Source: Acidobacteriaceae bacterium TAA 166 | Lineage (GTDB): Bacteria > Acidobacteriota > Terriglobia > Terriglobales > Acidobacteriaceae | DNA: 64,000 nt | Assembly: GCA_000421065.1 (NCBI GenBank) | Contig: ATWD01000001.1 | Location: 1,170,001 to 1,234,000, forward strand | Reading direction: 5' to 3' | In this document: piece after piece, positions 1-64,000 of the stretch | Numbering within the stretch: the stretch's first letter is position 1 | How the letters are laid out: the number at the start of each line of letters is the position of its first letter | Program-made: the position numbers and the translations under genes | The notes under the pieces: generated by a model | The model's input: only the letters and a program-made list of their open reading frames with translations | Told to the model about the DNA's origin: nothing | Database searches by the model: none

Positions 1-205
1 AAAACTGGATTTACCCCAATAAACACGCGGCTAAAACTTCTTCAAGAATTCTCTAGATTCATCTGAATCGCCCCTTATGCATCGGAGAATCTGCTTGTTT
101 TCCCTTTCTCCGGCTTGCAATCTTTACGGAGAATTTGCGGAGCCCTCGAGCCGAAGCCCTCTGGGGCGTATCGACAAATTCAAATCTGCAATTTCTGGGA
201 GGAAG
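1..205. other. Left-edge intergenic stretch, no gene seen
   Basis: No reading frame here has coding character and no RNA gene was recognised. The first 100 bases are noticeably more AT-rich than the rest of the window. It may be the end or upstream region of a gene lying left of the window, but nothing in the sequence decides that. Confidence 0.4.
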
Positions 206-393
206 ATGGCCTGCCGGCCGGGTCCATTGCGCGTGGAGCGGTCACTTCGTGACGGGTATTTGCCCTTCGGGGTGAGGCTCCCATTGGTCGCTTGCGAAGA
301 TGTTTGCGCCGAACCGAAGGGAGACCCACGGCGTAGCCGGTGCACGCGTCACGAAGTGACCGCCCCATGCGCAGTGGGCCCGCGCGGCAGCGC
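206..393. repeat. Nested palindromic intergenic element, copy 1 (full length)
   Basis: Left outer arm GCCTGCCGGCCGGGTCCATT, middle arm with GCGGTCACTTCGTGACG, inner arm with GCTCCCATTGGTCGC, then the mirrored arms ending in the alternative outer arm (GCCCGCGCGGCAGCGC). It lies 24 bp beyond the stop codon of the M48 peptidase gene. The two outer arms are of different sub-types (GCCTGCCGGCCGG on the left, GCGCTGCCGCGCG on the right), so the outermost stem is imperfect. Confidence 0.85.
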
Positions 394-416
394 TCTTCTT
401 TATTTGTGGATCCACC

Positions 417-1919
417 CTAACGCACCCGAAAGCTCTGCGCCATCGCCGTAAAAAGTGGCTTCAGAGCCGAATAATCCGCCTCGGGCGAGACAAAGACGAT
501 GTAGCTGACGGCGCCGTCGGGCCGGGCCACCGTGACCAGAAGATCGCGTTCCGTGGAGGCTGCCCCTCCCGTCGCGACGACCGGCGAGCTTCCCTTAAGC
601 TCTACTGCCCTGGCCATCTGCCCATTCACCGTCATGGAGCTCGCCGCCCCGATCGCCTGCATTCCACCGTTTTGGCCGCCCAGTTGCCCGGCGATCGCGG
701 TGGTCGCCTGCGTCAGCGAGTTGGCGTCGTTGACCGGGCTCTGAAAACGCGCTCCATCGACGATCGCTCCATAGGCGATCCCCGCCTGACTGGCCCCGTT
801 TACCGGAACGAAGGCTACGCTGCCGTTCTGGGCCTCGCCCTTCTGCCAGCTCTCGGGATAGCTGATCGAAAAGGTCTTGCCGTTGTAGAAGATCCTGCGG
901 TCGTCCAGGCCCAGGGCATCTTTACTCAGCCGAGCCGCTGCTCCGGCGGACTGTTGCTGCGACGCCCCATTTCCTCCGCTGGCCGCAACCGGAATTACCT
1001 GCGCCGGACCTCCGGGGAGCAGGGCATACTGCCCGGTCTTGCGCCATCCTCCAGCCGCAATCTCCTTGCCGTTGTAGGCTTTTTCCTTCTCGGCTAGCGC
1101 CCGGGCCTGGGTGAACTCGGGCGTCGTCACCCGTGGGTTCGATCGCTTGGGAAAGGTTGCGATCTCGGCAGCGATGTACTCCATGCGGTTGCCGGGATTG
1201 GGGTGGTCGCTGAAGAGCTGTGCTCCACCCTCTCCGTACTTTGCCTGAATGGTCTCGAAGAACTGAGGCAGGCCGCGAGGATCGTATCCCGCGTCATAAA
1301 GAATGGACGCGCCCAGAAGGTCGGCCTGCTTCTCGTAATCCCGCGACATGCGCAGGAATCCGAGCCCGGTCGCCATCCCGATGCCCTGCGTGGCCAGCGA
1401 TCCCAGCGCGCCGTTGCCGAGGGCGATCGCCGCCCCGATCTGCCCGAGGGCCGCCCAGGTCCCTACCTTCTGCTGCTTGGTCATATTGCAGGTAGAGTGA
1501 CGCATGACCACGTGCGAGAGCTCGTGCGCCATCACGCCGGCCAGCTGAGCCTCGGTCTCGGCCGCTCGAATGGCGCCGATGTTGACGAACATGGCTCCGC
1601 CCGGAAGGGCGAAGGCGTTGATCTCGTCGCTGGCCACCACATGGAAGTTGAACGGCCAGCGATAACCCGGCGTCACCGCCACCAGCCGCTCGCCGACCTG
1701 CCGCACGTACTGCGACAGGGGAGAGCTATCCGGGAGCACTGGCATCTGCTTGAAGATCTCGCCGGCATACTTCGCGCCCTCGGCCTGCTCCTGCTGCACG
1801 GTGAAGGCATTTTTGCAGGGCGGGGGAACCTGAAACCGTGCCCAGGCCGACTGGGTCGCTCCCCCAACGACCAGCCCCACTGCCAGAATCCAACTTGCCA
1901 CACATCCACATCGCAACAT
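417..1919 (-). CDS. Secreted M48 family metalloprotease
   Basis: A 500-residue zinc peptidase of the M48 (HtpX/BepA-like) family, probably acting in the periplasm on misfolded outer-membrane proteins. Residues 1-28 form a signal peptide. The zinc motif HELSH is at 132-136 and the third ligand lies in SRDYEKQAD near 192-200 (Glu196). Residues about 335-500 form a separate C-terminal domain after a low-complexity Gly/Ala/Gln linker, resembling the DUF1795/PsbP-like fold; that fold assignment is inference. The start at 1919 is preceded by a purine-rich AGGGGTGGAG site. It is transcribed alone, with a palindromic element just past its stop. Family is certain; substrate is not shown. Confidence 0.9.
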   Translation of the reverse strand: MLRCGCVASWILAVGLVVGGATQSAWARFQVPPPCKNAFTVQQEQAEGAKYAGEIFKQMPVLPDSSPLSQYVRQVGERLVAVTPGYRWPFNFHVVASDEINAFALPGGAMFVNIGAIRAAETEAQLAGVMAHELSHVVMRHSTCNMTKQQKVGTWAALGQIGAAIALGNGALGSLATQGIGMATGLGFLRMSRDYEKQADLLGASILYDAGYDPRGLPQFFETIQAKYGEGGAQLFSDHPNPGNRMEYIAAEIATFPKRSNPRVTTPEFTQARALAEKEKAYNGKEIAAGGWRKTGQYALLPGGPAQVIPVAASGGNGASQQQSAGAAARLSKDALGLDDRRIFYNGKTFSISYPESWQKGEAQNGSVAFVPVNGASQAGIAYGAIVDGARFQSPVNDANSLTQATTAIAGQLGGQNGGMQAIGAASSMTVNGQMARAVELKGSSPVVATGGAASTERDLLVTVARPDGAVSYIVFVSPEADYSALKPLFTAMAQSFRVR

Positions 1920-1989
1920 GCTCCACCCCTTCTCGTATTCAAGAACCGCAGGCCCGCAGGATAACTTCCGACCGATGGTTTCACGCTCT

Positions 1990-2676
1990 TCAAGAAGGCT
2001 TGGCGATCACCCCAAGGTCGGCCATTCCATTGACGAAATACTGCACCGCCAGCGCGACCAGGAGCAAGCCCATGATGCGCACCAGAATCCTGATTCCAGT
2101 CTCCCCCAGCCCTCGGGCGACCTTGTCCGAATTACCGAGCACAAAGTAGCAGATCACGGCGGTGACGAGGATCGATCCCAGAATCGCGACCATCTGCCAG
2201 GTACTCTGCGCCTGTCCCACCAGCACCATCACACTGGCAATCGCACCCGGGCCGGCCAGCATGGGAATGCCCAGGGGAACGATGCCCGCATCTTCCTTAC
2301 TGGCTGCCTCCTCGGTGTCTCCGCTGGTCTCCTGGGTAGGAGAGCGCCTCGCCTCGAGCATGTCGAGGCCGATCAGCAGCAGGATTATTCCGCCTGCAAT
2401 CTCGAAGGCCGGCAGGGTGATCCCGAACATCTTGAAGATGTACTGCCCGGCCAGCGCGAAGGCGCTCAGGAAGATCAGCGCCGTCAGCGAGGCCTTGCGC
2501 GCCATGCGCTTGCGGCGGTCCCGGTCCGATCCGGCGGTGACGGCGAGAAATGTCGGGAGTGCCGCGAAGGGATCGACCAGAAAGAAGATGGAGCTCAACG
2601 CGAGCAGCGAAAAACGGACGTAAACCGATTGCTCGAGTCCGTGGAGGCTCACCGGGGAGTGGGGCTGGTAGAGCAC
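1990..2676 (-). CDS. MarC family integral membrane protein
   Basis: A multi-helix inner-membrane protein of the MarC (UPF0056) family. Its function is unsettled; the older link to multiple antibiotic resistance is not supported for the family. The typical opening FFLVDPFAALPTFLAVT and several hydrophobic segments are present, with a hydrophilic loop rich in Glu and Ser in the middle (near QETSGDTEEAASKEDAG). The frame is open up to 2928, but everything beyond about 2700 is translated palindromic repeat, so I place the start at a GTG at 2676, preceded by GGAG. Another in-frame GTG at 2652 is possible. About 228 residues, close to the family's usual 200-220. Confidence 0.8.
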   Translation of the reverse strand: MLYQPHSPVSLHGLEQSVYVRFSLLALSSIFFLVDPFAALPTFLAVTAGSDRDRRKRMARKASLTALIFLSAFALAGQYIFKMFGITLPAFEIAGGIILLLIGLDMLEARRSPTQETSGDTEEAASKEDAGIVPLGIPMLAGPGAIASVMVLVGQAQSTWQMVAILGSILVTAVICYFVLGNSDKVARGLGETGIRILVRIMGLLLVALAVQYFVNGMADLGVIAKPS

Positions 2677-2716
2677 GTCTCCATTTTCCCATGGTCCCCT
2701 TTTTGGGAGTAGGAAC

Positions 2717-2905
2717 AGCGCTGCCGCGTGGGCCCACTGCGCGTGGGCGGTCACTTCGTGACGCGTATACCGGCTTCGCCGTGGGCCTCCCGCTGGTTGG
2801 CTAAGATTCTTCGCAAGCGACCAACGGGAGCCTCGACCCGAAGGGGATATACGTGTCACGAAGTGACCGCCCCGTGCGCAGTGGACCCGGGCCGGCAAGG
2901 CCAGC
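2717..2905. repeat. Nested palindromic intergenic element, copy 2 (full length)
   Basis: Both outer arms are mainly of the GCGCTGCCGCG / GGCCAGCGC type. Middle arms GCGGTCACTTCGTGACGCG and CGTGTCACGAAGTGACCGCC, and inner arms CTCCCGCTGGTTGG / CCAACGGGAGCCTC, are clear. This copy lies between two divergently transcribed genes (marC and ilvE), so it sits between their promoters rather than behind a stop codon. Confidence 0.85.
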
Positions 2906-2944
2906 GCCTTTTCAGAGCAGGTCGACAAGCAGGACCTTCGTCTC

Positions 2945-2973
2945 TGGCCCTAGCGCCCGGCGCTGGCTATAAT
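2945..2973 (+). promoter_or_regulatory. Possible promoter of ilvE
   Basis: A consensus -10 hexamer TATAAT lies at 2968-2973, 24 bases before the ilvE ATG, so the transcript would have a very short leader. No good -35 box is seen. The GAGGAG ribosome binding site is between them. Confidence 0.4.
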
Positions 2974-2996
2974 GAATCTCCACGCGAGGAGCGAAC

Positions 2997-3938
2997 ATGC
3001 CCATTCAACCGACTGCAAACATCTGGCATAACGGACAACTGATCCCCTGGGACAAGGCCCAGATTCACGTCATGAGCCACGTCATTCACTATGGCTCGTC
3101 CGTATTTGAGGGAATCCGCTGTTACACACAGCCCAACGGTGCAGGAATCTTCCGCTTGCAGGAGCACATGCAACGGCTGATCGATTCGGCCAAGATCTAC
3201 CGCATGCCTCTTCCCTACACCGCCGACCAGCTCTCTGCGACCACCATCGATGTCGTCGAAGCCAATGGGGTCGTCCCGTGTTACATCCGGCCGATTGCCT
3301 TTCGAGGCTACGGCGAGACCGGCGTCAATCCGATGAAGAATCCGGTCGAAGTTTACATCGTCAACTATCCCTGGGGTAAATACGTCCCCGGAGACGATGG
3401 TGCGGATGTCTGCGTTTCCAGCTGGGCGCGGCTGGCCCCCAACACTATGCCGTCGCTGGCCAAGGCCGGAGCCAACTACATGAACGCGCAGCTCATCCGC
3501 ATGGAGGCCGAGATCAACGGATACTCCGAAGGAATCGCGCTCGACGTGAATGGCTATCTCTCCGAAGGCTCGGGCGAAAACCTCTTCCTGGTACGCAGCG
3601 GCATCCTCTACACCACCCCGCTTGCGAACTCGGTGCTGAGCGGCATTACGCGCAGCTCGGTGATTACAATCGCACGACAGCTCGGCGTTGAGGTTATTGA
3701 GCAGGCCCTGCCCCGCGAGCTGCTCTACATCTGCGACGAGGCCTTCTTCACCGGCACCGCCGCTGAGGTCACGCACCTGCGCTCGGTCGATCGCATTCTG
3801 GTCGGAGACGGCACCATGGGCCCCATTACCAAGGCCATCTCCGACGAGTTCTTCGGCATCGTCAACGGTCTCAAGCCCGATCGCTACAACTGGCTGACTC
3901 CAGTCAACGTAAAGGTCACCGAGACTGTCGGCGCATAG
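2997..3938 (+). CDS. ilvE: Branched-chain amino acid aminotransferase
   Basis: A PLP-dependent class IV aminotransferase of 313 residues, catalysing the last transamination in leucine, isoleucine and valine synthesis (and the first step of their breakdown). The PLP lysine is Lys156 in LAKAGANYMNAQ, matching Lys159 of the Escherichia coli enzyme, and SEGSGENLFLV is the usual phosphate-binding stretch. The RBS GAGGAG lies 7 bases before the ATG. It stands alone between a palindromic element and its own terminator, away from other ilv/leu genes. Length and motifs agree with IlvE rather than D-amino acid aminotransferase or aminodeoxychorismate lyase. Confidence 0.93.
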   Translation: MPIQPTANIWHNGQLIPWDKAQIHVMSHVIHYGSSVFEGIRCYTQPNGAGIFRLQEHMQRLIDSAKIYRMPLPYTADQLSATTIDVVEANGVVPCYIRPIAFRGYGETGVNPMKNPVEVYIVNYPWGKYVPGDDGADVCVSSWARLAPNTMPSLAKAGANYMNAQLIRMEAEINGYSEGIALDVNGYLSEGSGENLFLVRSGILYTTPLANSVLSGITRSSVITIARQLGVEVIEQALPRELLYICDEAFFTGTAAEVTHLRSVDRILVGDGTMGPITKAISDEFFGIVNGLKPDRYNWLTPVNVKVTETVGA

Positions 3939-3953
3939 CTCGCTTCCCCTCGA

Positions 3954-3994
3954 AAGACAGATGCGACAGCCCATGCTGTCGCATCTGTCTTTAA
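3954..3994 (+). terminator. Rho-independent terminator of ilvE
   Basis: A perfect 15-bp stem, AGACAGATGCGACAG with its complement CTGTCGCATCTGTCT, around a 6-base loop and followed by TTAAT. It starts 15 bases past the ilvE stop. Confidence 0.85.
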
Positions 3995-4033
3995 TACTCT
4001 TCTCCTGGATTGTCACCGGCGTAGAATTAGCCC

Positions 4034-4285
4034 ATGTCGCGTGGATGGGAGAGTAAATCCGTGGAAGAACAGCAGGCACAGGCCGCTATCCCGAAGTCGG
4101 AGCCGCAGGAGAGCACCCCGGCCGAGCTCGCCGAACGCAAACGCCAGATGCAGGCGCTCGAGCTTCAACGCGAGCGTATCCTCTCGGAGCGGACTTCGAG
4201 TCCGCTCCGGCGCTCCGCCCTCACCTACGCCCTGGCCGACATCGAGGAGAAGCTGGCTGAGCTGGGCTGGACCGTGCATCTGTAA
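4034..4285 (+). CDS. Small hypothetical protein, helical and charged
   Basis: An 83-residue protein I do not recognise. The N-terminal 30 residues are polar (Gln, Ser, Glu, Pro). Residues about 30-80 (AELAERKRQMQALELQRERI onward) look like an amphipathic helix or short coiled coil, then ALADIEEKLAELGWTVHL at the end. No signal peptide or membrane segment. A -10-like TAGAAT sits at 4022-4027, only 6 bases before the start codon, suggesting a very short leader if real. Two overlapping frames (one on each strand) are also open, but this one has the most protein-like composition. Confidence 0.5.
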   Translation: MSRGWESKSVEEQQAQAAIPKSEPQESTPAELAERKRQMQALELQRERILSERTSSPLRRSALTYALADIEEKLAELGWTVHL

Positions 4286-4317
4286 CTTCGGTCAAAGCTG
4301 CGGTTTTTAAGGTAAAG

Positions 4318-4512
4318 GCGATGGCCTGCCGGCCGGGCCCACTGCGCGTGGAGCGGTCACTTCGTGACGTGGGTACTCCCTTCGGGGTGGGGCTCCCGTT
4401 GGTCGCTGGCGAAGATGTTTGCGCCGAACCGAAGGGAGGCCCCGGGCGTTGCCGACATACGCGTCACGAAGTGACCGCCCCACGCGCAGTGGGCCCGGCC
4501 GGCAGGCCAATC
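4318..4512. repeat. Nested palindromic intergenic element, copy 3 (full length)
   Basis: Both outer arms are of the GCCTGCCGGCCGGGCCCACT type and pair almost perfectly with AGTGGGCCCGGCCGGCAGGC. Middle and inner arms are intact. It fills the gap between two convergent genes (hypothetical 4034-4285 and the SDR gene ending at 4529). Confidence 0.9.
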
Positions 4513-4528
4513 TCTTTGCCGATCCAGC

Positions 4529-5299
4529 CTAAGAGTGACGGTGGAAGACCGTCGAGTTGGCCTGGTCAATCGATGTCAGCACCACGGTATGGATGTTGAC
4601 ATGAACCGGCCTCGAAGCCGCCCATACAATCGCATCCGCAATATCCTCCGGCTGCAGCGGCGTAATGTTCTGGTACACCTTCGCCGCCCGCTCACTGTCG
4701 CCTCGAAAGCGGACCTCGCTGAACGCCGTCTCCACCATCCCCGGATCGATCGAGGTCACCCGCACCGGAGTTCCCATCAGATCGATCTTGAGCCCCTCGC
4801 TGATCGACTTCTCCGCCGCCTTGGTGGCGCAATAGACAGCGCCGTTGGCATAGGTCGTGTAAGCCGCCGTCGATCCCAGGCTGATCACATGGCCCCGGCC
4901 GCGCTCCACCATGCCCGGCACCACGGCGCGGGTTACGTAGAGCAGGCCCTTTACGTTGGTGTCGATCATCTCTTCCCAGTTCAGGGGATCGTCCTCGTAG
5001 ACCTTGGTGAGCCCGCGGCTGAGACCAGCGTTGTTCACCAGCACATCGATCGCGCTCCACTCCGCGGGAAGCGCGGCGATCGCAGCCTCGACCGCGGCGC
5101 GATCCTGCACGTCCAGCAGAAAGCTGTGAACCGCGGGGGCTCCGGCCTGCTTCAGATCCTCGATCACCTGCTCAAGGCGGTCCTCACGCCGGGCGCAGAC
5201 GACCACCCGAGCTCCTTCTTTTGCAAACGCCAGCGCCGTCGCCCGGCCAATGCCCGAGCTCGCTCCCGTTACCAGAACAATCTTTCCGCTAAGGTTCAT
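4529..5299 (-). CDS. Short-chain dehydrogenase/reductase, YdfG-like
   Basis: A 256-residue cytosolic NAD(P)-dependent oxidoreductase. The cofactor motif TGASSGIG is at 11-18, NNAG at 89-92, catalytic Ser143 and the Tyr156-x3-Lys160 pair (YCATK) are present. Overall the sequence resembles the YdfG subgroup, which oxidises serine, allo-threonine and other 3-hydroxy acids and also reduces malonic semialdehyde; the exact substrate is inference. The start at 5299 (MNLSGKIVLVTG) is preceded by AAGAGAAGC and fits the family length; the frame is open further up to 5353 but that adds non-conserved residues. It is separated from the upstream ompA-like gene by that gene's terminator. Confidence 0.88.
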   Translation of the reverse strand: MNLSGKIVLVTGASSGIGRATALAFAKEGARVVVCARREDRLEQVIEDLKQAGAPAVHSFLLDVQDRAAVEAAIAALPAEWSAIDVLVNNAGLSRGLTKVYEDDPLNWEEMIDTNVKGLLYVTRAVVPGMVERGRGHVISLGSTAAYTTYANGAVYCATKAAEKSISEGLKIDLMGTPVRVTSIDPGMVETAFSEVRFRGDSERAAKVYQNITPLQPEDIADAIVWAASRPVHVNIHTVVLTSIDQANSTVFHRHS

Positions 5300-5367
5300 A
5301 GCTTCTCTTATAAATAAAAAGCCAGTCTCCTGTCCGGGAAACAAAGCCCGCATCGCCCTCCGACAAC

Positions 5368-5401
5368 AAAAAGGCCGGAGAGCGGTTCAAGCTCTCCGGC
5401 T
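5368..5401 (-). terminator. Terminator of the OmpA-family gene
   Basis: Read on the minus strand, GCCGGAGAG pairs with CTCTCCGGC around a 9-base loop and is followed by a run of five T. It lies 23 bases past the stop of the gene ending at 5424. Confidence 0.85.
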
Positions 5402-5423
5402 TCGTTTACTACGTCAACCATCT

Positions 5424-7034
5424 TTACTGTTGCGGCGGATTGGCGACGCCACGGTTCGCCGGCTCAGGCGCTGGAGCGGGCACCGGCGTCGAATCCGCAT
5501 CCGGCCCCTTCTCCTGCACCCCGATCGCATCGCCCGAGACCACCAGCTGCACGCGCCGGTTCAGCGAACGCCCCTGCGACGTATTGTTGTCCGCCACTGG
5601 CTTGGCCATGCCGTAGCCGGTGGCAACGATATTGTTCGCGTTCACACCCTGGGTGACCAGGAAGTCCCGCACCGCACCGGCGCGGTTCTCCGACAGCTTC
5701 TGGTTGAACTCCGGGCTTCCCGTGCTGTCGGTGTAGCCCTCCACCTGCAGCTTCAGCCCCGGGTACGCCTGCAGGATGCCCGAGACCTTGGCCAGGCTGA
5801 CCTGCGTCGCCGGCTTGAGCGTGTACTTGCCGGTGTCGAAGAGGACGTCCGACATATTCACGATCAGGCCGCGAGCCGTCTCGCTGGTGGCCAGCACGGT
5901 GTTTAGCTGCGCCCGCAGCCGCTCGCGAGCTTCGGTAGCTGTATCCGCGCTCTTATTCGCAGTAGCCGCCTGAGCCTGCGCCTGAGCCGCGGCAGCCTCC
6001 GCTCGTGCTCGCTCCGCATCGGCCTGCGCTTGGGCGGCGCGGGCTCGTTCCGCGTCGAGAGCGGACTGCTGGGCCTGATTCTGCGCCTCCTGACGTGCCA
6101 GATCCGAGTTCCTCTGCCGCTCGGCCGCCTGCTTGCGCAGCGTCACCAGGCGAGCGTCTTCGGCGCGCTGCACGGCCTGACGGGCATAGGTGATGCCCAT
6201 CTTGGTGTCGCGCTTCTTGCCGCTCAGAATGTCCGTCGCGTTGCGCAGGTCCAGCATCGCCTCCTTGTAGATATCCGCGGCGTACTTGTCCGCTCCTGCC
6301 TGTTGAGCGATGCGAATCGCGTTGTTCGCCTGGTACAGTTCAAGCGGCATCTTCTCATCGCGGGTAATCGGTTCGGCGACCGTCTTCGATCCCTCAGTCT
6401 CCGCGTAGGTTCCCCGCGGCAACAGCATGTAATGTGCGTTGACCTTCTCGAGCACGCCGTTGGTCTTGTCCTGGATGATCTGGTTCTCGAGCACCACGAC
6501 GTCGCTCGGCTGCGTGACGGAGAAGTAGGGCTCCGCCGTCACCACCAGGCCAAAGGATTGCAGAGCCGTGGTCACGGTGATGTTGTTCTTGTTTCCCGCC
6601 GGAAGGATCTCACCCAGGTTATTCGGCCGGCCATCGGGCGTAATCGCCCAGAGCACATAGGTCAGATACTCCCGCCCGAATCCATTGGCCGGGGTAAGGC
6701 CCTCGAAGCGAGCCTCGATGGTGATTCCGCCGCGCTCGCTCGTAACCTTCGCGTCGCCCTTGGCCATCGGCAGCAGAGGCGTGCCGCGGAAGGCGATCCT
6801 GGTCGATCCGCTGCGATGGAGATAGTTCACCGCATCCAGATCGCGCTGCACCACCTTCACGCGATACAGGTAGACGCCTTCGGACTCCTTAGTGATCTTG
6901 TTGTCGTCCGGAGGAGCCTGCTGCGACATCGGGTTGGCCTCTTGAGCCCGCAGCGCTCTGGAAGAACCCGCACCCAAGACCAAACCGGTAAAAACCAAGG
7001 CGTACAAAATATTCCATCGCTTATTGTTCGACAT
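5424..7034 (-). CDS. OmpA-family outer membrane/peptidoglycan-binding protein
   Basis: A 536-residue exported protein. A signal peptide covers about residues 1-31 (ends SRALRAQ). The N-terminal half (about 35-260) is a beta-rich region without a family I can name. Residues about 280-390 form a long Ala/Gln/Arg/Glu-rich coiled coil (AERARAAQAQADAERARA region), and about 395-510 is an OmpA C-terminal domain with LKLQVEGYTDSTGSPEFNQK, LSENRAGAVRDFL and SLNRRVQLV, which binds diaminopimelate of peptidoglycan. The tail is Pro/Ala-rich. It probably tethers the envelope, with the coiled coil spanning the periplasm. It is monocistronic with its own terminator. Confidence 0.88.
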   Translation of the reverse strand: MSNNKRWNILYALVFTGLVLGAGSSRALRAQEANPMSQQAPPDDNKITKESEGVYLYRVKVVQRDLDAVNYLHRSGSTRIAFRGTPLLPMAKGDAKVTSERGGITIEARFEGLTPANGFGREYLTYVLWAITPDGRPNNLGEILPAGNKNNITVTTALQSFGLVVTAEPYFSVTQPSDVVVLENQIIQDKTNGVLEKVNAHYMLLPRGTYAETEGSKTVAEPITRDEKMPLELYQANNAIRIAQQAGADKYAADIYKEAMLDLRNATDILSGKKRDTKMGITYARQAVQRAEDARLVTLRKQAAERQRNSDLARQEAQNQAQQSALDAERARAAQAQADAERARAEAAAAQAQAQAATANKSADTATEARERLRAQLNTVLATSETARGLIVNMSDVLFDTGKYTLKPATQVSLAKVSGILQAYPGLKLQVEGYTDSTGSPEFNQKLSENRAGAVRDFLVTQGVNANNIVATGYGMAKPVADNNTSQGRSLNRRVQLVVSGDAIGVQEKGPDADSTPVPAPAPEPANRGVANPPQQ

Positions 7035-7214
7035 GAGCCCATTCTCCTCGTCCCGCGGATTCGTAAGGCCCTCAGATTCGTTCCATAGGATGGAACAAAC
7101 AGGGGATCCTCACTTCTATCCCGCATTTGTGCGATGCCCGGGCGGAAGAAAAAGTAGTCTGCCGACCCAGAAGCGGGACAATCTATGAGGCTTACCCTCT
7201 CTGGCGGCAAATCG

Positions 7215-7256
7215 AAAGGAGCGAATCGGATCCCGGGAGGGAGAATTCGCTCCTTT
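7215..7256. terminator. Bidirectional hairpin terminator
   Basis: AAAGGAGCGAAT pairs with ATTCGCTCCTTT over 12 bp. The T-run follows on the plus strand; on the minus strand it lies about 50 bases past the stop of the GvpL/GvpF gene, whose transcript it probably ends. Confidence 0.7.
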
Positions 7257-7306
7257 TATAAGCAAGAAAGGCTTTACGCCTATATCAACCATAAGCCAGA
7301 AATGCT

Positions 7307-8038
7307 TTAAGCCGTGTGCTGATGCGTATTGCGGTGCACGAAGTGATAGGGCGGCCACGGCCCGGAGAGCTGCATCTGGCACTCCTTCATCATCTGCATC
7401 GCCGAGCTGTACTTGTTCTGGTAGCGCTCAATCGTCTTGTTATCGATCAGGTGAGCGATGTCGAGAAGCATCTTGCCGGAGTCCATCCGGCGGCAGGTGA
7501 TCTCCTCGGCAAGCGGAAGGAACATGCGGTGCACCTGGACCGAAAGCGCACGCGCCTTGGACTGGCGCTCGCGCTGACGACTCGCGCTCTCGCGCAGGCT
7601 GGTCAGGTACTGCTGACCTACAGTCAGATCCCGTTGAGAGTTTCCAGGGCAGGTATCGTCGACCAAGACCTTCAGGTGCATCTCGGCCTTGCCGCGCAGA
7701 CGCTCGACGTTAGCCAGAAAATGACGCTGATTGGATCGGACGGAGCGGCGCAGAGCATCATCGTCCTGAAAGGAGGTCCCGAAACGGAAGGGGAGGACAG
7801 TCGAATGTTTGAAGCAGTCAGCGATGACACGGGCGTGGTCTTTCTGCGCCTGCTGGTCCATCCGGGCGGCATCTTCTGCACTGTGCTCCGAGACGACCAC
7901 CGCAAGATCACTGGCTGGAAAGAGGAAGGTCTGGTTCCCAAACAGGCCTGTTACTCCGGTTAAGGGCATCGGACGGCGATGCCGATTCAGCTCCGGGAAG
8001 GCCTGTCTTTCAGCAATGCAATAGGCATACCAAGCCAT
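7307..8038 (-). CDS. GvpL/GvpF family protein without other gas vesicle genes
   Basis: A 243-residue cytosolic protein of the GvpL/GvpF family. In gas-vesicle-forming bacteria and archaea GvpF/GvpL are minor shell or assembly factors. The family features here are the opening WYAYCIAE, the block DHARVIADCFKHSTVLPFRFG, and two helical regions with LKVLVDDT between them. It is transcribed alone: no GvpA shell protein, GvpN ATPase, GvpK or GvpG lies near it. A role other than flotation is therefore likely but unknown. The ATG at 8038 follows AAGGAAAGG. Family assignment is firm, function open. Confidence 0.85.
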   Translation of the reverse strand: MAWYAYCIAERQAFPELNRHRRPMPLTGVTGLFGNQTFLFPASDLAVVVSEHSAEDAARMDQQAQKDHARVIADCFKHSTVLPFRFGTSFQDDDALRRSVRSNQRHFLANVERLRGKAEMHLKVLVDDTCPGNSQRDLTVGQQYLTSLRESASRQRERQSKARALSVQVHRMFLPLAEEITCRRMDSGKMLLDIAHLIDNKTIERYQNKYSSAMQMMKECQMQLSGPWPPYHFVHRNTHQHTA

Positions 8039-8488
8039 CGTTTTTTACCTTTCCTTGACGCTCCGCGAGACACAAAGCCGCCCCGCAGGCAGATGGAATA
8101 TGTAACTCTTACTGAAACGAAAGGTGTGAGACAAACAACTCATTTCGAACACTTTCGCCTTCGAGTGCCGTGCGCGATAAGCGAACTGTACCGAAGCCGA
8201 AACGGATACTATGCCGATGAAGTAACAATTGGCAAGCATTTCATCGAAAAAAATGCACCGAATCCGGAGCAGACCGCATCTTCCCCTCAGATTCCGGGTC
8301 TGATTCCACACCCGCGTTGTCGCGGAAAGAGGTCCAATGAGGCTTCTTTTTCACAGACTGATCGTTCTCATCCTGACAACCTGCATACCTGAACCTGTGT
8401 CTAATAGAGGAGTTAACTCAAATCCATTCCTCTAAGGCTCGCGAAACGAAACGCTGAATCCAACCTGGAGTACGACCACCGGAAACGA
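8039..8488. other. 450-bp intergenic region, AT-richer than its surroundings
   Basis: Separates the minus-strand GvpL/GvpF gene from the plus-strand DUF481 gene, so it should carry both promoters. I see no strong -35/-10 pair, no repeat of the palindromic family and no RNA gene. The only frame with a ribosome binding site is the 32-codon one listed separately at 8337-8435. Confidence 0.4.
8337..8435 (+). CDS. Possible 32-residue peptide upstream of the DUF481 gene
   Basis: ATG at 8337 follows AAGAGG by 4-5 bases. The peptide begins MRLLFHRLIVLILTTCIPEP, a basic start and hydrophobic core like a short signal or membrane peptide, and stops 53 bases before the next gene. It is too short to judge by codon use and may be chance. 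Confidence 0.2.
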   Translation: MRLLFHRLIVLILTTCIPEPVSNRGVNSNPFL

Positions 8489-9721
8489 ATGACAGCTAAT
8501 CTGGATATGACTCCCCCCTCTCGACTGCGAGGTCTCCGGACCCTCGCTCGCCCCTTCGCTTTCACCGGCCTGTTCTGCGCCATGCTTCCCTTCAGCCTGC
8601 ATGCCCAGGACAAAGCCGCAACCCCGGCCCCCGACGTGATCCTCTTTAAGAATGGAGACCAGTTGACTGGTAAACTCGAGCGCGGAGTTGGAGACAGTGT
8701 CGTCTTCAAGAGCGACTCCGTTGGAGAGATCACGGTCCCGATGGACAAGGTGAAGGAGCTGAAGTCCAGCTCCAACTTCGTCGTCCTCAAGAAGGACGAC
8801 AAGATCACCCACGCTCCGAGGCAGGCTGAGACCGTCGCCGTCGAAGACGGTGCCGTGAAGGAGACCGCTCCCGGCGGAAACTCGCAGACCATCGCCAGCA
8901 AGGACGTAGGCTACATCGTCGACGGAGCCACCTACAACAAGGAGCTCAACGGGCACCCCGGCATCTTTAGCGGATGGGACGGCGGCATTACCGGCGGAGC
9001 GACCGTGCTACAGTCCACCTCCTACGGCCAGACGCTCACCGCCGGAGTCTCGCTCATCCGCGCGATTCCCACCGTGGCCTATCTGCCTCCCCGCACCCGC
9101 ACTACCTTTAATCTGCTCGAGACCTACGGCAAGCTGACCCAGCCGACCGTCCCGCAGACCAATCCACCCACCCCGGCGGCCGTAGCCAAGACCAGCATCT
9201 TCCACACCGACTTCGAGCATGACAAGTACCTCAGCTCGCGCCTTTATGCGCTCGGCGGCCTCTCCTACGACCACAACTTCTCGCAAGGCCTGAACTTCCA
9301 GCAGATCTACGGCGGTGGCCTCGGGTACACCGTCTTCCAGACCCCGGTCCACCAGCTCGACGTCAAGGCGGACCTCCACTACGAGAGCCAGCGCTTCATC
9401 CAGCCCACCCAGGCCGACGTTCAGCTGGGAGCTCCTTTGCCCACGACCCCCGACCAGAACCTGATCGGCTCCTCCTTCGGCGAGGCCTACAAGCGCACCC
9501 TCCCCGGCAAGATCCTGCTCACCGAGAGCGGGACCTACATCCAGTCGTGGAATAACACTGACGCCTGGTCCGCCATCGGCAACCTCGGCCTCGCGCTTCC
9601 CGTCTATCATCGCTTCAGCCTCAGCCTGAACTTGTTGGACAACTACCTCAACAACCCTGCCTTTGGGTTCAACAAGAACAGCCTGCAGTTCGTGACCGGC
9701 GTAACCTACACCCTGCACTAA
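8489..9721 (+). CDS. DUF481 (YdiY-like) outer membrane protein
   Basis: A 410-residue exported protein. The hydrophobic stretch at about 22-43, ending LHAQ, is the signal peptide. Residues about 50-150 contain a small beta domain (VILFKNGDQLTGKLERG, VPMDKVKELKS) found at the start of many such acidobacterial proteins, and about 165-410 is the DUF481 region, predicted to form a beta-barrel in the outer membrane. The protein ends in an alternating pattern with a C-terminal Tyr-Thr-Leu-His typical of barrel strands. Function unknown. The ATG at 8489 has a poor RBS; an ATG at 8507 is an alternative. A strong terminator follows. Confidence 0.82.
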   Translation: MTANLDMTPPSRLRGLRTLARPFAFTGLFCAMLPFSLHAQDKAATPAPDVILFKNGDQLTGKLERGVGDSVVFKSDSVGEITVPMDKVKELKSSSNFVVLKKDDKITHAPRQAETVAVEDGAVKETAPGGNSQTIASKDVGYIVDGATYNKELNGHPGIFSGWDGGITGGATVLQSTSYGQTLTAGVSLIRAIPTVAYLPPRTRTTFNLLETYGKLTQPTVPQTNPPTPAAVAKTSIFHTDFEHDKYLSSRLYALGGLSYDHNFSQGLNFQQIYGGGLGYTVFQTPVHQLDVKADLHYESQRFIQPTQADVQLGAPLPTTPDQNLIGSSFGEAYKRTLPGKILLTESGTYIQSWNNTDAWSAIGNLGLALPVYHRFSLSLNLLDNYLNNPAFGFNKNSLQFVTGVTYTLH

Positions 9722-9732
9722 ACCAGCGCGAG

Positions 9733-9771
9733 AAGGCCCGGCCGGAAGATCTCTCCGACCGGGCCTTTTTG
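9733..9771 (+). terminator. Terminator of the DUF481 gene
   Basis: AAGGCCCGGCCGGA pairs with TCCGACCGGGCCTT (one mismatch) and runs into TTTTTGTTT, 12 bases past the stop. Confidence 0.88.
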
Positions 9772-9791
9772 TTTACCTCTTCGCCTGCGAG

Positions 9792-10319
9792 CTACTGGCC
9801 TCCAAGAATCTTCACGACAGGATCGGGAATCTCCTTTCCCGCGTTCTTAACCAGCAGGGTGACCTGCCATATCTCTGTATCGGATAGCTTCCCTGCGTAA
9901 GCCGGCATTCCCTCGGAGGGTGCGCCGTCAGCGATCTTTCCATAAATCTCGCCGGCATCCTCATCGCTCACGGCTCCTCCTCCCTCAGCCTGCTTCCAAA
10001 GCTGCGGTGCAGGCCGCCCACTGGTCCTGGCATCCCGGCCGGGGACTCCATGACAGCTCGCGCATCGCCTGCGGTAGACCTTGGCTCCATCCTCGAAGAC
10101 GTCTTCGCTGATGCCGAAAGGAGGAACTCTCTTCACGTGATGATGATCCTGTCCAGGCGCCACCCCCAGCTGTCTCTCTATGGGAAGAGTCACCTGACGG
10201 ACGCTCGCGGGAGGCTTGCCGAACTGAAGCCACGCGTAGGCTCCCCCGATAGTCGCCGCTACGCCGAGAAAAAATCCCAGCAGCAGCCCTCCTATCCCTC
10301 CGCCGCTCTTCTTCGCCAT
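9792..10319 (-). CDS. Membrane-anchored c-type cytochrome
   Basis: A 176-residue monohaem cytochrome c. One N-terminal membrane helix (about 8-33, Gly-rich) anchors it with the haem domain in the periplasm. Haem is bound at CASCH (86-90), and Met138 in EGMPAY is the likely axial ligand. It should act as an electron carrier to a terminal oxidase or dehydrogenase, but no oxidase gene is adjacent. I chose the ATG at 10319 (MAKKSGGG) because it gives a clean anchor; the frame is open up to 10439 but the added residues are not protein-like. The downstream neighbour is convergent. Confidence 0.85.
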   Translation of the reverse strand: MAKKSGGGIGGLLLGFFLGVAATIGGAYAWLQFGKPPASVRQVTLPIERQLGVAPGQDHHHVKRVPPFGISEDVFEDGAKVYRRRCASCHGVPGRDARTSGRPAPQLWKQAEGGGAVSDEDAGEIYGKIADGAPSEGMPAYAGKLSDTEIWQVTLLVKNAGKEIPDPVVKILGGQ

Positions 10320-10472
10320 AAACCCACGCCCTTTCCCCAGCAAATTGCGCAGGAAGAGCCGCTTCCCCGCCCGCGGATGTTCTAATAAGAGGATGGCTCG
10401 CGGCGGCATTTTCCTGCCCGCGCCCCCAGGTTCCACCATAGCAAGGCTCAGCTCGTCGAGAGGTAATCGTTG

Positions 10473-11159
10473 ATGTTCGGTTTCAGGTTTAGTGTGAAGT
10501 GTGCGGCAGCCGCGCTGGCAGCCGTCTTCTTAGCCAGCGGGGCCACCTCCCTTCAGGCCCAGTTTCTCCATCCCAGGCGCGAGACCAATGCCAATCGCAG
10601 GGCGCGCATCGAGCGCATCATTCAGGACACCTATGCCCACAAGTGGGAAGTCGGCGGAGGCGGCGGCTATCTCCGCTTCCGCTCCGGCGAGGACCTGCAG
10701 AAGAATAACGAGGTCACCTTCTGGCTCTCCGGGACCCGCTACTTCACCCCGAAGCTCGGAGTCCTCGCCGACGTCCGCGGAGCCTACGGCAACGCCAAGG
10801 TCGGCAACACCATCTTCAACATCAATAATCCGCAGATCTCCGAATACACCTTCATGGCGGGACCGAACTACCGCTTCTACCAGAGGGAGAAGTACGCGGT
10901 CAGCGTCTTCGGAACCGTCGGCGCCGGCATCGGCAAGTTCGACTCCGGATCGAAGCGCATTCCCGCTCAGGATCTCGGCATCTGGCCGTCCGAGACTCGC
11001 GCCGTCTTCTCCGTCGGAGCCAATCTGGACTACAACTTCTATCCCAACTTGGCCTTCCGGGTCACCCCGACCTACCTCGGCTCAACCTGGGGTGGAACCA
11101 TCCAGAACAACCTGGGTGTGAACCTCGGAATTGTCTATCGGTTCGGCAGAATCAAGTAG
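10473..11159 (+). CDS. Outer membrane beta-barrel protein
   Basis: A 228-residue exported protein. The signal peptide covers about 1-30 (ends LQAQ). The rest (WEVGGGGGYLRF, VTFWLSGTRYFTPKLGVLAD, YRFYQREKYAVSVFGTVGAG) has the alternating aromatic pattern of an OmpA/OmpX-like eight-strand barrel, and the chain ends in YRFGRIK with a near-terminal aromatic. No enzymatic residues are seen; it is probably structural or a small porin. ATG 10473 follows GAGAGG by 8 bases; the TTG immediately before is an alternative start. Alone in its transcript, ended near a palindromic element. Confidence 0.8.
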   Translation: MFGFRFSVKCAAAALAAVFLASGATSLQAQFLHPRRETNANRRARIERIIQDTYAHKWEVGGGGGYLRFRSGEDLQKNNEVTFWLSGTRYFTPKLGVLADVRGAYGNAKVGNTIFNINNPQISEYTFMAGPNYRFYQREKYAVSVFGTVGAGIGKFDSGSKRIPAQDLGIWPSETRAVFSVGANLDYNFYPNLAFRVTPTYLGSTWGGTIQNNLGVNLGIVYRFGRIK

Positions 11160-11181
11160 CGCTTCGGGGAAGAATCAAAAG

Positions 11182-11280
11182 CTGCGCTGCGCGCGGGCCC
11201 ACTGCGCTTGTCCACCCCACAAACAGGTCTTCGTTTGTGGGGTGGACAAGCGTAGTGGGCCCGGTCGGCAGGCCATCGCC
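11182..11280. repeat. Palindromic intergenic element, copy 4 (outer arms plus hairpin module)
   Basis: Outer arms GCGCGGGCCCACTGCGC and GCGTAGTGGGCCCGGTCGGC directly enclose a hairpin module (TCCACCCCACAAAC pairing with GTTTGTGGGGTGGA around AGGTCTTC). The middle and inner palindromes of the full-length copies are absent. It lies between convergent genes and stops 10 bases before the stop codon of the lyase gene. Confidence 0.85.
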
Positions 11281-11289
11281 TTTCCTTCT

Positions 11290-12690
11290 CTAAGTTTCCT
11301 TAACGCGGGGCTCAGTCATCTTCCTGGGATCGAGGATCTCGGCCATCTGCTCCGAGCTTAGAAAATTCTTCTCACGAGCCAGCGTGACGATGGGACGTCC
11401 CGTCGCCACCGACTCCTTCACCAGCTCCGCCGCCTTCTGATAGCCGATATAAGGGTTCAGCGCCGTCGCCAACGCGACCGTGCTCGCGGCATAAAAAGCA
11501 TTGCGCTCGCGGTTGGCCGTGATTCCCCGGATACAATTCACATCGAGCTCGCGGAGGGTGTTGGTCAGAATCACGATCGACTCGAGCGTGGCATGCGCCA
11601 TCGCCGGCATCATCACATTCAGCTCCAGCTGTCCCGCCTGCACCGCCATCGCGACCGTCGTATCATTGCCCACCACCTGAAACCCTACCATCGCGGTCAG
11701 CTCGGCCAGCACGGGATTCACCTTGCCCGGCATAATGCTCGAGCCTGGCTGCAGGCTGGGAAGATGAATCTCGTTGAAGCCCGTGTTCGGTCCTGAAGAC
11801 ATCAATCGAAGATCGTTCGAGATGCGGATCATCTCGAGCGCGAGCCCGCGCAGCGCGCCCGAGACGTCGGCCATCGGAGCGCACGACTGCATCGCGTAGC
11901 GAAGATCATAGGCCGGATGCAGCTCGAACCCTGAGATACGCGACAGCTTCATTACCGCCTTCTCGCGATACGCCGGATGCGTGTTGAGCCCTGTTCCCAC
12001 CGCCGATCCGCCCAGCCCCAGCGGGCACAGCGTAACCGCGTTCCGGCGAATCGAAGCCGCGGCCTCACGCACCGCCGCCGCATAGGCGTCGAACTCCTGC
12101 CCCAGTGTGATCGGAACGGCATCCTGCATGTGCGTGCGGCCAGCCGTAAGAACGTCGCGAAACTCCTCAGCCTTCGCGACAAAGCTCGACGCCAGCGATG
12201 TAAGCACCGGATAGAGACCTTCAAGCGCCAGCAGGGCACTCAGCCGCATCGCCGTCGGAAAGACGTCGTTGGTCGATTGCCCGTAGTTCACATGGTCGTT
12301 CGGATGAATTTTCCTGTAGCTGCCCAGCGGCTCGCCGAGGATCTGGCTGGCTCGATTCGCCAGCACCTCGTTGGTGTTCATATGCAGGCTCACGCCTGCG
12401 CCCGCCTGGAAGACGTCGACGACGAAGTGCTCATGGTGCTGTCCATCGAGCACCTCCTGCGCCGCCTGCGCGATGGCTCTTCCCTGCTCTTCGGTGATCA
12501 GCTCGAGCTCGGTGTTGGCCTCGGCAGCAGCCAGCTTGACCATCGCCAGAGCCCGAATCAAAAACGGACTCGCCTTCAGACCGCTGATGGGAAAGTTGGT
12601 AACCGCACGTGCCGTCTGGGCTCCATAGAGTGCTTCGGCAGGAACATCAACAAAGCCAAGAGAATCCGTTTCGGTGCGGATATCGTGCAT
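11290..12690 (-). CDS. aspA: Aspartate ammonia-lyase / class II fumarase superfamily enzyme
   Basis: A 466-residue member of the fumarase II/aspartase superfamily. Both signature regions are visible: GQSTNDVFPTAMRLS and GSSIMPGKVNPVLAE (about 315-329). The block GFNEIHLPSLQPGSSIMPGKVNPV is closer to Gram-positive-type aspartases than to FumC, hence the call of aspartate to fumarate plus ammonia. The starting MHDIRTETDSLGFVDVP also fits aspartase. The frame is open up to 12870 but overlaps the divergent fumarase gene, so ATG 12690 is used. It faces a class I fumarase across 121 bp, consistent with aspartate to fumarate to malate. A class II fumarase is the alternative. Confidence 0.8.
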   Translation of the reverse strand: MHDIRTETDSLGFVDVPAEALYGAQTARAVTNFPISGLKASPFLIRALAMVKLAAAEANTELELITEEQGRAIAQAAQEVLDGQHHEHFVVDVFQAGAGVSLHMNTNEVLANRASQILGEPLGSYRKIHPNDHVNYGQSTNDVFPTAMRLSALLALEGLYPVLTSLASSFVAKAEEFRDVLTAGRTHMQDAVPITLGQEFDAYAAAVREAAASIRRNAVTLCPLGLGGSAVGTGLNTHPAYREKAVMKLSRISGFELHPAYDLRYAMQSCAPMADVSGALRGLALEMIRISNDLRLMSSGPNTGFNEIHLPSLQPGSSIMPGKVNPVLAELTAMVGFQVVGNDTTVAMAVQAGQLELNVMMPAMAHATLESIVILTNTLRELDVNCIRGITANRERNAFYAASTVALATALNPYIGYQKAAELVKESVATGRPIVTLAREKNFLSSEQMAEILDPRKMTEPRVKET

Positions 12691-12811
12691 ATATTTGATC
12701 CTCAACGCGGTTAGATGCGCCGGTTGATGCCCCGAATGAGACAACGACATGAAAGACATCCTAAAATTGAGCGAATCCACTGATTGAATCGCTCCGAGGA
12801 ACACCGCAGTC

Positions 12812-14359
12812 ATGGCCACCATCCAGCAATCCGACTTCATCCAGTCCGTCGCCGACGCCCTGCAGTACATCAGCTACTACCATCCTGAGGACTTCATCAC
12901 CAATCTCACCCGCGCCTGGGAGCTCGAGCAGTCACCCGCCGCCAAGGATGCGATGGCGCAGATCCTCATCAACTCGCGCATGTGCGCCGAGGGTCATCGT
13001 CCCGTCTGTCAGGACACTGGCATCGTGACCGCCTTCGTGAAGGTCGGGATGGAGACGCGCTGGGACAATGACGGAAAGCCGTTGATGACCGTGCAGCAGA
13101 TGGTCGACGAAGGCGTGCGCCGCGCCTACAACCATCCGGACAACAAGCTTCGCGCCAGCATCCTGGCCGATCCGGCCTTCTCGCGCAAGAACACCGGCGA
13201 CAACACGCCCGCGGTGGTCTCGGTCGAGATGGTTGAGGGGGGCAACGTCGATGTGACCGTCGCGGCCAAGGGCGGAGGCTCGGAGGCGAAGTCGAAGTTC
13301 GTCATGCTGAATCCTTCGGACTCGATCGTCGACTGGGTGGTCAAGACAGTGCCTACGATGGGCGCGGGATGGTGCCCGCCGGGAATGCTGGGTATCGGCA
13401 TTGGAGGTACGGCGGAGAAGGCGATGGCGCTGGCGAAGGAGTCCTTGATGGACCCGATCGACATGCAGGAGCTGATCGCGCGCGGGGCTGAAGGTCAAAA
13501 ACTAAGCAAAATTGAGGAACTGCGCGTCGAGCTCTACAACAGGATCAACCAGCTCGGCATCGGAGCACAGGGCCTCGGCGGCCTGACCACCGTACTCGAC
13601 ATCAAGATTCTGGACTATCCGACCCACGCGGCCAACCTTCCTGTCGCGATGATTCCGAACTGCGCGGCCACGCGGCACGCTCACTTTCATCTGGACGGCT
13701 CGGGACCGGTGGCGCTCGAGCCGCCGTCGCTCGAAGCCTGGCCGGAGCTGACCTACGACTCTTCGAGCGCTCGGCGCGTGAATCTGGACACAGTCACGCA
13801 CGAGGAGGTGCAGACGTGGAAGCCGGGCGAGGTACTGCTGCTGAACGGCAAGCTGCTCACGGGCCGCGATGCCGCGCACAAGCGCATGACGGACATGCTG
13901 AACCGCGGGGCGAGGCTTCCGGTCGACTTCAAGAACCGCTTCATCTACTACGTCGGTCCGGTCGATGCGGTGCGGGACGAAGCAGTCGGTCCGGCCGGCC
14001 CGACGACGGCTACGCGCATGGACAAGTTCACGCGGCAGATGCTGGCCGAGACGGGGCTGCTGGGCATGGTCGGGAAGGCGGAGCGCGGTCAGGTGGCCAT
14101 CGATGCGATCGAGGAGTTCGGCGCGGTCTACCTGATGGCGGTCGGTGGAGCAGCCTATCTGGTTTCGAAGGCGATTCGCAGCTCGCGGCTGGTGGCCTTC
14201 GGGGACCTGGGGATGGAGGCGATCTACGAGTTCGAGGTCGTGGACATGCCGGTTACCGTCGCCGTCGATTCGAAGGGTGTGAGCGTGCACCGGACGGGTC
14301 CGGCGGAGTGGCAGGCGAGGATCGCGGGCGAGTTGGGCGGGGTGCCGATCCTGCAGTAG
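12812..14359 (+). CDS. fumA: Class I fumarate hydratase (iron-sulfur)
   Basis: A 515-residue 4Fe-4S hydro-lyase interconverting fumarate and malate in the TCA cycle. It has the alpha domain (about 1-290, with the conserved CQDTG at 66-70) fused to the beta domain (about 330-515, including VGPAGPTTATRMDKFT and the GKAERG segment), i.e. the single-chain FumA/FumB form rather than split TtdA/TtdB. Length is slightly shorter than E. coli FumA (548). Its start lies 121 bp from the divergent aspartase-like gene, so the two promoters share that gap. Tartrate dehydratase is the alternative for the family but those are normally two subunits. Confidence 0.9.
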   Translation: MATIQQSDFIQSVADALQYISYYHPEDFITNLTRAWELEQSPAAKDAMAQILINSRMCAEGHRPVCQDTGIVTAFVKVGMETRWDNDGKPLMTVQQMVDEGVRRAYNHPDNKLRASILADPAFSRKNTGDNTPAVVSVEMVEGGNVDVTVAAKGGGSEAKSKFVMLNPSDSIVDWVVKTVPTMGAGWCPPGMLGIGIGGTAEKAMALAKESLMDPIDMQELIARGAEGQKLSKIEELRVELYNRINQLGIGAQGLGGLTTVLDIKILDYPTHAANLPVAMIPNCAATRHAHFHLDGSGPVALEPPSLEAWPELTYDSSSARRVNLDTVTHEEVQTWKPGEVLLLNGKLLTGRDAAHKRMTDMLNRGARLPVDFKNRFIYYVGPVDAVRDEAVGPAGPTTATRMDKFTRQMLAETGLLGMVGKAERGQVAIDAIEEFGAVYLMAVGGAAYLVSKAIRSSRLVAFGDLGMEAIYEFEVVDMPVTVAVDSKGVSVHRTGPAEWQARIAGELGGVPILQ

Positions 14360-14662
14360 GCTTCTTCGCTTCGCAGCCTGCGGCAGCCCTCCCCTGTTTT
14401 TGCACAAAGTCTTAGGGAGAAAAGACTTAGGTCTGGACCTGGGTTTGGACTTCGATCTGGAGGTCCGTTCCCTGACCGCGTAGTGAGAAGCCTTCCTGCG
14501 ATGGCGGCTCGGGAAAGCGTGAAGAATTTATTTCAGTTTTCCTCCACATTTTTGCAGGACGGCTCTGCTTCAGAGAGACAATTTCAGCGGACTCTGCCGC
14601 CGTTTAATCGCAAAACCGTCGATCTCAAAACGCCGTTCATCTCAAAACTAGGAACTCTCCCC

Positions 14663-15268
14663 ATGCGCTTATCCCTCCTATCGCTCGCCATCGCCGGTTT
14701 TGTCCTGACTACGGTTACCGCCGTTCATGCCGATACCATTACCCAGACCTTTACCGCTCCCGATGGTTTACTCGGATACGAACCCCCTGCACCGACAAGC
14801 GAAATGAATCAATTCAATCCCTCTCTTGGAACCCTGACCAGCGTAACGGTCGCCTATACCGTAGGCATCACCGGGTTCTGCACCTCCGAGATGGGAATCG
14901 GGTGCTATGTCGATTTTGATATTGCCGATGCGGGTATGGGGTATCAAGCGGGTAAAGAGACCGTTGTTTTGCCCTCACCCTCTTTCTCGCTCATGTTTTC
15001 GGGATCACAGGACAACGTGGATCCATCGACTTTTACCGCTGACATTATCGGTACCGGGCAATTCCAGCTTGCGGTATACGGGGCAGTCGCCGACGCGTCC
15101 GGAGGCGGATACCCTGCCGCCGGCTATATAAACAATCTCAACGGCACCGTCACGTATGACTACATCCCCGTCGCACCGGCTGTTCCCGAACCCTCCAGCA
15201 TCGCATTGATCGGCACCGGAGCCCTGATGGGAGCCGGGATGCTGCGCCGGAAGTTCTCCAGGAGCTGA
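14663..15268 (+). CDS. PEP-CTERM sorting domain protein
   Basis: A 201-residue exported protein. Signal peptide about 1-23 (ends VHAD). The C-terminus is a classic PEP-CTERM tail: VPEPSSIALIGTGALMGAGM followed by LRRKFSRS, i.e. motif, hydrophobic helix and basic end, which is the substrate signal of exosortase. The middle (about 25-170) is Gly/Thr/Ser-rich, beta-type, without a named domain, with a Cys pair near FCTSEMGIGCY. Function unknown; such proteins are usually exposed or extracellular. ATG 14663 is chosen because it starts the signal peptide; the frame is open from 14483. No exosortase gene is in the window. Confidence 0.82.
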   Translation: MRLSLLSLAIAGFVLTTVTAVHADTITQTFTAPDGLLGYEPPAPTSEMNQFNPSLGTLTSVTVAYTVGITGFCTSEMGIGCYVDFDIADAGMGYQAGKETVVLPSPSFSLMFSGSQDNVDPSTFTADIIGTGQFQLAVYGAVADASGGGYPAAGYINNLNGTVTYDYIPVAPAVPEPSSIALIGTGALMGAGMLRRKFSRS

Positions 15269-15288
15269 CGCTCTCTTCTGGAGCAAAA

Positions 15289-15321
15289 GGAAGGGCTCCC
15301 ATAGCGGGAGCCCTTCTTTTT
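15289..15321 (+). terminator. Terminator of the PEP-CTERM gene
   Basis: GAAGGGCTCCC pairs perfectly with GGGAGCCCTTC around ATAGC, followed by TTTTT, 21 bases past the stop. Confidence 0.9.
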
Positions 15322-15365
15322 ACTTCTTTAAGAGTAGCAGATGGGAGGGATCAGATCGGCACTCT

Positions 15366-15400
15366 GGCGCTGCCGCGCGGGCCCACTGCGCGGCAGCGCC
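15366..15400. repeat. Palindromic intergenic element, copy 5 (outer arms only)
   Basis: A perfect 13-bp inverted repeat, GGCGCTGCCGCGC and GCGCGGCAGCGCC, around GGGCCCACT. This is the minimal form of the family. Its last base is the first base of the stop codon of the minus-strand gene that ends at 15400. Confidence 0.85.
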
Positions 15401-16176
15401 TAGTGAACTTTTCCTGCGGAGTTTTCGAGGATGACGTTGGAGAGGATGGCGGTGTCGGGGGTCGCGGGAAGGTGCGAGGTGAAGCCGATGCCGACGTAGA
15501 TGGAGCCTTCGAAGTGGATGGTGATGGGAGGGCCGAACTGGTGGAGGGGCTCGCCTTCGAGCGAGAGGTAGAGAGCCACCTGATCGCCGTGGCGCTCGAT
15601 GCCGATGCGTTTGGGGAGGATGTCCACGCGGGAGTTGGGGTTGGTGCTGGTGGGGAGACCGACGGCGGAGAGGCGGTACTCGTAGTCGCGGAAGTTGGCT
15701 CCGCGCTCGGGTCGGGCGGCGAGATGGACCATGCCGGTGCCGTGCTCGCCGGTCATGATCTCTTTGGAGTCGTCGTCGAGGCTCTGGCGGAGGACGAGGA
15801 CGGCCTTGCGGTCGTTGTAGCCCTTGGGGTCGGGAAAGGTAACGTCGGCGGCGAGGGAGAGATCGCCCGACATCTTCTTCCAGAGGAAGCGGAACTCGTC
15901 GCGGGAGTACCAGATGTTATAGCCGGCGGAGTGGAGGGTGTACTGCTTGGCGGCGGGGTCGTAGCTGGAGGAACCGGGGACGAGGGCGGAGCCGATGTCG
16001 GACTGGCCTTCAAAGAGGCCGATGGGGGTGTTGGAGGTTCGGGCGGGGCGGTGGAAGTCGGCGGGGGGAGGGACCTGCTTGTGGGTGGGGGAGCCGGGCT
16101 GGGCCCAGTCGGGGACCTCGGGGGTTTGGGCTTGGAGGGCGGTGGCGAAGAGCGCGAGGGCGAAGAGGATTTTCAT
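15400..16176 (-). CDS. Secreted protein with a concanavalin-like (DUF1349-type) domain
   Basis: A 258-residue exported protein. Signal peptide 1-16 (ends LQAQ). Residues about 60-255 (YDPAAKQYTLHSAGYNIW, FRFLWKKMSGDLSLAADVTF, RKAVLVLRQSLDDDSKEIMT, YVGIGFTSHLPA) look like a jelly-roll of the DUF1349 / concanavalin A-like kind, which usually binds or lies beside sugar-active domains; close relatives in acidobacteria tend to carry misleading transporter annotations. No catalytic residues can be named. It is transcribed alone. Family fold is inference from pattern; function unknown. Confidence 0.65.
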   Translation of the reverse strand: MKILFALALFATALQAQTPEVPDWAQPGSPTHKQVPPPADFHRPARTSNTPIGLFEGQSDIGSALVPGSSSYDPAAKQYTLHSAGYNIWYSRDEFRFLWKKMSGDLSLAADVTFPDPKGYNDRKAVLVLRQSLDDDSKEIMTGEHGTGMVHLAARPERGANFRDYEYRLSAVGLPTSTNPNSRVDILPKRIGIERHGDQVALYLSLEGEPLHQFGPPITIHFEGSIYVGIGFTSHLPATPDTAILSNVILENSAGKVH

Positions 16177-16218
16177 GGCAGGGAGAACTCTAGCAGGGAG
16201 GTTCGCGCTTTCGCGCGA

Positions 16219-16290
16219 AGGGAGCGTAGCTCAGCGGTTGAAGCCGCTTCCCTCTATGTGGTTTTTGTGGCGCGGCTGAAGCCGTGCCCT
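16219..16290. repeat. Intergenic repeat with two short GAAGCC hairpins
   Basis: Contains AGCGGTTGAAGCCGCTT and GCGCGGCTGAAGCCGTGC, two imperfect hairpins with the same GAAGCC core about 35 bases apart. This is the pattern of a widespread acidobacterial intergenic repeat known to me from related genomes. It is 40-110 bases upstream of the start of the preceding minus-strand gene. Confidence 0.5.
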
Positions 16291-16356
16291 TAACGGGGCG
16301 GTTCGAGATTCGCTCGAATGGCTTGCACATCCGACCACTCGGATGCGATTTAAGCC

Positions 16357-16450
16357 AGGTCCGTTCGTGCTGGTCCGGCCATGCAAGTCTCATCCATGCA
16401 GGTCCGTCCATGCTGTTCTCGTCCGTGCCCGGGTCCCATCCGTGCTCAGG
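16357..16450. repeat. Quasi-tandem short repeat
   Basis: Six or seven imperfect units built on GTCC(G/A)T(C/G)CATGC, such as AGGTCCGTTCGTGC, CATCCATGC, AGGTCCGTCCATGC, CGTCCGTGCC and CATCCGTGCTC, spaced at 12-17 bases. No coding frame fits. Together with the preceding repeat it fills the roughly 400-bp gap before the DUF1080 gene. Confidence 0.45.
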
Positions 16451-16582
16451 CGCCATCCATCTGATCGCTCTCTACGGACCGAAGGAACGCTGTCGTTTTG
16501 ACGGATCTCGAGGGGGTGGAAGGGTTTCGAAGAGAACAGGTGACATTTCTGGGCCGAAAGACGTTACACTCAACGCGTGAAA

Positions 16583-17542
16583 ATGAAGACCCTGTTTGTA
16601 TCGATCCTGGCGAGCGCTCTGGCCTCGTCCGCCGCCGCCGCGCAAGACGCCAAAGAGTTTTTGGGCCGTTGGGATATGACGGTGACCCCCGCCACAGGCA
16701 AGCCTTATCCGCAATGGATGGAGCTGACGGAGAACGGTGGCAAGATTGAAGGCCGCTTTCAGCCGAGAGGCGGAGCATGGCGTCCGATCGCGGGGGCCAG
16801 TGTTGAGTCGGGCAAGCTGATTGTGGCTCTGGGGGAGGCGGGCCCCGGTTCGGCCGTCCGGTGGGAGCTGACGTCGCCCGGCGCGGGCAGGCTGACCGGC
16901 ATTGAGAAGCGCGGCGGAGCCGACGGCCCGGCGCTCGCCGGCGTTAAAGCGCCTTCGCTCGACCGGCCGATGCCAAAGAGATGGACGAAGCCCAGGCCTC
17001 TCTTCGACGGCAAGGATCTTAAAGGCTGGGAGCCGATCGGGAGCGTCGAGAACAACAGGTGGGTGGCGCGGGATGGCGAGCTGGTGAACGACAATCCTGA
17101 GGTGCCCGGTCAAAAGATACGCCCGGCGGCCAACATCATGACCACGGAAAAGTTCCAGGACTTCAAGCTGCATATTGAGGTGAACTGCCCGGAGGGCGGC
17201 AACAGCGGCATCTATCTGCGCGGCCGCTATGAGCTGCAGGTGGGAACCGAGGGAGGCAAGCTTCCGTCGCATGAGATGGGAGCGATCTACAGCTACTATC
17301 CTCCGCCGGAGAGCTCGGAGCCTGGGCTGGGACGATGGACGGCCTTCGACGTGACCCTTGTAGGCAGGCATGTGACGGTTTTGCGCGATGGCAAGGTGTA
17401 CCACGACCATGTCGAGATTCCCGGCCCGACCGGAGGCGCTCTTGACAGCAATGAGGCCGAGCCGGGACCGTTCTATCTGCAGGGGGATCATCACGGCGTC
17501 ATCCTCTACCGCAATATCACCCTCTCTGTTCCGAAGAAGTAA
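16583..17542 (+). CDS. Secreted DUF1080 (3-keto-disaccharide hydrolase-type) protein
   Basis: A 319-residue exported protein. Signal peptide about 1-18 (ends AAAQ). Residues about 20-115 form a small lipocalin-like region (GRWDMTVTPATGKPYPQWME), and about 130-317 is a DUF1080 domain (PLFDGKDLKGWEPIG, GNSGIYLRGRYELQV, GPFYLQGDHHGVILYRNITL), the laminin-G-like fold now named 3-keto-disaccharide hydrolase for characterised members. It probably acts on glycans or sugar derivatives outside the cytoplasm. ATG 16583 is taken; a GTG two codons earlier is equally possible. No neighbours share its function. Confidence 0.85.
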   Translation: MKTLFVSILASALASSAAAAQDAKEFLGRWDMTVTPATGKPYPQWMELTENGGKIEGRFQPRGGAWRPIAGASVESGKLIVALGEAGPGSAVRWELTSPGAGRLTGIEKRGGADGPALAGVKAPSLDRPMPKRWTKPRPLFDGKDLKGWEPIGSVENNRWVARDGELVNDNPEVPGQKIRPAANIMTTEKFQDFKLHIEVNCPEGGNSGIYLRGRYELQVGTEGGKLPSHEMGAIYSYYPPPESSEPGLGRWTAFDVTLVGRHVTVLRDGKVYHDHVEIPGPTGGALDSNEAEPGPFYLQGDHHGVILYRNITLSVPKK

Positions 17543-17729
17543 GGTCGTGTCTTGAGACGCTTGTGGGCTGGCGATTCGCTTTTGTGGCCAGGGCAGACGA
17601 TGCGTGGCATAAGGCACAAAAGGGCGCTTCGAACGAATTTCAGCGCTTCGGCCTGCTTTCCGTTGGGCCAAGCCGGCTTTTCATAGGTCGAATTTTTCCG
17701 GCAGGGCGCCTGGGTCTCGTCGACCTCGC

Positions 17730-18437
17730 TTAACCGATTCTGGAGGGGTGTTCGGGACTGGGTGGGGTGGGCTTGGTCTTGCGACTGAGGACGAAGCTGC
17801 GGCGTTTGCGTTTGCTCTCAGAGGCGCGGTCGATCTTCTTCCAGAAGGCTGCGAAGTAATCGACGGCGGAGATGATGGAGACGATGGTCATCCAGTAGAT
17901 GGCCGTGAGGGCGATGAAGCGGACCGCGATGACGAAGCCTCCGTGGAAGCCGGGGAACCAGAGCCAGTAGTCCCAGCGGTGGGCGAGGATGGCGGCGACG
18001 ACGGAGACGATCTGGATGACGGTCTTGAGCTTGCCGATCTCGGAGGCTTCGATGGTGAAGCCCTCGGTGGCGGCGATGGAGCGGAGGCCGGAGACGAGGA
18101 ACTCGCGGCCGATGACGACGACGGCGATCCAGGGCGGGACGATGCGGGGGTTGTAGGCCACCAGAACGATGTAGGCGGCCGAGACCATGAGCTTATCGGC
18201 GAGGGGGTCGAGGAGGATGCCCATGGTGGTGATCTGGCCGCGCTTGCGGGCGAGGTAGCCGTCGACGCCGTCGGTAATGGAGGCGAGGATGAAGACGATG
18301 GAGGCGATGATCTCCTGCTCGCCGCCGCCGAGGCCGGCGTGGCCGTGGCCCTGGAGGGGGAAGGCGGGGGAGAGGATCCAGATGAGCAGGGGGATCGCCG
18401 CAATGCGGCTCATCGTGATGGAGTTCGGAAGATTCAT
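17730..18437 (-). CDS. pgsA: CDP-diacylglycerol-glycerol-3-phosphate 3-phosphatidyltransferase
   Basis: A 235-residue inner-membrane enzyme of phosphatidylglycerol synthesis. The CDP-alcohol phosphotransferase motif is intact: DGVDGYLARKRG followed by GILLDPLADK, supplying the metal-binding aspartates. Several membrane helices flank it. The N-terminus MNLPNSITMSRIAAIPLLIW is typical, so ATG 18437 is used though the frame is open to 18542. The C-terminal 25 residues are basic and Ser/Pro-rich, beyond the usual end of the family. PssA-type phosphatidylserine synthase is less likely from the N-terminal motif. Monocistronic, divergent from the Ig-repeat gene. Confidence 0.9.
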   Translation of the reverse strand: MNLPNSITMSRIAAIPLLIWILSPAFPLQGHGHAGLGGGEQEIIASIVFILASITDGVDGYLARKRGQITTMGILLDPLADKLMVSAAYIVLVAYNPRIVPPWIAVVVIGREFLVSGLRSIAATEGFTIEASEIGKLKTVIQIVSVVAAILAHRWDYWLWFPGFHGGFVIAVRFIALTAIYWMTIVSIISAVDYFAAFWKKIDRASESKRKRRSFVLSRKTKPTPPSPEHPSRIG

Positions 18438-18649
18438 CGCGCGGTGATTCGGGCCCGGCCGGAAGGACTCGCCGGGGGAGTCGTTGAGATCATTCTGCCA
18501 CAGTTGCCGGGGGACGGGTGGCCAGGCAGAGGGTGAGGACAAGCAGAGGGGCGGGGCGTACGCGCATGGGAAGCTCCCTTGGGATCGCGAGGGAATTCTA
18601 CCCCCTGCGACTGTTCTTCGGGACGGGGCGGGCCGATAAGGAACTCGTC

Positions 18650-20101
18650 ATGATGACGATGCGTGAGCGGATATACAAGGTGGCTGCATTACTTTTGGTC
18701 TCGTCGAGCGCCGGGGCGGCGACGAAGGCTGCGAGCACGGTCACACTCGCGGTGAAGACTCCGTCGGCGCTGATCTACGGGCAGGAGATCGATGGGGTAG
18801 CGCAGGTGACGGCGGGGGATGGGGCGCAGGTCTCGGGGACGGTGACGTTCTATGACGGGGGGGCGAGCTTCTGCGTGCTGACGCTGGCGAATGGGTCCAG
18901 CTGCCCGGAGGGGACGGTGTTTTCGGCGGGAACGCACGCGTTTGCAGCGGTGTATTCGGGGGATGGGACGCATGCGAGGGCGACGTCGAATGAGGTGACG
19001 GTGGCGGTGGCGAAGGATACGACGACGGCGGCGGTGGCGAGCTCGGCGAACCCGATGGCTGTGGGCGGCGGTGTGGTCTACACGGCACAGGTGGCCGGGG
19101 CGCATGGGAGGCCGACGGGGATGGTGCGGTTTCTGGATGGGGCTGAGACGGGCAGGGCGCGGGAGATGGGCGAAGCTCCGCTCGATGCAAACGGGCAGGC
19201 GGCGCTGGCGGCGGTGATGCTGACGGCAGGCGACCATGCGATTACGGCGGTCTATGCGGGGGATGGGAACTCGGAGGGATCGTCGAGCACGGTGCTGCAT
19301 GAGACGGTGACGGGGCTGCTGGCGGCGACGACGACGGTGCTGGGGGTGAATGCGGGGGCCGTAAGCGCGGGACAGAGCGTGGTGCTGACGGCCAAGGTAG
19401 AGATGGCGGCGAATGCGGCTGCGGGCTCACAGGCTATAGCGTCGACCGGGCCGGGCGGGACGGTGGGGTTCTCGGATGGGAAGACGGTTCTGGGATCGGT
19501 GCGGGTAAGCGATGGGGTGGCTGCGTGGAGCATGTCGACACTAGGTGTCGGGAGCCACAGCCTGGTGGCGGCGTATCAGGGGGATGCGTGGACGGCGGCG
19601 AGCCTGTCGGCTCCAGTGAATGTGGAGGTGACGCAGGTCGTGGCTCCTCCGGCGGGGCCTCCAGTGCTGACGCTGGGGGCAGGCACCGTAACGGTGGCGG
19701 CGGGCGACTGGGTGCAGATGCCGGTGGCGGTCTCGGGGGGATCGGCGAAGACGGTTGGGTTGAGCTGCAGCGGACTTCCGGCGGAGGCTGCGTGCTCCTT
19801 TGATGCTGGCATGTTGAAGATTACGACGTCGGCTCCCCGGGACTGCGGGTCTTTGGTGCCTTATGGGGATGCTTCGGCGAAGGGTGCTGTGTTGTTGATG
19901 CTGCTTTTCGTTCCCCGGCGGAAGATGGCCCGGCTGCTGGGGATTCTGTGCGCGGTGTTGGCGATGGGCGCGATGACGGGATGCGGCACGGGGGGGTGTA
20001 CGGATCTGGGGACGCGGCCGGGGACATATACAGTTACGGTGTCGGGGAGTGTGGGGGGGGCGGTGGTTTCGCAGAAGGTGAAGCTGGTGGTTACGCCTTA
20101 G
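18650..20101 (+). CDS. Secreted Ig-like domain repeat protein
   Basis: A 483-residue exported protein. Signal peptide about 1-25. Three bacterial Ig-like repeats of about 90-100 residues follow, each with the pattern G.VTFYDG / GMVRFLDG / GTVGFSDGK and ending in HAFAAVYSGDG, HAITAVYAGDG or HSLVAAYQGD. Near the C-terminus a hydrophobic segment (VLLMLLFVPRRKMARLLGIL region) is followed by a Gly/Cys stretch and one last beta region ending in VVSQKVKLVVTP. It is likely surface-exposed with adhesive or structural role. The ATG at 18650 follows AAGGA. Codon use is extremely Gly/Ala-rich. Convergent with the glutamate dehydrogenase gene. Confidence 0.8.
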   Translation: MMTMRERIYKVAALLLVSSSAGAATKAASTVTLAVKTPSALIYGQEIDGVAQVTAGDGAQVSGTVTFYDGGASFCVLTLANGSSCPEGTVFSAGTHAFAAVYSGDGTHARATSNEVTVAVAKDTTTAAVASSANPMAVGGGVVYTAQVAGAHGRPTGMVRFLDGAETGRAREMGEAPLDANGQAALAAVMLTAGDHAITAVYAGDGNSEGSSSTVLHETVTGLLAATTTVLGVNAGAVSAGQSVVLTAKVEMAANAAAGSQAIASTGPGGTVGFSDGKTVLGSVRVSDGVAAWSMSTLGVGSHSLVAAYQGDAWTAASLSAPVNVEVTQVVAPPAGPPVLTLGAGTVTVAAGDWVQMPVAVSGGSAKTVGLSCSGLPAEAACSFDAGMLKITTSAPRDCGSLVPYGDASAKGAVLLMLLFVPRRKMARLLGILCAVLAMGAMTGCGTGGCTDLGTRPGTYTVTVSGSVGGAVVSQKVKLVVTP

Positions 20102-20126
20102 GCTGCGCTTTTGGAGGAGGAGAGAC

Positions 20127-20315
20127 GATGGCCTGTCGGCCGGGCCCACTCCGCGTGGTGCGCCCACGTCGTGGGGGTGTACTCCCTTCGGGGTGGGGCT
20201 CCCGTTGGTCGCTTGCATAAATCTTTACACCGACCAGCGGGAGGCCCACGCCAAAGGCGGTATACGCGTCACGAAGTGACCGCCCCACGCGGAGTGGGCC
20301 CGCGCGGCAGGTTGC
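20127..20315. repeat. Nested palindromic intergenic element, copy 6 (full length)
   Basis: Outer arms GCCTGTCGGCCGGGCCCACT and AGTGGGCCCGCGCGGCAG, with inner arms CTCCCGTTGGTCGC / CGACCAGCGGGAGGCC. The left middle arm has decayed (CGCCCACGTCGTGG in place of CGGTCACTTCGTGACG), while the right one (GTCACGAAGTGACCGCCCC) is intact, so the stem is broken on one side. It starts 26 bases past the stop of the Ig-repeat gene. Confidence 0.85.
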
Positions 20316-20561
20316 AGAGAATCCTGAAAACAGCACAAGGGTAAGGATGGAGAGACGATGCATGGGTTCACGCTCCTTTGCCCGACTCGACGGAAATCCT
20401 GCAAAAAACGCAGATCCTTCGACTGCGCTCCCTTCGGTCGCTTCGCTCAGGATGACACCTTTTTAAGGATTAGGATTTAGAGATTTGCCGGGGTCAGGGC
20501 TCAGGGATTAGAAGCTACGTTCAAGTCCCCGGGCCCTTTAGTCTCCGGAGCCGGTTGTTGT
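20316..20561. other. Intergenic tail with second repeat family and decayed sequence
   Basis: Between the nested palindrome and the stop of the glutamate dehydrogenase gene. It contains the repeat listed at 20408-20468 and otherwise no coding frame, RNA gene or clear terminator. Confidence 0.4.
20408..20468. repeat. Dispersed repeat family 2, copy A
   Basis: CGCAGATCCTTCGACTGCGC, then a C/T-rich TTCG-containing core and CTCAGGATGACA, ending in a T-run. A second, diverged copy is at 36059-36113. The ends and the CAGGATGACA terminus are shared; the core differs. Confidence 0.65.
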
Positions 20562-21869
<1,308 letters not shown>

Positions 21870-21983
21870 TGTTGTCTCCCCGGTTTGAGGCCTGGGCTCG
21901 AACCTCGCTGAGTATAGGACGCGGCGGGGGAGGATTCAATGCGGAGATATATTCCGTTCGCCAGGGTTTGAGGGAAGACTTCT

Positions 21984-22021
21984 GCCTGCCGGCCGAGCGG
22001 AGTGGGGGCCCCCGCGGCAGC
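21984..22021. repeat. Palindromic intergenic element, copy 7 (outer arms, decayed)
   Basis: GCCTGCCGGCCG on the left, GGGGCCCCCGCGGCAG on the right, with the central GGGCCCACTGCGC replaced by AGCGGAGTGG. A minimal and partly decayed copy in the divergent gap between gdhA and trpE, 18 bases before the trpE start. Confidence 0.6.
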
Positions 22022-22038
22022 GGTATGATGGAGGCAGT

Positions 22039-23556
22039 ATGCCTGTCTCCGCTACGAATACTCTTCCCGCAGAAAAAGACTTTTTGAAGCTCAGCCGGTC
22101 GCACACGCTGGTGCCGGTGTACCGCGCGGTGGCGGCGGATCTGGAGACGCCAGTCTCGGCATTTTTGCGCATCGCGGCGGAGGAGCCGGAGGCGTTTCTG
22201 CTGGAGTCGGTGGAGGGCGGCGAGCACGTGGGCCGCTACACGTTTATTGGGATCGAGCCGTACAAGAAGATGATTGCGCGGGGCAACGATCTGGTGGTTC
22301 GGGAGGGCAAGCGCGAGCGGCGGTTTACGGGCGATGTGTTTGCGGAGCTGAAGCAGGCGCTGAATGGGCACAAGCCCGCGAAGCTGGCGGGGTTGCCTCC
22401 GTTTACCGCGGGCGCGGTGGGGTACTTTGCCTACGATGTGGTGCGGCAGATCGAGAGGCTGCCGGAGAGAGCCAAGGACGAGCTGGGGGTTCCGGATGCT
22501 TGCTTGATGTTCTTCGACCAGGTGCTGGTCTTCGATCATGTAAAGAAGCAGATTTATCTGATCGTGACCACCGATCTTTCTCGGGAGAACCGCGAAGGAG
22601 CGTATGCGCGAGCGGTGCGGAGGCTGAATAAGCTGGAGAAGAGGCTGGCGGGGACTCTGCCTGGGCTGAGGAAGAAGAAGCCGGCGGGGAAGTTGAAGCT
22701 GGCACCGCGGACCTCGAAGGCTGCGTTTTTGAAGTCGGTGGAGAGGACGAAGGAATATATTGCCGCTGGCGATGTGTTTCAGTGCGTGCTCTCGCAAAGG
22801 TTCGACTGCGAGCCGGGGGTGGATGCATTTGAGGTGTATCGCGCGCTGCGGATTGTGAATCCTTCGCCGTATATGTACTTTTTGCGCTTTGGGCTGGAGG
22901 ATTCGGGCTCGAAGAAGAAGGCTGCGGCGCACCATATTGTGGGGTCGTCGCCGGAGCTTCTGGTGCGGGTGCATGGGCGCGAAGTGGAGTACAGGCCGAT
23001 TGCGGGAACGCGGCATCGCAGCGCTGACGAAGTAGAGGATCGCGCGATTGAGGCTGAGCTGCGCAACGACGAGAAGGAGCGCGCCGAGCACATCATGCTG
23101 GTGGACCTGGGGCGCAACGATGTGGGCCGGGTGAGCGAGTTTGGGTCGGTGCGGGTGAAGGATTTGATGTTCGTCGAGCGCTACAGCCATGTGATGCATC
23201 TGGTGAGCGCGCTCGAGGGGCGGCTGAGGGAGGGTCTGGAGCCGATCGATGCGTTCCGGGCGTGCTTCCCTGCCGGGACACTGAGTGGAGCTCCGAAGGT
23301 GCGGGCGATGGAGATTATCGACGAGATGGAGCCGGCGCGGCGCGGGGTGTATGGCGGAAGCATTTTGTATGCGGACTTCAGCGGGAATCTGGACTCGTGC
23401 ATCGCGATTCGCACGCTGTATATGAATGGCGAGCGCGGATATATCCAGGCGGGCGCGGGGATTGTGGCGGACTCGGTTCCGGAGAAGGAGTTCGAGGAGT
23501 GCCGGAATAAGGCTCAGGCGGTGGTGAGGGCGATCGAGAAGGCTCGAGGCTTCTAG
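22039..23556 (+). CDS. trpE: Anthranilate synthase component I
   Basis: A 505-residue chorismate-using enzyme that makes anthranilate, the first committed step of tryptophan synthesis. The C-terminal chorismate-binding domain is typical: PIAGTRHRS, DEKERAEHIMLVDLGRNDVGRV, HLVSALEGRL, FPAGTLSGAPKVRAMEIIDE and YIQAGAGIVADSVPEKEFEE. The N-terminal domain (about 20-200) contains the tryptophan-site segment LLESVEGGEHVGRYTFIG. The matching amidotransferase gene (trpG) lies 424 bases downstream beyond a small antisense gene. No tryptophan leader peptide or attenuator is seen in front. Aminodeoxychorismate synthase (PabB) is less likely. Confidence 0.92.
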   Translation: MPVSATNTLPAEKDFLKLSRSHTLVPVYRAVAADLETPVSAFLRIAAEEPEAFLLESVEGGEHVGRYTFIGIEPYKKMIARGNDLVVREGKRERRFTGDVFAELKQALNGHKPAKLAGLPPFTAGAVGYFAYDVVRQIERLPERAKDELGVPDACLMFFDQVLVFDHVKKQIYLIVTTDLSRENREGAYARAVRRLNKLEKRLAGTLPGLRKKKPAGKLKLAPRTSKAAFLKSVERTKEYIAAGDVFQCVLSQRFDCEPGVDAFEVYRALRIVNPSPYMYFLRFGLEDSGSKKKAAAHHIVGSSPELLVRVHGREVEYRPIAGTRHRSADEVEDRAIEAELRNDEKERAEHIMLVDLGRNDVGRVSEFGSVRVKDLMFVERYSHVMHLVSALEGRLREGLEPIDAFRACFPAGTLSGAPKVRAMEIIDEMEPARRGVYGGSILYADFSGNLDSCIAIRTLYMNGERGYIQAGAGIVADSVPEKEFEECRNKAQAVVRAIEKARGF

Positions 23557-23560
23557 ACTC

Positions 23561-23580
23561 TGCGCTGCCGCGCGCACACG
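23561..23580. repeat. Palindromic intergenic element, copy 8 (single outer arm)
   Basis: GCGCTGCCGCGCGC, the left outer arm only, five bases past the trpE stop codon. The partner arm is missing. Called from its match to the other copies and its position; could be coincidence. Confidence 0.4.
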
Positions 23581-23597
23581 CTCTTTCTTCTCCAGTT

Positions 23598-23882
23598 TTA
23601 TGCGATGCGGCGGCGGGGAGCGCCTTTCGTAGCGGATGCGTCGAGGGTGGAGGGCTTCTCTTCCGAGTGCAGGACCCAGAGGATACCACCGGCGACCTGC
23701 GCGGCTCCGATGAGGCGGGTGAGATTGGGGTGGTCTTCGAGGGAGTGCATGAGGCTCTGCCAGGGCTTGGGGCCATACTGCCAGGCGCGGGAGTCGCGGC
23801 GCGGATGGACCATGCCCATGACTCCGTCTCCGATGAGAGCCATCGCGGTGAAGTGCTTCCAGCGGCTGAGGTCGATTTGCAT
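23598..23882 (-). CDS. Small hypothetical protein between trpE and trpG, antisense to them
   Basis: A 94-residue protein I do not recognise. It begins MQIDLSRWKHFTAMALIGDG, has a weakly hydrophobic N-terminal helix, a Trp/Pro-rich middle (RAWQYGPKPWQSLMHSLEDH), a second hydrophobic helix (LIGAAQVAGGILWVLHSEEK) and a basic tail. The pattern suggests a small membrane-associated protein with two helices. ATG 23882 follows GGGAG by 10 bases; the frame is open to 23981 but that overlaps the trpG start. It splits what would otherwise be a trpE-trpG operon. Confidence 0.55.
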   Translation of the reverse strand: MQIDLSRWKHFTAMALIGDGVMGMVHPRRDSRAWQYGPKPWQSLMHSLEDHPNLTRLIGAAQVAGGILWVLHSEEKPSTLDASATKGAPRRRIA

Positions 23883-23979
23883 CGCTCGTTGTCTCCCAGA
23901 CAGATAAGAGCCCGGAAGAGGCGGCTCCGTTGCCTGTGCGGGGAGGGCTTGCCGTCTACGGCGTAGAATCAGAAGAACC

Positions 23980-24567
23980 ATGGTCTTTGTTCTGGATAAC
24001 TACGATTCGTTTACCTACAACCTGGTGCAGTACATGGGTGAGCTGGGCGCCGAGATGGTGGTGAAGCGCAATGACGAGCTGACGCCGGAGGAGGTCGAAA
24101 ACCTTCACCCGGACCGCATCCTGATCTCGCCCGGGCCGTGCACGCCGCAGGACGCGGGGATCAGCATGGGCCTGATCCGGCACTTTGCGCGGGCCGAGAA
24201 GAAGGTTCCGATCCTTGGGGTCTGCCTGGGGCACCAGGCGATCGGCGCGGCGTTCGGAGGCGAGGTGATCCGGGCTCCCAAGCTGATGCACGGCAAGACG
24301 AGCGAGGTAGAGCATGACGGCCGAACGATCTTTACCGGGATTCCCTCGCGGATGACGTGCACGCGGTACCACTCGCTGATCGTGAGCCCGAAGGGGCTGC
24401 CGGAGGAGCTGGAGATCTCGGCCCGGACGGTGGACGCGGTGACGGGCGAGGAGACGATTATGGGCTTGCGGCATCGCGAGCTTCCCATTGAGGGAGTGCA
24501 GTTTCATCCCGAGAGCGTGCTGACCTCGCACGGTAAAGAGATCATCGCCAACTTTTTGAAGATGTAA
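23980..24567 (+). CDS. trpG: Anthranilate synthase component II (glutamine amidotransferase)
   Basis: A 195-residue class I amidotransferase supplying ammonia to TrpE (and probably PabB). The catalytic triad is complete: Cys in [10 protein letters not shown], and His/Glu in [28 protein letters not shown] and [11 protein letters not shown] are family signatures. It should form a heterotetramer with the trpE product. The -10-like TAGAAT lies about 15 bases before the ATG. The following gene starts 9 bases past its stop and is likely cotranscribed. PabA is the same protein family and the one protein often serves both. Confidence 0.92.
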
Positions 24568-24575
24568 GGAGACGC

Positions 24576-25637
24576 ATGGGCATGGGCCGGCGAGCGAGAG
24601 GGTTGAGGCGGCGGTGTGGCCCTGGGTATAACCTGCTGTGCGCCCTTGGATATGGCTCGCTGTGCTTGACCGTATCTTCTGTAGGCTGGGCACAGCAGGC
24701 GCAGCCGATTGGGTCGGTGGGGGTGGCGGACGCAACGGTTTCGGGGGCGCTCGAGGTCTCGAACGGCCGGGCGGTGCTGGTGGGAGCCTCGACGGTGACG
24801 GCGAAGGACAGGACGGCCGAGATTGCGCTGAGCCGCGGCGGCGCGGTACGGGTGTGCTCGACCAGCGGGCTGCATGTGACGGCGGGCAACGGCGCAGCGC
24901 AAGCGCAGGCTCCGTTGCTGCTGGCGCTCGATCGCGGGGCGATTGAGGTGGCGGCTCCGGTGACGACGAGCGATGTGGTGATGACGCCGGACCTTCGGTT
25001 CACGATGCGGTCGGCGGGCGCGCTGGATCTGAGGGTGCGGGTGGCGCGCAACGGCGATACGTGCGTAGAGAATCGCGGGGCGACGGCTCCCACGCTGGGG
25101 GTGAGCGATCCGTTCGGCGAAGCGAGCTATGAGATCAAGCCGGGGCAACATGTGCTGTTCGAGCATGGCAGCCTGAAGGAGGTTGTGGACCACGAGAGTG
25201 AGCCGTGCGGGTGCCCGGCGGTGCCGGTGGTCTCGGTGGCGGACGCCGGAGCTGCGGCTGCGCGGGGAGCCGCGGTTGCCGCGCCGGGTGCGGCAACCGC
25301 AGCTTCCGTTGCGGCGAGGACGGCGGCGGAGCAGCATCCCTTCCCTGCCGCGGAGAGCGCTGGGCTGGCTCCGGTGAGCTCGCCTCCGCAGGCTCCGGCG
25401 GGGCAGGTGCATGCACAGGTTTCGACCTCGATGAGTTATGGCGAAAGTGCCGGGACTGTGGGATCGGCGGATGGAACGGGGACGCCTGCTCCCGCGAGCG
25501 CTACGGGGAATGAGTCCAGTGCAGAGCCGAAGAGCGCGGGAACGGCACAGGCATCTCCGCCTCCGGCCGCCCCGCCGTCGGGCAATGTCTTTCACTCGAT
25601 CGGGCGGTTCTTCAAGAAACTGTTCGGCGGCCACTGA
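24576..25637 (+). CDS. Secreted FecR-like protein with low-complexity tail
   Basis: A 353-residue exported protein. A basic N-terminus and a hydrophobic segment (about 20-40, ending GWAQ) form a signal peptide. Residues about 45-210 (AEIALSRGGAVRVCSTSG, LDRGAIEVAAP, LRFTMRSAGALDLRVRVARN, YEIKPGQHVLFEHGSL) resemble the beta-helical FecR domain. An Ala/Pro/Ser-rich region about 230-330 follows, and the chain ends in an amphipathic basic helix (FHSIGRFFKKLFGGH). Function unknown. It starts 9 bases past trpG, so shares its transcript although it has no obvious tie to tryptophan synthesis. Confidence 0.65.
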   Translation: MGMGRRARGLRRRCGPGYNLLCALGYGSLCLTVSSVGWAQQAQPIGSVGVADATVSGALEVSNGRAVLVGASTVTAKDRTAEIALSRGGAVRVCSTSGLHVTAGNGAAQAQAPLLLALDRGAIEVAAPVTTSDVVMTPDLRFTMRSAGALDLRVRVARNGDTCVENRGATAPTLGVSDPFGEASYEIKPGQHVLFEHGSLKEVVDHESEPCGCPAVPVVSVADAGAAAARGAAVAAPGAATAASVAARTAAEQHPFPAAESAGLAPVSSPPQAPAGQVHAQVSTSMSYGESAGTVGSADGTGTPAPASATGNESSAEPKSAGTAQASPPPAAPPSGNVFHSIGRFFKKLFGGH

Positions 25638-25648
25638 GCCACTTTCTA

Positions 25649-25831
25649 GCCTGCCTGACGGGCCCACTGCGCGTGGGGCGATCACTTTCGTGACGCGTAT
25701 ACCGCCTTCGGCGTGGGCCTCCCACTGGTCGGCGCAAATATCTTTCCAACGACCAATGGGAGCCTCACCCCAAAGGGCAAATATACGTCACGATGTGACC
25801 GCTGCCCGCGTAGGGCGCCCGCGCGGGAGCG
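25649..25831. repeat. Nested palindromic intergenic element, copy 9 (full length)
   Basis: Outer arms GCCTGCCTGACGGGCCCACT and a decayed right arm (GTAGGGCGCCCGCGCGGGAGCGC), with middle arms ATCACTTTCGTGACGCGTAT / ATACGTCACGATGTGACCG and inner arms CTCCCACTGGTCG / CGACCAATGGGAGCCTC. It lies between two genes on the same strand, 12 bases past the stop of the FecR-like gene and before efp. Confidence 0.8.
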
Positions 25832-25974
25832 CCTCGCCTCTCATCTGAGCCCTGTTACGGAAAACTGCTGCGATACAATGATTGAGGTTTCGGGGACCGG
25901 ACGCTCGGATTGGGCGCCTCGCCGGACAAAACTCACAGCACAAGTTCAACTCAACCAAAGTCAGAGGTTTTTCA

Positions 25975-26535
25975 ATGTCGATTCCCGCAACGCAGATGCG
26001 CCCGGGCATGGTTATCAAGTTCAAGGACGATCTTCACCTGGTGTTTTCGGTGGAGCACCGCACGCCGGGCAATCTCCGCGCCTTCATCCAGGCCAAGCTG
26101 CGCAACATCCGCACGGGCGCGATGTTCGTCGAGCGTTTCCGCTCGCCTGACCCGATCGATCGCGTGATCGTGGACGAGGTCAAGATGGAGTACCTGTATA
26201 ACGACGGCGACGACTACTACTTCATGGACATGGAGACCTTCGAGCAGACGAACCTGAAGCGCGAGACGCTGGGCGATGCGGTCGAGTATCTTCTGCCCAA
26301 CCTGACCATCGCGGTCAGCTTCCATGACGGCAAGGCCGTCGGTATCGAGCTGCCGAACGTGGTGGAGATGACGGTGGTCGAGACCGAGCCGGGCATCAAG
26401 TCGGCGACGGCGTCTTCGGTGACCAAGCCGGCGAAGCTCGAGACGGGTCTGGTGGTGCAGGTTCCTCCGTTCATCAACGAGGGCGAGAAGATTCGCGTGG
26501 ATACGGCGGAAGGCGCTTACATGAGCCGGGCGTAG
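25975..26535 (+). CDS. efp: Translation elongation factor P
   Basis: A 186-residue cytosolic factor that rescues ribosomes stalled at polyproline. The three domains are present: domain I about 1-63, II about 66-128, III about 130-186 ending in the usual GEKIRVDTAEGAYMSRA. At the tip of the domain I loop, HRTPGNLRAF, the residue aligned with the modified Lys34 of E. coli is Asn33, so neither the EpmA nor the EarP type of modification can apply. ATG 25975 follows AGAGG. A -10-like GATACAAT is at 25872-25879. A terminator follows directly. Confidence 0.93.
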   Translation: MSIPATQMRPGMVIKFKDDLHLVFSVEHRTPGNLRAFIQAKLRNIRTGAMFVERFRSPDPIDRVIVDEVKMEYLYNDGDDYYFMDMETFEQTNLKRETLGDAVEYLLPNLTIAVSFHDGKAVGIELPNVVEMTVVETEPGIKSATASSVTKPAKLETGLVVQVPPFINEGEKIRVDTAEGAYMSRA

Positions 26536-26554
26536 ACCTTGCTCCGCAGATTGG

Positions 26555-26591
26555 GAAGAGGCAGGGCTTTCGGGCTCTGCCTCTTTCGTTT
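26555..26591 (+). terminator. Terminator of efp
   Basis: GAAGAGGCAGGGC pairs with GCTCTGCCTCTTTC around TTTCGG, followed by GTTTG. It starts 20 bases past the efp stop. Confidence 0.8.
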
Positions 26592-26685
26592 GCTCCCGTA
26601 CGCGGCTGTCTGTTGTGAATCGCTGCCTGCTGCGCATTGCTGTTTGTTGCGCGTTGCGGGGGCCTCTGCGAAACTGAAGGCTCTT

Positions 26686-26967
26686 ATGGTTCGTTATTAC
26701 CTTGTGAAAGGCCGTGTGCAGGGCGTGGGGTTTCGCTGGTTCGTGCATCGCGAGGCGGCGGAGTTGGGCCTGCGCGGATGGGTCCGGAATACGGAGTCGG
26801 GTGACGTGGAGGTGGTCGCCTCGGGGGAGCCGGAGCTGTTGGCGGAGCTGAAGGGCGCTCTGCGGAAGGGCTCGCGGGGAAGCCGGGTGGACGCTGTGCT
26901 CGATGAGGAGATGGACCCCGGTGAGGATGCAAAGCTTGGACCGTTTGTGATTGAAGGAGCCTGGTAG
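26686..26967 (+). CDS. acyP: Acylphosphatase
   Basis: A 93-residue cytosolic enzyme hydrolysing acylphosphates. The two family signatures are intact: [16 protein letters not shown], carrying the phosphate-binding Arg17, and [17 protein letters not shown], with the catalytic Asn35. ATG 26686 is chosen because the frame open upstream (to 26539) contains terminator and low-complexity sequence. The stop is 7 bases before the apt start codon, with which it shares a Shine-Dalgarno region, so the two genes are probably one operon. Confidence 0.9.
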
Positions 26968-26974
26968 GAGAAGA

Positions 26975-27520
26975 ATGCCAAATTCAAAACAGATTAATTG
27001 CGAGCCGCTGAAGGCTCTTGTGCGAACCGTTCCGGACTTTCCGAAGCCCGGAATCCTGTTCTATGACATTACGACGCTGCTGAAGGACAAGACAGGATTC
27101 GCGCAGCTGATCGATGCGTTTGCCGCATACTACATCGGCAAGGATATCGACCTGGTGCTGGGGATCGAGGCGCGCGGGTTTATCTTCGGGCCAGCGCTGG
27201 CGTACCGGCTGAACGCGGGATTCGTCCCGGTGCGCAAGCCGAAGAAGCTTCCGGCCAAGACCGCCCGGGTGAGCTATGACCTGGAGTACGGGACGGATTC
27301 GCTGGAGATTCACCTGGACGCGATCAAGCCGGGGCAGAGGGTGATCATCGTCGACGATCTGCTGGCGACGGGAGGAACGATGGAGGCCACGGTGCAGCTG
27401 GTTCGCCAGCTGGGCGGCGTGATCGCGGGGCTTGGGTTCGCGGTGGAGCTGGATTTCCTGAAGGGCCGCGAAAAATTTCAGGAGTATGACGTTTTGAGCC
27501 TTCTGCACTACGACGAATAA
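26975..27520 (+). CDS. apt: Adenine phosphoribosyltransferase
   Basis: A 181-residue purine salvage enzyme that makes AMP from adenine and PRPP. The family opening [20 protein letters not shown]-type stretch is present, as are [17 protein letters not shown] and the PRPP-binding loop [16 protein letters not shown], and the RKPKKLPA segment. GGAGAAGA precedes the ATG at 26975, and the acylphosphatase stop is 7 bases upstream. A terminator-like hairpin follows the stop. Confidence 0.94.
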
Positions 27521-27533
27521 AATGGTTCTCACA

Positions 27534-27563
27534 GAGGCCGGCGCTCTTCATGCCGGCTTTTGT
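27534..27563 (+). terminator. Terminator of acyP-apt
   Basis: GAGGCCGGC and GCCGGC pair around GCTCTTCAT, followed by TTTTGTT, 14 bases past the apt stop. Confidence 0.7.
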
Positions 27564-27650
27564 TATAGGTGTGTTGCATCGGGGTCGATCGGGCCGATCG
27601 ATGCATCGAATGGATATCCACCCCAAAAAGAGCGAATTGGAGAAGATGAA

Positions 27651-28694
27651 ATGGTTGCAACAAAGGGTTATGCTGTGCAGTCCGCAACGACGCCCGCGGC
27701 TCCGTTTGCCTACGAACATCGCGAGCCGGGCGAGAAGGATGTTTTGATCGACATTCGGTTCTGCGGAATTTGCCACTCGGATATTCACCAGGCACGCAAT
27801 GAGTGGGGAAATTCGATGTACCCCATGGTGCCTGGGCATGAGATCGTCGGTACCGTCGCCCGCGTGGGCTCGAAGGTGAAGAAGTTCAAGGTGGGCGATA
27901 TCGCCGCAGTCGGCTGTATGGTCGATTCGTGTCGAGAGTGCGCTTCGTGCAAGGCGGGCGAGGAGCAGTACTGCGATCGCGGAGAGACGCTGTGGACCTA
28001 CAACGGCCGCGACAAGCAGGGGAACCTGACCTTCGGCGGCTATGGCGACCACATTGTGGTGGATGAGGCGTTTGTGGTGTCGGTCCCGAAGAATCTCGAT
28101 CCCGCCGCCGCCGCTCCTCTGCTGTGCGCTGGGATCACGACGTACTCTCCCCTGAAGCACTGGGGCGCGGGACCGGGCAAGAAGATCGGCGTGGTGGGCC
28201 TGGGCGGTCTGGGTCACATGGCGCTGAAGTTTTCGCACGCCTTCGGAGCGAAGACGGTGCAGTTCACGACCTCGGCCAACAAGGTCGAGGATGCGAAGAA
28301 GCTGGGAGCCGATGAGGTGATCCTTACCAAGGATCCCGACTGGCACGTGAAGCATGAGGGAACCTTCGACTTTATCCTGGACTGCGTCTCCGCGCCGCAT
28401 GACGTTACGCCTTATATGGCGCTGCTGAAGCGGGACAGCACGATGTGCACGGTGGGGATTCCGGAGTCTCCGATTCAGCTGCCGGCGTTTGCGGTGGCGG
28501 CCGGGCGCAAGAGCTTCTCGGGCTCGGCGATCGGCGGGATCAACGAGACCCAGGAGATGCTGGACTTCTGCGGCGAGCACAACATCGTCTCCGATATCGA
28601 GATGACGAGCTTCGACAAGGTGAACGAGGCCTGGGAGCGCGTGATCAAGGGCGATGTGAAGTATCGCTTCGTGCTCGACCTGAAGACCCTGTAG
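27651..28694 (+). CDS. Zinc-dependent NAD(P) alcohol dehydrogenase
   Basis: A 347-residue cytosolic medium-chain dehydrogenase of the cinnamyl alcohol dehydrogenase / YahK group, usually NADP-dependent aldehyde reductases. Catalytic zinc ligands are Cys38 (CGICHSDIH) and His62-Glu63 (PGHE); structural zinc is bound by the Cys cluster CRECASCKAGEEQYC. The Rossmann motif GVVGLGGLG is near 175. GGAGAAG precedes ATG 27651. The frame is open to 27522 but that segment is not conserved. Transcribed alone; a strong terminator follows. The natural substrate cannot be read from the sequence. Confidence 0.9.
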   Translation: MVATKGYAVQSATTPAAPFAYEHREPGEKDVLIDIRFCGICHSDIHQARNEWGNSMYPMVPGHEIVGTVARVGSKVKKFKVGDIAAVGCMVDSCRECASCKAGEEQYCDRGETLWTYNGRDKQGNLTFGGYGDHIVVDEAFVVSVPKNLDPAAAAPLLCAGITTYSPLKHWGAGPGKKIGVVGLGGLGHMALKFSHAFGAKTVQFTTSANKVEDAKKLGADEVILTKDPDWHVKHEGTFDFILDCVSAPHDVTPYMALLKRDSTMCTVGIPESPIQLPAFAVAAGRKSFSGSAIGGINETQEMLDFCGEHNIVSDIEMTSFDKVNEAWERVIKGDVKYRFVLDLKTL

Positions 28695-28719
28695 GCGAAC
28701 GGGATCGCCTGCAGATCAA

Positions 28720-28763
28720 TACAGGCTCGGGGAGCTCAAGAGGCTCTTCGGGCCTGTGTTTTT
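28720..28763 (+). terminator. Terminator of the alcohol dehydrogenase gene
   Basis: ACAGGC pairs with GCCTGT around a region with its own small GAGC/GCTC hairpin, followed by GTTTTTTC, 26 bases past the stop. Confidence 0.8.
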
Positions 28764-28769
28764 TCGGAG

Positions 28770-28977
28770 CAAAGGCGATGGCCTGCCGGCCGGGCCCACT
28801 GCGCGTGGGGCGGTCACTTCGTGACGCGTATTTGCCCTTCGGGGTGGGTGCTCCCGTTGGTCGCTTGCAAAGATTCTCGCGCCGACCAACGGGAGGCCCA
28901 CGGCGAAGCCGACATACGCGTCACGAAGTGACCGCCCCACGCGCAGTGGGCCCGGCCGGCAGGCCATTGTCTTTGCT
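28770..28977. repeat. Nested palindromic intergenic element, copy 10 (best full-length copy)
   Basis: The most regular copy. Outer arms GCCTGCCGGCCGGGCCCACT / AGTGGGCCCGGCCGGCAGGC, middle arms GGGCGGTCACTTCGTGACGC / GCGTCACGAAGTGACCGCCC, inner arms CTCCCGTTGGTCGC / CGACCAACGGGAGGCC, and a 20-base axis. Extra flanks GCAAAGGCGATG and CATTGTCTTTGC also pair loosely. It lies between convergent genes and ends one base before the stop codon of the lactonase gene. Confidence 0.92.
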
Positions 28978-30171
28978 CTAAGCGAAGAGGGTGAAGAGCG
29001 GAGAGTCCACGGGCGCGGTCTGGACGGGACCTGCGAGCTGGCCGGTGCCAAGGTCGCGGCGAAAGACGGTGACCGAGGCCGAGTCCTGGTTGCCGCAGAG
29101 AATCCACTGGAAGGTGGGATCGAAGGTGAAGTGGCGCGGAGTTCTGCCGCCGCAGGGGATGCGCTGGACCTCTTTGAGTGCACCGCCTTGGCCGATGGCG
29201 AAGACGACGAGGGTATCTTCGCCGCGATTGCTGGCGTAGAGGAAGCGGCCGTCGTTCGAGATCATGACCTCGGCCGCGGTGTTTTTGTCGGCGGGAAAAC
29301 CGGGAGCGATGGTCTTGACGGTGGTGTTGGTGTTGATCAGAAGACCCTGCGGGTGTTCGAGCGAGTGGGTGGTGGTCCAGAGAAAATGGTCGAGGGTGGA
29401 GTCGAGCTCGTTGATGAGGTAGACCCAGCGCCCATTGGGGTGAAAGGCGATGTGGCGGGGCCCGGAGCCGGCGCGGAGGTTGGTCAGCAACGGGCTCGAT
29501 GGCGTGAGCTTGGCCGTGACAGGGTCGATGCGGAAGACCGAGATGGCGTCGTTGCCGAGATCGTTGACGATGAGAAAGCGGTCGTCGGGGGAGACGAAGA
29601 CGGAGTGCGGATGCGGGCCGTCCTGACGGACGGGAACGGGGCCGTGGTGGCCGAACTGCGCATCTTTGTAGTTGAGGGTATCGACCGGCTGCGAGAGAGA
29701 GCCGTCGCTCTCGATCCGGTAGGAGGAGACGGTTCCGCCGAAGTAGTTGGCGACGAAGGCGGCGCGACCGGTGGAATCGACGGAGACGTAGGCAGGGCCT
29801 GCGCCGGCGGAGGTGACCTTGGCTTTTTCGGTGAGCAGGCCGCTGCGAATGTCGAGGTCAAAGGTAGTCATCGTAGCCGTGGGATCGGGGATGGCGTTGA
29901 CGGCGTAGAGCGATCGGCGGCCGGCGCGCGCCGGCGAGAGAGCCATATAGGACGGGCGCAGAGTCTCAGCGGCGAGGATAGGGACGGAGAGCTGGCCGGA
30001 CTGGGGATTGAAGGTGCTGTGAAAGATGCCCTTGCTGATGCCCCTGGCGGTATCGGTTCCGATGAAGACGTGGACTGGGGCGGGAGGCGCGGGCTGCTTC
30101 TTGCGGAAGGGAGACTGCGCCGAGGCCATGTAGGCCGGGAGCAGAGCGAGGAATCGCCGGCGCGAGATCAT
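28978..30171 (-). CDS. Lactonase family protein (6-phosphogluconolactonase-type beta-propeller)
   Basis: A 397-residue exported protein of the Pgl/YbhE seven-bladed propeller family. The N-terminus MISRRRFLALLPAYMASAQ looks like a twin-arginine signal, so it is probably periplasmic, unlike cytosolic YbhE. Family blocks include SSYRIESDGSL, QDGPHPHSVFVSPDDRFLIV, RAGSGPRHIAFHPNGRWVYL, AAEVMISNDGRFLYASNRGE and RTPRHFTFDPTFQWI. The likely reaction is hydrolysis of sugar lactones; the exact substrate is open. ATG 30171 is 5 bases from the stop of the gene upstream, so both are one operon. Confidence 0.85.
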   Translation of the reverse strand: MISRRRFLALLPAYMASAQSPFRKKQPAPPAPVHVFIGTDTARGISKGIFHSTFNPQSGQLSVPILAAETLRPSYMALSPARAGRRSLYAVNAIPDPTATMTTFDLDIRSGLLTEKAKVTSAGAGPAYVSVDSTGRAAFVANYFGGTVSSYRIESDGSLSQPVDTLNYKDAQFGHHGPVPVRQDGPHPHSVFVSPDDRFLIVNDLGNDAISVFRIDPVTAKLTPSSPLLTNLRAGSGPRHIAFHPNGRWVYLINELDSTLDHFLWTTTHSLEHPQGLLINTNTTVKTIAPGFPADKNTAAEVMISNDGRFLYASNRGEDTLVVFAIGQGGALKEVQRIPCGGRTPRHFTFDPTFQWILCGNQDSASVTVFRRDLGTGQLAGPVQTAPVDSPLFTLFA

Positions 30172-30175
30172 GGAG

Positions 30176-30607
30176 CTAGGCGGGTTCTCCGGGTAGGTGG
30201 ATCGCCATATCGTCCTCGGCACGGACGTTCTCGTTGATGAGAGGGAGGCTGGGAAGATTCAGGGTATTGCCAGCCTCGTGGACGACCTTGTCGGCGAGCT
30301 CGAGGACCTCGTCGACGGTCATGGTATACATCTCGCGGCCGTTGTCGTAGCCGGACTCGATGGCCCGCTTGAGGTAAAGGCCGGCGGTCTGGGCGGCGAG
30401 ATAGTCGGTGATGACGTGGCCGGTCTTGCGCTTCAGCTCGACCCAAGCCAGGTTGGGCAGGGCGATCCATACGGGACGCTGGTTGACCGAGAAACGGATG
30501 TCGGTCGCGTCGGCATGGCGGGTGGCGATGGCGACGATGGTTCCCTTCCACTGGCAGTGGAGCTGTTCGCCGGTCCAGCGATCGGTCACTTTGAAGTCTT
30601 CATACAT
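30176..30607 (-). CDS. Hypothetical protein upstream of the lactonase
   Basis: A 143-residue soluble protein I do not recognise. It begins MYEDFKVTDRWTGEQLHCQW, has a conserved-looking block RFSVNQRPVWIALPNLAWVE and a helical C-terminal half (DYLAAQTAGLYLKRAIESGY, YTMTVDEVLELADKVVHEAG). No signal peptide or membrane segment. Its stop lies 5 bases before the lactonase ATG, so they are cotranscribed, but one is cytosolic and the other exported. The frame is open to 30646; ATG 30607 gives the better N-terminus. Confidence 0.7.
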   Translation of the reverse strand: MYEDFKVTDRWTGEQLHCQWKGTIVAIATRHADATDIRFSVNQRPVWIALPNLAWVELKRKTGHVITDYLAAQTAGLYLKRAIESGYDNGREMYTMTVDEVLELADKVVHEAGNTLNLPSLPLINENVRAEDDMAIHLPGEPA

Positions 30608-30670
30608 GATGGCTTCTAGGCTAATCGACCACAGGGGGATGGGCAAGGCGACGCGGAAGAATCTGTGACC

Positions 30671-30712
30671 AGACAGGCGCTGCCGCGCATAGTGGGCCCG
30701 GCCGGCAGGCCA
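30671..30712. repeat. Palindromic intergenic element, copy 11 (outer arms only)
   Basis: Left arm AGACAGGCGCTGCCGCGC, right arm AGTGGGCCCGGCCGGCAGGC: the two outer-arm sub-types are combined in one short copy. It lies between two minus-strand genes, 25 bases before the glmM stop codon. Confidence 0.75.
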
Positions 30713-30736
30713 ATCTCTTTCCTCAGTCGATCCAGC

Positions 30737-32143
30737 CTAGATTCCCAGCTCGACGCGGATCGCCTCGGCGATGGTGTCGGCGTGGCGGCGCATGGCGGGC
30801 TCGGACTCGGCCTCGATCATGACGCGGGCGAGGGCCTCGGTGCCGGAGTAGCGGATGACGACGCGGCCGGTGTCGGCGAGCTCGCGCTCGGCCTCGGCGA
30901 TGGCGCGGGCGACGGCGGGAATGGCATCGAGGGGGCGCTTCTCGCGGACCTTGACGTTGACGATGACCTGGGGGAAGACCTTGAGGTCGCTGACGAGCTC
31001 GCCGAGGGACTTGCCGCTGCGGTGGACGATGTCGAGCAGAAGGAGCGCGGTGAGCAGGCCGTCACCGGTGGTGGAGCGGCCGGTGAAGATGATGTGGCCG
31101 GACTGTTCGCCGCCGAGCGCGGCCTGGGTGGCGAGCATCTGCTCGAGGACGTACTTGTCGCCGACGGCGGCGCGAAGCATCTGGATTCCGCTGCGCTTCA
31201 ACGCTGCTTCGAGGCCCATGTTGGACATGGTGGTGGCGACAACAGTGGAGTTGGTGAGCAGGCCGCGGGCCTGGAGGTCGCGGGCGGCGAGCAGGAGGAC
31301 GGCGTCGCCGTTGACAACGTTTCCATCCTCGTCGGCGAAGAGGGCGCGGTCGGCGTCGCCGTCGAAGGTGATGCCGAGCTGCGCTTTGTGATGGCGGACC
31401 TGGGCGGCGACGATTTCGGGGTGGAGGGCACCGCACTGCTCGTTGATGTTGCGGCCATCGGGAGAGGCGTGGGTGAAGAGAATCTCGGTGCCGCCTAACT
31501 GGGCGAAGAGCTCGGGGGCGACGGCGGAGGCGGCTCCGTTGGCGCAGTCGATGACGATGCGGCGGTTATCGAGGGAGAGGCCGGAGACGGCGGCGAGGAG
31601 GAAACGGATGTAGTCGGCGCGGTCGGATTCGTTGACGGGGGGGTTATTCTGCGACCCCACCTTCGCCTGAGTCGAAGATGGGGCACCCGATTGAGAAGAT
31701 GTGCCCGTTTCTTTTGAGGGGCTGCTGGTGCTCTTGAGGTGGTGGAAGATCTCGGCTTCGATGGCGAGCTCGGTCGCGTCGGGGAGCTTGTAGCCGTCGG
31801 GGCCGAAGACCTTGATGCCATTGTCCTGCCAGGGATTGTGGGAGGCGGAGATGACGATTCCTGCGGCGAATCTGTGGGTATGGGTGAGGTAGGCGATGGC
31901 CGGGGTGGTGATGACGCCGGCGTTCTCGACCGAGGCTCCTCCGGCGACGAGGCCCGCGGTGAGCTGGGCGGTGAGGGCGGGGCCGGACTCGCGGGTGTCC
32001 ATGCCGAGCAGGACGCGGGGGGTGGGTGAGGTCTTCGACAACGTATGGGCGAGAGCGAGACCGATGGCGTGGACGGTGGAGGCGTCGAGGGGGTACTGCC
32101 CGGCGACGGAGCGGATGCCGTCGGTTCCAAAGAGCTTCTTCAT
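30737..32143 (-). CDS. glmM: Phosphoglucosamine mutase
   Basis: A 468-residue cytosolic enzyme converting glucosamine-6-phosphate to glucosamine-1-phosphate for peptidoglycan and LPS. MKKLFGTDGIRSVAG at the start, the phosphoserine loop with Ser101 (ISASHNP), the metal loop FDGDADRALFAD and the C-terminal RYSGTEALARVMIE are all present. Residues about 138-172 are an extra Ser/Thr/Pro/Gln-rich insertion absent from the family, and its core (GAPSSTQAKVG) is encoded by a palindromic element. The ATG overlaps the xseA stop by 4 bases. Essential in most bacteria, so the insertion must be tolerated. Confidence 0.93.
   Translation of the reverse strand: MKKLFGTDGIRSVAGQYPLDASTVHAIGLALAHTLSKTSPTPRVLLGMDTRESGPALTAQLTAGLVAGGASVENAGVITTPAIAYLTHTHRFAAGIVISASHNPWQDNGIKVFGPDGYKLPDATELAIEAEIFHHLKSTSSPSKETGTSSQSGAPSSTQAKVGSQNNPPVNESDRADYIRFLLAAVSGLSLDNRRIVIDCANGAASAVAPELFAQLGGTEILFTHASPDGRNINEQCGALHPEIVAAQVRHHKAQLGITFDGDADRALFADEDGNVVNGDAVLLLAARDLQARGLLTNSTVVATTMSNMGLEAALKRSGIQMLRAAVGDKYVLEQMLATQAALGGEQSGHIIFTGRSTTGDGLLTALLLLDIVHRSGKSLGELVSDLKVFPQVIVNVKVREKRPLDAIPAVARAIAEAERELADTGRVVIRYSGTEALARVMIEAESEPAMRRHADTIAEAIRVELGI
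31653..31688. repeat. In-frame palindromic insertion inside glmM
   Basis: On the coding strand CCCCATCTTCG pairs with CGAAGGTGGGG (one G-T wobble) around ACTCAGG, flanked by GGTG and TC. It encodes GAPSSTQAKVG. The same element, read in the same frame and giving the same peptide pattern, is in polA at 39857-39898. Confidence 0.8.
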
Positions 32144-33639
32144 GAGCTGCTGTTCTCCGTTGAGTCGGTTGCGGTGACCGTGGCTGAGAGCGTTCCTGAG
32201 GCAAGACGGGCGCGAATGGGCTGGCCGGGGGCCGTCTCGGCGTGGGAGCGGAGGAGGCTGCCGTCTTCAGCGTAAATCAGGGCGTAGCCTCGGGCCAGGA
32301 CGCTGAGTGGGGAGAGGGCCTGAAGTCTTACCGTCGCCGATTGTAGGCGGGAACGGCGATGTGCCACGGAGGTGGCCGCGGCACGCTCGATGCGGTCCGT
32401 CGCACGGTCCAGGCGACGATGCGAGGCGGCGAGACGGTGCTTAATGTCCTGACGCTGCAGACGTTCGGTAAGGCTGCGCAGGCGCTCGGCACGAAGGCGA
32501 AGGAGGCGGGCGCTGGAGCGGTCGAGTCGCAGGGCCAGCTCGTCGACGCGCTGGCCGCGGCGGTTGATGGAGTCGGAGAGGCGCTGGAGGACGGCGGGGG
32601 CGGAAAGCCGGGCGTAGCGCTGGCGCGATTCGAGCAGGTGCAGGCGGATGGCGCGGCGGACGCGGAGGGAGAGGGATTCGACGCGCTCTTCGATGCGGTA
32701 CTGCGCGGCGGTGATGATCTCGGCGGCGGCCGAGGGGGTGGGAGCGCGGAGGTCGGCCACGAAGTCGGCGATGGTGAAGTCGGTCTCGTGCCCGATGGCC
32801 GAGACGATGGGGAGCTCGGAGCCGGCGATGAGGCGGGCGAGGCCCTCGTGGTTGAAGCAGGCGAGGTCTTCGAGGGAGCCGCCGCCGCGGGCGATGAGGA
32901 TGAGGTCGGCGTGGCCGGGGTTGCGGTTGAACCAGCGGATGCCGGAGGCGACTGACGAGGGGCTGGAGGCTCCCTGCATGACGGCGGGGTAGACGAGGAG
33001 GTTGAGCCGGGCGTGGCGGCGGCGGACGACGGAGACGATGTCGCGGATCACGGCTCCGGTGGGGGAGGTGATGACGCCGATGCATTGGGGGAAAGCCGGG
33101 AGCAGTCGCTTGCGGGCGGGATCGAAGAGGCCCTCGGCGGCGAGGCGGGCTTTGAGCTGCTCGAAGGCGAGCTGGAGGGAGCCGGCGCCTCGGGGCTCCA
33201 TGGTCTCGGCGACGAGCTGGAGCTGGCCGCGGGATTCGTAGATGGAGATGCGGCCACGGACGAGGACGGCGAGGCCGTCGGCGGGGCGAAAGCGCAGGAG
33301 CTGGGCCTGGCGGCGGAAGAGGACGACAGGGAGCTGGCCTCCGGCGTCCTTGAGGGTGAGATAGATGTGGCCGGAGGGAGCGGGGCGGCAGTTGGAGATC
33401 TCGCCTTCGACCCAGACGTCGGTATGGGTGGTCTCGACCTGCTGGCGGATGCTGGCGACGAGGGAGGCCACGGTCCAGACGCGGCGTTCGGAAGGTTTGG
33501 GAGCGGCCGGCGGAGGCGCGGGCTCAGGGTCGAAAAGGAGGCTGGCCTGGTCCTCTTCCGAGGCTGCGCGGGGAGGACGTGAAGACCGACCTGCGCGAAG
33601 GCTGGCGAGCGTGGGCGGATTCCGGTCCCGATCGGGCAT
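32140..33639 (-). CDS. xseA: Exodeoxyribonuclease VII large subunit
   Basis: A 499-residue cytosolic nuclease subunit that degrades single-stranded DNA from both ends. The OB-fold domain (about 50-150) has VWVEGEISNCRPAPSGHIYL and LKDAGGQLPVVLFRR; the catalytic domain has VGVITSPTGAVIRDIVSVVR-type stretch, ILIARGGGSLEDLACFNHE and VSAIGHETDFTIADFVADLR; the C-terminal half is a long Arg/Leu-rich coiled coil. The first 45 residues are a Pro/Ala-rich extension. ATG 33639 is preceded only by a weak site. Its stop overlaps the glmM start. The small subunit xseB is not adjacent. Confidence 0.92.
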   Translation of the reverse strand: MPDRDRNPPTLASLRAGRSSRPPRAASEEDQASLLFDPEPAPPPAAPKPSERRVWTVASLVASIRQQVETTHTDVWVEGEISNCRPAPSGHIYLTLKDAGGQLPVVLFRRQAQLLRFRPADGLAVLVRGRISIYESRGQLQLVAETMEPRGAGSLQLAFEQLKARLAAEGLFDPARKRLLPAFPQCIGVITSPTGAVIRDIVSVVRRRHARLNLLVYPAVMQGASSPSSVASGIRWFNRNPGHADLILIARGGGSLEDLACFNHEGLARLIAGSELPIVSAIGHETDFTIADFVADLRAPTPSAAAEIITAAQYRIEERVESLSLRVRRAIRLHLLESRQRYARLSAPAVLQRLSDSINRRGQRVDELALRLDRSSARLLRLRAERLRSLTERLQRQDIKHRLAASHRRLDRATDRIERAAATSVAHRRSRLQSATVRLQALSPLSVLARGYALIYAEDGSLLRSHAETAPGQPIRARLASGTLSATVTATDSTENSSS

Positions 33640-33673
33640 ACCAAGCTCGAGTCTAGCAGGGTCCAAGGGAAAA

Positions 33674-33713
33674 CAGGCGCTGCCGCGCGAGCCCACTGCG
33701 CGTGGAGCGCCTG
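33674..33713. repeat. Palindromic intergenic element, copy 12 (outer arms only)
   Basis: CAGGCGCT and AGCGCCTG pair at the ends around the family core GCCGCGCGAGCCCACTGCGC. The last 6 bases of flank (AAAACAGG / CCTGTCTTT) also pair. It lies between two minus-strand genes. Confidence 0.75.
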
Positions 33714-33729
33714 TCTTTCCTGAAAGGTC

Positions 33730-33954
33730 CTAACGGCGAAAGTGATTGATCGCCCAGAGGATGAGGCTGAGAACGACGCTGATCACGAGGGAGCTGACGA
33801 GGGGAAAGGAGATGCTCCAGCCCCGTCCCCTCCAGGAGAGGTCGCCGGGAAGCCGTCCCAGGGGAATGTTCATGCGGGTGAACGCCATAAAGATCAACCC
33901 AATCACGACGAGCAGGATGCCGAGGCTGATGAGGAGGCGGCCGAAATCGGGCAT
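33730..33954 (-). CDS. DUF2905 family small membrane protein
   Basis: A 74-residue inner-membrane protein. Two membrane helices (about 8-28 and 50-70) flank the conserved loop NIPLGRLPGDLSWRGRGWSI, which defines DUF2905. Function unknown. It starts 6 bases past the stop of the response regulator gene, so the two are cotranscribed, and its product may be bound up with envelope stress, although nothing in the sequence shows this. Confidence 0.88.
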   Translation of the reverse strand: MPDFGRLLISLGILLVVIGLIFMAFTRMNIPLGRLPGDLSWRGRGWSISFPLVSSLVISVVLSLILWAINHFRR

Positions 33955-33960
33955 CCGGAG

Positions 33961-34344
33961 TCAGACCCCGGCCAGGATAGCGTTGGCCTCACGCAGGAGA
34001 TCGTTGGGAGGACAGGGTTTGATGAGGACACGAATGGGTCGGGCGAGACGGCGGGCGTGCTCCTTAACCTTGTGGAGGTTGGAGTAGAGGCCGGTGAGCA
34101 TGAGGATCCGGCAGGAAGGCAGCTCGCTGGTCATCGTCCGCACCAGATCGAAGCCATCACGGCCGGGCATGGAAATATCGCAGAGAAGAAGGTCGGGGGT
34201 AAATTCGCGGGCGCAGGCGAGGGCCTGGTCGGCGGAGTAGCAGGCGGTTGAACGAAAACCGCTCCTGTCGAAGATCATGCGGAGGGTATCGGCCACGAGA
34301 GCGTCATCGTCGACGATCAGGACGCGTTGGAGGCCGGAGAGCAT
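33961..34344 (-). CDS. Single-domain response regulator (REC only)
   Basis: A 127-residue CheY-like receiver with no output domain. Phospho-acceptor Asp56 (CDISMP), acidic pair Asp12-Asp14, Thr84 and Lys109 (LIKPC) are all present, so it should be phosphorylated. The histidine kinase that drives it is not in the window. It may act by protein-protein binding. Its stop lies 6 bases before the DUF2905 gene. ATG 34344 opens the domain normally. Confidence 0.9.
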   Translation of the reverse strand: MLSGLQRVLIVDDDALVADTLRMIFDRSGFRSTACYSADQALACAREFTPDLLLCDISMPGRDGFDLVRTMTSELPSCRILMLTGLYSNLHKVKEHARRLARPIRVLIKPCPPNDLLREANAILAGV

Positions 34345-34601
34345 CGGTTGTCACCTCCGAGACGCTCGTTTGGGGGAGCGGAGCGCGAATTTAAAAACTA
34401 AACCTCCGCCTGGGGAATGTCGATAAAAAATCGGCCAGATCATGTGGAAATACGAAGTTTACGGCCATTAGAAGGGAATTTTTCTGGAGGTCTTCCGGCC
34501 CGGGAGAGATCGGCCGATCCTCCCGGGTGAGGAAGGAGACTAAAGGAAGATCTTTGCCAGGGTAGGCGGGAGCGACTAAGCTGCTGTTCTCGAGAGAGGA
34601 G

Positions 34602-35867
34602 ATGCTGCATCAAAAAGACGCTGCTTCGCATCAGTTTGTCATCGGATCGAGGAGAGAACCGCCGTTGCATATCTTTGCATGGATCGCCGGATGCATCTGC
34701 TGTTTTGCGGTCTCTCTGGACGCATTCCAGACGATTATCCTTCCACGCCGCGCCACGGGAAGGTTCCGCATCACGCGGCTGTTTCTGCTGGGCACATGGA
34801 AGCCGTGGAGGCTGTTCGCCGAGCGCACGCGGGACATCCGGGCTAGGGAGCAGATCTACAGCGTCTATGGTCCGCTGTCGCTGCTGCTGTTGCTTTCGTT
34901 GTGGGCGATGCTGGTGATCCTGGGGTTTGCCCTGTTCTACTACGCGCTGGGGACGCCGTTTACGGATGTGATGGGGGTCCATACCGCGACGGGGCTGACG
35001 CAGTTTCGAACCGCGCTGTATGTGAGCGGAACGACCATGTTCACGCTGGGTCTGGGAGATGTGATTCCGCACAGCATGGCGGCGCGAACGCTGATTATCG
35101 GCGAATCAGGCGTGGGACTGGGATTTGTGGCCCTGGTGATCGGGTATCTTCCGGTGCTCTACCAGGCGTTTTCGCGCCGCGAGGTGAGCATCGCCCTGCT
35201 CGATGCCAGGGCGGGCTCGCCGCCGAGCGCGGCGGAGCTTTTGCGCCGACACAGCTTCGAGGGCAGCGAAGAGGCGCTGATCGACCTGCTGGCGGAGTGG
35301 GAGCGATGGTCGGCGGAGATCCTGGAGTCGCACATCTCGTACCCGATTCTCTGCTACTACCGGTCGCAGCACGACAACCAGAGCTGGCTGTCGGCGCTGG
35401 TCTCGATCCTTGATACGTGCGCCCTGCTGATCTCAGTGCTGGAGGGTCCGGCGTCGCGGCAGGCGCAGCTGACGTTCGTCATGGCGAGGCATGCTCTGAT
35501 CGACCTGGGGAACGTCTTTCACATTCAGGAGCAGAGGGTGTGGGCAGACCAAGAGCATCGTGAGCGGCTTCCGACGGATGACTTCGACCACTTGTGCACG
35601 GTGCTGGGCGAGGTCCGGTTGCGGTTGTGTGGGGACAGGGCTTCGGCGGAGCGTCTGCATACCATCCGCAGGCTGTACGAGCCGTATGCGGGGGCGCTGT
35701 CGGACTACCTGAGAATGCCCTTGCCGGCGTGGGTCCCGGTGGTCAAGGAGAAGGATCAGTGGAGGCTGCTGTCGAAGCTGCGCAATGAGGCCCAGGGCGC
35801 CGGGAGAGAAGAGGCACACGGGCGACGGGTGGTCGCGGCACTTTTGCATGACGAGCACGACCACTGA
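34602..35867 (+). CDS. Ion channel-like membrane protein with large C-terminal domain
   Basis: A 421-residue protein. Residues about 22-190 form four or more membrane helices, with a pore-loop-like stretch GTTMFTLGLGDVIPH at 143-157 in which TLGLGD resembles the K+ filter TVGYGD. The two final transmembrane segments resemble an Ion_trans_2 pore. The C-terminal 230 residues are soluble, helical and without a named domain (LIDLLAEWERWSAEILESHI, LIDLGNVFHIQEQRVWADQE). It may be a channel with a novel regulator. The Gly-Leu-Gly sequence differs from known potassium filters, so ion selectivity is open. No neighbour suggests a role. Confidence 0.7.
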   Translation: MLHQKDAASHQFVIGSRREPPLHIFAWIAGCICCFAVSLDAFQTIILPRRATGRFRITRLFLLGTWKPWRLFAERTRDIRAREQIYSVYGPLSLLLLLSLWAMLVILGFALFYYALGTPFTDVMGVHTATGLTQFRTALYVSGTTMFTLGLGDVIPHSMAARTLIIGESGVGLGFVALVIGYLPVLYQAFSRREVSIALLDARAGSPPSAAELLRRHSFEGSEEALIDLLAEWERWSAEILESHISYPILCYYRSQHDNQSWLSALVSILDTCALLISVLEGPASRQAQLTFVMARHALIDLGNVFHIQEQRVWADQEHRERLPTDDFDHLCTVLGEVRLRLCGDRASAERLHTIRRLYEPYAGALSDYLRMPLPAWVPVVKEKDQWRLLSKLRNEAQGAGREEAHGRRVVAALLHDEHDH

Positions 35868-36239
35868 GGCGGGATCGGGATATTTGGAGAGGTGCCGGAC
35901 TGGTTCGAAGGAAGGCTTGCCTCCGTTCAGAGGTGCCTCCTGATCGAAGCCCATAGTGCGGAGTCGAAGGATCTGCAGTTCCTTTGCCTCGCCCTCGAAT
36001 TCAAAGGTTCCTCCGACCGGATTCCGAAGCCATGGAAAACTCGATGGCCGGGAGAAAAGACGCAGATCCATCGACTCCGCTACGTTCCGTTCAGGATGAC
36101 ACTTTCAAGGGCAAAACAGGAGGGAGCGGTCATCCGGTAAATGTGCCGAGCAGTCACTGGTGTCAGTCTGGCCGCGGCTCTTCACGTAGTCAGGGCGTCG
36201 ATATTTTGATACGCCCTGATCATTAAGGCTCATACAAGC
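35868..36239. other. Intergenic region with tRNA-Ser-like start, repeat and hairpins
   Basis: At 35885-35910 the sequence GGAGAGGTGCCGGACTGGTT matches the 5' third of a serine tRNA, but no matching anticodon stem or 3' end follows. A diverged copy of repeat family 2 is at 36059-36113. A clean hairpin, CAGGGCGT pairing with ACGCCCTG around 12 bases, is at 36191-36218. No protein-coding frame is convincing. Confidence 0.4.
36059..36113. repeat. Dispersed repeat family 2, copy B
   Basis: ACGCAGATCCATCGACTCCG, a diverged core, then TTCAGGATGACAC. It matches copy A (20408-20468) at both ends and in the CGCAGATCC.TCGACT block. Confidence 0.65.
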
Positions 36240-36271
36240 GAATGGCCACCTCGGGAGGGTGGCCATTTTTG
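36240..36271 (+). terminator. Plus-strand terminator without an obvious gene
   Basis: AATGGCCACC pairs with GGTGGCCATT around TCGGGA and is followed by TTTTTGTT on the plus strand. The nearest plus-strand gene ends 370 bases earlier, and the next minus-strand gene's stop is 23 bases away but lacks a T-run on its own side. Confidence 0.7.
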
Positions 36272-36293
36272 TTGCTGGAGGTATTCGCAGGAG

Positions 36294-37034
36294 CTACTGC
36301 GCCATGGGTCCGGGAGCTCCGGCAGGCGTGGGGTTGAGCTTTTGGGCGGCGATCATGCCGGCCGGGCTCTTGCCGTCCTTGTCCTTGAGCTGGGCATAGA
36401 TCTTCTTTGCCATCTCGGGCTTGTTCTCGGCCTCGTAGAGGCCGGCGAGCTGAAGCTGCGCGGTGCCTGCGGGGACGGAGGTGCTGGGATGGGCGATGAT
36501 GTCGTTATAGACCTCGATGGCCTGCGCATCGCGATTGGTCTGGCGGTAGAGCTGAGCCAGGGCCAGCCTGGCCAGCGAGGCCAAGTCGCTATTCCAGCCG
36601 CTCGAGACCTGCTTCAGCGTGCTCTCGGCCTGGGAGTTCTGGCCTGCCTCGATGGAGGTGAGGCCGGCGAAGTAGCGGGCGAGCTTGCCGCTGGAGGTTA
36701 TGCCATAGTCGTCGGCGACTTTGAGGAAAAGCTGGTTGGCGGCCTTGGCGCGCTCGGCGGACGAGGGAAAGGTCTTGATCCCGGGAGGCACCTGCTGGCC
36801 GGGGATGGCGAGCGGGGTTTGATAGGCCTGCATGGCCGCACCGAAGGCGACGTCGGCCTGCCGGCTACGCTGGTTGAAGACGACAGCTCCGATCACGAAG
36901 AGGATCAGGACGACAGCGGCGACGGCGCCCCAGACGAAGAGGGAGCGGCGGTTCTGGTTGGCCCACTCCAGGCCGTGCTGGGCGGTGTCGGCGAGTTCAT
37001 CGTGCTTGAGAGCTTGGCGGGTCTGCTGGTCCAC
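36294..37034 (-). CDS. Tetratricopeptide repeat membrane protein (YfgM-like)
   Basis: A 246-residue protein with an N-terminal cytosolic part (DQQTRQALKHDELADTAQHG), one membrane helix (about 33-53) and a periplasmic helical region of TPR type (AKAANQLFLKVADDYG, SLARLALAQLYRQTNRDAQA, QLQLAGLYEAENKPEMAKKI). This is the architecture of YfgM, an ancillary protein of the SecYEG translocon and BamB partner. Residues 190-246 are Pro/Ala-rich at the end. No BamB or other partner is adjacent. ATG 37034 has a plausible site (GGAAGAC). Confidence 0.82.
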   Translation of the reverse strand: MDQQTRQALKHDELADTAQHGLEWANQNRRSLFVWGAVAAVVLILFVIGAVVFNQRSRQADVAFGAAMQAYQTPLAIPGQQVPPGIKTFPSSAERAKAANQLFLKVADDYGITSSGKLARYFAGLTSIEAGQNSQAESTLKQVSSGWNSDLASLARLALAQLYRQTNRDAQAIEVYNDIIAHPSTSVPAGTAQLQLAGLYEAENKPEMAKKIYAQLKDKDGKSPAGMIAAQKLNPTPAGAPGPMAQ

Positions 37035-37326
37035 GGTTACGAGTCTTCCTTTGGAGAAACGGAGAAATCAACACGGGGCCGAGGGCTCCCGATGCAGAGC
37101 CCTTAGTTTATCAGTCTGGAACGTTCTTATGTACTCACCAAAGGCTGTAGAAGATTTTCGTCTCCTGCAGATGCAATTCGTGCCAAACTCATCTTCCGCC
37201 TAAATTGCGCCTTTTCTTGCATCTCAGAAGTAAGGCGGTTGACTTTTCGCCTCCGCTTTCTTATTTCAGGGAGCGGATAACCAGAAAACTAAGGACGCCG
37301 AGCGAGTCCGCAGCGCCGAACCGATT

Positions 37327-38592
37327 ATGCCCTCATCCTCCGTTCAGAGCGACATCATTAACCAGCAGATCGGCAGGTTCTCCGGTCTACGGTTTCAATG
37401 GCTCTCGTTTCCAGAGGACCTGGAAGAACGCTTTGAGAAAGAGACCGCCGAGCCTCGCTCGAAGCGGTTGTGGATGGAAGGCCTGATCGCGATCGCCTTG
37501 TTCGACCTGTTCCTGATCGCGGATTTTTACGGCTCCCGCGGGCATTTCTGGAACGCGTTCGTGGTGCGGCTGCTGATCGTTACGCCGGTCTGCCTGCTGG
37601 TGAATGCGAGCATGCTGCGCAGGCCGGAGAAGTTCTATCGCGAGACCAGCATTGCGTTGGGGGCGTGCCTGGCCGGGCTGACGCAGCTATACCTGGAGTC
37701 CGATCGCAGTCGTGTGGCCTCGGCGTACGTGCAGATGGCGGTGCTGGCGGTGATTCTATTTACCAACATCGTGATGCGGCTGCGGCTGCCCTATGCCACC
37801 GCAACCTCACTTGTGATGCTGGTGGGAGACGGTGTCTTCCTGTGGAAGGACCGCCTGCTGGCGCCGGGAGACAAGATCTTCGGCATCGGGCTGGCCATTG
37901 GAGCGACGGCGGTGACGCTGGTCGCGAACTACAGCTTCTGCCGGGAGGAGAGGCTGAACTTTCTGCTGCAGCTGCGCGGCGAGATGCTGGTGGCCGATCT
38001 GAACCGCCTGAACGCTCAGCTCCTGCGCCACTCGGAGAGCGATGCTCTGACGGGGTTGGCCAACCGACGTTCGTTCGACAATCAGTATGCGGAGCTCTGG
38101 CGCACGGCATTGAAGCGCGGGACGGCGCTCTCGGTGATTGTGGCGGATGTGGATTACTTCAAGCAGCTGAACGACCGCTACGGCCATCTCTACGGCGACG
38201 AGGTGTTGAAACGCATCGGTTCCCTGCTGCAGCAGGCGTTGCGGGTGAAGGACGACTTCGCGGCGCGCTATGGCGGCGAGGAGTTCGTCATTCTTCTTCC
38301 CGGAACCAACGCGGGCGCCGCGGTGCAAGTGGCCGAGCGCCTGCGCAAGATGGTGGAGCTGGCTGGATTTCCGGCGCTCGATCCGTCGCAGGGCCCCTAC
38401 GATCAGAGCATCCGGGCGACGGTGAGCTGCGGGGTGGCGACGATGTATCCCGCGGACCACGACCAGCCGGAACGGCTGATCGAGTGCGCGGATCGCGAGC
38501 TCTACCGGGCCAAGGCCGAGGGAAGGAACCGGGTGTGCTCCGCGGTTCTGCAGCAGCCGATACCGGAGCTGAAACAGCCTACAGAGGCGTGA
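37327..38592 (+). CDS. Membrane-bound diguanylate cyclase (GGDEF)
   Basis: A 421-residue protein that makes cyclic di-GMP. Six hydrophobic helices lie in about 45-215, then a short coiled coil, then a GGDEF domain (about 240-410). The active-site motif is GGEEF (RYGGEEFVILLPG, near 315), a normal active variant; SDALTGLANRRSF opens the domain. No PAS, CHASE or EAL domain is seen. The N-terminal sensor is of unknown type. Its stop lies 12 bases from the polA stop, and the two genes converge with no terminator between them. Confidence 0.9.
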   Translation: MPSSSVQSDIINQQIGRFSGLRFQWLSFPEDLEERFEKETAEPRSKRLWMEGLIAIALFDLFLIADFYGSRGHFWNAFVVRLLIVTPVCLLVNASMLRRPEKFYRETSIALGACLAGLTQLYLESDRSRVASAYVQMAVLAVILFTNIVMRLRLPYATATSLVMLVGDGVFLWKDRLLAPGDKIFGIGLAIGATAVTLVANYSFCREERLNFLLQLRGEMLVADLNRLNAQLLRHSESDALTGLANRRSFDNQYAELWRTALKRGTALSVIVADVDYFKQLNDRYGHLYGDEVLKRIGSLLQQALRVKDDFAARYGGEEFVILLPGTNAGAAVQVAERLRKMVELAGFPALDPSQGPYDQSIRATVSCGVATMYPADHDQPERLIECADRELYRAKAEGRNRVCSAVLQQPIPELKQPTEA

Positions 38593-38604
38593 CGGACACG
38601 GACA

Positions 38605-41600
38605 CTATTTGATGTCGCGCCAGTTCTTGCCGAGGCCGATCTCGGCGATGATGGGGACGGAGAACTCGGCGACGTTTTCCATCTCGTGGCGGACGAGGGT
38701 TTCGAGTTCTTCGGCCTCTTCGGGGACGACGTCGAAGAGGAGCTCGTCGTGGACCTGAAGGGTCATGCGGGAGCGGAGCCTGCGCTCGTCGATGGCGGCG
38801 TCGATGCGGAGCATGGCGAGCTTGATGAGGTCGGCGGCGGTGCCTTGCAGGGGCGTGTTAACGGCGGTGCGCTCGGCGAAGCCGCGCATGTTGGGGTTGC
38901 GGGACTGGATGTCGGGGATGGGACGGACGCGGCCGAAGGAGGTGCGGACGGCCTGCTCGCGGCGCACGGTGTCGAGGACCTCTTCGATGAAGCGCTGGAC
39001 GCCTTTGTACCGCTCGAAGTAGGTCTCGATGTACTGCCGCGCGGTCTTCTGATCGATGTTGAGCTGCGCGGCGAGGCCGAAGGGAGAGATGCCGTAGACG
39101 ATGCCGAAGTTGACGGCCTTGGCGCGGTTGCGGGTCTCCTTGTCCATGGTGGCGGCGTCGACGCCGAAGACCTCGCTGGCGGTGAGGGTATGGATGTCCT
39201 TGCCGGTACGGTAGGCATCGAGCAGGAGGGGGTCCTGCGAGAAGTGGGCCATCAGGCGCAGCTCGATCTGCGAGTAGTCGGCGGACATGAGCTGGTTGCC
39301 TTCAGCGGGGATGAAGGCGGCGCGGATCTCGCGGCCGACGGAGGTGCGGACGGGGATGTTCTGCAGGTTGGGGTTGGTGCTGGAGAGCCTACCGGTTGCG
39401 GTACCGACCTGGTTGAAGGTGGTGTGGACTCTTCCCTGCTCGTCGGCGAGCTGCGGGAGCTGGTCGAGGTAGGTGGACTTGAGCTTGGTGAGCTGGCGGT
39501 ACTCGAGGACGAGCGCGGGGACGGTGTGGGACTCGGCGAGCTCTTCGAGGACATCGACGGCGGTGGAGACGATCTTGCCCTTGCCGTACTTCATGGGCTT
39601 TGGGAGGAGCATCTTGTTGAAGAGGACGTCGCCGAGCTGCTTGGGGGAGTTGACGTTGAAGCGATGGCCGCTCTCGGCGTAGATGCGCTCGGCGAAGTTG
39701 TCGATCTCGACGGCGAGGCGCGAGGACATCTCGCGGAGGAAGCTGGAGTCGATGCGGACGCCGGTCTGCTCCATCTTGAGCAGGACGGGGACGAGGGGAA
39801 GGTCGATGGTCTCGTAGACGTGCTGGAGGGGATAGGCTTCTGTCGTCTTCGTGGCTGGGCCCACCTTAGCCTGCTGCGCGGTCGGAGATGGGGCACCCTG
39901 TGTCTCCGCTGCTGGATCGGGCTTGTCAGCGAAGAGCATCCCGGGCGTTACGGCTCCGCCGAGTGAGGGATCGGCGGCGGGAATTGCGTGCTCGATGGGA
40001 GCGTAGTCTGCGATCTGCTGGCCGAGGGTTTTGGAGAGTCGCACGACGGCGGCGGCGGCCTCGGGGAGGCGGTCGGGATCGTTGGGATTGTCCTTGGTGG
40101 GCTGATGTGTGAGGGCGCGGCTGGTGCTGCGCGCGGCGATGTCGGGAAGCGTGTGCGAGCCGTGCGTGGGGTTGATAAGGTAGCTCAGCAGCATGACGTC
40201 GTTGCGGACGCCGGCGAGCGTGAGGTTGTGGGGCTCGAGGGAGCGGAGAATGGCTTTGAGGTCGTGGACGTCCTTGGGGAGAGTGGCGTCGGCAAGGGCT
40301 TCCTTGATGCCGGGGGTGTCAAGCGGGACCTCGATGGCGAAGGCATCGGTGACGGCGAGGCCGAGGCGGCAGGCGGGGTCTTCGGTGGGTTGGGCCGCCT
40401 CGGGGACGGTCTCGGGCGCGGCGGCTCCGAAGAGCGACATGTTTTCGGCGGGCGGAGGCTCGGGCTCGACGCCTTCTTCCGCGAGTTCGGCGGCGACCTC
40501 TTCGGCGAGGGCGCGGGCGTCTTCGAAGATGGCGATGGCGAGGCCGTTGGGCGCACCGGTCTCGGGGTTCGTGGCGCGGGCCTCGGCGAGGAGATCCTTG
40601 ATCTGCTTGGCCGTGGGCTTCAGCTCGTAGGTGATGACGGTGGTGTCTTCAGCGGGCGCGAGCTCTTTAAGCAGCGTGGTGAACTCGAGCTCACTGAAGA
40701 GATCACGACAGGCGGCGAGGTCGGGAGCCTGGGTGCGCATGGCATCGAGCGAATACTCGATGGGGACGTTGGTGTGGATGGTGACGAGCTCTTTGGAGAG
40801 GAGGATGTTGTCGCGATTGTTCTGGAGCGATTCGCGATAGGTCTTGCGCTTAACGGAATCGGGATCGGCCGTGGCGGCATCGAGCGCGGCCTCGACGGTG
40901 CCGAACTGCTGGATGAGATCGACGGAGCCCTTGTCGCCGATGCCGGGGGCGCCGGGGATGTTGTCGATGGAGTCGCCGCGCAAGGCCATGACGTCGATGA
41001 CGCGCCCGGGAGGAACGCCGAGGGTGGCCTCGACTCCGGCGGGATCGAGGACGAGGTTGTCTTTCGTCGGGTTGAGGATGGAGACGTCCTGGTTGACGAG
41101 CTGCATCATGTCCTTGTCGGAGGAGACGACGTAGACGTGATGGCCGAGCTCGGCGAGGCGGCAGGAGAGGGTGCCGATGACGTCGTCGGCCTCAAAACCC
41201 TCGTAGTAGAGGATGGGGATGCGGAAGGCTTCGAGGGCGCGACGGATGTAGGGCTGCTGCTGGATGAGGTCGGCAGGGGTCTCGGTGCGGTTGGCTTTGT
41301 AGCCGCCGTACTCTGTGGCCTCAAACTGCTGGGTCTTGATGTTGAACTTTTTGACGTCTTTCAGCTGCGCGGCCATCTCGTTGCGATGGACGGGGGCGCC
41401 GACGTCGTAGATTGCGGCGAGGTACTCGGGCTGGAAGTCCTTGCGCAGCTTGTTGATCATGTTGACGAAGACGTAGGTGGCGGCGGTGGGAATGCCGGTG
41501 CGCGTGGACATGGGGCGCGAGCGCTGCATGGCGTGGTAGGCGCGGAAGATGAAGGCCATCGAGTCGAGGAGGTAGATGGGGGGCTTGCCTGACTTTGATG

Positions 41601-41637
41601 GAGATGCGGATTTGTTTGGCGTCTTTGCCATAGCCAT
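38605..41637 (-). CDS. polA: DNA polymerase I
   Basis: A 1010-residue repair polymerase. Residues about 20-320 are the 5'-nuclease domain (IYLLDSMAFIFRAYHAMQRS, YEGFEADDVIGTLSCRLAEL). About 350-640 is the 3'-5' exonuclease domain, but neither the D-x-E motif nor the late D-A-D motif is found, so proofreading is probably lost as in Taq. About 640-1010 is the polymerase domain: motif A SADYSQIELRLMAHF, motif B NRAKAVNFGIVYG, motif C QVHDELLFDV. An in-frame palindromic insert at about 579-593 encodes GAPSPTAQQAKVG. The length exceeds the usual 870-930. Confidence 0.94.
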   Translation of the reverse strand: MAMAKTPNKSASPSKSGKPPIYLLDSMAFIFRAYHAMQRSRPMSTRTGIPTAATYVFVNMINKLRKDFQPEYLAAIYDVGAPVHRNEMAAQLKDVKKFNIKTQQFEATEYGGYKANRTETPADLIQQQPYIRRALEAFRIPILYYEGFEADDVIGTLSCRLAELGHHVYVVSSDKDMMQLVNQDVSILNPTKDNLVLDPAGVEATLGVPPGRVIDVMALRGDSIDNIPGAPGIGDKGSVDLIQQFGTVEAALDAATADPDSVKRKTYRESLQNNRDNILLSKELVTIHTNVPIEYSLDAMRTQAPDLAACRDLFSELEFTTLLKELAPAEDTTVITYELKPTAKQIKDLLAEARATNPETGAPNGLAIAIFEDARALAEEVAAELAEEGVEPEPPPAENMSLFGAAAPETVPEAAQPTEDPACRLGLAVTDAFAIEVPLDTPGIKEALADATLPKDVHDLKAILRSLEPHNLTLAGVRNDVMLLSYLINPTHGSHTLPDIAARSTSRALTHQPTKDNPNDPDRLPEAAAAVVRLSKTLGQQIADYAPIEHAIPAADPSLGGAVTPGMLFADKPDPAAETQGAPSPTAQQAKVGPATKTTEAYPLQHVYETIDLPLVPVLLKMEQTGVRIDSSFLREMSSRLAVEIDNFAERIYAESGHRFNVNSPKQLGDVLFNKMLLPKPMKYGKGKIVSTAVDVLEELAESHTVPALVLEYRQLTKLKSTYLDQLPQLADEQGRVHTTFNQVGTATGRLSSTNPNLQNIPVRTSVGREIRAAFIPAEGNQLMSADYSQIELRLMAHFSQDPLLLDAYRTGKDIHTLTASEVFGVDAATMDKETRNRAKAVNFGIVYGISPFGLAAQLNIDQKTARQYIETYFERYKGVQRFIEEVLDTVRREQAVRTSFGRVRPIPDIQSRNPNMRGFAERTAVNTPLQGTAADLIKLAMLRIDAAIDERRLRSRMTLQVHDELLFDVVPEEAEELETLVRHEMENVAEFSVPIIAEIGLGKNWRDIK
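39857..39898. repeat. In-frame palindromic insertion inside polA
   Basis: On the coding strand GGTGCCCCATCTCCG ... GCTAAGGTGGGCCC, a partly decayed form of the palindrome seen in glmM (31653-31688). It encodes GAPSPTAQQAKVG in the linker between the exonuclease and polymerase domains, in the same frame as in glmM. Confidence 0.8.
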
Positions 41638-41657
41638 TTGATGTTAGCAGCGTGAAG

Positions 41658-41814
41658 ACAGGCGCTGCCGCGCGGGCCCACTACGCGTGGAGCGGTCACT
41701 TCGTGACGCGTGTTGGGCCTTCGGCGTGGGCCTCTCGCTGGTCGGCACGAGAATTTGTATAAGCGGCCAACGGGAGCCTCACCCAGAAGGGAGTACGCAC
41801 GCCACGAAGTGGGC
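41658..41814. repeat. Nested palindromic intergenic element, copy 13 (right end truncated)
   Basis: Left outer arm AGGCGCTGCCGCGCGGGCCC, middle arm GCGGTCACTTCGTGACGCG, inner arms CTCTCGCTGGTCGG / CGGCCAACGGGAGCCTC. The right half stops inside the middle arm (CACGAAGTGG) and is followed at once by the recG stop codon. It lies between recG and polA, both minus strand. Confidence 0.8.
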
Positions 41815-41815
41815 T

Positions 41816-44194
41816 CTAGGCTTCAACGAGTCCGTAGCGGCGCTGCCACTGTTGTTTGAGACGGACCCACACGGCCTCGCGCTCTTCGCGGGTGATGGAG
41901 GGATCGGGCTGCTCTACGAACTTTGCAGCTTCCGCCTTCGCGAGCTCGAGGAGGCCGCGGTCGCGAATGAGATTGGCGACACGGAACTCGGGCATGCCAG
42001 CCTGGCGGGTGCCGAAGAACTCGCCGGGGCCGCGCTGTTCGAGGTCGAGCTCGGCTAGTTCAAAACCATTTTGCGTCGCAACCATTGCGTTCAAGCGAGC
42101 GTCGGCCTGCTCGCTGACGCGGCCTCCGGTCATGAGGATGCAGAAGCTTTTGGCTGCTCCTCGGCCGACGCGGCCGCGGAGCTGGTGCATCTGGGCGAGA
42201 CCGAAACGCTCGGCGTGCTCGATGACCATGACGGAGGCGTTGGGGACGTCGACGCCGACTTCAATGACGGTGGTGGCGACGAGGACGTCGATCTCTCCGC
42301 GCTGGAAGCGGCGCATGACGACCTCTTTTTCGTCGGCGCTGAGGCGACCGTGCAGGAGGCCGAGGCGAAGGCCGGAGAGAGCGCCTGCGCGGAGGTCTTC
42401 GTACATGTCGGTGGCGGCGCGGAGGGGCTTGGCGGGAAAGAGGCCTTCGGGCCTGAAAGTTTTTTTCGACCTGGTGGGCTTCGCTGATTTGGCAGGGGCG
42501 CGCTTGGCGGCTTTGGACGGGGCTTTGGTTGCGGCCTGGGCTTTGGGGGCTTCGGCTTGAGCGGCCTCGGATGTCTCGTCGTGGGCGAAGTCGAGCTCGG
42601 GCTGGTCGTTCTTTGCGCCCTCGATGACGGGGTAGACGATGTAGGCCTGGCGTCCGCCGGCGACCTGTTTGCGCACGAAGCTCCAGACGTCGTCAGCTCG
42701 CTCTTCGGTGGTGCGGCGGGTGACGATGGGGGTGCGGCCGGGGGGAAGCTCGTCGATGACGCTGGTCTCGAGGTCGCCGTAGAGGGTGAGCGCGAGGGTG
42801 CGGGGGATGGGGGTCGCGGTCATGACGAGGACGTCGGGCTCGGCGGAGCGGCCGTCGGGGCCGGGCTTCTTCATCAGCTGGAAGCGCTGCTGCACGCCGA
42901 AGCGGTGCTGCTCGTCGACGATGACGAGGCCGAGGTTGTCGAAGTCGACCTTCTCTTCGATGAGGGCGTGGGTGCCGATGGCGAGCTCGGTCTCGCCGCG
43001 ATAGATGCGGCCCCGGGCCTCGCGCTTGGCCGCGTCGTCGAGCGAGCCGGTGAGTAGCGTGATGCGATAGGGGCGTCCGGTGCGGGGCGAGACGGCCTCG
43101 CCGAGCAGCTTGCGCGTGGAGAGATAGTGCTGGGTGGCGAGAATCTCGGTGGGGGCCATCAGCGCGGCCTGATAGCCATTCTCGATGGCGATGAGCGCGG
43201 CCTGGAGGGCGACGATGGTCTTGCCGGATCCGACGTCTCCCTGCAGGAGGCGGCGCATGGGCTGGGGTTTGCGCATGTCGGCGGCGATCTCGCCGAGGAC
43301 GAGCTTCTGCGCGGAGGTGGGATGGAAGGGCAGAATCTGCTTGAGGGCGCGGCGAACGCTCTCGCCGGTGGTGAAGGCGGTTCCCTCGCGCTCGCGCAGG
43401 CGGCGGCGCTTGAGCTCTAGGCCGAGCTCGAGGTAAAAAAACTCTTCGAAGATGAGACGGCGATGCCCTGGGGTTGCAGCCGACATGAGGTCGGCGATGG
43501 GGGTTCCGGCCTCGGGAAAGTGGACGGAGCGGAGGGCCTCGAGGCGGCTTGGGAGGGCGAGCCTTTGGAGAAGTGCAGGGGGGAGGGTCTCGGTGATTTG
43601 CGGCGGTGCGGAGAGATCTTTCTTCTCGGCTGCCAGCTCTTCGAACAGCGACCAGACGACGCGGCGCAGCCAGCGCGAGGTGAGCTTCGCACCCCAGGCG
43701 GTAGTTCCGCCGAGGAACTCATAGACGGGGACGATGCGGCCGACCTCGAGCGAGACGAACTCGGCCTCGGGCGAGTTGAGCGAGGGAAGAATCTCGAACT
43801 GAGGCTGGATGATCTTGAACTTGCCGACGGTGGAGCGCGAGGGCTCGAGCTTGCCGTAGAGCGCGATCATCTGGCCGGCCTGGAACTTGTCCTTGAGGTA
43901 GCTGCCGTGGAACCAGACGCATTTGACCGTGTCGAGGCCCTGGCCGACGGTGAGCTCGAAGAGCGGCATGGAACGGGTGCGCAGGAGCGCGGAGCCGCGG
44001 ACCTCGCCGATGACGGAGGCCATGGCACCGGCCTTGAGCTCGCGGATGGGGAGCGGGTTGAGACGGTCTTCGTAGCGGAAGGGCAGGTGGTAGAGGAGGT
44101 CTTCGACGGTCTCGACGCCGCGTTTGGCCAGGGCTTCGGCGACCCGCTCTCCTACACGCTTCACAAATTTGATGGGGGTCGAAAGCTCGAGCAT
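41816..44194 (-). CDS. recG: ATP-dependent DNA helicase RecG
   Basis: A 792-residue superfamily 2 helicase that reverses stalled replication forks. The wedge/OB domain is about 60-180. Walker A is RLLQGDVGSGKTIVALQAAL (near 315), Walker B VIVDEQHRFGVQQRFQ (near 425), and motif VI HQLRGRVGRG. Between the two helicase lobes, about residues 541-590, is an Ala/Lys/Pro-rich insertion (QAEAPKAQAATKAPSKAAKR region) that is foreign to the family and resembles a histone-like linker. The length is otherwise normal (about 690-700 in most bacteria). A truncated palindromic element separates it from polA. Confidence 0.93.
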   Translation of the reverse strand: MLELSTPIKFVKRVGERVAEALAKRGVETVEDLLYHLPFRYEDRLNPLPIRELKAGAMASVIGEVRGSALLRTRSMPLFELTVGQGLDTVKCVWFHGSYLKDKFQAGQMIALYGKLEPSRSTVGKFKIIQPQFEILPSLNSPEAEFVSLEVGRIVPVYEFLGGTTAWGAKLTSRWLRRVVWSLFEELAAEKKDLSAPPQITETLPPALLQRLALPSRLEALRSVHFPEAGTPIADLMSAATPGHRRLIFEEFFYLELGLELKRRRLREREGTAFTTGESVRRALKQILPFHPTSAQKLVLGEIAADMRKPQPMRRLLQGDVGSGKTIVALQAALIAIENGYQAALMAPTEILATQHYLSTRKLLGEAVSPRTGRPYRITLLTGSLDDAAKREARGRIYRGETELAIGTHALIEEKVDFDNLGLVIVDEQHRFGVQQRFQLMKKPGPDGRSAEPDVLVMTATPIPRTLALTLYGDLETSVIDELPPGRTPIVTRRTTEERADDVWSFVRKQVAGGRQAYIVYPVIEGAKNDQPELDFAHDETSEAAQAEAPKAQAATKAPSKAAKRAPAKSAKPTRSKKTFRPEGLFPAKPLRAATDMYEDLRAGALSGLRLGLLHGRLSADEKEVVMRRFQRGEIDVLVATTVIEVGVDVPNASVMVIEHAERFGLAQMHQLRGRVGRGAAKSFCILMTGGRVSEQADARLNAMVATQNGFELAELDLEQRGPGEFFGTRQAGMPEFRVANLIRDRGLLELAKAEAAKFVEQPDPSITREEREAVWVRLKQQWQRRYGLVEA

Positions 44195-44262
44195 CGGGGT
44201 CGGGACGTGAGATACAGATTCGATGCTATCAAGCTATGCTGGCCTTTGGAGAGGAGCCGGGG

Positions 44263-44730
44263 ATGGCGAAGCGGAGCGCAGGACTTCTGATGTATCGCAG
44301 GCGGTCTTCTGGGGTCGAGGTGTTTCTGGTCCATCCGGGAGGTCCGCTGTGGGCGAAGAAGGATCTGGGGGCGTGGGGAGTTCCGAAGGGGGAGTACGGC
44401 GAGGACGAGGAGCCGCTCGACGCCGCGCGGAGGGAGTTCCTGGAAGAGACGGGTTTCACCGCGAGCGGTGATTTTTTTGCGCTGGGCGAGGTGAAGCTGA
44501 AGAGCGGGAAGCGAGTGGCGGCCTGGGCGTTCGAGGGAGACTGCGATCCGGAGAAGCTGGTGAGCAACACCTGCGAGATCGAGTGGCCGCCGCGGTCCGG
44601 CAAGCGGATCGAGATTGTGGAGGTGGACCGGGGACGGTGGTTTTCGCCGGAAGAGGCGCTCGAATATATCCGGCTGGAGCAGCAACCTTTTCTGGATGCG
44701 CTGCGTAGACAGATCGAGGGCGGCGCATAA
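44263..44730 (+). CDS. NUDIX hydrolase
   Basis: A 155-residue hydrolase of nucleoside diphosphate derivatives. The Nudix box is complete: GEYGEDEEPLDAARREFLEE followed by TGF, with the metal-binding REFLEE. The surrounding sequence (DLGAWGVPKGEYG, ALEYIRLEQQPFLDALRRQI) resembles the MutT/NTP pyrophosphohydrolase group that hydrolyses 8-oxo-dGTP or Ap4A-like substrates; substrate is not shown. ATG 44263 (MAKRSAGLL) follows GAGGAG; an earlier in-frame ATG at 44236 is possible. The gene is divergent from recG. Confidence 0.87.
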   Translation: MAKRSAGLLMYRRRSSGVEVFLVHPGGPLWAKKDLGAWGVPKGEYGEDEEPLDAARREFLEETGFTASGDFFALGEVKLKSGKRVAAWAFEGDCDPEKLVSNTCEIEWPPRSGKRIEIVEVDRGRWFSPEEALEYIRLEQQPFLDALRRQIEGGA

Positions 44731-44773
44731 AGCGCGCCTGCTAAACTTGCGCTAGCTCAATCCACGAGAATCC

Positions 44774-45676
44774 ATGGCAATCGTTGAACTTCAGAAGGTC
44801 CGCAAAGCTTACGACACGAAGGTCGCTGTCGTCGATCTAAGCTTCCGCATCGAGCAGGGCAGCATGTTCGGTCTGCTGGGACCGAATGGATCGGGAAAGA
44901 CCTCCTCCATCCGCATGATGATCGGAATGACGGTTCCGGACTCGGGTTCGGTGAGGCTGTTCGACCAGCCCTTCGACCGCAAAAACCTCCATCGCGTTGG
45001 GTATCTGCCGGAGGAGCGCGGTCTGTATAAGAAGATGAAGGTGATCGATCAGCTGATCTTCCTGGGCGAGCTGCACGGCCTGGACGCGGTGACGGCGAGC
45101 AAGCGCGCGCACGCCTGGTGCGAACGGATGGAGATCACCGAGGCGATTCCGAAGAAGACCGAAGAGCTGTCGAAGGGCATGCAGCAGAAGATCCAGTTCA
45201 TCGCCGCGCTGATGCACGAGCCGGAACTGATCATCATGGACGAGCCCTTCAGCGGCCTGGACCCGGTGAACGCTACGCTGCTGCAGGATACTTTGATCGA
45301 TCTGCACAAGCAGGGGCGGACGGTGCTATTTTCGACGCATCGCATGGACCAAGTGGAGAAGATGTGCGACACGATCTGCCTGATCCACCGCGGCAATCTC
45401 GTTCTGTCGGGGCCGATGCAGGAGATCAAGTCGCGCTATCCGAAGAATCGGGTGCAGATGGTCTTCGAGGGCGATGCCTCGTTTTTGAATAACCCGAACG
45501 TCGAGAGCGCCAAGAACTATAACGGCATGGCGGAGATTAAGCTGCGGGAGGGCGCGGACGCGCAGCCGGTGCTGGCCGAGGCGGTCGCGAAGGCGCGCAT
45601 CTCGCGCTTCGAGGTGATGGAACCGACGCTGGAAGAGATCTTTATCGAGACCGTAGGAGGCCGAGTCGATGCGTAA
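44774..45676 (+). CDS. ABC transporter ATP-binding protein (NatA-like)
   Basis: A 300-residue ATPase. Walker A GPNGSGKTSSIRM, signature LSKGMQQKIQFIAALM, Walker B LIIMDEPFSGLDPVN and the His-switch VLFSTHRMDQ are present. The C-terminal 80 residues form the extra domain typical of NatA. It energises the permease encoded next, with which it overlaps by 8 bases (translational coupling). The pair resembles the Na+ efflux system NatAB, but related pairs export drugs or peptides, so the substrate is open. ATG 44774 is a clear start. Confidence 0.9.
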   Translation: MAIVELQKVRKAYDTKVAVVDLSFRIEQGSMFGLLGPNGSGKTSSIRMMIGMTVPDSGSVRLFDQPFDRKNLHRVGYLPEERGLYKKMKVIDQLIFLGELHGLDAVTASKRAHAWCERMEITEAIPKKTEELSKGMQQKIQFIAALMHEPELIIMDEPFSGLDPVNATLLQDTLIDLHKQGRTVLFSTHRMDQVEKMCDTICLIHRGNLVLSGPMQEIKSRYPKNRVQMVFEGDASFLNNPNVESAKNYNGMAEIKLREGADAQPVLAEAVAKARISRFEVMEPTLEEIFIETVGGRVDA

Positions 45677-46907
45677 TGTGTGGCTGATCGCAAAGCGCGA
45701 GTACCTGGAGCGGGTTCGCACCAAGGCCTTCCTGATCTCGACGCTGATGATTCCTCTGCTGATGGGCGGGGGCATCGTGGGTTCGATTCTGGCGGGAAGT
45801 AAATCGAAGCCGAGCTCACACATCACGGTGGTCTCGCCGGACCAGCAGCTGGCCCTCGATCTGCAGAAGGAGCTGGAGCACGGCAAGGAGAGCCGGATGA
45901 CGGTGGATGTGGTCTCGCCGGGCAACAGCTCGACGCGGACGACGCTGGATGGGATGCTGGCGGACAAGCAGCTGGACGGGTATCTCTGGATCACGCCGGG
46001 AGCGAAGACAGGCGAGCGCCCGAGCTTCTCGTATACGCCGCGTTCGACGGCGGATATCAGCACCAAGGAGACGATCACATCTTCCCTTCACACGGTTCTG
46101 ATGCGCGAGCGGTTGTCGCATGACGGCATCGTCGCGGGCGAGGTGAGCGCCTTGATGGAGCCGGTCAAAGTGGATACGACCCAGGCCGGAAAGAGTGCGG
46201 ACACGGTCTCGAGCTTTGTTGCGATCTATGTTCTCTTCTTCCTGATGTACATGGTGATTCTGCTGTATGGGATGAACGTGGCCCGGTCGATCATCGAGGA
46301 GAAGACCTCGCGCGTCTTTGAGGTTCTGCTGGCGACGATCAGGCCGGAGGAGATGATGGCGGGCAAGGTGATCGGCGTGGGCTCGGTGGGGCTGACGCAG
46401 GTTGCGGTGTGGCTGCTGACGGCAGTCCTGCTGACCAGCAGCTCGCTGATCGGAGCCGTCGCCGGGGGCAACGTACACGTCTCGCTCAGCCCGATGCAGA
46501 TCATCTTTTTCGTCGTCTACTTCCTTCTGGGCTATCTGCTTTATTCGTCGATCGCCGCGGCTCTGGGAGCCATGGTGAACTCCGAGCAGGAGCTGCAGCA
46601 GCTGAATATGTTTCTGGTGATGCCGCTGGCGGGGTGCATGTTTGCGCTGGCTCCGGTGATCAGCAATCCCAGTGGAACCGTCGCCCGGGTGATCTCGCTG
46701 ATCCCCTTCTGCACGCCGCTAATTATGTATCTGCGCATCTCGCTGGCGACGCCGCCGATGTGGGAGATTGCGCTTTCGATCGTGCTGATGCTGGTGACGA
46801 TCTATGCGATCCTGTGGGTCGCGAGCCGCATCTACCGCGTAGGAATCCTGATGTACGGCAAGCGGCCGAATCTTCCGGAGATCATGCGCTGGCTGAAGTA
46901 CAGCTAG
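45669..46907 (+). CDS. ABC transporter permease (NatB-like)
   Basis: A 412-residue inner-membrane protein. One helix (about 18-38) precedes a large periplasmic domain (about 40-180), followed by five more helices (about 183-400), the ABC-2 permease layout. The motif NVARSIIEEKTSRVFEVLLA, with the cytosolic coupling helix, is typical of NatB/YhaP. It overlaps the ATPase gene by 8 bases. Sodium or drug export is inferred from family only. Confidence 0.9.
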   Translation: MRNVWLIAKREYLERVRTKAFLISTLMIPLLMGGGIVGSILAGSKSKPSSHITVVSPDQQLALDLQKELEHGKESRMTVDVVSPGNSSTRTTLDGMLADKQLDGYLWITPGAKTGERPSFSYTPRSTADISTKETITSSLHTVLMRERLSHDGIVAGEVSALMEPVKVDTTQAGKSADTVSSFVAIYVLFFLMYMVILLYGMNVARSIIEEKTSRVFEVLLATIRPEEMMAGKVIGVGSVGLTQVAVWLLTAVLLTSSSLIGAVAGGNVHVSLSPMQIIFFVVYFLLGYLLYSSIAAALGAMVNSEQELQQLNMFLVMPLAGCMFALAPVISNPSGTVARVISLIPFCTPLIMYLRISLATPPMWEIALSIVLMLVTIYAILWVASRIYRVGILMYGKRPNLPEIMRWLKYS

Positions 46908-46924
46908 GCCTGGGCGACAGAGAC

Positions 46925-47572
46925 GTGGCCTCGAACTACACCTTCAAGCAGCGTATGGCACTCGCCATCGTTCCCCGGCTGGCGTACATGGTCATCTGCC
47001 TGCTGGGGGTGACGCTGCGCTTCGAGGATATCGCCGAAGAGGGCGCGGAGCCGGCTTACCTGACGCCTCCGCCGTTGATCTATGCGCTGTGGCACCGGTG
47101 CCTGCTGGCCTGCGCGTGGAGGTTTCGGCAGGGTGGGATTCACATTCTGATCAGCCAGAGCTTCGATGGCGAGCTGATCGCCCGCACGGTGGAGCAGCTG
47201 GGATTTGTAGCAGTGCGGGGATCGAGCTCGCGGGATGGCGCGGCGGGTCTGCGCAGTTTGCAGCGGGCTTATCTCGCGGGGAACTACTGCGCGGTGACGG
47301 CGGATGGGCCGCGGGGGCCGGTGTACCGGGCAAAACCGGGGGTGACGCAGCTGGGACAGAGTGTGAACGCGCCGGTGGGGGCGATCTATCTGCATCCGGA
47401 GCGAGCGTGGGTGCTGCGCTCGTGGGACCGGTTTATGATCCCGAAGCCTTTTTCGCGCGTGACGGTGGGGTGGGCCGCGCCGGTCGCGGCGGAGCGTGAG
47501 GCGGTGCAGGCGGCGCTCGAGCGCTCGGTCGAGATCGCGGAGTCGCGCACGGGGACGCGGTTTCGATTCTGA
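46925..47572 (+). CDS. Lysophospholipid acyltransferase family protein (DUF374)
   Basis: A 215-residue membrane-associated acyltransferase of the DUF374 group, related to lipid A acyltransferases (LpxL/LpxM). Blocks include ALWHRCLLACAWRFRQGG, ISQSFDGELIARTVEQLG, RGSSSRDGAAGLRSLQRAYL and TADGPRGPVYRAKPGVTQLG, the last being the typical DUF374 substrate loop. The GTG at 46925 is chosen because VASNYTFKQRMALAIVP aligns with relatives; ATG 46955 is an alternative. It starts 18 bases past the permease, so it is probably the third gene of that operon. Acyl acceptor is inferred. Confidence 0.85.
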   Translation: MASNYTFKQRMALAIVPRLAYMVICLLGVTLRFEDIAEEGAEPAYLTPPPLIYALWHRCLLACAWRFRQGGIHILISQSFDGELIARTVEQLGFVAVRGSSSRDGAAGLRSLQRAYLAGNYCAVTADGPRGPVYRAKPGVTQLGQSVNAPVGAIYLHPERAWVLRSWDRFMIPKPFSRVTVGWAAPVAAEREAVQAALERSVEIAESRTGTRFRF

Positions 47573-47580
47573 CGACTAAG

Positions 47581-47603
47581 GCAGTGGGTCCGCGCGGCAG
47601 CGC
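47581..47603. repeat. Palindromic intergenic element, copy 14 (right outer arm only)
   Basis: GCAGTGGGTCCGCGCGGCAGCGC, a right outer arm of the GCGCTGCC sub-type, without its left partner. It fills the gap between the acyltransferase stop and the queA start. Confidence 0.6.
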
Positions 47604-47606
47604 AAA

Positions 47607-48743
47607 ATGCATCGATACGACCTAGAATGGAAGGCAGTGCGCGTCGATGCGTTTCATTTCGATCTGCCTGAGGAGCTGATCGCTCAGGCTCCTCCGCCGG
47701 TACGCGGATTGAGCCGCATGCTGGTGCTCGACCGTCGCAGACGCGAGCATCGCGACAGCTTCTTTCGCGATCTTCCGGAGCTGCTCTCCCCGGGCGATCT
47801 TCTGGTGCTGAACGACAGCCGGGTGATTCCGGCGCGACTCTACGCGACGCGAGCGAGGGGTGCGAGTACGCAGGCCAGCTCGCCTGATCCTACAGGCCGA
47901 ATTGAGGTGCTGTTGACGCAGCAGTTGGGCCCGCAGGAGTGGACGGCACTGGTTCGGCCGGGACGGAAGGTGCAGGTTGGGGAGCGGCTGCAGTTTGCGG
48001 CTGCGGGAGACCCGACACCGCTGCTTGAGGCGGAGGTGATCGAGGCCGGAGAGTTCGGCGAGCGGACACTGCGTTTTGCTCCGACGACGGAGTTTCTGGG
48101 CATTCTCGACCGCATCGGGCACATGCCTCTGCCGCCGTATATCCATCGCGAGGACACCGCCGAAGACCGCGACCGTTATCAGACGGTCTTCTCGCATGAG
48201 CCGGGATCGGCGGCGGCTCCGACGGCGGGACTGCACTTCACGCCGGAGATTCTGGAGCAGATTCGTGCGCGCGGGGTGGAGATTGCAACGGTCACACTGC
48301 ATGTGGGGCTGGGAACCTTTCAGCCCGTGCGAGCGGAGACCGTCGAGGAGATTCATTTGCACTCCGAGCGCTATACGCTGCCGGAGGCGACGGCCGAGGC
48401 GCTCAATCGGGCTCTGCGCAAAAGGCGGCGCATCATCGCTGCCGGAACGACGACGACACGAACGCTGGAGCACTGCGCGCATATTGCCTCGAGCGATGCC
48501 TTCGAGCCGCATGCGGGGCTGACGCTGCATCCGCACTCGGGGGAGACGAGCATCTTTCTGCATCCGGGGTATGAGTTTCGCGTCATCAGCGGGCTGCTGA
48601 CGAACTTTCATCTTCCGCAGTCGACGCTGCTGATGCTGGTGAGCGCCTTTGCGGGCCGGGAGACGGTGCTGGCGGCATATGCGCATGCGGTGCGGGAGAG
48701 GTATCGGTTCTTCTCTTATGGGGATTGCATGTTGATTCTTTGA
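47607..48743 (+). CDS. queA: S-adenosylmethionine:tRNA ribosyltransferase-isomerase
   Basis: A 378-residue cytosolic enzyme of queuosine synthesis, adding ribosyl from AdoMet to preQ1 in tRNA to make epoxyqueuosine. [15 protein letters not shown] near the start, [38 protein letters not shown]-like block, [14 protein letters not shown]-like stretch and TTTTRTLE are family signatures. The conserved protein may start at a GTG at 47637 ([14 protein letters not shown]); the ATG at 47607 lies in the repeat flank. Its stop codon TGA is made by the next palindromic element. No tgt gene is adjacent. Confidence 0.93.
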
Positions 48744-48960
48744 TGGCCTGCCGGGCCCACTGCGCGGTCCTTCGCGGACGGCGGGTGAGCCTTGGGCACG
48801 GGCCTCCCATTGGTCGGCGCGAGAATCTTCGCAAGCGACCAACGGGAGCCCCATCCCAAAGGGCAAATACGCGTCACGAAGTGACCGCCCATACCGGGGG
48901 CCCCACAAACAGGTCTTCGTTTGTGGGGTGGAAGAGCGCAGTGGGTCCGCACGGCAGCGA
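48741..48960. repeat. Nested palindromic intergenic element, copy 15 (composite, longest)
   Basis: TGATGGCCTGCCGGGCCCAC at the left end supplies the queA stop codon (TGA at 48741-48743). Inner arms CTCCCATTGGTCGG / CGACCAACGGGAGCCCC are intact, the right middle arm GCGTCACGAAGTGACCGCCC is intact, and between it and the right outer arm lies the hairpin module ATACCGGGGGCCCCACAAAC / GTTTGTGGGGTGG. The left middle arm is replaced by a short hairpin GTCCTTCGCGGAC. It lies between convergent genes queA and glgC. Confidence 0.85.
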
Positions 48961-48977
48961 TCTTTTTCACCCACAAC

Positions 48978-50252
48978 CTAAGTTGTGATGTTTGGACTCG
49001 CGCCTTGTTGAAGAAAGCCAGGCGAGACAGGGTTCTCATAAACGGAGTAGTCGCGGGTGACAACCGTCAGGCCGCTCGAGGAGACGAAGTAGTTCTTCTT
49101 ATCCTCCTGCGGGTCGTAGCCGATGACGGTTCCGTCGGGGATGTGGACGTCGCGGTCGATGATGGCGTGGCGGATGCGGCAGTGCCGACCGATGTTGACG
49201 TGCGAAAAGATGATGGATGAATCGACGTCGGCGTAGGAGTTGACGCGAACGTCCTGCGAGAGAACGGAGTTGCGAATGACCGCTCCGGAGACGATGGAGC
49301 CGGCCGAGACGATGGAGTTGATGGCCATGCCGGTGCGACCGGGCTCGCCGAAGACGAACTTGGCGGGAGGGTACTGATAGGGTCGTGTGCGCATGGGCCA
49401 GGACTTGTCGTAGAGGTTGAAGGTCGGCGAGACCGAGGCCACGTCCATGTTGGCCTCGTAGTAGGCCTCGAGCGTTCCTACGTCGCGCCAGTAGAGCGCC
49501 TGCTGCTTGTTCTCATCGACGAAGTTATAGGCCTGCATCCTGGCGCGGCCGAGGATGTTGGGAAGGATGTTGTGCCCGAAGTCGTGCTTGGACTGCGGGT
49601 CGTCGGCATCCCGGATGAGCTCGGGAAGGAGGACGTCGGTGTTGAAGATGTAGATGCCCATGGAGACGTCGACCATGTCGGGGTTGAAGGGCGAGCGGAT
49701 GCTGGTCTCTTTGGGCTTCTCGATGAAGCCGGTGACGTCGCCGTTGCGGGCGACCTCGACGACACCGAAGGAGGCAACCTCCGTCGGCTGCACGGGCAGG
49801 GTGGCGATGGTCACGTCGGCCCCGGTGTTGCAGTGGTGCTCGAGCATGAGGGCGTAGTTCATCTTGTAGATGTGATCGCCGGAGAGGATGATCACGTACT
49901 TGGGCTGCTCGGAGCCGATGGAGTAGATGTTTTGGTAGACGGCGTCGGCGGTTCCCTGGTACCAGGACTTGGAGACGCGCTGCATGGGCGGAAGGATCTC
50001 GATGAACTCGCCGAGCTCGTTGCCGACGACCGAGCCCCAGCCCTCGCGGATGTGGCGGTTAAGGGAGAGCGCCTTGTACTGGGTGAGGATGTAGACCTTG
50101 CGCAGGTCGGAGTTGATGCAGTTGGAGAGGGTGATATCGATGATGCGGTATTGACCGGCGAAGGGTACTGCAGGCTTGGCGCGATCACGGGTCAAGGGGA
50201 AAAGACGTTCACCGGCACCACCGGCTAGCAGAACTCCAAGCGTATCTCTCAT
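48978..50252 (-). CDS. glgC: Glucose-1-phosphate adenylyltransferase
   Basis: A 424-residue enzyme making ADP-glucose for glycogen synthesis. The nucleotidyl motif LLAGGAGERLFPLTRDRAKP and the following PAVPFAGQYRIIDITLSN are at the start; DHIYKMNYALMLEHH and the glucose-1-phosphate site GFIEKP are present; the last third is a left-handed beta-helix (IVSAGSIVSGAVIRNSVLSQ). ATG 50252 follows GAGG by 9 bases; the frame is open to 50303. Convergent with queA. Allosteric control is expected for the family but not shown here. Confidence 0.94.
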   Translation of the reverse strand: MRDTLGVLLAGGAGERLFPLTRDRAKPAVPFAGQYRIIDITLSNCINSDLRKVYILTQYKALSLNRHIREGWGSVVGNELGEFIEILPPMQRVSKSWYQGTADAVYQNIYSIGSEQPKYVIILSGDHIYKMNYALMLEHHCNTGADVTIATLPVQPTEVASFGVVEVARNGDVTGFIEKPKETSIRSPFNPDMVDVSMGIYIFNTDVLLPELIRDADDPQSKHDFGHNILPNILGRARMQAYNFVDENKQQALYWRDVGTLEAYYEANMDVASVSPTFNLYDKSWPMRTRPYQYPPAKFVFGEPGRTGMAINSIVSAGSIVSGAVIRNSVLSQDVRVNSYADVDSSIIFSHVNIGRHCRIRHAIIDRDVHIPDGTVIGYDPQEDKKNYFVSSSGLTVVTRDYSVYENPVSPGFLQQGASPNITT

Positions 50253-50419
50253 CTCTTGCGACCTCGGGCAGATCCCTAAGGGACCGACAGTGTTGGGATG
50301 CACAAAACAATGCGCACGACCGGTGAAGAGACGTGAGTCTATCAGAGAAAGTTAAATTTTAGTCGCAGGAAGGTGCAAGCTTTTGCGGAGGATATACGAT
50401 TCGGGCGATAGCCGACAGG

Positions 50420-50455
50420 GAAAGCGGACGCCCCCCGGGGAGATCCGCCTTTTCC
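50420..50455. terminator. Hairpin downstream of the gene at 50457
   Basis: AAAGCGGACG...GATCCGCCTTTT with a G/C-rich loop, followed on the plus strand by TTTTCCG. On the minus strand it immediately follows the stop of the small acidic-protein gene, with a shorter T-run, so it probably acts for that gene. Confidence 0.5.
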
Positions 50456-50456
50456 G

Positions 50457-50747
50457 TTACTCGCGCGCTTCGAATCCGGCGTCACCAACGCTGATGCGGA
50501 GGGACTTGAGGAAGGTAAGGTCGCCGGTCGTGAAGGGACCTTCGATCTCGGCATCTCCATCTTCTTCTTCCGTGGCCGAGTCGACCTCGTTGAGGCCGAT
50601 GGTAGCCTCGAGCATCAGCAGGACATCAAAACCCTGTTCGCGGATGTCCTTGACGACCACGGCAATGTCCTCGGACTCGGATACGGTCTCGTGGATCGCT
50701 TCGCCAAGTTTCTGGATGAGGTTTTTAACCTTTTGATTCAATGCCAC
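50457..50747 (-). CDS. Small acidic hypothetical protein
   Basis: A 96-residue soluble protein I do not recognise. The N-terminal half is a helix (MALNQKVKNLIQKLGEAIHE, TVSESEDIAVVVKDIREQGF), the middle is a strongly acidic stretch (VDSATEEEDGDAEIEGP), and the end is FTTGDLTFLKSLRISVGDAG. No signal peptide or membrane segment. It is transcribed away from glgC and ends just before a hairpin. No function can be named. Confidence 0.7.
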   Translation of the reverse strand: MALNQKVKNLIQKLGEAIHETVSESEDIAVVVKDIREQGFDVLLMLEATIGLNEVDSATEEEDGDAEIEGPFTTGDLTFLKSLRISVGDAGFEARE

Positions 50748-50953
50748 CTCCGGGCTGCTCGATATACGTCTGACCTCGCATCGGGTATTCCCGGCTGAAG
50801 GAGACCGGCGGGAACGGCATTGCGGGTGCTACGAACTGAGGACAGAATACGCTCATCGCGGAGCGGGCTGCAATGAGATTGACGTTCGAGGGGGCACATT
50901 GGTGAGTTCCCTTTTCCGCCTTCGGGGAAGGTCCGCTTCGATGAAGAATGGAT

Positions 50954-51097
50954 TCAGGCGATCGTGTGGTGATCGGACCACGCCTTCTCAAGGCGGTGCG
51001 CCAGTTCTTCTGCTGGAAGATCGCGGCGCGGACCCAGGACGACGACTCCCACTGCGGCGGCACAAAGTCCTGCTGTCATCCAAAGAATAGTTTTCAT
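50954..51097 (-). CDS. 47-residue single-helix membrane protein
   Basis: ATG at 51097 follows GGGAGATGGA by 0-5 bases, a good ribosome binding site. The product begins MKTILWMTAGLCAAAVGVVV, one membrane helix, then LGPRRDLPAEELAHRLEKAW and a short charged tail. Small membrane peptides of this size are common but this one I do not recognise. It lies on the opposite strand to the 177-residue protein, 88 bases away, so the two promoters share the gap. Confidence 0.6.
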   Translation of the reverse strand: MKTILWMTAGLCAAAVGVVVLGPRRDLPAEELAHRLEKAWSDHHTIA

Positions 51098-51185
51098 TCC
51101 ATCTCCCAATCCGGACGTATCGGCCTTCTGATTCCGATTGGATGCATGGCCATGGACTTGCGTTTGATGAGCTACACTCAAGCGT

Positions 51186-51719
51186 ATGGATTCGGTACGC
51201 TTCGGCCGCGCGCTAGGAGCAGGAGCGCGAGCGGCCGCCAAGACGCTGGCAACGGCCGCAGATGCAGCGGCGGCACCTCATCCGTCTTCTGCGCGGAGGC
51301 CCGAGGCACAGAGACCTTCGCCTTCACCGCAACCATCCTCTCAGCAATTCAGGAGTTCTTCCTCTGCCGCCTCGCGACCGGTTGCGACGGTAACCGAACA
51401 GGTGACGCGCACGGCGACCCAGGCGGTCAGGGCAACCGAAGGGGTAGCTCGCGGTGGCAAACGATTCGGCGAGTCGGTATGGCGGCCGTTCGTTCGGCTC
51501 TCGGGGGTGCTGTGGCTCGAGTTTACCGGCGTCTTCTTCGGGATCTTCGCTCTCTTTGCCGGAACAGGAGCATGGAAGCTGCGCGGCAGCCTGCATGAGA
51601 CGGCAACGAATCACGAGGACCACATACACTTTGTGATGGCAGCGCTGATGGCTGTGGTGTTCGCTTACTTCTGCATCAGCAGCTTTGTGCGGGCGGGCCG
51701 CCGGGAGCGGGCCCGCTAG
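51186..51719 (+). CDS. Hypothetical membrane protein with disordered N-terminus
   Basis: A 177-residue protein I do not recognise. Residues about 1-110 are basic, Ala/Ser/Pro-rich and probably disordered, ending in TEGVARGGKRFGESVWRPFV. Two membrane helices follow (LSGVLWLEFTGVFFGIFALF and FVMAALMAVVFAYFCISSFV), separated by a short loop with HETATNHEDH. The C-terminus is basic (RAGRRERAR). The architecture suggests an inner-membrane anchor with a long cytosolic tail. A palindromic element follows 43 bases past its stop. Confidence 0.75.
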   Translation: MDSVRFGRALGAGARAAAKTLATAADAAAAPHPSSARRPEAQRPSPSPQPSSQQFRSSSSAASRPVATVTEQVTRTATQAVRATEGVARGGKRFGESVWRPFVRLSGVLWLEFTGVFFGIFALFAGTGAWKLRGSLHETATNHEDHIHFVMAALMAVVFAYFCISSFVRAGRRERAR

Positions 51720-51762
51720 GTTGTAGCGTCCTCTTCTGATCCGCGTTTTTTGAAGTAGAAGA

Positions 51763-51903
51763 GCTGGCCTGCCGGCCGGGCCCACTGCGCTCGGCCACCC
51801 CACAAACGAAGACCTGTTTGTGGGGACCCCGGTATAAGCGGTCACTTCGTGACGCGTGTACCCCTTTCGGGGTGGCTGCTCCCGTTGGTCGCTTGCATAA
51901 ATT
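51763..51903. repeat. Nested palindromic intergenic element, copy 16 (left half plus hairpin module)
   Basis: Outer arm GGCCTGCCGGCCGGGCCCAC, then the hairpin module CACCCCACAAAC / GTTTGTGGGG plus ACCCCGGTATAA, then middle arm GCGGTCACTTCGTGACGCG and inner arm GCTCCCGTTGGTCGC. The right half is missing: the sequence ends at the axis. Read on the other strand it matches the right half of copy 15, which carries the same module at the same place. Confidence 0.85.
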
Positions 51904-51936
51904 TGTGCTCCGCAGCGCTCTTCTCCACTAATCGCT

Positions 51937-52473
51937 TCAGCTGGACTGGCCGCGATGGAAGATCATCTCGGCGATGTCCTGAATCTCCTCGATGGTGAGG
52001 CCTTCGCGCTGCTGGCGGGCGAGCGGATGATCGGGGTCGCGGATGGTGAACTGCGGCCTCTCTCCAACGGGCTGGGTGTGGACATCGACCTCGAGATTGA
52101 TGGTGTCGCCGAAGAGGAAGAGATCGCTGTTGAGCCAGCCCGGAAAGGGCGGCTCCTGCTCGCGACCGTCGGTGTTCCAGAGCTCGTTGGAGCGGAGAAA
52201 GGACTTGGGACCGACCTCGGCCCATACACCCCACACGAAGGGGGCATCGAGCTCGGGAACAGGGATGAGGATGCGTCCACGAAGATAGAAGCTGCTGTTG
52301 TCGATGACGCACTGATCGGCGGTGATGACGATCCGCTCCTGGATCTGGTCGGAGGGAATCGTCATGACGGCCTGCGGGGCGTTGACGCTGTACTGCAGCG
52401 GAAGGACATCATGCCGCTCCCCGCATACAGTGCAGGCAAACCCTTCTTGTAGCTCACCACTCATAGCCTTCAT
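51937..52473 (-). CDS. DUF2199 domain-containing protein
   Basis: A 178-residue cytosolic protein of the DUF2199 family, whose function is unknown. The metal-binding-like opening [15 protein letters not shown] and the block [20 protein letters not shown], then [15 protein letters not shown], are the family signatures. The C-terminus has [20 protein letters not shown], often seen in this family. The start at 52473 shares its position with the divergent mutase gene's upstream region, so both promoters must lie in very little space. ATG 52464 is an alternative start. Confidence 0.85.
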
Positions 52474-52523
52474 TGTTCCATAAACAGTTGAGGATCGCGG
52501 CGAGCGAGTACACTTTGAGCGTT

Positions 52524-54161
52524 ATGGCCCAGACTCGTTCAAACACAGCTTCACAGGCACCTTTGCAGGAGACGGCGACCAGCTCGGGGATTCCGGTGGA
52601 GCCGCTGTATGGACCGGAGCGGCTTACGGACTTCGACCCCGAAGCGCAGCTGGGTTCGCCGGGGGAGTATCCGTTCACGCGGGGGATTCAACCGACGATG
52701 TATCGCGGGCGGCTTTGGACAATGCGGCAGTATGCCGGGATGGGCGATGCGGAGGAGTCGAACCGTAGATACAAGTACCTGCTGGCCCAGGGCACCAGAG
52801 GCCTGAGCGTGGCGTTCGATCTGCCGACGCAGATCGGCTACGATTCGGACTCGGCGATGGCGCTGGGCGAGGTGGGCAAGGTCGGGGTGGCGATCGATTC
52901 GATCGAGGACATGGAGCGGCTCTTCGAGGGGATTCGTCTGGACGGCATCTCGACGTCGATGACGATCAATGCCACGGCCTCGATTCTGCTGGCGCTCTAT
53001 GTCGCCGTGGCCCGGCGACAGGGCGCGGAGGTGCGAAGGCTGAATGGTACGGTGCAGAACGACATCCTGAAGGAGTACATCGCGCGCGGAACGTACATCT
53101 ATCCGGTCGGGCATGCGATGCGGCTGGTGACGGACGTCTTCGCGTGGGCGTCGGAGGAGATTCCGGAGTGGAACACGATCTCGATCTCGGGCTATCACAT
53201 GCGCGAGGCCGGATGCACGGCGGTGCAGGAGGTGGCCTTCACGCTGGCGGACGGGATGACCTATGTTCAGGCCGCGCTCGACGCGGGGATGGAGGTAGAC
53301 GCGTTTGCTCCGCGGCTGAGCTTCTTCTTCAACGCGCATAACAATCTGCTGGAAGAGGTGGCAAAGTTTCGCGCGGCGCGGAGGATGTGGGCGCGGATCA
53401 TGCGCGAGCACTTCGGCGCCAAGAATCCGCGCAGCTGGATGCTGCGGTTTCATGCGCAGACGGCGGGTTCGACCCTGACGGCGCAGCAGCCGGAGAACAA
53501 TATTGCGCGAACGACGATTCAGGCTCTGGCGGCGGTGCTTGGCGGGACGCAGTCGCTGCACACCAATGGATTTGACGAGGCGCTGGCGCTGCCGACCGAG
53601 AACGCCGCGAGGCTTGCGCTGAGGACGCAGCAGATTCTGGCGCACGAGAGCGGCGTGGCGCAGACGGTCGATCCGCTGGCGGGTTCGTACTTTGTGGAGA
53701 CGCTGACGGATGAGATGGAGAAACGTGCGGAAGAGTACATGACGACGATTGCGCGATTCGACCTGGGCGGTCGCTATGGGATGCTGCGCGCGATCGAGCA
53801 GGGGTATGTGCAGCGCGAGATCCAGAACGCAGCGTATGCGTACCAGAGAGCGATGGATGAGAAGAGCGCGATTGTTGTGGGGGTGAATGAGTTTGTCAGC
53901 GAGGAAGAGAGCACGGTGCCGATTCAGAGGATCGACGAGGCGCTGGAGCAGAGGCAGGTGGAGCGGGTGCGCGCCTTGCGGGCTCGGCGGGATGCTGAGA
54001 GGCAAGCGGGGGCTCTGCACGCGGTGGAGGACGCGGCTCGCGATGGAGGGAACCTGATGCCGAGGATCGTGGAGGCGGTCGAGAGCAGCGCAACCGTAGG
54101 CGAGATTGCCGATGTGCTGCGCGGGGTGTTTGGGGAGTATCGGGAGTCGGTGGTGGTGTAG
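52524..54161 (+). CDS. Acyl-CoA mutase large subunit (methylmalonyl-CoA mutase type), without B12 domain
   Basis: A 545-residue B12-dependent mutase catalytic chain. The TIM-barrel acyl-CoA domain is complete: [56 protein letters not shown] and [16 protein letters not shown]. Tyr70 (RQYAG) and Arg188 (KEYIARGTY) match Tyr89 and Arg207 of methylmalonyl-CoA mutase; isobutyryl-CoA mutase has Phe and Gln there. The C-terminal B12-binding domain is absent, so a separate small subunit must exist outside the window. ATG 52524 is the first in a normal place; the frame is open to 52473. It would take methylmalonyl-CoA to succinyl-CoA. Confidence 0.85.
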
Positions 54162-54279
54162 GGCTCTGAAAAGCTTGCAGCCATTTCATTCTTTTTCGTC
54201 CGGGGGGCAGGCATGGCTCTTCCTTCGACCTAGTAAAATGAGCCTTGCCTGCGATCTCTTCGCAAAAAGGACCTCTCTC

Positions 54280-55413
54280 TTGTCCACATCATCGACTCCC
54301 GAACTTCGCAAGACTGCACTGAATGCTGTTCACCGCGCCGCGAAGGCGAAGATGGTGGACTTTGGCGGCTGGGATATGCCGGTGGACTGCTGCGGCCTGA
54401 CCGCCGAGCATATGGCCGTGCGCACCGCCGTTGGCGTCTTCGATGTCTCGCACATGGGCGACATTCAGCTGCGCGGGCCGGGATCGCTGGCTGCGGTGCA
54501 GAAGCTGTGCATCAACGATGCCTCGAAGCTGCAGGCAGGGCAAGCGCAGTACTCGGCGATGCTGTACCCGAATGGCACGTTTGTGGATGACGTGGTGGTG
54601 CATAAGCTTTCGGACAACGACTATCTGATCGTGATTAACGCGGGGACGCGCGAGAAGGATGTGCAGTGGGTGCGACAGGTGATCGGCGGGATGCCGAGCG
54701 TCCACATGAACGACTTCAGCGACTACTACACGCAGCTCGCGATTCAGGGTCCGTTCGCGCAGCGGACGCTGCAGAAGCTGACGCCGGTGGATCTGGGCCC
54801 GATCAAGAATTACTGGTTTACGTGGGGACAGGTCGCGGGGCTGCACAACGTGATGATCGCCCGCACGGGATATACGGGCGAGGATGGGTTCGAGATCTAC
54901 ATCCCCTCGGACGAGCCGACCAGCGCTCGCGTGTGGAACGAGGTTCTGGAGGCGGGCAAGGAGTTCGGGATTCTGCCGTGCGGCCTGGGAGCGCGCAACA
55001 CGCTGCGGCTGGAGGCGGCGATGGCGCTGTATGGGCATGAGATCTCCGACTCGATCAACGTCTTCGAGGCGGGGCTCGGGCGCTACGCCAAGTTCGACAA
55101 GGGCGACTTTGTGGGCCGCGACGCCCTGGTGAAGGTGCAGGAAGAGGGCGGACCGAAGAGGAAGCTGGTGGGGCTGGAGATGATCGAGCGCGGCATTGGG
55201 CGGGACGGGTATCCGGTCTTCTCGCTTGAGGGACAGAGGATCGGCGAGATTACGAGCGGATCGCCGGCTCCGTTCCTCAAGAAGAACATTGCTCTGGCCT
55301 ATGTGCCGGTGGAGAGCTCGGAGGTCGATACCGAGGTTGCGGTTGAGATTCGCGGACAGAAGGTGAAGGCGAAGGTTGTGCCTACGCCGTTCTATAAGCG
55401 GCCAAAGAAGTAG
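54280..55413 (+). CDS. gcvT: Aminomethyltransferase (glycine cleavage T protein)
   Basis: A 377-residue protein that transfers the methylene group from lipoyl-GcvH to tetrahydrofolate. [20 protein letters not shown] near the start, [40 protein letters not shown] and [20 protein letters not shown] are the family landmarks. I use the TTG at 54280, preceded by AAGGA at 8 bases; the frame is open to 54106 but no upstream start has a good site. It opens the gcv cluster. No glycine riboswitch was seen in front of it. Confidence 0.9.
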
Positions 55414-55512
55414 TTTGCTGCTGGATTCGCAGCTTTTCGCCTCTGCTGGAGGCGGTTGCAATGAGAGGCTAGAGGTCGCGACACCTCGGCTTGTCTTTTT
55501 CGGAGGAGAGGG

Positions 55513-55803
55513 ATGCAGTTTCTGGTTTTGACCGAGCGTTTTACCGATCAGTTTCCTGCCGAGGCGTGGAAGTCGGAGCTGCTTGAGGCAGAGGGCCAGC
55601 GGGTGCGCGAGCTCTATGCGGCGGGAGTGCTGCGCAGCGCGTGGCGGCGGAAGGACAAGCCCGGCGCGACGCTGATCCTTGAGGCGGCCAGCGAGGCCGA
55701 GGTCCGGCAGGCAATCGAGAGTCTTCCCCTGGCGAAGCTGGGGATGATCGGGTTTCCGCTGGTCACCGAGCTTGAGCCTTATCCCGGATTTGGTCCTCGC
55801 TGA
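55513..55803 (+). CDS. Muconolactone isomerase-like small protein
   Basis: A 96-residue cytosolic protein of the dimeric alpha/beta barrel (YciI/muconolactone isomerase-like) fold. It begins MQFLVLTERFTDQFPAEAWK and has an alternating strand-helix pattern (GATLILEAASEAEVRQAIES, LVTELEPYPGFG). It lies between gcvT and gcvH in the same direction, 100 bases past gcvT. No link to glycine cleavage is known; the fold assignment is inference. Confidence 0.7.
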   Translation: MQFLVLTERFTDQFPAEAWKSELLEAEGQRVRELYAAGVLRSAWRRKDKPGATLILEAASEAEVRQAIESLPLAKLGMIGFPLVTELEPYPGFGPR

Positions 55804-55917
55804 GCGATCCGGGGTTCGGTCCTCGCTGAGCGGCCTCAAGGACGTTCCGCAGCCGGACACACTACAATGAAATAAAGGGAATTCCAAAGAATACAGACGG
55901 AGCGCTCCAGAATATCT

Positions 55918-56307
55918 ATGTCCTATCCAGCGGATTACAAGTACACGAAGGAACACGAGTGGATCAGCGTCGACGGCTCCAAGGGCACGGTCGGCATTAC
56001 CGATTACGCGCAGAGCTCGCTGGGAGACATCGTCTTCGTCGATCTGCCCAAGGTGGGAGATCCAGTGAAGGCCGGTGAGATCTTCGGCTCGGTGGAGTCG
56101 GTGAAGGCGGTCTCGGATCTGTACTCGCCTGTGACCGGAACGGTGGCCGAGGTGAACGAGGCTCTGAAGGATGCTCCCGAAAAGATCAACGCGGACGCGA
56201 ACGCGACCTGGATGCTGAAGGTGGACGTGAGCGATGCCGCGGAGTTGAACGGGCTGCTGTCGGCGGCCGATTACGAAAAGTTTGTCAGCGAAGAGACCGG
56301 ACACTAA
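55918..56307 (+). CDS. gcvH: Glycine cleavage system H protein
   Basis: A 129-residue lipoyl carrier that shuttles the aminomethyl group between GcvP, GcvT and GcvL. The lipoylation lysine is Lys63 in [28 protein letters not shown] and [20 protein letters not shown] are typical. A -10-like TACAAT lies at 55863-55868. It precedes gcvPA by 4 bases, so these are translationally coupled. The matching lipoamide dehydrogenase is not in the window. Confidence 0.95.
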
Positions 56308-56311
56308 AACG

Positions 56312-57637
56312 ATGCGCTATCTGCCGAAGTCCCCTGCGGACCGCGAGGAGATGCTTGCCGAGATCGGCGTGGCGTCGATCGACGATCTGTTCTCCACCAT
56401 TCCAGCGGAGTACCAGTTCAAGCGGGATCTCGCGATTCCGCGCCAGCACGGCGAGTCGGAGATCATCGACCGCTTCCGCGAGTTCGCGAACCAGAACGCT
56501 ACGGGGTATGCGAGCTTTCTGGGCGCGGGCGTCTATCGCCACTATCGCCCGGTGCTGATCGACACGGTGGTCTCGCGCGGCGAGTTCCTGACCAGCTACA
56601 CGCCCTACCAGCCGGAGATCGCGCAGGGAACCCTGCAGGCGATGTTCGAGTTCCAGACGATGATCTGCGAGCTGACCGGCATGGAGATTGCGAACGCGTC
56701 GATGTATGACGGCTCGACCGGAGCGGCCGAGGCCATCATGATGGCGGTGCGCGTCACTGGACGCGATGGCGCGGTGATCGCGCGGACGGTGCATCCGGAG
56801 TATCGCGAGGTGGTCGCCACCTATGCGCAGCATCAGGAGATTCCGCTGGTTGAGGCTGGATATAGCGAGAGTGGCCGTGTGGATCTGGCCGCGCTGGATG
56901 CGGCGATCGACGACAACACGGCGTGCGTGCTGATCCAGTCGCCGAACTTCTTCGGCACGATTGAGGATGTTGCGGCGATTGCCGAGATTGCGCACAAGAA
57001 GGGCGCTCTGCTGATCGTCTCGATCGCCGAGGCCATCTCGCTGGGGATCGTGAGGCCGCCGGCTGAGGCCGATATCGTCTCGCTTGAGGCGCAGAGCTTC
57101 GGCGTAGCGCCGAGCTACGGCGGACCGTTCTGCGGCGTGATCGCCTGCAAGGAGAAGTTCCTGCGGCAGATGCCGGGACGCATCGTGGGCGAGACGAAGG
57201 ACATGGACGGCAAGCGCGGCTTCGTGCTGACACTGTCCACGCGAGAGCAGCACATTCGGCGCGAGAAGGCGACCTCGAACATCTGCACCAACCAGGCGCT
57301 GGTGGCGATGATGACGACGGTCTTCCTGACCGTGTATGGCAAGGAAGGGCTGAAGGAGCTTGCCGTGCACAATCTGGCCAAGGCGAAGTATGCCGCCGAT
57401 ACGCTGGGCGGCATTGGCAAGGTTTTGTTCAACGGCGCTCCGCGCTTCCACGAGTTCGTGATCGATCTGGGCAAAGATGCTGAAGCTGTGAACACGGCTC
57501 TGCTCGAGAGGAAGATCATCGGCGGACTGCCGCTGGCGAGGTGGTATCCGGAGCTGGGCGCGAACGCGAGTCTTTGGTGCGCGACGGAGCTGACGACCAA
57601 GGCGCAGATCGATGCGGCGGCTGAGGCGCTGAAGTAG
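56312..57637 (+). CDS. gcvPA: Glycine dehydrogenase subunit 1 (glycine decarboxylase P protein, N-terminal half)
   Basis: A 441-residue subunit of the two-chain glycine decarboxylase that decarboxylates glycine and loads the aminomethyl group on GcvH. The opening [59 protein letters not shown] and [19 protein letters not shown] are typical of GcvPA. The PLP lysine is on the other subunit. The ATG follows the gcvH stop by 4 bases. The split form is common in acidobacteria and firmicutes. Confidence 0.94.
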
Positions 57638-57638
57638 C

Positions 57639-57983
57639 GTGGATATCTCGGGAATCGCCGGTGAGGAGCTTGCCGCGGTGGAGTTTGTGCAGGACTATCT
57701 GCAGCTTCGCTTCGATGGTCCATTGTTGACGCTATATGCGTGGCCGCATATCTTGCTGAGCGAGTTTTCGATCGCCTACGGTGAGCCGGAGTATCGCAAT
57801 GCGTTGTGCTCGTTGATCGGCGAGAAGGTCGAGGAGGCGGCGCTTGAAGAGGGCGACTCCCTTACGGTGAAGTTTGAGAACGATACGGTGATCGCGCTTT
57901 CGCTGCGCGAGGAAGATCTGGACGGGCCGGAGGCCGGAGCGCTTTCGCTGACCGGCTCGGTCGCGGATCAGATGGAGTTTTGA
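57639..57983 (+). CDS. Small hypothetical protein between gcvPA and gcvPB
   Basis: A 114-residue protein I do not recognise, starting with GTG one base past the gcvPA stop. It has a helical start (GEELAAVEFVQDYLQL), an aromatic block (TLYAWPHILLSEFSIAYGEP), a small helix (LIGEKVEEAALEEGDSLTVK) and a beta end. It is soluble with no signal. Its stop lies 9 bases before gcvPB, so it is part of the operon. It may help assembly of the split P protein, but that is only a guess from position. Confidence 0.7.
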   Translation: MDISGIAGEELAAVEFVQDYLQLRFDGPLLTLYAWPHILLSEFSIAYGEPEYRNALCSLIGEKVEEAALEEGDSLTVKFENDTVIALSLREEDLDGPEAGALSLTGSVADQMEF

Positions 57984-57992
57984 GGAACGCTG

Positions 57993-59551
<1,559 letters not shown>

Positions 59552-59552
<1 letters not shown>

Positions 59553-59836
59553 TGCAGGAGTTCCGTTACCTGGGAGACGAGCGCCGGACGGAGCTCGAGA
59601 GGTACGAGTTCATGATGGGTGAGGCGCGGGGCCGCCTGGCGGCTACGATGGACTGCCTGACGGATGCTCTGATCCTCGTCGGCCAGCATGGAGTTTACTG
59701 CGCGAGCAGCCGGAACCCTCAGGCTCCGGCGCTCGATCTGCAGGCGGTGCTGATGAATCTCAATGGGGCGAAGGAGCTGGTCTCGGCGGTGATGGAGAAG
59801 ATACGCGCCGAACGCGAGGCCGCCGAGCCCCGGTAG
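59552..59836 (+). CDS. Small hypothetical protein coupled to gcvPB
   Basis: A 94-residue soluble helical protein I do not recognise. ATG overlaps the gcvPB stop (TGATG), so it is translated with it. It starts MQEFRYLGDERRTELERYEF, has one Cys (HGVYCASSRNPQ) and ends in a charged helix (LVSAVMEKIRAEREAAEPR). It is the last gene of the gcv operon. No function can be read from the sequence. Confidence 0.75.
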
Positions 59837-59837
59837 A

Positions 59838-60356
59838 CTACTGTGCGGTGAGGGTGACGGACTCGTCGGTGTTCTCCCACTTGACGTGCAGCTCAGTGGA
59901 GCTGCCGTGGGTGTTCTCGAAGGTGATGGACATCCTCTCCTGCGGCGAGGAGAGCTTTCCGGACTTCATTGGGATGCGCGCCAGGTCCTGCGACTGGTCG
60001 TACTTGGTTCCCCACTGACCGGTCTGCTTGTTGACGATCAGCATCCACTGGCTGGAGCCGGGGAGAGTGTAGAGGGTGTAGGTGCCGGCCGGCACGGAGG
60101 TGGCGCCGATCTTGAGGTTGCCTTGGGTCACGAAGCTGGTGGATTCATTCGCTCCCGTGCGCCAGACCTGATCGTAAGGGACGAGATTGCCGACGATTTT
60201 GCGGCCGCGCATCGACGGCGCTCCGTAGTGGATGGTGACAGCCTTTCCGTTGAGCGAGACAGTTGCGGTCTCGGGCGGGCTGGGCATCTGGGCAAAGCCG
60301 GTGGACGCGAACAGAACGGTACAACAAGCAAACGAGGCCAGGCTGCGGAACAACAT
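59838..60356 (-). CDS. DUF2911 family secreted protein
   Basis: A 172-residue exported protein. Signal peptide 1-22 (ends FAQ). The rest is the DUF2911 domain: GKAVTIHYGAPSMRGRKIVG, YDQVWRTGANESTSFVTQGN, VPAGTYTLYTLPGSSQWMLI and TFENTHGSSTELHVKWENT. It is a beta-sandwich of unknown function, common in acidobacteria and bacteroidetes. ATG 60356 gives the signal peptide; the frame is open to 60440. It converges with the gcv operon, the stop being 1 base from that of the preceding gene. Confidence 0.88.
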   Translation of the reverse strand: MLFRSLASFACCTVLFASTGFAQMPSPPETATVSLNGKAVTIHYGAPSMRGRKIVGNLVPYDQVWRTGANESTSFVTQGNLKIGATSVPAGTYTLYTLPGSSQWMLIVNKQTGQWGTKYDQSQDLARIPMKSGKLSSPQERMSITFENTHGSSTELHVKWENTDESVTLTAQ

Positions 60357-60470
60357 AGAACGCTCTCTTTCGGTTAAGGGAGAAGGATGAACGACGGTAC
60401 GACATCTTCGATGCTGGACTTTAGGGTGCAGGCCTGTCAATTGCGGCGCGTCGTGCTAGGCTTAAGGCAT

Positions 60471-60547
60471 GCGCCCGTAGCTCAGCTGGATAGAGCGGCA
60501 GCCTCCGAAGCTGTAGGTCAGAAGTTCGAATCTTCTCGGGCGCACCA
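60471..60547 (+). tRNA. tRNA-Arg (CCG)
   Basis: A 77-base cloverleaf. The acceptor stem GCGCCCG pairs with CGGGCGC, D-arm GCTC/GAGC, anticodon stem GCAGC/GCTGT (one G-T), loop CTCCGAA with anticodon CCG reading CGG, and T-arm AGAAG-TTCGAAT-CTTCT. The 3' CCA is encoded. It is transcribed toward the TonB-dependent receptor gene's end. Confidence 0.95.
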
Positions 60548-60572
60548 CCTTTTCTCTCCTGTAAATAATTAG

Positions 60573-60603
60573 AGCTTGTGGCCTGCCGGCCGGGCCACAA
60601 GCC
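60573..60603. repeat. Palindromic intergenic element, copy 17 (minimal)
   Basis: GGCTTGTGGCCTGCCGGCCG-like stem: GCTTGTGGCC and GGCCACAAGC pair perfectly around TGCCGGCCG. The outer arm of the family is present in its shortest form, 26 bases past the tRNA. It could also act as a tRNA terminator hairpin. Confidence 0.6.
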
Positions 60604-60651
60604 TCTCCTCCCCAAATTAAATATGTTGAGGAGTTTTGCGCCTGAGACGAC

Positions 60652-60677
60652 GAGAGGCTCCCAAATGGGAGCCTCTC
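60652..60677 (-). terminator. Hairpin at the end of the TonB-dependent receptor gene
   Basis: GAGAGGCTCCC pairs perfectly with GGGAGCCTCTC around AAAT. It lies 20 bases past the receptor's stop on the minus strand. There is no T-run, so it is a stem-only terminator or processing site. Confidence 0.6.
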
Positions 60678-60696
60678 GCCCGTTATGAAGATTTGG

Positions 60697-63600
60697 TTAG
60701 AAGACCAGCTTGGCGATAACCTGCAGCTGACGAGCACCGTAGAGCGAGTTGCTGGTTGAGCTGACTGCACCGAAGGCCGATGCGCCCGCACCCGAGTAGG
60801 GAGCGATGCAGCCCTGCAACGGAGCTGCCGCCGTCCCCGGCGTTTGCGTGGCGACATTGCAGGCTCCAGTCGTTCCGGCAGCCGCGTATTGGGAGAAGGT
60901 GCTGTTTACACCGGTGATGATGCGGTGGTTGAGCAGATTGAAGGCCTCTCCCATGAACTGCAGCTTGATGTTGTCGTGGATCGGAACATCACGCGAGACG
61001 CGGAAGTCGAGGTTGTTGTAGCCAGGCGCGTAGATGCTGTTGCGAGCGATCTGCGGGGGACGACCGGTCGTCGCGGCACCCGAGCTCGAGCTGATGGCGC
61101 CACCGTAGATGTTGCCACCGGAGCCGTAGCTGCCGGTGCCACCGGTATAGATGGTTCCCTGCATGCCGAGGAAGATCGGCTGCCCGCCGGAGGCGGTGAA
61201 GCCGCCGGAGAACTGGAAGTCATCCAGAATATGGCGAACCCAGATGTTGTCCTGCATGATCTTCGGCTGATAGACGAAGCTCATGACGAAGCGGTTGCGG
61301 ATGTCGATATCGGAGTTTCCGTTATCGAGGAAGGGACGGTTGGGATCGAGCGGAGTGTCGCCGCCGTAGAAGGTTCCGTTGGTTCCCTGAACCTGGCCGG
61401 TATCGGTCGAGTGCGACCAGGTGTAGTTGGCCAGCAGCTCGAGGCCGTTGCTGAAGGGCCGGCGAACGCTGACCGCCAGCGAGTTGTACCACGTATTCGC
61501 AACCGAAAAGCCGGTGTTGTAGGACTGCAAGGTCGGAACGCGACGATCCTGAATCCTGTAAACGGGAACGGTCAGCTGCTGCTGGAGCGCTCCGCTCGAG
61601 TCCACCACATTGTAGGTGCGAGCTCCGGTAGGAGTCTGGCCGATCAGGTTGGCATCGACAAAGATTGGCAGGCGCATGCCGCGCGTTCCAACGTAGCCGA
61701 CCGAGAGGGACATCTTGCCGGGAAGCTGCTGTTCGACGCCCAGTTCGGCCTCGTGAGCGTAAGGAGGAACGAAGTTGGGGTCGAGGCCGTGGAAGCTCTG
61801 CGCGCCGAGCGTTCCCGCTCCAGAGACCTGCGGGAGGTTGGCTCCGGTTGGAACGATCGCGGTTGAGAGCGAAGGCCCGGGGACCTGGAAGGGTACATTG
61901 GGGAACTGCAGGCCGACGGTCGCAGCGGTTCCGGAGGTACAGGTGGAACCGCAGCCGGTGAAGTTGTAGTTGACCTGAACGACGCCGTTTTCCACACGCA
62001 TCGCGTAGTAGGTCGAACCCTGGTTGAGGCCGGAGAAGAGACCGTAACCGGCGCGAACGACCGTTCCCTCATAGGGAGTCCAGGCAAGAGCCACGCGTGG
62101 CTGGAAGCGGTCGGTGTTCTTGATGGAGCTGCTGTAGAGGGTGGAGATGGGGGGGAAGCTGGTGTTGTTCTTGATGGGGGATGGAGTGACCTGCAGATCC
62201 CAGCGGATTCCCATGGTGAGGGTCAGGTTCTGGCGGATCTTCCACGAGTCTTCCGCGAAGGCGTCGAACATCTTCATCCAGAAGTCGTCGAGACCGGCCT
62301 TCGCAGGCGGATTGAGAACGTCGATGGTCTGGACGAAGCTGGTGAAGCGATAGCCGGCGAAAGGATCGGTATCGCCCGTTTGTCCACGGAAGCTGTCGAT
62401 GGCCCAGTTCTGGAAGTTCGCCTGGTTATTGCTTCCGGAGTAGTTATAGATACCGCCTCCCTGGAAGAGGTTGATCATGACCTCGTGAACCAGATTAACG
62501 TCGCCGCCGAACTTCAGGGTGTGGTGGCCGCGGGTGGTCGAGAAGACATCGGTGAACTGGGTGCGGTGCTCGTCCGGCTCCGCGGTACGGGGCAAAGCGT
62601 TGGGCATGCCGTAGGTAAAGGTTCCAATGCCTACGCTGGGAGCAGCTGCGTTTGAGCCCGCAGTCTCAAGATCGCGGCCATACTGGAAGTGGACCTGGTT
62701 GATCGAACGCTCCGAGATCTGGGTAGTGAGGCCGGCTACGAGGAAGCGCTCGTGGTAGCTGGTGGGACCATTGGTCGAGGGCGAGCTTCCACTGAAGGTA
62801 TTCGAGCTGTTGTAGCCGTAGGTCGAATCGAAGTTCGCCCAGTTGAAGTTGACGAACATATCGTTTTTCGAGTTGATGTGCCAGTCGAGACGGGGGAAGA
62901 AGATGTCCTGCCGGGATTTGCGTGACGGGGCACCGAATCCATTGTTAAGGATGAACTGAATCGCGGAGGTACACTGGGCCGAGGTAATGGCGGCGGGACA
63001 CTGGGTCGGGGAGATGATGTTTCCCGTGTTCCTCGGGTCGTCGGTCGGCGTCAACGTGACTACATTGTTGTTGTAGTAGAGCGCGTTACCCACGCGACGG
63101 AAGCCGTCATAGGTGAAGAAGTAGAAGAGACGGTCCTTGATGATGGGTCCGCCGACGGATCCGCCAAACTGCTGCTGCTGATGGATCGGCTGCGTCAGCA
63201 GAAAGGCCGCTGCCTGCGGGTTGGTCGTATTGAACTTCGCCGCCCACTTGGTCTGCGGGTCGAGCGCGTTCAAAGTTGGATAGCGCAGGTAGTAGAACAG
63301 GCTGCCGTGAAGGCTGTTGGTTCCGGACTTGGTGATAGCGTTGACCTGTCCTCCGGCGGCCTGACCGAACTCGACGGAGTAGTTCGAGGTCTCGGCCTGA
63401 AACTCCTTGATCGCTTCGAGCGAGTAGACGTAGGGAGCGCCCGATGCGCGGCCACGGGCCTCGGAGAAGAGCATCTGGTTGTTGTTGGCGCCGTCGACGT
63501 AGTTCTGGTTGTAGAGGCCGGAGATGCCGCGGAAGCTGACCAGGCCGCTGCCGCCGTCGGGCGAGACGTTCGGGGTGTTCAGAACGAAGGCGCTCCAGTT

Positions 63601-64000
63601 ACGGCTGTTGACGGGAAGATTGCTGATCAGCTGCTGGCCGATGGTCTGCGAGACCTCGGTCTTCTCGGTGTCGAGGATCGGCGTCTCGCTGGTGACCACC
63701 ACTTGAGTTGCGGCCGAGGCGGGCGGCAAGGCGGCATCGATGGTCAGAGTCTGGCCGACGGTCAGCAACAGGTCCTTACGATCCACCTTGCCGAAGCTGT
63801 CGCCGCCGGCGATGACCTCATAGTGGCCGGGCTGAAGAAAGTTCGCCAGATAATTTCCGGAGGCGTCGGAAGTCAGGATGCGGGTGACACCGGTATCGGT
63901 GTTGATGATCGTGACCTTGGCTCCCGACACGACCGCGCCGCTGTTATCGGTGACCGTGCCGGAAATATTTCCTACACCCGAGGTTTGGGCCCAGCCCGGA
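60697..64000 (-). CDS. TonB-dependent receptor with carboxypeptidase-regulatory-like domain (Oar type), 5' end cut by the window
   Basis: About 1100 residues are visible; the frame continues past the right edge, and the first residues (ending WAQ) look like the end of a signal peptide. Residues about 10-100 form a carboxypeptidase-regulatory-like beta-sandwich (GNISGTVTDNSGAVVSGAKV). A plug region follows (FRGISGLYNQNYVDGANNNQ, YSVEFGQAAGGQVNAITKSG), then a long beta-barrel to the C-terminal LQVIAKLVF. This is the Oar-like outer-membrane receptor abundant in acidobacteria, thought to import complex glycans or export/handle peptides. It is the only SusC/Oar-type gene here; no SusD partner is seen. 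Ends at a palindromic hairpin. Confidence 0.88.
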   Translation of the reverse strand, partial: PGWAQTSGVGNISGTVTDNSGAVVSGAKVTIINTDTGVTRILTSDASGNYLANFLQPGHYEVIAGGDSFGKVDRKDLLLTVGQTLTIDAALPPASAATQVVVTSETPILDTEKTEVSQTIGQQLISNLPVNSRNWSAFVLNTPNVSPDGGSGLVSFRGISGLYNQNYVDGANNNQMLFSEARGRASGAPYVYSLEAIKEFQAETSNYSVEFGQAAGGQVNAITKSGTNSLHGSLFYYLRYPTLNALDPQTKWAAKFNTTNPQAAAFLLTQPIHQQQQFGGSVGGPIIKDRLFYFFTYDGFRRVGNALYYNNNVVTLTPTDDPRNTGNIISPTQCPAAITSAQCTSAIQFILNNGFGAPSRKSRQDIFFPRLDWHINSKNDMFVNFNWANFDSTYGYNSSNTFSGSSPSTNGPTSYHERFLVAGLTTQISERSINQVHFQYGRDLETAGSNAAAPSVGIGTFTYGMPNALPRTAEPDEHRTQFTDVFSTTRGHHTLKFGGDVNLVHEVMINLFQGGGIYNYSGSNNQANFQNWAIDSFRGQTGDTDPFAGYRFTSFVQTIDVLNPPAKAGLDDFWMKMFDAFAEDSWKIRQNLTLTMGIRWDLQVTPSPIKNNTSFPPISTLYSSSIKNTDRFQPRVALAWTPYEGTVVRAGYGLFSGLNQGSTYYAMRVENGVVQVNYNFTGCGSTCTSGTAATVGLQFPNVPFQVPGPSLSTAIVPTGANLPQVSGAGTLGAQSFHGLDPNFVPPYAHEAELGVEQQLPGKMSLSVGYVGTRGMRLPIFVDANLIGQTPTGARTYNVVDSSGALQQQLTVPVYRIQDRRVPTLQSYNTGFSVANTWYNSLAVSVRRPFSNGLELLANYTWSHSTDTGQVQGTNGTFYGGDTPLDPNRPFLDNGNSDIDIRNRFVMSFVYQPKIMQDNIWVRHILDDFQFSGGFTASGGQPIFLGMQGTIYTGGTGSYGSGGNIYGGAISSSSGAATTGRPPQIARNSIYAPGYNNLDFRVSRDVPIHDNIKLQFMGEAFNLLNHRIITGVNSTFSQYAAAGTTGACNVATQTPGTAAAPLQGCIAPYSGAGASAFGAVSSTSNSLYGARQLQVIAKLVF

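Follow-up and report, generated by a model that had tools for sequence, protein, structure and literature searches.

The DNA analysed here (the window) is a 64,000-nucleotide stretch, C1:1170001-1234000, of the genome of Acidobacteriaceae bacterium TAA 166, which consists of 6,136,933 bases in three contigs. At 28770-28977 of the window, a nested palindromic element is located between two genes; the TAG stop codon of the downstream, convergent gene is 12 nt outside the right terminal hairpin of the element, and an apparent terminator hairpin with a T-run, recognized by eye, lies between the upstream gene and the element. Alignment of the copies revealed two forms of the outer arms, type A (GGCC-TGCC-GGCC) and type B (GCGC-TGCC-GCGC), each of which is a hairpin by itself. 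The features of this locus, followed by the other copies in the window, are listed below; lines without a sign have no strand assigned.

27522..28694 (+), upstream gene, zinc-binding alcohol dehydrogenase, PF08240/PF00107
28778..28967, copy under study, core of nine hairpins with type A arms on both outer sides
28780..28791 (+), left terminal hairpin H1, GGCC-TGCC-GGCC (sequence, covariation)
28794..28811 (+), left H2, CCCAC-TGCGC-GTGGG, with one bulge (sequence, covariation)
28813..28825 (+), left H3, GTCAC-TTC-GTGAC (sequence, covariation)
28834..28844 (+), left H4, CCC-TTCG-GGG (by eye)
28851..28895, central hairpin H5, CTCCCGTTGGTCG ... CGACCAACGGGAG (sequence)
28902..28910 (-), right H4, GGC-GAA-GCC on the + strand, unlike left H4 (sequence; types counted)
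28920..28932 (-), right H3 (sequence)
28934..28951 (-), right H2 (sequence)
28954..28965 (-), right terminal H1 (sequence)
28978..30222 (-), convergent gene, lactonase-like beta-propeller, PF10282
162..419, copy of full length bearing the outer inverted ends, core 206-394
2717..2900, core copy (HMM)
4321..4531, core copy 4321-4510 plus a decayed outer end to 4531 (HMM)
11194..11286, short copy, outer arms enclosing a different inner hairpin, CCCCACAAAC...GTTTGTGGGG
15366..15400, minimal copy consisting of just the two outer arms
20128..20311, core copy (HMM)
25649..25833, core copy (HMM)
30618..30737, short copy, its outer ends decayed left and right
33675..33715, minimal copy (HMM)
41661..41812, copy with its right end truncated (HMM)
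48742..48957, composite copy, core plus CCCCACAAAC hairpin module
51717..51911, composite copy whose left outer end, at 51717, is decayed
60574..60602, minimal copy, perfect hairpin GCTTGTGGCC...GGCCACAAGC

All levels of the palindrome that a preliminary description had reported for the copy at 28770-28977 are indeed present, but its same-type outer arms make it the less usual form: among 60 copies with both ends typed, the outer arms were different in 44, A/A in 14 and B/B in two. This heterotypy (44/60, Fisher p 3.9e-5) would be explained by two TIR-bearing ends per full-length copy; by eye, end type A or B was not tied to the gene side or to inner asymmetry. The further copies that had been placed at 206, 2717, 4318, 20127, 25649, 41658 and 48741 were found at 206, 2717, 4321, 20128, 25649, 41661 and 48744, respectively. 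Copies are many, as had been stated, but the estimate of about 17 in the window is to be lowered to 13 HMM loci, or 14-16 when remnants are included. Short remnants beyond the 13 are located at ~60574, at 48936, where the remnant adjoins the 48741 copy as a fusion, and at 47624, where one arm is left together with a decayed end.

Conserved structure of the arms

The whole copy at 28770-28977 folds as one long rod, with -204.2 kcal/mol compared to -100.8 kcal/mol (sd 5.5) for shuffled sequences, none of 200 being as low. It had been envisaged that the RNA could adopt either one long rod or several small hairpins, of which comparison of the copies backed only the latter. The rod may form, because it is the lowest-energy fold of the whole copy, but its upkeep was unsupported by this comparison: over the first 46 arm columns, with the centre outside, left-right arm identity was 0.772 vs 0.772 in shuffled pairs for the own copies (n=45), and 0.801 vs 0.802 for other copies (n=35). 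Arms that are not conserved as pairs had been named beforehand as an argument against selection on the palindrome, and this is what whole-arm identity revealed for the rod. For H3 alone in the own copies, same-copy identity was 0.732 vs 0.681, a value reached by 25 of 500 shuffles.

Covariation was examined on 193 of 227 arms that had the H1 and H2 loops in register, 182 of them distinct. In the 182 distinct arms, the two variable pairs of H1 were 93-95% paired (46-64% in shuffles) and the three variable pairs of H2 were 90-97% paired (54-83%), whereas the pairs of H3 covaried less (78-96% vs 75-76%), in part owing to a second type of H3 that is not in register. The relatives have a third H1 form, GTCC-TGCC-GGAC, and the H2 stems CCCAC/GTGGG, CGCCC/GGGCG, CCTCC/GGAGG and CCGCC/GGCGG. 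An alignment of 64 of the 141 well-pairing arms out of the 227 gave 111 doubly changed cells vs 25.5 and a pairing figure of 98.4%, which is inflated because the arms were pre-chosen for good pairing; the 182-arm test is the fairer one. At orthologous sites of Edaphobacter lichenicola, 38 stem pairs were changed in 10 arm pairs (one out of register but counted): 14 were compensated double changes, four were changes with G-U, 11 were single mismatches, and nine were double mismatches that are attributable to a swapped H3 type or to the one misregistered row. The single 52-nt arms of the window copy folded no better than shuffles (z 0.02, -0.34), so that energy alone is silent on the small hairpins. 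Judged from this comparison of copies, the conserved structure is a string of small hairpins in each arm, and not the rod.

Stems with one mismatch had 20 G-U and 17 A-C pairs, or 12 and 5 in H2 alone, and the H2 loop is T-N-C-G-C with a free second base, which we take to resemble the UNCG loops of RNA. The hairpins could also be functionless, and kept tidy by template switching (quasi-palindrome correction) and gene conversion. Compensated changes with nothing else altered (e.g., L150/L173), the different versions found at one site, and the similar G-U and A-C numbers are all in line with such a process, but the tight stop-codon position and the arrival at new sites, both addressed below, are left unexplained by it, and we judge it highly improbable.

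Abundance, forms and spread

An exact search of the 6.14 Mb genome for the hairpin GGTCACTTCGTGAC returned 331 matches (176 forward, 155 reverse), with 0 and 0 in the reversed control. Since an intact copy has two such hairpins, the genome contains ~165 or more core copies. Their distribution is uneven, with 65 loci in C1:1050001-1574000 and none of these past ~1470 kb. In G000:C1 ~1457000-1574000 (L077-L082), the element ceases where the GC content drops from ~0.61 to 0.53-0.58, and the exact H3 hairpin is also absent from ~1456 to 1864 kb (forward matches); the element-free stretch starting at ~1456-1457 kb looks like a large acquired region.

The copies form a size series of ~35 bp (two outer arms), ~155, 180-184 and 223-225 bp between arms, and the largest form is ~310 bp including the outer ends (L215). 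For another inner module, CCCCACAAAC-GAAGACCT-GTTTGTGGGG, a genome search with up to three mismatches gave 93 matches (control 0); the window copies at 11194, 48742 and 51717 have this module within or next to the same outer arms.

The element is not confined to the window. When a covariance model of the arms was run on relatives, as had been suggested, matches were found in 38 of 62 Edaphobacter/Granulicella genomes, TAA 166 included, with an arm count of at least 99 in 12 of the 38; some of the 24 genomes that lacked a match are incomplete. In a phylum sample of 247 genomes, 11 of 14 from the genus matched, no genome among the 12 from the family's other genera did so, and the remaining 221 yielded 13 weak matches (best E 3.8e-6, the E-values being rough), which we read as chance. 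Named carriers include Edaphobacter lichenicola strains, Granulicella aggregans M8UP14 and other Granulicella isolates; these loci were picked by an exact 19-mer that includes H3, and the element was found in 66 of 69 among the matches listed, while the Kiritimatiellae, Pseudobdellovibrionaceae and Streptomyces loci with a 19-mer match were without it. At syntenic sites of E. lichenicola strains, in aligned pieces that are 83-92% identical, the element may be present in another version, be truncated, or be missing altogether. At one site (L121 vs L136, L136:2119-2208), the relative has another hairpin array (GGGGCTGAAGCCCC, GCAGGGCTAAAGCCCTGC) instead. In stretches of G002 and G028 (L262-L276), some copies lack H1 and start at H2, several of them apparently right behind a stop codon, as judged by eye.

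Outer inverted ends

A subset of copies, including that at 162-419, is bounded by the outer inverted ends TAGGGCGTATCGAC, which are often flanked by TA; the ends of the 162..419 copy, read inward, are TGGGGCGTATCGAC on the left and TAGGGTGGATCCAC on the right. The end sequence AGGGCGTATCGACAAATT occurs at 40 places in the own genome at up to two mismatches and at none in the reversed control, and most of the loci read have an arm ~52 nt (type A) or ~40 nt (type B) further on. An outer end was located within 75 nt of 7, 10 and 14 of 96 arms (0.41 Mb) at 2, 3 and 4 mismatches, compared to a mean of 0.0, 0.3 and 2.7 for shuffled end motifs, and at 5 mismatches the numbers were 29 and 13.8. TA was seen by eye on either side of six full-length copies, and others have one side changed; the candidate TIR-bounded intervals numbered 23, some of which are chance pairings. 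TA is the target used by the MITEs NEMIS/Correia and RUP. At L231:1501-1620 there is a short element that has these same inverted ends but lacks the hairpin core.

Conservation declines outward from the core, and inverted symmetry of the flanks beyond it was at chance level at positions 1-29, with z 2.7 at position 30 of 30. At the mismatch limits used, the element-rich relatives had no outer ends, save one exact 14-mer in G031, and no common flank was apparent by eye outside the core in stretches of G002, G028 and G079; support for the MITE route is thus limited to one lineage. Over all copies, target-site duplications were absent in a test that covers only those longer than TA, and no clean empty site was found at the sites compared. 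The MITE combination of TIR and no coding capacity was found in a subset of copies only, and the BIME features, i.e., a mosaic of short palindromes in alternating orientation, extragenic and in many copies, were found as well.

Position at gene ends and stop codons

By crude gene calls, 40 of the 65 loci are between tandem genes, 16 between convergent and four between divergent genes, and five are inside a predicted ORF. Among the 28 copies in this 524-kb stretch that had both ends recognized, a long-ORF stop was located within 80 nt of the hairpin on both sides in 16, on one side in 10 and on neither in two; for random positions in the own genome the figure was 21.8% per side. In relatives, 77 of 114 ends were within 80 nt of a long-ORF stop, compared to 21.7% of random positions, and 39 of these 77 lie 4-9 nt from the stop.

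The upstream ORF has a stop codon composed of TA and the first base of the TIR end in 8 of 19 cases in the own genome and in 2 of 16 other cases; nine of these ten stop codons are TAG and one is TAA. An insertion into a stop codon at its TA would do no harm, since TAG is restored by the G with which the end begins; the pattern is evident in the sequences, and the mechanism may be surmised from it. Five proteins with end-made stops were compared with family models, a GntR-type regulator and a TolB-like protein among them. Signal peptidase I matches its NCBIfam model to 161 of 162 and RmlC to 175 of 176, which indicates that at least these two genes were not cut short; in RibD of another genus, the family match extends to position 307 of 343. 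Beside copies without TIR, stop codon usage was similar to the background.

It is to be noted that REPs of E. coli near stop codons affect translation. The primary role of the element could be that of a selected 3' RNA structure, such as bidirectional end protection, a terminator or a ribosome brake, its mobility being incidental. Its place right behind stops on both sides, the local compensatory changes, the presumably UNCG-like H2 loop and the persistence of the core where the outer ends are gone all argue in this direction. Against it, G-U pairs show no overall excess over A-C, 24 of 62 genus genomes, some of them incomplete, gave no match, and sites are variably filled between strains. Terminator-like sites, present at 2 of 39 gene ends with the element and at 17 of 161 others, weigh on neither side. 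Such a primary function is, on balance, unlikely.

Search for a mobilizing enzyme

A linked RAYT had been suggested as the mobilizing enzyme, and was sought in the own genome, around the Y1 genes of relatives, and by correlation; no link was found. No Y1 transposase was detected in the own genome or in the element-rich G002, G014 and G028. Y1 genes occur in 32 of 41 genus genomes, but over the 41 genomes their number was unrelated to that of arms (rho -0.10, p 0.54, with counts of at least 99 entered as 99), and none of 28 Y1 places in relatives, which comprise 30 of the 92 Y1 matches (20 stretches, two of which overlap, and 10 short loci), was flanked by the element, the nearest copy being ~4 kb away. 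The GTAG tag was absent from the hairpin foot, where the end profiles show an A-rich AAAG or a stop codon, and CGTC was found only within the H3 stem. A RAYT partner is unsupported by these results. A REP/BIME system that was once spread by a RAYT (a Y1 HUH transposase), the enzyme being lost later, would account for the minimal copies of 35-41 bp, the inverted terminal hairpins, the heterotypic ends and the gene-end site, which resemble REP dimers as portrayed in PMC3733652; the Y1 genes of the genus, and the TIR-flanked Y1 transposases (TIRYT) that this paper records in Acidobacteria (T. saanensis, K. versatilis, A. capsulatum and G. mallensis), are also in its favor. Given the negative results above, we accord this history little credence.

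An autonomous partner was also sought in the own stretches read, where no TIR pair lies 340-3500 bp apart, and no transposase was found between such ends in the stretches read. The TIR pair of L281 was rejected as an autonomous element, since it encloses ordinary coding DNA; two other pairs bound intervals of 502 bp (L279) and 832 bp (L286).

Same ends with other hairpins

At up to one mismatch, the 17-base end was found in 2 of 61 genus genomes, namely the own genome and G021, the latter having two elements with the same ends and other hairpins. The exact 14-mer end is present in 12 of 347 phylum genomes, including the own, with 11 copies in G351, five in G312, two in G218 and one in each of eight others, several of the single copies being in coding-like DNA. 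G351 and G312 belong to another genus of the same family, and their five two-ended elements, 231-379 bp in length, contain arrays of short hairpins such as GCGGGCTTCAGCCCGC. One of these elements (L285:1501-1731) encloses a match to the Rfam motif Acido-Lenti-1 at gathering score (L285:1607-1651), while a second match, in L300, is outside its element. A table in PMC2864571 classifies Acido-Lenti-1 as probably RNA and probably not cis-regulatory; its location within a TIR-bounded element suggests that part of this orphan RNA family may be mobile-element DNA.

We tentatively propose, as a possibility that falls short of probable, a 'mobile 3' UTR' superfamily of Acidobacteriaceae, in which conserved ends (TA followed by GGGCGTATCGAC) would bring lineage-specific covarying arrays onto stop codons, rebuild TAG with their own first base, and give genes, often two convergent ones at a time, a ready structured 3' end that leaves the protein undamaged.

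Relation to described repeat families

The Rfam search of the window detected only a tRNA, leaving the element without a match, and in L001, L215 and L131 no Acido-Lenti-1 was found up to E 0.1; matches to MIR6234, BSnc120 and Bp1_781 were far under the gathering scores and were discarded. Plasmid and phage records had no core match, plasmid records had no match for the element of another genus, and no viral contig had the core 19-mer or the 20-base end. The earlier remark that no named family with this sequence was known to its author is borne out by Rfam and by phage and plasmid records, and in titles and abstracts of the open-access literature (REP/MITE/RAYT; Acidobacteria, Granulicella, Edaphobacter) the element is undescribed. 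PMC12306157 gives apparently 5,307 putative REPs in Granulicella aggregans, under loose criteria, and PMC3174227 reports many short repeats in Solibacter; the passages considered name no family like the element.

According to PMC3733652, REP dimers and BIMEs (GTAG and CGTC families) are dispersed gene-end palindromes that occur as opposite-orientation pairs and heterodimers, fold singly or together as one stem, and are scarce in divergent intergenic regions, in all of which the element resembles them. It differs in having no GTAG tag, CGTC in the stem only, no RAYT link, up to nine hairpins and a length of ~185-310 bp. Like MITEs, it is non-coding, with inverted ends, TA flanks and ~100-310 bp, but the end sequence is another, the interior is a covarying hairpin array, and no partner transposase was found. 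The TIRYT/TIRtron repeats, compared by their description in PMC3733652, also have repeated inverted ends in Acidobacteria but are tied to Y1 transposases. Acido-Lenti-1 (RF01687; PMC2864571) is likewise an acidobacterial hairpin motif, one copy of which lies within a same-ended element, although the hairpins of the window do not match its model.

Discussion

Overall, the preliminary interpretation is supported in part: a 'REP/BIME-like or MITE-like' architecture is what was found, i.e., dispersed, palindromic, modular, at gene ends, and with TIR and TA flanks in a subset. With modest confidence, we favor the view that the element is a MITE-like, BIME-like mobile hairpin cassette that genes tolerate as a 3' end and perhaps make use of. 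In this model, a non-coding, non-autonomous repeat of about nine small hairpins (H1-H5 and the inverted set) would reside between gene ends. In one lineage, it would travel as a MITE by means of the ends TAGGGCGTATCGAC and TA, the ends being seen in a subset of copies, and be mobilized in trans by a putative TA-targeting transposase rather than a RAYT. Insertion would take place on or just after stop codons, where the copies are indeed positioned, at the TA of TAA or TAG. After insertion, the outer ends would erode while the hairpins persist, and hairpins may be exchanged between copies, as the mosaic sites suggest. The gene-end position, the compensated hairpins and a core that outlasts the ends together suggest a structured 3' end, and the hairpins may serve one or both neighbors in this capacity, as a terminator or as protection of the mRNA end, or may merely be tolerated.

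The element thus offers a natural series of forms from 35 to ~310 bp, and there are sister strains with different versions at the same site. In REP biology, the hairpin repeat usually goes together with the RAYT enzyme; here the two are separated, and one copy of an orphan Rfam motif, Acido-Lenti-1, is now placed in a TIR-bounded element. Lastly, the element provides a direct test of whether it is selection or replication error that keeps bacterial hairpins perfect.
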